Source: a virus
IMG/VR virus record: IMGVR_UViG_3300037246_002444
Coordinates: 1 to 21,264 of that record
DNA: 21,264 nt
Strand: one strand, 5' to 3'
Below, piece by piece: positions 1 through 21,264 of the stretch (the stretch's first letter is position 1; every line of letters starts with the position of its first letter). The position numbers were made by a program, and so were the translations under genes. The notes beneath the pieces were generated by a model that saw only the letters and a list, made by a program, of their open reading frames with translations, searched no databases and was not told where the DNA came from.

Positions 1-606
1 ATGCCTGGCGCCGGCCAGATGCTGCGCGGCGGCGCCGCGGGCGCTCAGAACGCGATGACGCCTGCGCTGATGCAGCTGCTCCAAGCTTCTCCAGCTGGCG
101 GCCAGGGCATGGATGCCTACGGCGCGGTGGGACCCGGCACGATGAGTGCTCCGATGCCGCAAGGTCCCGTGTCGCAGCCTGGGAAAAGCTACGCCGAGCC
201 GCTCGGCTTCGGTGATCCGCTCAGCGGCGGACTGGAATCGCTCTACAAGGCCACTCTGTCGGACGATTGGATGACCGAGTCGCGCCGTGGCATCGATCGT
301 GCCAAGGGCCGCGCGCAGCGCTCCGCCGAAGCCATCGCGGCCGGCGCTCACGGGATCAGGGACCAAGCCACCCTGGGCCCGCCGCGGGAGGCTAATGCGG
401 GAGGCCTGCTCGAGGCCCTCTCCGCGATGCCGGGCGGCAAGCCCGATATGACCCTGATGCAGGGGCGCAGCGACCGCACGCCGGAGCAGCGGGCTGCGAC
501 GCCGAACACCTGGGCCGAGATGATGCAGTATATGGACGACACCGACGGCTGGGTCACGGCCGAAAGGGAGCTCGAAAGCCAACTCGCGCCGCTCCAGCAC
601 CCGTAA
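1..606 (+). CDS. Putative virion-associated protein, possibly 5'-truncated
   Basis: An open frame of 201 codons begins at the first base of the window, so the true start may lie upstream and no ribosome binding site can be judged. The first 60 residues are rich in Gly, Ala, Met and Pro. The rest is mixed and polar, ending in a helical, acidic stretch (AEMMQYMDDTDGW at about 171-183). No enzymatic motif is visible. The composition resembles the internal-virion-type protein at 15999-16922. Because phage genomes are often opened arbitrarily, this may be the far end of the structural cluster that runs off the right edge. That placement is inference; the function is unknown. Confidence 0.7.
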   Translation: MPGAGQMLRGGAAGAQNAMTPALMQLLQASPAGGQGMDAYGAVGPGTMSAPMPQGPVSQPGKSYAEPLGFGDPLSGGLESLYKATLSDDWMTESRRGIDRAKGRAQRSAEAIAAGAHGIRDQATLGPPREANAGGLLEALSAMPGGKPDMTLMQGRSDRTPEQRAATPNTWAEMMQYMDDTDGWVTAERELESQLAPLQHP

Positions 607-616
607 GGGAGACACC

Positions 617-712
617 ATGAAGATGCCCTACAAGAAGACGAGCAAGCCGAAGGCCAAGCCGGCGGCGAAGAAGCCCATGTCGTACAAGCCGATGAAGAGG
701 AAGAAGAAGTAG
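617..712 (+). CDS. Lys-rich 31-residue miniprotein
   Basis: A short frame starts at ATG 617 with AAGGGA at 605-610 as a good ribosome binding site, and ends in TAG two bases before the next gene. It encodes MKMPYKKTSKPKAKPAAKKP followed by MSYKPMKRKKK. Lys and Arg make up almost half of it, with Pro and Ala, and there is no acidic residue. Such a peptide would be disordered and bind nucleic acid or another polyanion. Very small basic proteins of this kind occur near the structural genes of other short-tailed phages, where their role is unknown. A capsid-internal DNA-condensing peptide is one possibility. The tight spacing and ribosome binding site support a real gene. Confidence 0.72.
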   Translation: MKMPYKKTSKPKAKPAAKKPMSYKPMKRKKK

Positions 713-714
713 CC

Positions 715-969
715 ATGCCCAGGACTCCCGAAGAGATCTACGTCTACGAAGGCCCCAAGCCCGAAGACGTCGCGAAGCTCGATCTGGCCGCCAGCGAGTA
801 CCTGAAGCTCGCCAACAAGATCCTCGCGGCGCTGCCGGACAATGAGTGGCGCGATGGGTGCCTGGCCCGTCTCGAGGCCTCGTTCCACCTCTCGGTCAAG
901 TCCGTATTGCAGCATGTCGAGCCGCCGGAGCCCACTCCGCTGCCGGAAGGGCCGGATCCGAACGGGTGA
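715..969 (+). CDS. Small helical-hairpin protein, Acb2/Tad1-hairpin-like
   Basis: 84 residues, starting two bases after the Lys-rich gene. Residues about 17-42 and 43-68 should form two helices joined by a Pro-containing turn (LAALPDNEWRDGCLARLEAS at about 37-56). The tail is Pro-rich and probably disordered. The spacing of Leu, Pro-Asp, Arg and the ARLEASF segment resembles the Acb2/Tad1 hairpin family. There a motif of the type 'P-[ND]-x-R-x-x-x-L-x-x-L-E-x-A' precedes the second helix. Acb2 proteins are phage sponges that bind cyclic di- and trinucleotides and so block CBASS defence; they act as oligomers in the cytoplasm. The match is from memory of the family, without an alignment, so the function is a hypothesis. 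Its TGA stop overlaps the GTG start of the next gene. Confidence 0.8.
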   Translation: MPRTPEEIYVYEGPKPEDVAKLDLAASEYLKLANKILAALPDNEWRDGCLARLEASFHLSVKSVLQHVEPPEPTPLPEGPDPNG

Positions 970-1403
970 GGTGGTACGACAACGGATTCACGCTGCTGGC
1001 TGCGATCATCCTCTCCTGCTTGATCGTGGCCTCCATCGCGCGCGGCGTCGAGATCTTCCAGCCCTGGGAGACCACCGAGCTCCATCAGGCCGGCGACGTC
1101 CACTCGTGGCGCATCGTCCCCAGCGGCTCCTACTACTCCAGCCCCGCCGAGCAGTTCAACCTCGAAGTGTGGGAGTTCCGGCGCGTGTCCGGAGTGCGCT
1201 GGGAGGGTGAGGACTGCAGCCAACTTCAGCTGCGCGTGGGCCGCGGCTACCTGATCAGTGAATGGAGCCACCCGCTCGTCCGTCCGCAGGGCTGCGTTTG
1301 GGTTCCGCCGACCCCTGTCCCCGAGCCATCTGGTCATGCTCCTCTTGGTGCAGGCGTAGTGCTGCTCGCACTGCTTCTTGCAGGGCGGCGTCTTCGTCGC
1401 TGA
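966..1403 (+). CDS. Exported protein with C-terminal PEP-CTERM-like sorting signal
   Basis: 145 residues from GTG 966, whose GTGA overlaps the preceding stop. Longer upstream starts would cut deep into the previous gene and lack support. Residues 8-25 form a hydrophobic signal or anchor (FTLLAAIILSCLIVASIA). The middle is a polar domain with two Cys (84 and 110), possibly disulfide-bonded. The end has the full tripartite layout of a PEP-CTERM signal: VPEP at 118-121, a hydrophobic helix at 126-140, and RRLRR at 141-145, ending at the stop. In bacteria this signal is recognised by exosortase, which cleaves and probably attaches the protein to extracellular polysaccharide or the envelope. The middle domain is not recognised. 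It might alter the infected cell's surface (exclusion) or help lysis; both are inference. The last 149 bases lie antisense to the gene at 1255-1539. Confidence 0.75.
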   Translation: MRWYDNGFTLLAAIILSCLIVASIARGVEIFQPWETTELHQAGDVHSWRIVPSGSYYSSPAEQFNLEVWEFRRVSGVRWEGEDCSQLQLRVGRGYLISEWSHPLVRPQGCVWVPPTPVPEPSGHAPLGAGVVLLALLLAGRRLRR

Positions 1404-1539
1404 GGATCCAGCCCACGAAGCGCTCGACCCCGAGGATGACCGGCCCCATCACCACCGCGGCGGCGAAGACGATGACGGCCACCGGGGCCAGGACCACGAG
1501 TCGCAGCGTGCTCTTCAGCCACCGCTCCGCGAGCCTCAT
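1255..1539 (-). CDS. Small membrane protein, last gene of the minus-strand operon
   Basis: 94 residues. Its ATG overlaps the stop of the upstream gene (ATGA at 1536-1539), so translation is probably coupled; no ribosome binding site is visible. Residues about 11-38 form one long, or two short, membrane segments (LRLVVLAPVAVIVFAAAVVM and following). A charged helical region at about 46-70 and a Gly/Ser/Arg-rich tail come next. One N-terminal membrane segment with a charged tail would fit a holin, spanin or envelope factor, but no family motif allows a choice. The C-terminal half lies opposite the 3' end of the PEP-CTERM gene. That makes it possible that the conserved part is only the N-terminal half. 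Confidence 0.6.
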   Translation of the reverse strand: MRLAERWLKSTLRLVVLAPVAVIVFAAAVVMGPVILGVERFVGWILSDEDAALQEAVRAALRLHQEEHDQMARGQGSAEPKRSPADGRAGGSIH

Positions 1540-1832
1540 CGCTTGAACCGCGGCGGGATCAGCGTCACGGTGCCGAAGGGCGTGTTCGTGACCGCAAAGT
1601 CGAACTCGCAGTAGTACTCCTGGCGGTACTCATCCTCATCGAAGTCGCCGGGCCTCAGTAGCTGGATGCCGCCTGGCTCCGACATCTCCTTGAGTTCGTC
1701 GAGGGTGACCGGCAGCTTGGAGCCTACGTAGTAGATCTGGTCGCGCCACGCCTCCTTCGGCGCCAGCTTCACGCCCACCAGCGCGGCCAGCGCGCCTCCG
1801 AGTCCCTTGAACAGGTCGCGTCGCGTGATCAT
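1536..1832 (-). CDS. Small protein with twin-arginine (Tat)-type signal
   Basis: 98 residues when started at the ATG that overlaps the upstream stop (ATGA at 1829-1832). GGAGGG lies just upstream as ribosome binding site. A longer frame exists but would run into the previous gene. The N-terminus MITRRDLFKGLGGALAALVG is a typical twin-arginine leader: R4-R5, then a polar and aromatic residue, a Gly/Ala/Leu hydrophobic stretch to about residue 23, and APKEA near a cleavage site. The mature part of about 70 residues is acidic (PGDFDEDEYRQEYY) and ends in a beta-like segment and RFKR. No known domain is recognised. If exported, it would act in the periplasm. Together with the PEP-CTERM gene it suggests interest in the host envelope. 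Confidence 0.75.
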   Translation of the reverse strand: MITRRDLFKGLGGALAALVGVKLAPKEAWRDQIYYVGSKLPVTLDELKEMSEPGGIQLLRPGDFDEDEYRQEYYCEFDFAVTNTPFGTVTLIPPRFKR

Positions 1833-2029
1833 CCCTCGACCCTCCACGAGAAGAGCCGGCACTGCGTGTCTGTGCACTCGGTCACGCCCTTCGAGTCCAT
1901 TCCCATGCACTCGAGGCAGAACGAGCGGATCGCCGCCTTTCGCGACGATCCGGCCCGCTTTGCCAGCGGCTCGTACCGAGTGCCCTCGAACAGCCCGCGA
2001 GGGGCTGTGTTAGGGGCTCCGTCGGTCAT
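1829..2029 (-). CDS. Small four-cysteine (putative zinc-binding) phage protein
   Basis: 66 residues from the ATG at 2029, overlapping the upstream gene's stop (ATGA at 2026-2029). AGGAGG at 2041-2046 (minus strand), about 11 bases upstream, supports this start over the longer frame. The core is SFCLECMGMDSKGVTECTDT followed by QCRLF: C38-x2-C41-x10-C52-x4-C57, which suits a small zinc ribbon or treble-clef knuckle. Similar short proteins with an 'R-x-F-C-x-x-C-M-G ... C-P-L' core are common among phage early or accessory genes and have no assigned function. Nucleic-acid or protein binding is the likely role. The N-terminal 30 residues are polar and probably flexible. Confidence 0.78.
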   Translation of the reverse strand: MTDGAPNTAPRGLFEGTRYEPLAKRAGSSRKAAIRSFCLECMGMDSKGVTECTDTQCRLFSWRVEG

Positions 2030-2445
2030 GACTCGCCGGCCTCCTCTCGCGTGAAGAGAGTGGCGCCCTCTTCCATCGTGGTCTTGGGGATCTCGATGAG
2101 GGTGCGCTGCATCTCCTCGTCGCGCGCGGGACGCGTGTCGAGGACCTCGCCCGTGTCGGTGCGCACGGTCGAGACGGTGCGCGACTGCATGACCAGCCGG
2201 CGCTCGCACTTGGTCAGCTTCTTGCGCTTCTCCGTGCGGACCTCGCGCAGCATCTTGCGCTTCTCGGTCTCGGCCTCCTCGATCTGGCCCTTGAAGCGGT
2301 CGCCGATGGACTTCTTCTCCAGCGTGAGGCGATCCACCTCGTCCTGCTTGTCGGCGGCCGTCTTGGCCGACTCGCGCACCTCGTCGGGCATCAGGTCGGT
2401 CACGAGCTCTCGCTCGAATTCGTCGAGCACTATGTCGGTAGGCAT
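2026..2445 (-). CDS. Charged coiled-coil protein, conserved phage type
   Basis: 139 residues from ATG 2445, with AAGGAG a few bases upstream. The longer frame to 2667 overlaps the preceding gene and is not used. Residues about 25-85 are highly charged and heptad-like (Lys, Glu and Arg in long helices), predicting a coiled coil. The C-terminal part holds an RTDTGEVLDTRPARDEEMQR segment. This 'DTGEV-x-x-x-RP' pattern recurs in small uncharacterised phage proteins, usually encoded beside other early or accessory genes. No catalytic residues are apparent. The gene overlaps its upstream neighbour by 16 bases and its downstream neighbour by 4, so it sits in the middle of the minus-strand operon. 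A DNA- or nucleoprotein-binding role is possible but unproven. Confidence 0.78.
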   Translation of the reverse strand: MPTDIVLDEFERELVTDLMPDEVRESAKTAADKQDEVDRLTLEKKSIGDRFKGQIEEAETEKRKMLREVRTEKRKKLTKCERRLVMQSRTVSTVRTDTGEVLDTRPARDEEMQRTLIEIPKTTMEEGATLFTREEAGES

Positions 2446-2747
2446 GGTTCTCCTTGCTGCTTCTTGGCGTCGATGTCCGCCCGCATCCTTGCGGCGTCCG
2501 GGCACGTCTGCCAGTGGGAAATGTAGACCTCGCCAGCCAGTGGTTCGACCTTGGTGAGCGTGAACATCGGGCCCGAGCGACCCCAGACCTGGGTCACGCG
2601 CTGCGCGGGGATCCAGGCACCTTTTTGGTTCTGGATCATGATGATCTCCGCGCGGCAGTACTTGCACTTCTTGGCGGGCTTCTCGTGCACGGGCTTGGTC
2701 CTCCCGGCGAATGCCATCCAGTCTACCTTCTCGAACGTCTTCGCCAT
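2430..2747 (-). CDS. Putative zinc-binding protein (CxxC ... HxxxC), first gene of the minus-strand operon
   Basis: 105 residues from ATG 2747. An in-frame ATG farther upstream would cross the divergent promoter and is rejected. The protein has CKYCRAEIIMIQNQKGAWIP (C28-x2-C31) and later SHWQTCPDA (H78-x3-C82). Together these make one CCHC zinc site with a beta-hairpin between, as in small phage zinc-ribbon proteins of the 'C-x-x-C-G-x-x-I ... SH-x-x-x-CP' kind. The family's function is unknown; nucleic-acid binding is the usual suggestion. It begins at the predicted transcription start of the minus-strand promoter, so its mRNA may be leaderless. No ribosome binding site is present before the ATG, which agrees with that. 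Confidence 0.78.
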   Translation of the reverse strand: MAKTFEKVDWMAFAGRTKPVHEKPAKKCKYCRAEIIMIQNQKGAWIPAQRVTQVWGRSGPMFTLTKVEPLAGEVYISHWQTCPDAARMRADIDAKKQQGEPCLPT

Positions 2748-2753
2748 GTGGGT

Positions 2754-2783
2754 ACTATATTTGCGATCCGCGGGGAGTGCCAC
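2754..2783 (-). promoter_or_regulatory. Predicted sigma70-type promoter for the minus-strand operon
   Basis: Read on the minus strand, GTGGCA (2778-2783) is followed after 18 bases by TATAGT (2754-2759). Each hexamer matches at least four bases of the consensus. A start about seven bases further would fall on the A of the ATG at 2747, giving a leaderless mRNA. It overlaps the rightward promoter almost completely. Confidence 0.5.
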
Positions 2784-2789
2784 CATAAT
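2761..2789 (+). promoter_or_regulatory. Predicted sigma70-type promoter for the rightward genes
   Basis: TTGCGA (2761-2766) and CATAAT (2784-2789) are separated by the ideal 17 bases. The predicted start lies at about 2795-2797, on the ATG of the ribbon-helix-helix gene at 2796, so that mRNA would also be leaderless. It is the only clear non-coding entry point before the terminase and head genes. Confidence 0.55.
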
Positions 2790-2795
2790 GTGGGC

Positions 2796-3293
2796 ATGGC
2801 CAACACGAACGAGCGGCGCGGGCACCCTGGCGCGCTGGCATGGAAACGCACAGAGAAGCTCGACGTGCGCTTCCTGCCTGGCGAGATGGCCGACATCGGT
2901 GCGATTGCCGAAGCCTGGGACGTGGGCCGGACGACGGTGGTCTGGGCTCTCATAGCCGACTACCTCGCCCGGCTACGCAAACGTGAGTTGATTGATCTGC
3001 CGCTCGGCCACAACGCCACGAAGATCCTGCACAGCAGCGGCTACTTCGATCGGACCAGACCGGTGGGCGGGCCGCGCACGGTCGGCGAGAACCTGTCGGT
3101 CGCGCGCGAGGTGCTCGAGGCGCTGCAGTGGTCTGGTCGCGAGGAGCGCTGCCCGATGTGCTCGCGCACGGCAGAAGAGAAGCACGCGGATTCATGCAAG
3201 ATGAGAGACGCGCTCTCGGGCGCGCGAGGGAGATACTGGGATGAAGTCGAAAGCTCTGGACTTGAGAGCGAAGCTGGGGATCAGCAAGATTGA
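2796..3293 (+). CDS. Ribbon-helix-helix-type putative regulator with C-terminal zinc knuckle
   Basis: 165 residues from ATG 2796, which coincides with the predicted transcription start. The frame extends upstream, but only through the promoter and the opposite-strand gene. Residues 20-62 match the Arc/CopG plan: a strand (KLDVRFLP), a first helix (GEMADIGAIAEAW), a turn with DVGRTT, and a second helix (VVWALIADYLARL). The strand would pair in a dimer and insert in the DNA major groove. Near the end, C119-x2-C122-x7-H130-x3-C134 could bind zinc. The last 53 bases overlap the next gene. Its place at the divergent promoter suggests that it controls its own and the minus-strand operon, by inference from position only. 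Confidence 0.8.
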   Translation: MANTNERRGHPGALAWKRTEKLDVRFLPGEMADIGAIAEAWDVGRTTVVWALIADYLARLRKRELIDLPLGHNATKILHSSGYFDRTRPVGGPRTVGENLSVAREVLEALQWSGREERCPMCSRTAEEKHADSCKMRDALSGARGRYWDEVESSGLESEAGDQQD

Positions 3294-3567
3294 GCTGGCG
3301 TGCCACGCCGGCATCAGCACCACGCTGCTCAAGCGCATCGAGCAGGGCGACCACGGTGTCAGCCTGGAGAATCTGGTCCGCGTAGCCCTCGCGCTGGGCG
3401 TGGCCGTCGCCGACCTCTATCCGGAGCTGATGACTCGCCCCAAGAAGCGCTACGTGTCGCAGCCCCGTCGTCGCCTGGATCACGGTGGTAAGATCACGAG
3501 GGACAACATGCGCATGAACAAGGAGGCCGCAGAGAATGCCGTCAGAACCTACGTCCGAAGCGGGTGA
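3241..3567 (+). CDS. XRE/Cro-type helix-turn-helix protein
   Basis: 108 residues, with AGGGAG at 3227-3232 eight bases before the ATG. Residues about 1-60 form a five-helix HTH_3 domain. ISKIELACHAGISTTLLKRI is the helix-turn-helix (recognition helix around STTLLKRIEQG), followed by SLENLVRVALALGVAVADLY, the usual final helices. The C-terminal 45 residues are basic and probably disordered. The family includes phage repressors and Cro-like proteins as well as antitoxins. Lying in tandem after the ribbon-helix-helix gene and overlapping the putative small terminase gene by 32 bases, it may regulate the packaging and structural genes. No cleavable repressor C-domain is present, so it would be Cro-like if a repressor at all. 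Confidence 0.88.
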   Translation: MKSKALDLRAKLGISKIELACHAGISTTLLKRIEQGDHGVSLENLVRVALALGVAVADLYPELMTRPKKRYVSQPRRRLDHGGKITRDNMRMNKEAAENAVRTYVRSG

Positions 3568-3952
3568 AGTGGAGACCATCGACGACCTCGATAACGCGAT
3601 GTCGGCGATCTACGAAGACCGGCTCCGCGAGCTCGCTGGCAAGGAGATGCCGAAGTCGGTCAAGACGCTGGCAGATCTGCGGGACGACAAGTTCGTCAAG
3701 GACAACGTGCGCCGCTCTGCGTCCAACGATCTAATCCGCCATGGCCACAAGCACGAAGGCCGGCGCAGCAGCACCGAGGCAGCAGCGGTCGCGTCCGGAG
3801 ACATCGTCATCAACATCCTGCGCTTCGGAGACGGCGGAGCGCGCGAGATCATCCACTCCGAGCGCAGAGCCATCGTCGAGGACGTAGAACCCGAGGTCGA
3901 GCCCGTGCCGATCCCGTCTCCGTTGCCGCCCAGGGACATCGATGGGGATTGA
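3536..3952 (+). CDS. terS: Putative terminase small subunit
   Basis: 138 residues. AGGAGG at 3521-3526, nine bases before the ATG, fixes the start inside the end of the HTH gene. The protein is mostly charged and helical. Residues 10-75 (acidic helix, then TLADLRDDKFVKDNVRRSAS) could provide DNA binding and oligomerisation. Residues about 80-105 are beta-like (DIVINILRF). The end is Pro- and Glu-rich. Terminase small subunits recognise the packaging site and regulate the large subunit, and they are poorly conserved. The main evidence is position: its stop overlaps the large terminase start by 11 bases. A plain unknown protein remains possible. Confidence 0.6.
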   Translation: MPSEPTSEAGEVETIDDLDNAMSAIYEDRLRELAGKEMPKSVKTLADLRDDKFVKDNVRRSASNDLIRHGHKHEGRRSSTEAAAVASGDIVINILRFGDGGAREIIHSERRAIVEDVEPEVEPVPIPSPLPPRDIDGD

Positions 3953-5291
3953 GATCACGCTGCCACACAGGTGGAAGCCTCGCGACTACCAGATGGATGT
4001 CTGGAAGTACTTCGAGACTGGCGGCACGCGCGCGGTGTCGGTGTTGCACAGACGCGGAGGCAAGGACCTCACCTTCCTGAACCTCGAAGCGGTGGAGAGC
4101 GCGCGTCGGCCAGGCCTCTACTGGCACATGCTCCCGACCCAGAAGCAGGGCCGCAAGGTGATCTGGGAGGGCATGGACCGCGAGGGCCGCAGGTTCCTCG
4201 ACTACTTCCCTGGCTTCTACGACATCGGCGAGACGGACAACTGGATCACGCGTAAGCGCGACGACGAGATGAGTCTCTGGTTCGCCAACGGCAGCAAGTT
4301 CCAAGTCGTCGGTGCGGAAGACCCAGACACCCTGGTCGGCGCGAACCCGGTCGGTGTCGTCTTCAGCGAGTACCCGGTCTACTCCGACTCCAAGGTCTGG
4401 CAGTTAATCAAGCCAATCCTTAGAGAGAACGGTGGCTGGGCCGCCTTCGCGTACACGCCCCGCGGCAAGAACCACGGCTATCGCCAGATGGAGATCGCCG
4501 AGAAGAGCCCGCGCTGGTTCTGCGAGGTGAAGGGCATCGACGTGACCGGCGTGCTCACGGAAGAGGACATGGACGAAGAGCGGGAAGAGGGCATGAGCGA
4601 AGCGCTGATCCAGCAGGAGTACTACGTCTCGTTCGATGCGCCCGTGGAGGGCAGCTACTACGGCGACCTCATGCTCAGACTTGCGGAGCAGGAAGGCCGC
4701 ATCGGCACGGTGGACTGGGAGCCCATGATCCCCGTCGAGACGTGGTGGGACCTCGGCATGCGCGACGCGACCTGCATCTGGTACATCCAGCAGGTCGGCA
4801 AAGAGTTGCACGCGATCGACTTCGATTACGACAGCGGCGTCGGCCTCGACGTCTACATGAAGATCATCGCGGACAAGCCCTATGTCTACGGCAAGCATCT
4901 GGTCCCGCACGACGCCAAGGTCCGGGAGCTCGGTGCGGCCGGAGGCAATACTCGAGTCGAGACTGCGCGCCTGGGTGGCCTGTATATGACGGTCGTCGAC
5001 CGTGAGCCTCATGCGGACGGCATCAACGCCGTGCGCAAGATCCTGCCGCGCTTCTGGTTCGATGATAAGAAGTGCAAGTTCGGTCTCGACGGACTGCGCA
5101 ACTACAAGCGCAAGCAGATCAAGGGCCAGTCGGATCCTGACGGCAACCCGCTCTACAGCCGAGAGCCCGACCATGACTGGGCCTCGCATCCGGCCGACGC
5201 ATTCCGGATCGGCGCGCTGGGTCACCGCGACCGGCAGAAGTGGGGCGACGACGACGACAAGCCGATGCACCGCGAGGTGGCGATCGTATGA
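3942..5291 (+). CDS. terL: Terminase large subunit (DNA-packaging ATPase/nuclease)
   Basis: 449 residues, the usual size. It pumps DNA into the prohead through the portal and cuts the genome. N-terminal ATPase: VLHRRGGKD at 34-42 is the deviant Walker A (R-x-GGK), VGVVFSEYP at 137-145 is the Walker B region with catalytic Glu143, and AYTPRGKNHGY at 170-180 is the coupling motif. C-terminal RNase H-like nuclease: acidic residues of WWDLGMRDAT (Asp270), a middle HDAK (323-326) and DHDWASHPADAFR (410-422) are typical metal ligands. It starts inside the small subunit gene and its TGA overlaps the next start by ATGA, so the packaging genes are translationally linked. Identification is secure from these motifs. 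Confidence 0.96.
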   Translation: MGIEITLPHRWKPRDYQMDVWKYFETGGTRAVSVLHRRGGKDLTFLNLEAVESARRPGLYWHMLPTQKQGRKVIWEGMDREGRRFLDYFPGFYDIGETDNWITRKRDDEMSLWFANGSKFQVVGAEDPDTLVGANPVGVVFSEYPVYSDSKVWQLIKPILRENGGWAAFAYTPRGKNHGYRQMEIAEKSPRWFCEVKGIDVTGVLTEEDMDEEREEGMSEALIQQEYYVSFDAPVEGSYYGDLMLRLAEQEGRIGTVDWEPMIPVETWWDLGMRDATCIWYIQQVGKELHAIDFDYDSGVGLDVYMKIIADKPYVYGKHLVPHDAKVRELGAAGGNTRVETARLGGLYMTVVDREPHADGINAVRKILPRFWFDDKKCKFGLDGLRNYKRKQIKGQSDPDGNPLYSREPDHDWASHPADAFRIGALGHRDRQKWGDDDDKPMHREVAIV

Positions 5292-5599
5292 CAGACCTCT
5301 TGAAGCGCGTGCGTACACTAGAGGAGCGGATGGACGCGCTGGAGCACCAGCACGAGACCATCCACAACCGTCTCACGTGGCTCTGGAGCCGCCTGAAGCG
5401 TTTCCACAAGGTAGATCCAGCCGGTCACGCGTACGAAATGGGCTCGACCTTGCGTATCCAGGGTCGCCCCGCCATCCTCCGGATGCAGGGAATCGGACGA
5501 AAGCCCGACCCACATCTGGAGTCCTACAATGCCGCAGCGGTTTCCGATGGTCCCGGAGTGGCCGGCCCTGAAGTCGGGCCTGAGTCCTCGGGAGGATGA
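5288..5599 (+). CDS. Small coiled-coil protein between terminase and portal
   Basis: 103 residues from ATG 5288, overlapping the terminase stop by ATGA. The longer frame from 5240 is rejected because it enters the terminase gene. Residues 1-40 are an amphipathic helix with heptad-spaced Leu, Val and Met (LLKRVRTLEERMDALEHQHE), then LTWLWSRLKRF with many aromatic and basic residues. The C-terminal 40 residues are Gly- and Pro-rich and low in structure. The last 71 bases overlap the portal gene. No family is recognised. The N-terminal helix suggests a small oligomeric or membrane-touching peptide; a lysis-accessory or packaging-accessory role cannot be distinguished. Confidence 0.65.
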   Translation: MTDLLKRVRTLEERMDALEHQHETIHNRLTWLWSRLKRFHKVDPAGHAYEMGSTLRIQGRPAILRMQGIGRKPDPHLESYNAAAVSDGPGVAGPEVGPESSGG

Positions 5600-7739
5600 T
5601 CTTGACCGCGAGTTGGCCCTCCTCGTAGAGGATGATTGGCCCCGCAAAGGTCCGACCGACGGCATCAACCGCACCCTCCAGAAGCTCGACGAGAACGGGA
5701 TCAAGGCCGTCGTCGGCCACGAGATCATCGACGCGCTCGGAGGCCTCGGCAGCCAGATCGCCGAGCAGCGCCGCAAGGCCATCCGCTTCTACTATGGCCG
5801 CCCGTTCGGCAACGAGGTGGAGGGCCAGAGCAAGGTCGTCCTGACCGACGTCCAAGACACGATCGAGTGGATGATGCCGGAGCTCGTACGGCTCTTCGTC
5901 GGCAACGACGAGATCTGGGAGTTCGATTCCACGCACCCGGACTACGACGACGCCGCACTCGAGGCCACCGAGGTCATCAACCACGTCTTCATGCACCAGT
6001 GCAATGGCTTCCAGGTCCTGATCGATTGGTTCAAGACGGCGCTGCTGGAGAAGAATGGCATCGTGAAGCCGGTGTGGGAGGAGCGCTACGAACCCAAGCG
6101 CGAGACCTACCGCGGCATGACCCAGGCGCAGATCGAGGCAGTCATCTCGGATGGGTCCGTGCAGATCGTGGCCTTCGAGGAGAACGAGGGCGCCAAGCCA
6201 GTCCTCGACCCGGAGACCGGCGAGTCGATGCCGACCTACAACATCACCACGATCCAAGTGTTCAGCGAGGGCAACCTCAAGGTCTACGGCGTGCCGCCCG
6301 AGGAGTTCCTGATCGCGCGCCGCGCCATCATCCTCGACAACTACACACCGTTCACCGCGCACCGGCAGAAGCGCACCGTCTCCGACCTGATCGCGCTCGG
6401 CTACCCGGCGGAACTCGTGGCGAACCTTCCGTCCGACGACACGCCGGAGTTCAGCCAGGGCCGCACAGAGCGCTTGTCCGAGGACGAGACCTATCCCATG
6501 ACCATGGCCGACCGGGCAGATCCGGCCAGCCGCGAACTCTGGGTGACCGACTGCTACATGCGCATCGACGAGGACGGGGACGGCTACGCCGAGCTTCGCA
6601 ACATTCTCGTGGTGGGCGAGCACAGCGTGACGATCATCGACGACATCGAGGTCAACGACAATCCGTTCTGCTCGATCACTCCCAACCCGATGCCGCACAA
6701 GTTCTTCGGGCTCTCGATCGCCGATGCGGTCATGGATCTTCAGCTCATCCGCTCGACGCTGCTGCGACACGGGCTCGACAACATCTACGCGACGAACCAC
6801 TCGCGCTACGGAGTCATCGAGGATCAGGTCCACATCGACGATCTGCTGACCTCGCACCCCGGTGGCGTGGTGCGCATGACGAACAAGGATGCCGTCTTCG
6901 AGCTTCCTGTGAAGCCGATGCCGCACCACTACGCGGACATGATCCAGTTCCTCGAAGGCGTGGCCGAGAAGCGCACTGGCGTGTCGAAGTGGCAGCAGGG
7001 TCCGGAAGCCAACTCGATGAAGAACCAGACGTCCGACGGCATCAGCCAGGTGATGCAGAGCGCCGGGCAGCGCATCTCCTACGTCGGCCAGATCTTCAAG
7101 AACACGGGGGTCAAGGATCTCGGCTCGAAGCTATACCGGCTCTTCGTCGAGAACCACAGCGGGCCGATGGCCATGAAGATCCGCGGCGAGTGGCAGCAGG
7201 TAGACCCCAGTCGCTGGCCGCGCAACATGAACTGCACCGTGAAGACGGGGCTCAGCGAGGCGGAGTCTTCCAAGAAGATCGGCGAGCTTCAGCAGGTCGC
7301 CGGGTGGCAGCAGACCATGATCAAGGAAGGCATGCGCGACATGGTCAAGCCCAAGCACGTCTACAACACGGCGAAGAAGATCACCGAGGCCATGGGCCTG
7401 CGCGTGTCCGAGCACTTCACCGATCCCAAGGACGCCGACTGGCCGAAGCCGCAGCCCTCGCCGGAGGAGCAGGCCAAGGTGGCGGAGTCTGAGGTCAAGA
7501 AGCTGGAGCACCAGCGGCGCGTCGAAGAGCAGCGCGCGACGGCCGAGCACGAAACCATGAAGCTGGCCGTCGAGTCGAGCGATCAAGAGGAGCTCCAGAA
7601 GCACCGATTGCGGGAACTGGCGCAGAAGGCGATCCTCGAACGCGAGCGAATCGCCATGACGCGCGAGGTCGCGCTGATCCAAGCCAACACGCAGCGAGAC
7701 GTTGCGCTGGCAAATCGACAGCCACAAGGAGAAGCCTGA
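5529..7739 (+). CDS. Portal protein (P22-like family)
   Basis: 736 residues, matching the large portals of P22-type phages. A dodecamer sits at one capsid vertex and forms the DNA channel and the base for the tail. The core from about 75 on shows the family's pattern: RRKAIRFYYGRPFGNEVEGQ, then SKVVLTDVQDTIEWMMPELV and LLEKNGIVKPVW. Later come GHLF-type beta regions and a stretch around MKNQTSDGISQVMQSAGQR (near 500). The last 90 residues are a strongly charged helix (PEEQAKVAESEVKKLEHQRR and on), the barrel or crown extension. A weak GGAG lies before ATG 5529, and a second ATG at 5547 is an alternative start. Its stop and the next ATG share a base (TGATG). Confidence 0.94.
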   Translation: MPQRFPMVPEWPALKSGLSPREDDLDRELALLVEDDWPRKGPTDGINRTLQKLDENGIKAVVGHEIIDALGGLGSQIAEQRRKAIRFYYGRPFGNEVEGQSKVVLTDVQDTIEWMMPELVRLFVGNDEIWEFDSTHPDYDDAALEATEVINHVFMHQCNGFQVLIDWFKTALLEKNGIVKPVWEERYEPKRETYRGMTQAQIEAVISDGSVQIVAFEENEGAKPVLDPETGESMPTYNITTIQVFSEGNLKVYGVPPEEFLIARRAIILDNYTPFTAHRQKRTVSDLIALGYPAELVANLPSDDTPEFSQGRTERLSEDETYPMTMADRADPASRELWVTDCYMRIDEDGDGYAELRNILVVGEHSVTIIDDIEVNDNPFCSITPNPMPHKFFGLSIADAVMDLQLIRSTLLRHGLDNIYATNHSRYGVIEDQVHIDDLLTSHPGGVVRMTNKDAVFELPVKPMPHHYADMIQFLEGVAEKRTGVSKWQQGPEANSMKNQTSDGISQVMQSAGQRISYVGQIFKNTGVKDLGSKLYRLFVENHSGPMAMKIRGEWQQVDPSRWPRNMNCTVKTGLSEAESSKKIGELQQVAGWQQTMIKEGMRDMVKPKHVYNTAKKITEAMGLRVSEHFTDPKDADWPKPQPSPEEQAKVAESEVKKLEHQRRVEEQRATAEHETMKLAVESSDQEELQKHRLRELAQKAILERERIAMTREVALIQANTQRDVALANRQPQGEA

Positions 7740-7948
7740 TGCCGTTCGATTTTACGAGTAAGTTCACACCGGAGGGCGTTGCCGAATTGCTCTCCAGTCC
7801 ACTGCCTCAGAACGTGAAGTTCGACACTGTCACGGCTTGGGCGAAGGCCTGTTGCGCGCCAAAGAGCGAGCGAGCAGAGCCGGTGGAAGCCGCCGCGGAA
7901 GAGACGACCGAGTCCAAACCGCGCAGATCAGGCAAGAAGAAGGACTGA
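7739..7948 (+). CDS. Small protein after the portal
   Basis: 69 residues in a TGATG overlap with the portal stop, with AAGGAG a few bases upstream. The first 40 residues (MPFDFTSKFTPEGVAELLSS and on) look like a small helical fold with two adjacent Cys. The end is acidic and then basic (SKPRRSGKKKD), so probably flexible. Small proteins with a 'F-T-x-x-G-x-x-x-L/I-F' start often lie between portal and scaffold in podovirus-like phages without a known role. It is likely a minor head protein or assembly helper, by position only. Confidence 0.7.
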   Translation: MPFDFTSKFTPEGVAELLSSPLPQNVKFDTVTAWAKACCAPKSERAEPVEAAAEETTESKPRRSGKKKD

Positions 7949-7963
7949 GGCAAGTTCTTCAAC

Positions 7964-7967
7964 GGAG
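7964..7967 (+). promoter_or_regulatory. Ribosome binding site for a TTG start
   Basis: GGAG at 7964-7967 sits seven bases before TTG 7975, in a locally AT-rich gap (7949-7974). It decides the start of the next gene, which has no ATG at a sensible place. Confidence 0.55.
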
Positions 7968-7974
7968 AAAAATA

Positions 7975-8307
7975 TTGTCTGCCGGGGTGACAATTACTCA
8001 AGAGCAGGACTACGCGCTGCGGAGATCGCAGGAGGCGCAGTACTTGCTGCAAAATCCTATGCTGATCGATGCCTTCCAGGCGATGCACGACCACTACATG
8101 ACGGGCTGGATGCACACTGATCCTAGTAACCCAGGGGAACGCGAGCTGATCTATCACCGTATCCAAGCGCTCGATGCCGTAAAGAAGCAGTTGCAGAGCT
8201 ACATCAACGAGGGGATGATCGTCGACAGAGCGATCGAACTCGAGACCCAGCAACGAGCCCATGGAGCGATGGATGGCAGCCCCGATCTCCAACCCGGTAT
8301 CGCCTGA
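7975..8307 (+). CDS. Conserved small helical protein between portal and scaffold
   Basis: 110 residues if translation begins at TTG 7975, supported by GGAG. Farther upstream the frame only overlaps the previous gene, and GTG 7987 is an alternative. The protein is all-helical: TITQEQDYALRRSQEAQYLL, NPMLIDAFQAMHDHYMTGWM and ELIYHRIQALDAVKKQLQSY are amphipathic helices. Proteins with this layout ('A-x-x-A-x-x-L-L-x-[ND]-x-x-L-x-x-A-F', then 'R-x-x-L-W-x-x-x-x-A-L-D-x-V') are frequent just before scaffold genes in short- and long-tailed phages, and their role is unknown. It may be a head-assembly accessory factor. Its end overlaps the scaffold gene by 35 bases. Confidence 0.72.
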   Translation: MSAGVTITQEQDYALRRSQEAQYLLQNPMLIDAFQAMHDHYMTGWMHTDPSNPGERELIYHRIQALDAVKKQLQSYINEGMIVDRAIELETQQRAHGAMDGSPDLQPGIA

Positions 8308-9400
8308 CCCGAATCCGCCCACACCCTCGACCTGGGATCCACTCGCGCCTTCACCGAGTGTCGATGACATCGCCCGGCAATTTCTCGTGCCGGATCCACA
8401 GCATCCCCCGACCGCGGAGCCTGGCCAAGACCCCACGGTTGCGGATCCGGCCGTACCCTCCCCTCCCGCCGCCGACCCGACGGAAGGGGGGGAGGCTGAT
8501 CCCGCCCTTGAGACCTTGCCGGAAGGTGAGGTCGCGCCGGAAGTCGTAGTTCCCGAGGACGGCGCGATACACACGGTCGCTCAGCTCGCCGAGGTCATGG
8601 GAGTCGAGCAGGACGGTCTTCTCGCAGGCATCACGATCGACGACGCGGAAGGCAACGCAGTCGCCCTGTCGGATGTGGTCGGCGCCTGGCGCGCGACGCC
8701 CGACGCCGAGGCACTCGCCGAAGAGCGGGTCGGACTCGAGGCCCAGTACGGGCAGAGACACACCGAGCTCCAGGCCCAGCACGACGAGGTGATGACCCAG
8801 GCCTCCAGCTTGGTGCAGATGCTCCACTCCGAGATCATGAGCGGACCGGACGACGCTGCCATCCAGCTCATGGAAGTCGACGACCCGCAAGGCGCCCGCG
8901 AGGCACGCCTTCTCCGGATGGAACGTACCCAGATGATCGAGCGCACACTCGGTCAACTGCAGACCGAATCGCAGCGACGTGCGGAGGGTCGGCAACAAGC
9001 CGAGTCGACTCGCCTGCAAGGTGAGATGCGTCGCGTCGGCCGGTTCTGGCCAGAGATCATCAACCCCGCCACTCGAACAGAAGTGCACCAGACGATCCGC
9101 AGCTACCTCGGCGGAGTCGGTGCGACCAAGGAGCAGATCGACAGCAACCTCAACAACGCTGTCATGTTCCGTGTGCTGAAGGACGCGCTCCACGGAGCGG
9201 CCGTCCGCAAGGCATCCAAGGGTGGTATCGAGAAATTGAAGGAGCGCGGACTCGCTGCTCCGAGACCTGCACCTCAGGCCCGGCAGGAAGCTCCCGGTCC
9301 GGAGGCGTTGGACGCAAAGGAGCGGAGTCGCCGCTTCGGCAAATTGGAACAGAGCCACAGCATCGATGATGCTGCGGCGGTTTTCGAGGGGATGCTCTGA
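8273..9400 (+). CDS. Scaffolding protein
   Basis: 375 residues from ATG 8273, preferred because GGAG lies six bases before it; ATG 8261 would add four residues. The N-terminal 85 residues are Pro- and Asp-rich and disordered. An acidic segment follows, then a long helical region (about 150-260) full of Glu, Gln and Ala (QYGQRHTELQAQHDEVMTQA) predicting a coiled coil. The C-terminus is basic and then helical (RRFGKLEQSHSIDDAAAVFE). Scaffolds guide capsid assembly and leave before or during packaging, and their C-terminal helix often touches the capsid protein. Identification rests on composition and its place between portal and capsid gene, with a TGATG link to the latter. No prohead protease gene is seen. 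Confidence 0.85.
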   Translation: MAAPISNPVSPDPNPPTPSTWDPLAPSPSVDDIARQFLVPDPQHPPTAEPGQDPTVADPAVPSPPAADPTEGGEADPALETLPEGEVAPEVVVPEDGAIHTVAQLAEVMGVEQDGLLAGITIDDAEGNAVALSDVVGAWRATPDAEALAEERVGLEAQYGQRHTELQAQHDEVMTQASSLVQMLHSEIMSGPDDAAIQLMEVDDPQGAREARLLRMERTQMIERTLGQLQTESQRRAEGRQQAESTRLQGEMRRVGRFWPEIINPATRTEVHQTIRSYLGGVGATKEQIDSNLNNAVMFRVLKDALHGAAVRKASKGGIEKLKERGLAAPRPAPQARQEAPGPEALDAKERSRRFGKLEQSHSIDDAAAVFEGML

Positions 9401-10368
9401 TGGCAGTGGTCACCGGTGGGTTCGAGACTTACACAACGATCGGTATCCGCGAGGATCTCTCGGATGTGATCTACAACATCGATCCGATCGAATGTCCGTT
9501 CATGTCGTCCATCGGACGCGGTTCGGCTTCGCAGGTCGCTCACGAGTGGCAGACGGATGGACTGGAGACCGCGGCATTCAACGTGGTCGAAGAGTCTCAC
9601 GAGTCGACATTCGCGACGGTCGTTCCGACGGTCCGACCTCAGAATGAGTGCCAGATCTCGGAGAAGACGGTCGCGATCTCGGGAACCAACGAGGCAGTGG
9701 ACTCGGCCGGCCGCAAGTCGGAGCTGGCCTACCAACTCGCGCGCAAGGGCAAGAGCCTCAAGCGTGACATGGAGTTCACGATCACGCAGGATCAGCCCCG
9801 CGTGCGCGGTACGTCTTCGACAGACGCCCGGTCTCTCGCTTCGTACGAGAACTGGATCCGCAACGTCCAGGCCAATCGCTCGGCGGCCGGCAGCCCGGAT
9901 GAGTGCGCCATGACCAATGGCACGCCGGACACGACCGCTGCGGTCACGGACGGCACGGCCCGAGCCCTGCTCGAGTCCATGCTCAAGGACGTGATCCAGA
10001 AGGTGTGGGTTGCGGGTGGCGACGGCACGCTGATCATCTGCGGCCCCTTCAACAAGCAGACGATCTCGACCTTCAGCGGCAACTCGACCCGGTTCGACAA
10101 GGGCGAGGACAAGTCGCTGGTCGCCGCGATCGACGTCTACGTCTCGGACTTCGGCAGCCACCGCATCGTCCCGAACCGGTTCAGCCGGGGGGAGACGGTG
10201 CTGGTCGTGACTCCGAGCCTCTGGAGCGTCGACTACCTGCGGCCCTTCAAGCAGAAGCCCCTCGCGGTGACGGGCGACTCGGAGAAGCGCCTCATGAACG
10301 TCGAGTACACACTCCGCTGCAGCAACATGAACGGCAGCGGCGCTGTCTCAGATCTCACCACGAGCTGA
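9400..10368 (+). CDS. Major capsid protein (SU10-type family)
   Basis: 322 residues, forming the icosahedral or prolate shell with an HK97-like fold. Near the N-terminus, YTTIGIREDLSDVIYNIDP followed by ECPFMSSIGRGSA is the signature start of the SU10-type (DUF5309) capsid family. Later strands such as VWVAGGDGTLIICGPFNKQT and RIVPNRFSRGETVLVVTPSL fit the fold's A-domain. The C-terminal region, where this family ends in the 'R-P-x-x-x-x-x-L-A-x-T-G-D-S-x-K/R' pattern (LRPFKQKPLAVTGDSEKR), matches very well. GAGGGG upstream and the TGATG junction with the scaffold give strong translation. A powerful hairpin follows the gene. The family, first seen in SU10-like podoviruses, is also spread over many other phages. 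Confidence 0.95.
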   Translation: MAVVTGGFETYTTIGIREDLSDVIYNIDPIECPFMSSIGRGSASQVAHEWQTDGLETAAFNVVEESHESTFATVVPTVRPQNECQISEKTVAISGTNEAVDSAGRKSELAYQLARKGKSLKRDMEFTITQDQPRVRGTSSTDARSLASYENWIRNVQANRSAAGSPDECAMTNGTPDTTAAVTDGTARALLESMLKDVIQKVWVAGGDGTLIICGPFNKQTISTFSGNSTRFDKGEDKSLVAAIDVYVSDFGSHRIVPNRFSRGETVLVVTPSLWSVDYLRPFKQKPLAVTGDSEKRLMNVEYTLRCSNMNGSGAVSDLTTS

Positions 10369-10387
10369 TCGGCGGGCAGTACCACCA

Positions 10388-10413
10388 TGGCCCCCCTCGG
10401 CGGAGGGGGGCCA
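10388..10413 (+). terminator. Strong hairpin after the major capsid gene
   Basis: TGGCCCCCCTC (10388-10398) and GAGGGGGGCCA (10403-10413) are perfectly complementary over 11 base pairs around a GGCG loop, a very stable GC stem. No run of T follows, so it is not a classic intrinsic terminator. It may be a partial terminator or an mRNA 3' protector that keeps capsid mRNA levels high relative to downstream genes. It lies in a 64-base gap, the largest non-coding stretch in the window. Confidence 0.7.
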
Positions 10414-10432
10414 CCTCTGAAGGAGATGCCCG

Positions 10433-10795
10433 ATGGCCGTCCCGGAACGAATGAGCCTGAACGACACGCCCTTCTACGGGGCGGAGATGGCCAACTACGG
10501 CGGCGGCGGAGTCGTCACGAACGAGATCATCGTCCCGTACGACTGCCAACTCTACGCCTGCATCATCCACGTGAACGCCGTGACCACGGCAGTCGCGACA
10601 TTCGACGTGCTCCTCAATGGTACGGACGACGGTTGGGACTTCACTCTGCCCACCGCAACCCCGGCGAACACTGGCTTCGTGATGAACGCGCCAGGGCTGC
10701 ATTACGCTCACGCGGGCGACAAGCTCGAACTCCAGTCGAACTCAAACGCCGACACCACGGTCGACGCCTACTGCTCTTGGATCTTCCGGAGGTAA
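10433..10795 (+). CDS. Small beta-rich virion protein, decoration-like (copy 1)
   Basis: 120 residues with AAGGAG a few bases before the ATG. The sequence alternates strands and short loops: NEIIVPYDCQLYACIIHVNA, ATFDVLLNG, HAGDKLELQSNS and the final CSWIFRR. This suits a jelly-roll or Ig-like sandwich. It directly follows the capsid gene, the usual place of head decoration or head-fibre proteins. The next gene has the same length class, the same order of strands and the same type of ending, so the two look like diverged copies. Function as a capsid-surface protein is inferred from fold-like pattern and position. No enzymatic residues are visible. Confidence 0.75.
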   Translation: MAVPERMSLNDTPFYGAEMANYGGGGVVTNEIIVPYDCQLYACIIHVNAVTTAVATFDVLLNGTDDGWDFTLPTATPANTGFVMNAPGLHYAHAGDKLELQSNSNADTTVDAYCSWIFRR

Positions 10796-10799
10796 TCCG

Positions 10800-11186
10800 A
10801 TGGGAATTGCGCCGAACCTTCCGCAGAAGGACGACCTCCGGATCTACGCAATCTACGGTGGCGCGAACTCCGCCTACAACACGCTCAACAACCCCAGCTC
10901 GCTCATCTGCATACCGGCGGCTGGAGTACTCATCGGCGTGGCGTGGAGGCCGATCCAAGACTGCGATGCCTCCAGCGGCGTGAACCGGTTCACCTTGAGT
11001 CTGAACGGCTCGATCGATTCCACCATCTACTTCGACGTGCCCGTCGGTACAGTGGCGGCAATCGGTGGGCGCTACGACTGGGCCAACCCGACCTGGGTCA
11101 ATGCCGGTGACATGGTGAGGATCATCTCGGACGGAGACCAGCAAACAGCTAGCGCGTCACACCACAGCTTTCTGATTCGGAGATAA
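10800..11186 (+). CDS. Small beta-rich virion protein, decoration-like (copy 2)
   Basis: 128 residues, four bases after copy 1, with GGAGG overlapping the end of that gene as ribosome binding site. Segments line up with copy 1 by eye: an N-terminal loop, SSLICIPAAGVLIGVAWRPI against its first strands, FTLSLNGS against FDVLLNG, VNAGDMVRIISDGD against HAGDKLELQSNS, and a final HSFLIRR against CSWIFRR. This supports a tandem duplication followed by divergence, though identity is low. A trimer-forming surface protein, or an adhesion factor made of paralogous subunits, is possible. The evidence for virion location is neighbourhood only. Confidence 0.75.
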   Translation: MGIAPNLPQKDDLRIYAIYGGANSAYNTLNNPSSLICIPAAGVLIGVAWRPIQDCDASSGVNRFTLSLNGSIDSTIYFDVPVGTVAAIGGRYDWANPTWVNAGDMVRIISDGDQQTASASHHSFLIRR

Positions 11187-11187
11187 G

Positions 11188-11511
11188 ATGCACGCACTGC
11201 AGCCAGCCGGAGGCTCTCGCACGGCAAAGTCCGCAACGACCGGGGTGGTAGCACTCCCTACTCTGCCGATTGCAGACCTGGCCCAGGGTCAGACTCTGAA
11301 CCCTCGGTTGGTGCGCGTGTCGGTCGACGGCGCGTCAAATACCTGGGTGATCCCAGGATTGGCCGCTACCACGATCGCCCTCGGCGGCGGAATTCACCTG
11401 TCTGTCACCCAGGACGCCGTGATCCTGAACACCGCTGGCGCGACGCACATCGCACACATCTCGGATGGGACCACCGGCAACCTCACGATCACGCCACTCG
11501 CGAACCAGTAG
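11188..11511 (+). CDS. Third small beta-type protein of the head-decoration cluster
   Basis: 107 residues starting one base after the previous stop, with GGAG just upstream inside that gene's end. The protein is rich in Thr, Ala, Gly and Val, with strand-like repeats (GGGIHLSVTQDAVILNTAG, ISDGTTGNLTITPLANQ) and no Cys. It is shorter than its two neighbours and its similarity to them is uncertain, but composition and place fit a capsid- or tail-surface protein. The ISDGTTGNLTI segment resembles repeating turns of virion surface proteins. No function can be read directly. Confidence 0.68.
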   Translation: MHALQPAGGSRTAKSATTGVVALPTLPIADLAQGQTLNPRLVRVSVDGASNTWVIPGLAATTIALGGGIHLSVTQDAVILNTAGATHIAHISDGTTGNLTITPLANQ

Positions 11512-11513
11512 CC

Positions 11514-11957
11514 ATGAAGTTGACCTGGGAACCCACCGAGATGGCGGGCGGCCTGAGCGTCGGCTACGGCTACGACGCAGTCGAGGACGAGCTCGTAGTC
11601 GTCCAGCAGTCAGACTGCACAGCCATCGTCGAGGCCAATCGCCGCCGCTTCAGGGAAACAGATCCCTTCAAGCGAGCCGGTGAGGATTTCCATCTGATGG
11701 CGCGCATACCGCCTGGGATCGCGATGAAGTGGAAGCTCGAACTCGGCGTCGACATCATGAAGCAGGAAGACTGGCCGAAGATCATGAAGTTGCTGCATGA
11801 TCCGGACTGGTCCTACCTGCGCACCCATGGCGGAAGCTATCTCGACCGCCCGGCGCGTGAGTACTTCAAAGCCTCCACTTCGACTGGTAAGATCCAGGAC
11901 AAGTTCGGGCCTACCGGCGGTCGTGAGGGCAGGGTAAGGCGGAAGGGTGGTCTCTGA
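11514..11957 (+). CDS. Conserved virion-module protein of unknown function
   Basis: 147 residues. An N-terminal beta-like part (LSVGYGYDAVEDELVVVQQS) is followed by a helical part: IVEANRRRFRETDP, then HLMARIPPGIAMKWKLELGV. Next comes a conserved-looking LLHDPDWSYLRTHGG motif and a basic Gly-rich tail. The same order ('N-x-x-x-x-x-E' then 'A-x-I-P', then 'W-L-x-D-P-x-x-x-x-x-R-T') is found in small proteins beside capsid and adaptor genes in podovirus-like phages, with no assigned role. I think it is a head-completion or assembly factor, from position only. It is linked to the adaptor gene by TGATG. Confidence 0.75.
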   Translation: MKLTWEPTEMAGGLSVGYGYDAVEDELVVVQQSDCTAIVEANRRRFRETDPFKRAGEDFHLMARIPPGIAMKWKLELGVDIMKQEDWPKIMKLLHDPDWSYLRTHGGSYLDRPAREYFKASTSTGKIQDKFGPTGGREGRVRRKGGL

Positions 11958-12631
11958 TGATCATCAAGAACTACGAAGACCTGAAGAACGACATCGTGAA
12001 CCTGCTCGCGCGCGACGACCTGGCCGGCATGATCCCTGGCTGGATCGACGAGGTGCACAAGGAACTCGTCGGCAACCTGATCCATCTGCGCGAGATCCGC
12101 TTCGAGCTGAAGGACCAGCCGCTGGTAGCTGGCGTGGAGCAAATCACTCTGCCGACTGGCACCACCCGCGTAGACGTGATCGTGATTCAGGGCACGATCC
12201 CGCAGAAGCTACAGATCGTCTCGCTCGACAAGCTGATCGACGTGCGCGCGAATTCTGCCAACTCAGGCCAGGCGACCCCGACCGCCATGCACTTCCTCAA
12301 CCAGTACACAGTTCTGCTGGGTCCTGCCTCCACGAGCAACATCGACTACACGATCTACTACGCAGCCTCGACCATCGCTGAGGTAGATCAGGACCTGCTG
12401 ACCAGTCAGGTGCTCCAAGAAGCCCCGGACGTTCTGAAGTACGGCGTGTCGGTCCACGCTGCGCTCTTCACTCGGAACGCGGAACTCGGCACCGTAGCCA
12501 AGGCCGAGTACAACGAGCGAGCGAAGCGCTACGGACGCCAGCTGTTCCGAGCTCGGACCGACGGTGGCATTCTCCGCGTGCGTCCAGGCACGATGCCGGC
12601 AGATCACCACACGATCCACTTCGAGCGATGA
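11957..12631 (+). CDS. Head-to-tail adaptor (SU10-type)
   Basis: 224 residues starting in a TGATG overlap. The N-terminal helices have the adaptor pattern NYEDLKNDIVNLLARDDLAG followed by IPGWIDEVHKELVGNLIHLR. A beta part comes next (ITLPTGTTRVDVIVIQ and the domain around DYTIYYAAST). Then there is the C-terminal helix with the family's usual LLTSQVLQEAPDVLKYGVSV, ALFTRNAELGTVAKAEYNER. Adaptors of this kind form a ring under the portal and attach the tail nozzle. The assignment follows the SU10-type capsid and precedes the nozzle gene, which agrees. The gene is a normal length for this family, with no visible defect. Confidence 0.85.
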   Translation: MIIKNYEDLKNDIVNLLARDDLAGMIPGWIDEVHKELVGNLIHLREIRFELKDQPLVAGVEQITLPTGTTRVDVIVIQGTIPQKLQIVSLDKLIDVRANSANSGQATPTAMHFLNQYTVLLGPASTSNIDYTIYYAASTIAEVDQDLLTSQVLQEAPDVLKYGVSVHAALFTRNAELGTVAKAEYNERAKRYGRQLFRARTDGGILRVRPGTMPADHHTIHFER

Positions 12632-12638
12632 GGGCCTC

Positions 12639-14168
12639 ATGCGTATACCGCTCGGAAAGCTCCGGCCGGACCTAGCCCCTCTCGCCCATCCGCCCGGTGG
12701 GTTGCTGAAGGCGCTGAACATGCGGCCGAAGACGGGCGGCTACAAGCCCCTTAGCGGCCTCGCCACTCTCGCGCACGCGACTCCGACAGACGCTCGCCCG
12801 CGTGGTGGCATCTCCGGCATCGGTGCCGGCGGTTCTGGCTACCTGTTCGCAGGCGATCAAACCAAGCTGTACCGGATGACCGATGCCGGCATGACCGACG
12901 TGACGCGCGTGACCGGCGCCCACCTGCTCGGTGAGGCGCACCGATGGGACTTCACGAAGGACTCAGACTTCGTCCTGGCGTGCACGCCTAACGACGAGAT
13001 GCAGTTCTACCAGATTGGGCGCGACACCAACTTCAGCGACGTGACTGGCGCTCCCCGCGCGGTGCACATCGCAGAGATCCACAACATCATCGTGGCCGGC
13101 AACATCTACGATCCGCAGCTCGGACCTCTGCCCAACGCCGTGCGGTGGAGCGGCATCAATCAGCCGCTGTTCTGGCCAGAGCCGGAGTCCGACGAGGCCG
13201 CGGCCGTGCAGTCGGACCGTCAGATCCTCTCCGGCGAGGGTGGCAACGTCAACGACGTGGTCAGCGGCGCGGACGTGAGTGCCATCTTCCAAGAGAAGGC
13301 GATCCATCGCATGGACTACCGTGGCGGCGACACGGTCTTCGAGATCAACCGGATGGAGAAGAACATCGGCATGCTCGTGCCGCACTCCGGTATGGAGTTC
13401 GGCCGAGGCGTGTTCTTCATCGCAGAGGATGGCTTCCGTGTATTCGACTTCACGAAGTCAGTGCCAATCGGCAAGGACGTCATCAGCGCGACCTTCCTTG
13501 CCGACCTCGACGGCCAGTACCTCGACCGCGTGACCGTGGCCAAGGACCCAGACGACACGGCGATCTGGGTCTCTTACCCGGGCAGCGGGAACGTGTCCGG
13601 TCGGCCCAACAAGTTGATCATCTGGGACTACCATCTGAACCAGTTCTCCCAGGGCGAGATCGAGAACGAGGGCCTGATCCAAGACGCGACCGCGGCGGTG
13701 CTCTCGCTCGATTCGCCGGACGATCCGCCGGACGATCCCGACACGCTAGGCGACAACCCGCCCGGTGATCCCTACTCGGTGGGCGCCACGAGCCTGGACG
13801 ACCGCGGCACCTCTCTCGGCGCCTCGGCCATGGGTGCGTTCTCCACCGCATTCGAGCCGTCGACCTTCTCCGGGACTCTGCTCGAGGGGACCATCGAGAC
13901 GGGCGACCTTGAGCTGAACCCTGGCGGCGTCGCTTTCGTCAATGGTGTCAGGCCTCTAGTCGACTCGCGCGAGGCGACGGTGCGCGTTGCAGGCTCGATG
14001 CGCCGCCGGGAGGACATGACCTTCGGACCGGAGCGCGGCCAGCAGGAAGACGGGATGTGCCCGGCCCGCTCCGAGGCGAGATACCACCGGATCCGCATTC
14101 GCCTGCCGGCCGGCTGGGACGAGGCTGCCGGGGCAGACGTCTTCGCGGCGAAGGCTGGAGGACGCTGA
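12639..14168 (+). CDS. Tail hub/nozzle-like protein (P22 gp10-type)
   Basis: 509 residues from ATG 12639, eight bases after the adaptor stop; upstream in-frame starts lie inside the adaptor gene. The first residues (MRIPLGKLRPDLAPLAHPPG, then LNMRPKTGGYKPLSGL) follow the N-terminal pattern of podovirus nozzle proteins. Repeated beta segments about 60-350 (GSGYLFAGDQTKLYRMTDAG, VVAKDP-type turns, FIAEDGFRVFDF) indicate a beta-propeller. A disordered acidic Pro/Asp linker (358-380), with a perfect 12-base tandem repeat in its DNA, separates a C-terminal beta domain. Such hexameric proteins close the portal channel and carry the tail fibres. Family match is by pattern; the C-terminal domain is not identified. 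Confidence 0.82.
   Translation: MRIPLGKLRPDLAPLAHPPGGLLKALNMRPKTGGYKPLSGLATLAHATPTDARPRGGISGIGAGGSGYLFAGDQTKLYRMTDAGMTDVTRVTGAHLLGEAHRWDFTKDSDFVLACTPNDEMQFYQIGRDTNFSDVTGAPRAVHIAEIHNIIVAGNIYDPQLGPLPNAVRWSGINQPLFWPEPESDEAAAVQSDRQILSGEGGNVNDVVSGADVSAIFQEKAIHRMDYRGGDTVFEINRMEKNIGMLVPHSGMEFGRGVFFIAEDGFRVFDFTKSVPIGKDVISATFLADLDGQYLDRVTVAKDPDDTAIWVSYPGSGNVSGRPNKLIIWDYHLNQFSQGEIENEGLIQDATAAVLSLDSPDDPPDDPDTLGDNPPGDPYSVGATSLDDRGTSLGASAMGAFSTAFEPSTFSGTLLEGTIETGDLELNPGGVAFVNGVRPLVDSREATVRVAGSMRRREDMTFGPERGQQEDGMCPARSEARYHRIRIRLPAGWDEAAGADVFAAKAGGR
13714..13737 (+). repeat. 12-base tandem repeat in the nozzle linker
   Basis: CGCCGGACGATC occurs twice in direct tandem, encoding the Pro-Asp-Asp-Pro type linker of the nozzle protein. 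It is probably a slippage product in a flexible linker. Confidence 0.75.
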
Positions 14169-14497
14169 TGGGCAACGAGCGACGCGTCCAGGCAGTGTAC
14201 GAGCGCTACGAGGGCGAGACGAGCGAGCACATCCGCAAGCTCGCCCAGTCCCTCAACGGGCTCCTGAAGGGCCAGGCGAACAACTACTTCGACGTGACCC
14301 TCGTGCCAGGCGAAACGGAGACCGAGGTGCGGGTCGAGTACGCCAGGCCGGGAGCTATGGCGAGTCTGAGCGCAGCGTCAGCGTCCGCAGCCGCTACCGC
14401 TGGCGTCTGGACGGAGGTTCTGCACGGCGTGATCGTCGTCCACCACGACAACTCAGAGGCCACGGATCGTCGCTTCGTGGTCGTTCTGGTAGGCTGA
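14168..14497 (+). CDS. Small virion-module beta protein
   Basis: 109 residues in a TGATG overlap with the nozzle gene. The N-terminus is helical (EHIRKLAQSLNGLLKGQANN), then Y-F-D-V-T-L-V-P and a series of strands ending HGVIVVHHDNSEATDRRFVV followed by VLVG. Short podovirus proteins with the same order ('L-N-x-x-L-x-G-x-x-N', then repeated Ala/Thr strands and a final 'H-x-N-x-x-x-x-D-R-x-F-x-x-x-x-x-G') are common next to nozzle genes. They may be tail-fibre anchor or surface proteins. A middle run of Ala and Ser (SLSAASASAAATAGV) looks flexible. Function is unknown. Confidence 0.75.
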   Translation: MGNERRVQAVYERYEGETSEHIRKLAQSLNGLLKGQANNYFDVTLVPGETETEVRVEYARPGAMASLSAASASAAATAGVWTEVLHGVIVVHHDNSEATDRRFVVVLVG

Positions 14498-14501
14498 CGA
14501 C

Positions 14502-14909
14502 ATGGGACTCCTTCACTCCATCGACCCCACGCGAGACCCGGTGGCTCTGGATATCTTCCTGAAGCTCGTGGATCCGATCATCGAAGGCTCGCGCGGTCGT
14601 GTGACGATAGACGGGATGATGGCTGATTTCGCCAGCGGCAAGTCGGCATGCTGGGCGGTCGCTCGGGATGGATTGGTCAGCAGCGTGGGAGTCACCAGCA
14701 TCAGGAACTACCCGTCAGGCCGCCGCGTCATGATTCTGCTGTACGCAGGCGGGACGATGGAGGACGCAGTTGGCGTGATGCCAGAGGTCGAGGCCATGGC
14801 TCGAAACATGGACTGCGACGCGATGCAGATCCAGGGACGCAAGGGCTGGCAGAAGGTCTTCACGGACGGTTGGGAAGAGGTGTACCGGACCCTCGAGAAG
14901 GAGCTCTGA
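14502..14909 (+). CDS. GNAT-like N-acetyltransferase of the tail module
   Basis: 135 residues, four bases after the previous gene, ending in TGATG with the next. The pattern suits a compact GNAT fold: SACWAVARDGLVSSVGVTSI (strands 2-3), RRVMILLYAGGTMEDAVGVM (strand 4 and the acetyl-CoA-loop region), CDAMQIQGRKGWQKVF (strand 5 with a GRKGW motif), and the final GWEEVYRTLEKEL. Similar proteins with 'GR-x-GW' endings are encoded in many podovirus tail modules, substrate unknown. A true pyrophosphate-binding Q/R-x-x-G-x-G/A loop is not clear. It may therefore be a degenerate member or a structural relative. Confidence 0.7.
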   Translation: MGLLHSIDPTRDPVALDIFLKLVDPIIEGSRGRVTIDGMMADFASGKSACWAVARDGLVSSVGVTSIRNYPSGRRVMILLYAGGTMEDAVGVMPEVEAMARNMDCDAMQIQGRKGWQKVFTDGWEEVYRTLEKEL

Positions 14910-16012
14910 TGGGCAAGAGCGACACGGCAAGCACGACCAACGAACCTTGGGAAGGTCAGATCCCCTACCTGAATGACCTCTTTCGGCAGGGCCAGGACAT
15001 GTCCAGCTACGAGCCGACGTACTACCAGGGCCCGTATCAGGCTTCGCGTTCTGCCCAGTCCGTCGAAGGCGAGCAGGCCGGCCTCGATCTCATCCGTGGC
15101 GAAGGCGGCTCCGGCGGCGCGGCCAGCGGCTACCTGAACGATGTCCTGTCTGGGCAGTACATGGACCGCGACTCGAACCCGTGGCTGCAGGAGCGCTTCG
15201 ATCGAGGCGCCGACGACATCAGCCGACACTACATGCGAGCCGTCTCTCCTGGCCTCTCGATGGAAGCGATGGGTCGTGGTGGCAGCGGTCGCGAGTCGAA
15301 CCTCTCCACGCGCGCGCAGGAGACTCTTGGCGATCGGCTCGGCAGCTGGGAGGCGGATCTGTTCGGTGGCCACTACGCGGACGAGCGTGGGCGTATGGGT
15401 CAGGCGGCCGGCATGGCGCCAAGCGTCGATGCGTCCCGGCGCGCGGACATCGGATTCGGCTACGGGACAGGCGAGCGTCGCGAGGCGTACGACCAGCGCC
15501 CGTACGACGAGGCGATGCGTCAACACCAGTTCGAGCAGAACATCCCGTACAAGCAACTCGAGTCGTATGCCAAGTCCCTCGGCCCTGCCATCACCGGCAA
15601 TCAGACGTCGACCCAGAGCCAGGGGTTCGGCGGTGCCGAGGCCGCTGGGCTCGGGATTGGTCTGCTCGGCCTGCTCGCGTGCTCGCGCGAGTACAAGGAC
15701 CCGCAGTGCAGTGTCGACGCAGAGGCTGTGCTGATCCAGTTGCTCCAGCTACCGATCGACGTCTGGCAGTACAAGCCGGAGTTCGCCGAGGAGCACAAGC
15801 TCAACACGTCCGATCACCTGGGTCCGTACGCCGAGGATGTGACTGAGCTGTTCCAGCTGGGCAACAGCAAGCAGATCGACCTCTACAGTCTCGTTGGGAT
15901 CTCGCTGTCGTCCATCCAGGCGATGGCGCTGCGTGCGGCCACGCAGGACGAGCGGATCGAGGCGCTGGAGAAGCGGCTCGTGGAACTGGGAGGCGACGAT
16001 GGGGCTTCTTGA
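14909..16012 (+). CDS. Virion/tail protein with C-terminal S74 intramolecular chaperone
   Basis: 367 residues from ATG 14909 in a TGATG overlap; the longer frame crosses the acetyltransferase and is not used. The N-terminal PWEGQIPYLNDLFRQGQDMS is typical of podovirus tail-module proteins. The middle is Gly-, Arg- and Asp-rich and mostly helical, ending in a hydrophobic GLGIGLLGLL (248-257). Residues 258-359 form a Peptidase_S74-type domain: CSREYKDPQ with candidate Ser259/Lys263, LPIDVWQYKPE, HLGPYAEDVTELFQLGN and a final helix (RIEALEKRLVELGG). S74 domains trimerise beta-fibre proteins and cut themselves off. The Ser-Lys spacing here is four, one less than the five I recall for endosialidase, so autocleavage is uncertain. 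Confidence 0.83.
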   Translation: MGKSDTASTTNEPWEGQIPYLNDLFRQGQDMSSYEPTYYQGPYQASRSAQSVEGEQAGLDLIRGEGGSGGAASGYLNDVLSGQYMDRDSNPWLQERFDRGADDISRHYMRAVSPGLSMEAMGRGGSGRESNLSTRAQETLGDRLGSWEADLFGGHYADERGRMGQAAGMAPSVDASRRADIGFGYGTGERREAYDQRPYDEAMRQHQFEQNIPYKQLESYAKSLGPAITGNQTSTQSQGFGGAEAAGLGIGLLGLLACSREYKDPQCSVDAEAVLIQLLQLPIDVWQYKPEFAEEHKLNTSDHLGPYAEDVTELFQLGNSKQIDLYSLVGISLSSIQAMALRAATQDERIEALEKRLVELGGDDGAS

Positions 16013-16922
16013 TCTGATCATGGCGCAGATGCAGCAACAGCAGGGCAACTGGTCTCCCGGCAGCGAGGCCATGGATACGTCCATGGATCCACGCCTGGAG
16101 GGCGGCAAGTGGGCCCCCGAGAGTTTCCGAAGGCAAATCCCACTCCCCATGGCACCAGACCAGAACCGACCTCGCAGCTACACCGACGCGCTGGCCGGCG
16201 ACATGGCATTCCAGCCGGTGGGGCCTACCGCTCAGCCCAAGCCCAAGGGTCCTGGGTTCATGGACCGCATGTACGGCAAGGTCGGCCTCGGAGATCCAGT
16301 CAGACGTCGGCGCTTCTCTGAGGGCGCCATGTCGATGGGCTCTGGCCTGCTCTCGCGCAAGTGGGGCGAGGGCGGTGCGCAGGCATTCGGCCGCGGTGTC
16401 AGCAACACGCAGCAAAGCCTGCAGCGCTCAGACCAACGCGAGATGAACGATCGCTACCGAGCTCGCATGCAGGAACTGTCTGACGCCGAGCCCGAAGGCT
16501 CAGCTATGGGCACGTACTATGGAGTCCTGGCTAGCACGCAGCCGCGCGCAGGGGCATACGGAATTCCGCAGATGTACGGTTCTATGGCTCGCCTCGGCGG
16601 AAAGTCTCAGGGTGACGAACTCGCGATGTACGAAGCCAAGCAGGGCATCAGCGATAGGTTCACGCGTGGTCGCTCCGGGTATAACGAGGGCATTCGCCAG
16701 AGCCGTGCGAGCGAGAAGGACAGGGCGAAGTTCAGCAGGTTGATCGGTATCGTCGGCAAGGGCACTGCGCTGTCTGACAACGACAATGCCTGGATGACGC
16801 AGTACCTGAAGCTGAACGCTGAAGCGCGCATCATGTACGACCTGTTCAACCCGGCAGCCGACAGGGAAGCTGCGGCAGGCGCTGGTGGGACAGGGGACAT
16901 TGTAGTCGACGGACAGCAGTAG
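15999..16922 (+). CDS. Internal-virion-like protein
   Basis: 307 residues from ATG 15999, with GGGAGG at 15988-15993 five bases upstream and a 14-base overlap with the S74 gene. The first 110 residues are Met-, Gln- and Pro-rich (LLDLIMAQMQQQQGNW). The rest is helical and basic, with RRRRFSEGAMSMGSGLLSRK, WGEGGAQAFGRGVSNTQQSL and long charged helices. The 'W-x-x-G-G-x-A-F-G/A-x-G' segment recurs in podovirus ejection-module proteins. Placed between the S74 protein and the giant ejection protein, it is probably a small internal virion protein delivered with the DNA. This is inferred from order and composition; no enzymatic motif is present. Confidence 0.72.
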   Translation: MGLLDLIMAQMQQQQGNWSPGSEAMDTSMDPRLEGGKWAPESFRRQIPLPMAPDQNRPRSYTDALAGDMAFQPVGPTAQPKPKGPGFMDRMYGKVGLGDPVRRRRFSEGAMSMGSGLLSRKWGEGGAQAFGRGVSNTQQSLQRSDQREMNDRYRARMQELSDAEPEGSAMGTYYGVLASTQPRAGAYGIPQMYGSMARLGGKSQGDELAMYEAKQGISDRFTRGRSGYNEGIRQSRASEKDRAKFSRLIGIVGKGTALSDNDNAWMTQYLKLNAEARIMYDLFNPAADREAAAGAGGTGDIVVDGQQ

Positions 16923-16929
16923 GTGATGG

Positions 16930-19900
16930 ATGGGAATCCTCGAAGAACTGGAGAATTTCGTCGACACGACCGGCGACGATGAGCCGTCGGGCTACAGCTC
17001 GAGCGGGGAGCCTATCTATCAGCGCGAGCGCGAGCGGGAGACCTCTGAGAACGCGCAAGGTTTCCGCGAGGGCTACGACGTCTTCGCCGAATCGGCTTGG
17101 TCAGGTGGCGCCGACCTGACCATGCTCCCGTTCGACATGCTGAACGCTGGGCTCGGCGCTGCCGGGCTCCACGGGATGCAGAGCGACTACCCGCAGAGCT
17201 TCCGAGAGACACTCGCCAGCCGTGGTCGCTACCGCTTCCCTTCCGAGAAGACGTCTGGCCCAGGCGAGTCCGCCCTGGTCGGCCTCGGTAGAGCGGTAGG
17301 CGGAGGAGCTCCGCTGGCAGCCGCGCAGCTACGAATGGCTATGGCGCGCAAGTTCGCCCCGGAACTCTACAAGAGGCTCGGGCCCATCCTGAAGCCATTC
17401 GAGGATGCTCCGGGTGCCGCACTCAAGGCCGAGATGGGAGCTGCCGCTGGCGGCGAGACGGCCTTCGCAGAGCTGAGCCGGCACACTGACGACCCGTGGC
17501 TCCTGACGTTTGGTTCGCTTGTCGGTGGTGGCGTCGGCGCTACGCCTGGCGCGCTCGGCGTGAGCAAGCAAGCAGTCCGAGAGGTGAGGATGCCTCCGGT
17601 CACCACGAAGAAGATCTACGTCACAGAACTGCTGGAGGACGGCACTTCGGTCGAGCGGCTGGTGGATCCGGCTGAGTTGCGCATGTGGGGAGACAAGGGA
17701 CCGCCAGGCGATCCTGGGAGTATCGGTCCGCAGCAAGTCGGCAACCATCAGCTTCAGTACACGTGGAAGTACCAGGGGACGCCAGGCAAGCACAAAGGTC
17801 CGCTCTACACGGAGGCGGGTGGCGGAGTCAGTCATCTGTCCCGGAAGGATGGCGGAGGCGTCCCATGGGCAGTGGAGTTCGACGGCGAAGCCACTGCTGC
17901 AGCGTTGCCGCCCGTGGCCCCAGGTCGAACTCGTCTATACAGGGGAGCTGGCTCTCGTTACGGACACGACGAGAAGTTCGGTCACGAGAACTACCCGGAT
18001 CCTCCGCGCGAAGGGCTCCATTATTCGGACGACATCGATACAGCAGAGATGTACCGGCGTGCCTACGGTGAGACCGGTGAGATGAGCTACATCGACGTGC
18101 CCACGGAGAAGCTCGGAGAGCTGACCGGTGTCAACGAGTTCGAGTTCATCATCGGAGAGGGCGACGACCTGACCATCCGCCGGTACTCGCCCAGCGGTGG
18201 CGAGGCAGATGAGAACATCACGAGCGGGCTTTCTGATTTCGAGGGCGCCATGCGCGGCGACCCTCACCCGTCCATCGGCCTGCCCGGCAAGGATCTGACC
18301 GACTACCAGATCAAGGAGATGACGGAGGCCATGGGCGGCCAGGCCGAGGTCGATAAGTGGGTCGGCCGCGCGAACATGGAGCGCTTGGAAACGACCGACG
18401 ACTGGCGGCGCATGTTTCAGGTCTTCCGAGAGGACGTCGGAGACACCAACTCGTTCTACGCAAAGCAGTACGAGGGCATCCCGGTCGAGCAGAGCCTCGC
18501 GCGTGGACAGCAAGAGATGTACGACATGCTCGGCTGGGGACCGGACGAGGTCTTCAAGCGTGAGAATGCCAACACGAACCAGTTGGTCCAAGACGTAGCG
18601 GCCGTCGAGAAGTTCATGCAGGTCAGGCTCCTGCAGGTTCACAAGGCGATGTATGCCCTGCAGTCCGGAGCCCCTGGTGGCTACGAGGAGTTGATCAAGG
18701 CCGGCACCGACCTGACTGCAGCCACGTACATGTTCGAGGGCCGCGGCAGCGACATGGGCCGCGCCTTCAACTTGAGGCGGAAGGCGAACGCATCCAAGGT
18801 CAAGGCGCAGGCGTACTCGGACCTCATTGAGAAGTTCGCGTCCCATGGCCAGACCGGTCGCGAGCATCTCGCCGAACTCGTGGCGAAGATGGCCGCCGCC
18901 GACAAGTCTCAGCAAGCAGCGATCATGCGCCGCGCGATGGAGAACGTGGACCGTGGCTGGGGTTGGCGAGCGAGCGAGGTCTGGATGTCAGGACTGCTCA
19001 GCGCACCGTCCACCCACAAGGCGAACATGTCGAGCAACGGCATCTTCTCTGGGTGGTTCCACTTTATCGAGGAGCCGATCGCTGCTGGCCTGGGTGCTAT
19101 GCGGGTGGGCGCCAGGCAGGCTGCGGAAGGCACGAACATTCAGGAGATCCGCTTCAAGTCGGATGCGCTCACCAAGAGAATCAGGACCGCGCGCAATGCG
19201 TACGACGCAGAGCGGGCGCTGGATGCTCCGGACGGCAAGCGCATGGGAGAGATGCGCGGCGAGTTGAAGGAGTTGAACAAGCAGAAGCTGAGCATCGACA
19301 AGCAGCGAGACCGCTTCGATCGCGTCTATCTGCAGGAGGCGCTGGCCCAGCAGTGGGGACTCGTCAAGGGCGCGCGCATGGCGTGGAACGCCTCCGCCCA
19401 GTCGTGGAAGAACAGCGAAGCCTGGGCCCCTCCTGGGGGCAGTCCCACAACGCCGCTGGACGTTCGCGTGCCGGCGGCCAAGACGCGACTCGGCAAGGCG
19501 ATCAACACACCGTTCAGGGCACTCGAGGCGGAGGATTCGTTCTTCAAGCAGAGCGCCTACTACTCCAGGCTGATGGGTCTCGGCATGAAGGACGCGATCG
19601 AGCTGGGCCTTCCGATTAAGCAGCGCTGGTCGCACGCCAGCGCGTTCGCCATGAAGCCGCCCGAGAAGGCGATGCTTGAGGCAATGGAGCGAGCGAAGAT
19701 GCTGACCTTCACGACCGAGCTCGGTCCGAAGCTGAAGCTCGCGCAGCACTTCGTGAACTCACATCCGTGGGCGAAGCTGGCTGTTCCGTTCATGAAGACC
19801 CCGGTCAACGTGACGCGCGAGGGCTGGGCCCGAATCCCCGGAGCGCCGCTCTTCTGGACGCCGAACTCGCGCTTCTACCACGACCTGAAGCGAGGCGGAG

Positions 19901-21219
19901 TGCACGCTGACAGGGCGATGGCACGCCAGGCGACCGGAGCGTTGCTGCTTGCGTCTATCTCCGACGACCTCGATGCCGGCCTCATCACGGGCGCTGCTCC
20001 GCGTGACCCGTACGATCGCATGGAGTTCTACCAGCAGGGCAAGAAGCCATTCTCCCGGCTGACTACGACGCTCGACGGTCGTCCGATGTGGAAGAGTTAC
20101 GCGCGCGACGAGCCGCTCGCTACGCCCGTGGCTGTGGTCGCGACGATTGACAGGTGGATCAAGGAAGGGCTGATCGGCAACCCCAGCGAGTTTGGCATGG
20201 CGGTCGTGCAGGCCATGGCAGAGAACGTGATCAACAAGTCCATGCTCCAGGGCCCGCAGATGGTCATGGAGGCGCTCGCCGATCCAGAGCGAATGCTGCC
20301 CAGGACTCGCGATAAGTACGCCGGCTCGATCATCCCGTCCGGCATCAACCAACTCGCCGTCTCGATGGATCCGCACATGCGCGACGTGAGCGGGATGCCC
20401 ATGGCTGTGCTGGGTCGTATCCCGGGAGTTCGCGAGCTGACGTTCCAAGACCTTCGCGACGCGCAAGCTGGCGCCGAGCACATGGTCGACAACAAGTGGG
20501 CCCACATGGCGATCTCTGGTGCTGCTGACTGGGCGATCCAGAACCGTCATGGCCCGATCATCCCGATCCGCTACGACTGGGCAGGGCGCAAGTTCCCGAG
20601 TGGCGATCCGGAGATGCCGACTGCCATCAAGATGGCCGCCGAGTACCGCAGTGTCGTCCAGAAGGACCCGATCATCCAGATCATGTACGCGAACTACATC
20701 AACCCTGGCGAGCCGCAGACGGGGGTCAACCTCAACTCGGTGGCTCTCGCGCGCGCGGCCAAGGCCGAGGGCGTGGAGAATCCCGAGGCGCTCGTGAAGT
20801 TCGCCCTGACGCTTCGCGACCCGTTCACCATGGCCCTGGACTCACACGACCGGCAAGAGATCAACCGGGTAGCGAACACGAACGCGCACAAAGAACTAAT
20901 GCGATGGTTGCCGAAGGCTGACGCGATGAGGAAGAGGATCACCACCGAGCCGATCCCGATCGAGGAACTCGCTGAGATGATGCGCGAGACTGGTGCTCCG
21001 GATGGCCACATCGACCACCTATTGAAGGCCAACATCCAGAGCGCGACGATGTCGGAAGTGGTGGGGCGATTCGTCCTGCGCACGTATGGGCGCAAGCGGC
21101 TAGCGGCTACTCAGGGCATCATCCGGCGCTGGATCAGGACAGGCAGGCTCACGCAGGAACTCGGCGAGCAGATCACCAGGCAAGAGGCGAAGCAGAGCAC
21201 CCGTGAGGGGGATCAGTGA
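16930..21219 (+). CDS. Giant internal virion (ejection/polyvalent) protein with ADP-ribosyltransferase-like domain
   Basis: 1429 residues with a Shine-Dalgarno-like AGGTGATGG before ATG 16930. The N-terminal 220 residues contain Gly- and Ala-rich helical or membrane-prone stretches. A five-unit Gly-X-Y linker lies at 254-268. Residues about 332-412 look like an ART fold: RLYRG (Arg338), HYSDDIDTAEMYRR (Ser366), SYIDVPTEKL, and NEFEFIIGE with an E-x-E pair (Glu403/Glu405), in R-S-E order. LLSAPSTHKANMSSN (689-703) and PFRALEAEDSFFKQSAYYSR (861-880), with PFMKTPVNV, match large polyvalent ejection proteins with LPD38-type regions. No transglycosylase motif is seen. Such proteins are packed in the head and injected with the DNA. 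An enzyme domain inside would therefore reach the host at once (inference). Confidence 0.85.
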   Translation: MGILEELENFVDTTGDDEPSGYSSSGEPIYQRERERETSENAQGFREGYDVFAESAWSGGADLTMLPFDMLNAGLGAAGLHGMQSDYPQSFRETLASRGRYRFPSEKTSGPGESALVGLGRAVGGGAPLAAAQLRMAMARKFAPELYKRLGPILKPFEDAPGAALKAEMGAAAGGETAFAELSRHTDDPWLLTFGSLVGGGVGATPGALGVSKQAVREVRMPPVTTKKIYVTELLEDGTSVERLVDPAELRMWGDKGPPGDPGSIGPQQVGNHQLQYTWKYQGTPGKHKGPLYTEAGGGVSHLSRKDGGGVPWAVEFDGEATAAALPPVAPGRTRLYRGAGSRYGHDEKFGHENYPDPPREGLHYSDDIDTAEMYRRAYGETGEMSYIDVPTEKLGELTGVNEFEFIIGEGDDLTIRRYSPSGGEADENITSGLSDFEGAMRGDPHPSIGLPGKDLTDYQIKEMTEAMGGQAEVDKWVGRANMERLETTDDWRRMFQVFREDVGDTNSFYAKQYEGIPVEQSLARGQQEMYDMLGWGPDEVFKRENANTNQLVQDVAAVEKFMQVRLLQVHKAMYALQSGAPGGYEELIKAGTDLTAATYMFEGRGSDMGRAFNLRRKANASKVKAQAYSDLIEKFASHGQTGREHLAELVAKMAAADKSQQAAIMRRAMENVDRGWGWRASEVWMSGLLSAPSTHKANMSSNGIFSGWFHFIEEPIAAGLGAMRVGARQAAEGTNIQEIRFKSDALTKRIRTARNAYDAERALDAPDGKRMGEMRGELKELNKQKLSIDKQRDRFDRVYLQEALAQQWGLVKGARMAWNASAQSWKNSEAWAPPGGSPTTPLDVRVPAAKTRLGKAINTPFRALEAEDSFFKQSAYYSRLMGLGMKDAIELGLPIKQRWSHASAFAMKPPEKAMLEAMERAKMLTFTTELGPKLKLAQHFVNSHPWAKLAVPFMKTPVNVTREGWARIPGAPLFWTPNSRFYHDLKRGGVHADRAMARQATGALLLASISDDLDAGLITGAAPRDPYDRMEFYQQGKKPFSRLTTTLDGRPMWKSYARDEPLATPVAVVATIDRWIKEGLIGNPSEFGMAVVQAMAENVINKSMLQGPQMVMEALADPERMLPRTRDKYAGSIIPSGINQLAVSMDPHMRDVSGMPMAVLGRIPGVRELTFQDLRDAQAGAEHMVDNKWAHMAISGAADWAIQNRHGPIIPIRYDWAGRKFPSGDPEMPTAIKMAAEYRSVVQKDPIIQIMYANYINPGEPQTGVNLNSVALARAAKAEGVENPEALVKFALTLRDPFTMALDSHDRQEINRVANTNAHKELMRWLPKADAMRKRITTEPIPIEELAEMMRETGAPDGHIDHLLKANIQSATMSEVVGRFVLRTYGRKRLAATQGIIRRWIRTGRLTQELGEQITRQEAKQSTREGDQ

Positions 21220-21264
21220 GCAAGGAGACCTACGAATACGCCAGCACTGCTGCCGGCAACAACT
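21216..21264 (+). CDS. Start of next structural protein, truncated by window end
   Basis: GTG 21216 overlaps the preceding TGA (GTGA), and GAGGGG lies about five bases upstream. The 16 visible codons give MSKETYEYASTAAGNN. The 'Y-E-Y-x-x-T-x-x-x-N-N' opening resembles N-termini of podovirus tail fibre or tail proteins, but too little is present for a firm call. It probably continues the ejection and tail cluster beyond the window. Confidence 0.6.
   Translation, partial: MSKETYEYASTAAGNN

Follow-up and report, generated by a model that had tools for sequence, protein, structure and literature searches.

The open reading frame at positions 966–1403 of the analyzed DNA is, with a probability of about one half, a real gene for a small envelope protein, exported in its middle part and anchored in the membrane at its C-terminus, that is either spanin-like or envelope-modifying. 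Its translation begins with a hydrophobic segment and ends in VPEP, a hydrophobic helix and the basic cluster RRLRR immediately before the stop. A sequence-only reading had described this architecture, which was borne out by the translation, and had taken it for that of an exosortase substrate. An ordinary phage membrane protein is, however, more likely than a proven user of the host exosortase pathway.

The Phage Record and Its Relatives

The window, i.e., the whole stretch of DNA analyzed, comprises 21,264 bases and is an entire IMG/VR virus record classed as linear. It probably represents a partial tailed-phage genome. It encodes an SU10-type portal (PF23899, E 4.6e-177), a major capsid protein (PF17236, E 1.1e-86), an internal virion protein of 1,429 aa and a terminase related at 45.6% to that of a Manatee Spring phage. 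The closest terminase relatives in IMG/VR shared 53–54% identity over the matched segment, and the relatives in prokaryote genomes (about 45–54%) belonged mostly to Alphaproteobacteria. An exosortase (PF09721) was present in 5 of the 31 genomes with a related terminase. The contig itself contained no exosortase, and no holin, endolysin or other lysis gene was recognised in the window. Back-to-back sigma-70-like promoter matches were observed at 2754–2789, where the divergent block on the minus strand meets the plus-strand genes leading to the terminase.

Homologues of the 966–1403 product were found neither in IMG/VR, phage records, plasmid records and 84,980 prokaryote genomes nor among solved structures, and roughly 230 loci from related phages and prophages yielded none either. 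As the scans of IMG/VR and of the genomes started from exact 8-residue seeds, they could detect only fairly close relatives. The neighbouring regions 1–606 and 2026–2445, used as queries, likewise returned no close relative. By these probes, the virus appears to be without close kin in the searched collection.

Layout of the Open Reading Frame 966–1403

The plus-strand frame is open over its 145 codons and ends in VPPTPVPEPSGHAPLGAGVVLLALLLAGRRLRR, followed by the stop codon. Its GTG start at 966 overlaps the stop of the preceding ORF 715–969 in a GTGA coupling. A longer version starting at 846 (185 aa) was disfavoured since the coupled GTG fits the end of ORF 715–969; the longer start would add about 40 polar residues ahead of the hydrophobic segment. 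The first 96 codons (966–1253) resemble those of a gene of this phage, scoring +22.9 and +15.6 bits relative to a non-coding model, and their third-position GC is about 0.9. The features of the frame and of its overlapping neighbours are listed in Table 1.

Table 1. Features of ORF 966–1403 and of the two ORFs overlapping it.
Feature	Position	Strand	Basis
ORF, 145 aa, putative envelope protein with a hydrophobic helix at each end	966–1403	+	Translation; gene-like codon usage 966–1253
N-terminal hydrophobic segment, residues 8–25, FTLLAAIILSCLIVASIA, putative signal peptide or membrane anchor	987–1040	+	Translation; model helix 3–30
Cys18 in loose lipobox-like IILSC	1017–1019	+	PROSITE PS00013-style pattern
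Predicted exported middle domain, residues 26–117	1041–1316	+	Translation; model pLDDT below 50
VPEP, residues 118–121	1317–1328	+	Translation
C-terminal hydrophobic helix LGAGVVLLALLLAG, residues 127–140	1344–1385	+	Translation; model; antisense resampling 0/20,000
Basic cluster RRLRR, residues 141–145, plus stop	1386–1403	+	Translation
Upstream coupled ORF, 84 aa, predicted two-helix hairpin	715–969	+	GTGA coupling to 966–1403
Convergent ORF, 94 aa, small membrane protein with charged C-terminal helix	1255–1539	−	ATGA-coupled to ORF 1536–1829

In an AlphaFold2 single-sequence model, helices spanned residues 3–30 and 127–144, and the middle had a pLDDT below 50. Hydrophobic residues 8–25 and the model helix 3–30 make the N-terminus of the 145-aa protein a candidate signal peptide. 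The middle domain contains no Lys and two Cys (residues 84 and 110) and becomes Pro-rich toward its end.

The arrangement is rare. A tail matching [VIL]PEP, helix and basic end occurred in 1 of 48,028 random frames of window composition and in no other frame among the first 88 related phage loci; a looser pattern gave six matches in 168 loci, all of them unconvincing. Terminal hydrophobic segments paired around a soluble middle were found in eight ORFs over 231 sources, ORF 966–1403 among them. With some hundreds of frames in each window, the chance of the tail pattern is on the order of one percent per window. Presumably, numerous windows were read for numerous motifs, hence rarity alone is no proof of function.

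The hairpin pattern of the upstream 715–969 product recalls Acb2/Tad1, a counter-defence domain of the anti-CBASS type. This identity was not supported (hhalign probability of 2.8%, no Pfam match), and no useful PDB fold match was obtained. An Acb2/Tad1 hairpin protein is encoded upstream of the terminase in the related locus L093 (6157–6693; PF24729, E 1.2e-14), and relatives, also upstream of the terminase, were observed in L089 (2568–2816) and L092 (an ORF near 527).

Antisense Overlap with a Convergent Frame

The 3' part of ORF 966–1403 overlaps the minus-strand ORF 1255–1539 tail-to-tail over 149 nt (1255–1403), which places the VPEP, helix and Arg tail antisense to another frame, a relation unremarked in the sequence-only reading. 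The minus-strand ORF is the last in a row of tightly packed ORFs running from 2747 down to 1255, and its ATGA-type overlap with the preceding ORF lies at 1536–1539. Within the tail (1318–1400), the codon score was −15.6 bits for the plus frame, which is antisense-like, and a marginal +2.2 bits for the minus frame. Given this score of the plus frame, the tail could be partly accidental.

Whether the tail is a shadow of the opposite frame was assessed by redrawing the synonymous codons of the minus-strand ORF from the usage of this phage (n = 20,000). So hydrophobic a helix arose in none of the 20,000 resamplings, and the mean peak hydropathy over the resamplings was −0.02 in comparison with 2.4 observed. 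When codon choice was relaxed and matched to the observed third-position GC, the helix appeared at a rate of about 0.04–0.14%; the highest rate under relaxed synonymous choice was 0.34%. The C-terminal helix of the 966–1403 product appears not to have arisen as a by-product of ORF 1255–1539.

Synonymous choice was atypical in both frames inside the overlap (z of −3.0 and −2.75 for the minus frame and of −4.4 for the plus-strand tail) and typical in both outside it (z of +1.6 and +1.7). The plus frame stayed open in 68% of the synonymous resamplings of the minus-strand ORF, and with the plus-strand gene as the only real one, the minus frame would be open 90% of the time; the open state of each frame therefore proves little. 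Since codon choice is odd in both frames only where they overlap, the simplest reading of this one sequence is that both may encode protein across 1255–1403. Given the confinement of the abnormal codons to the overlap, both C-termini appear as if under selection.

The minus-strand ORF 1536–1829 (97 aa) starts with MITRRDLFKGLGGALAALVG, which resembles a twin-arginine (Tat) signal (PF10518, 14.6 bits, below the cut-off of 22.7), and weak matches to terminase segments of about 20 loci fall in its C-terminal half.

Comparison with PEP-CTERM Proteins

PEP-CTERM tails are defined by a near-invariant Pro-Glu-Pro about 20 residues from the C-terminus, a hydrophobic helix of about 14 residues and a basic end (PMC1569441). 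Measured against this definition, V118-P-E-P121 supplies the motif, and LGAGVVLLALLLAG supplies the helix, which is followed by the terminal cluster RRLRR. The PEP-CTERM identity proposed in the sequence-only reading held for the architecture, in which all three visual features are present, but not for the family-model scores, which stayed below their cut-offs. The TIGR02595 model, suggested as a check, gave 10.1 bits for the product against a cut-off of 16; it matched nothing when the window was searched in all six frames, and nothing in 50 related viral records. PF07589 did not match the product.

The top NCBIfam matches of the tail were mostly PEP-CTERM families, the best reaching 17.8 bits (E 0.0023); PEP-CTERM families other than TIGR02595, and MYXO-CTERM, matched at 9–18 bits. 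The PEP-CTERM matches were lost in control tails with a shuffled head, and one control with a shuffled helix core exceeded the real tail on TIGR02595, with 16.7 bits. In a model built on 19 genuine PEP-CTERM tails from exosortase-bearing genomes, which is small, drawn from few lineages and a calibration rather than proof, the window tail scored 5.9 bits in comparison with 17.3–50.9 bits for held-out real tails. The level of 5.9 bits was reached by 27 of 12,710 viral ORF tails, by 23 of 2,000 full shuffles and by 169 of 2,000 core shuffles that kept VPEP and RRLRR.

The predicted proteins of this phage contain three PEPs in about 7,000 residues, one of them in the adjoining gene 715–969, at its Pro-rich end (VEPPEPTPLPEGPDPNG). 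Pro-rich PEP/PDP stretches occur in other proteins too, and PEP is unremarkable in this phage. No phage PEP-CTERM substrate was found in the literature; the match naming both phage and PEP-CTERM concerned Microcystis host genes and no phage substrate.

Like PEP-CTERM proteins (TIGR02595, PF07589) that are handled by the exosortase EpsH/Xrt (PF09721), the 966–1403 product combines VPEP, a helix and a basic C-terminus with a hydrophobic N-terminus. Unlike them, it is phage-encoded and an orphan; its tail lies below the thresholds of curated and home-made models, and compared with many real tails, its helix extends for about three more residues before reaching the Arg cluster. The helix and basic end also align with MYXO-CTERM (TIGR03901) at 14.7–16.4 bits, but this is below the cut-off of 20, and there is no Cys at the motif ahead of the helix. 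The PEP-CTERM assignment is thus partly supported, as an architectural resemblance rather than an established identity.

Comparison with Unimolecular Spanins

Unimolecular spanins are the best described class of phage proteins with an N-terminal export signal and a C-terminal anchor. Like spanins of the phage T1 gp11 type, the 966–1403 product has a hydrophobic N-terminus that may serve export, a middle predicted from the translation to be exported, and a C-terminal membrane helix. It differs from them in a lipobox that is off consensus, in two predicted periplasmic cysteines and in a contig in which no lysis cassette was recognised. FTLLAAIILSC matches the loose lipobox of the PROSITE PS00013 style; IILSC falls outside the strict spanin lipobox [LVI][ASTVI][GAS]C (PMC6139136), from which the Leu at −2 is a departure, and the hydrophobic run extends beyond Cys18. 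None of the 58 catalogued unimolecular spanins has a periplasmic Cys (PMC6139136), whereas Cys84 and Cys110 both lie in the predicted exported part. PHROG gave no significant match for the product. Spanin families are often singletons (PMC6139136).

Discussion

In the favoured reading, the N-terminal signal or anchor would bring the 966–1403 product into the inner membrane. Its middle, about 90 residues long, would face the periplasm, and the C-terminal helix ending in RRLRR would anchor the protein with its tail in the cytoplasm. The PEP would then belong to a Pro-rich linker immediately beyond the membrane and would probably be no exosortase recognition site. The protein most likely acts late at the host envelope, either as unimolecular spanins do or like an envelope-modifying protein anchored in the membrane. 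The frame, the hydrophobic segments at both ends, the basic tail and the antisense overlap are observed; membrane insertion, topology, coding by both frames of the overlap and function are inferences. Since the fit to spanins is incomplete, the broader label of a small, C-terminally anchored envelope protein acting late is favoured over a strict spanin or exosortase sorting. The envelope-protein reading is favoured by the gene-like first 96 codons with their coupled start, the model helices at both ends, the rarity of the layout, the resampling and codon-choice results in the overlap and the sub-threshold PEP-CTERM scores. Against it stand the lack of any homologue in the searched collections, the antisense-like codon score of the plus-strand tail, the imperfect spanin features and the lack of a recognised holin or endolysin in the window.

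A strict unimolecular spanin would be an N-terminal outer-membrane lipoprotein with a C-terminal inner-membrane helix that disrupts the outer membrane at lysis. The length of 145 aa, the helix with its basic, presumably cytoplasmic end, the loose lipobox and a model with weak strands in the middle only are consistent with it, as is the frequency of singleton families; moreover, in L089, which carries a near relative of the terminase, an ORF upstream of the terminase resembles a phage muramidase by eye. The Leu at −2, the hydrophobic stretch past Cys18, the two cysteines and the lack of a significant PHROG match or a recognised lysis gene in the window argue against it, and this identity is unlikely. 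Were the product a genuine exosortase substrate encoded by the phage, its signal peptide would export it, the host exosortase would recognise VPEP at the membrane face and remove the helix and Arg tail, and the product would be sorted to the outer surface or polysaccharide. The extreme C-terminal position of all three elements, an LGAG six residues past VPEP that is shared with the genuine L236 tail (VPEPASAALLGAGLLGLLAARRRQS), the predominance of PEP-CTERM families among the best matches and their loss on head shuffling, and the exosortases in related-terminase genomes speak for such sorting. The scores on TIGR02595 and on the 19-tail model, the shuffled control that outscored the real tail, the missing matches in related viral records and the lack of an exosortase in the contig or of a precedent in the literature speak against it, which leaves sorting improbable. 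The fuller proposal, in which a tailed phage has its own exosortase substrate, with a sorting tail antisense to a convergent gene, placed on the cell surface by the host, is quite doubtful.

It was also considered that only ORF 1255–1539 is real over the overlap and that the end with VPEP, helix and Arg cluster is nothing but its shadow on the opposite strand. Such an artefact would agree with the codon scores of the two frames in the tail and with the ease with which antisense frames stay open here. It is nevertheless quite unlikely, in view of the resampled helix rates with phage and with relaxed codons, the codon choice of the minus frame that is itself abnormal exactly in the overlap, and the openness of that frame even with the plus-strand gene alone.

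As things stand, the 966–1403 product is an orphan phage envelope protein. The case also calls for caution: where phage genes are GC-rich and overlap, a short sorting signal recognised by eye should be backed by model scores and homologues and controlled against the opposite strand. Were the tail to function as an exosortase signal, a phage protein would be routed via a pathway for which only cellular proteins have been described to date, and hosts with exosortases would be implied.
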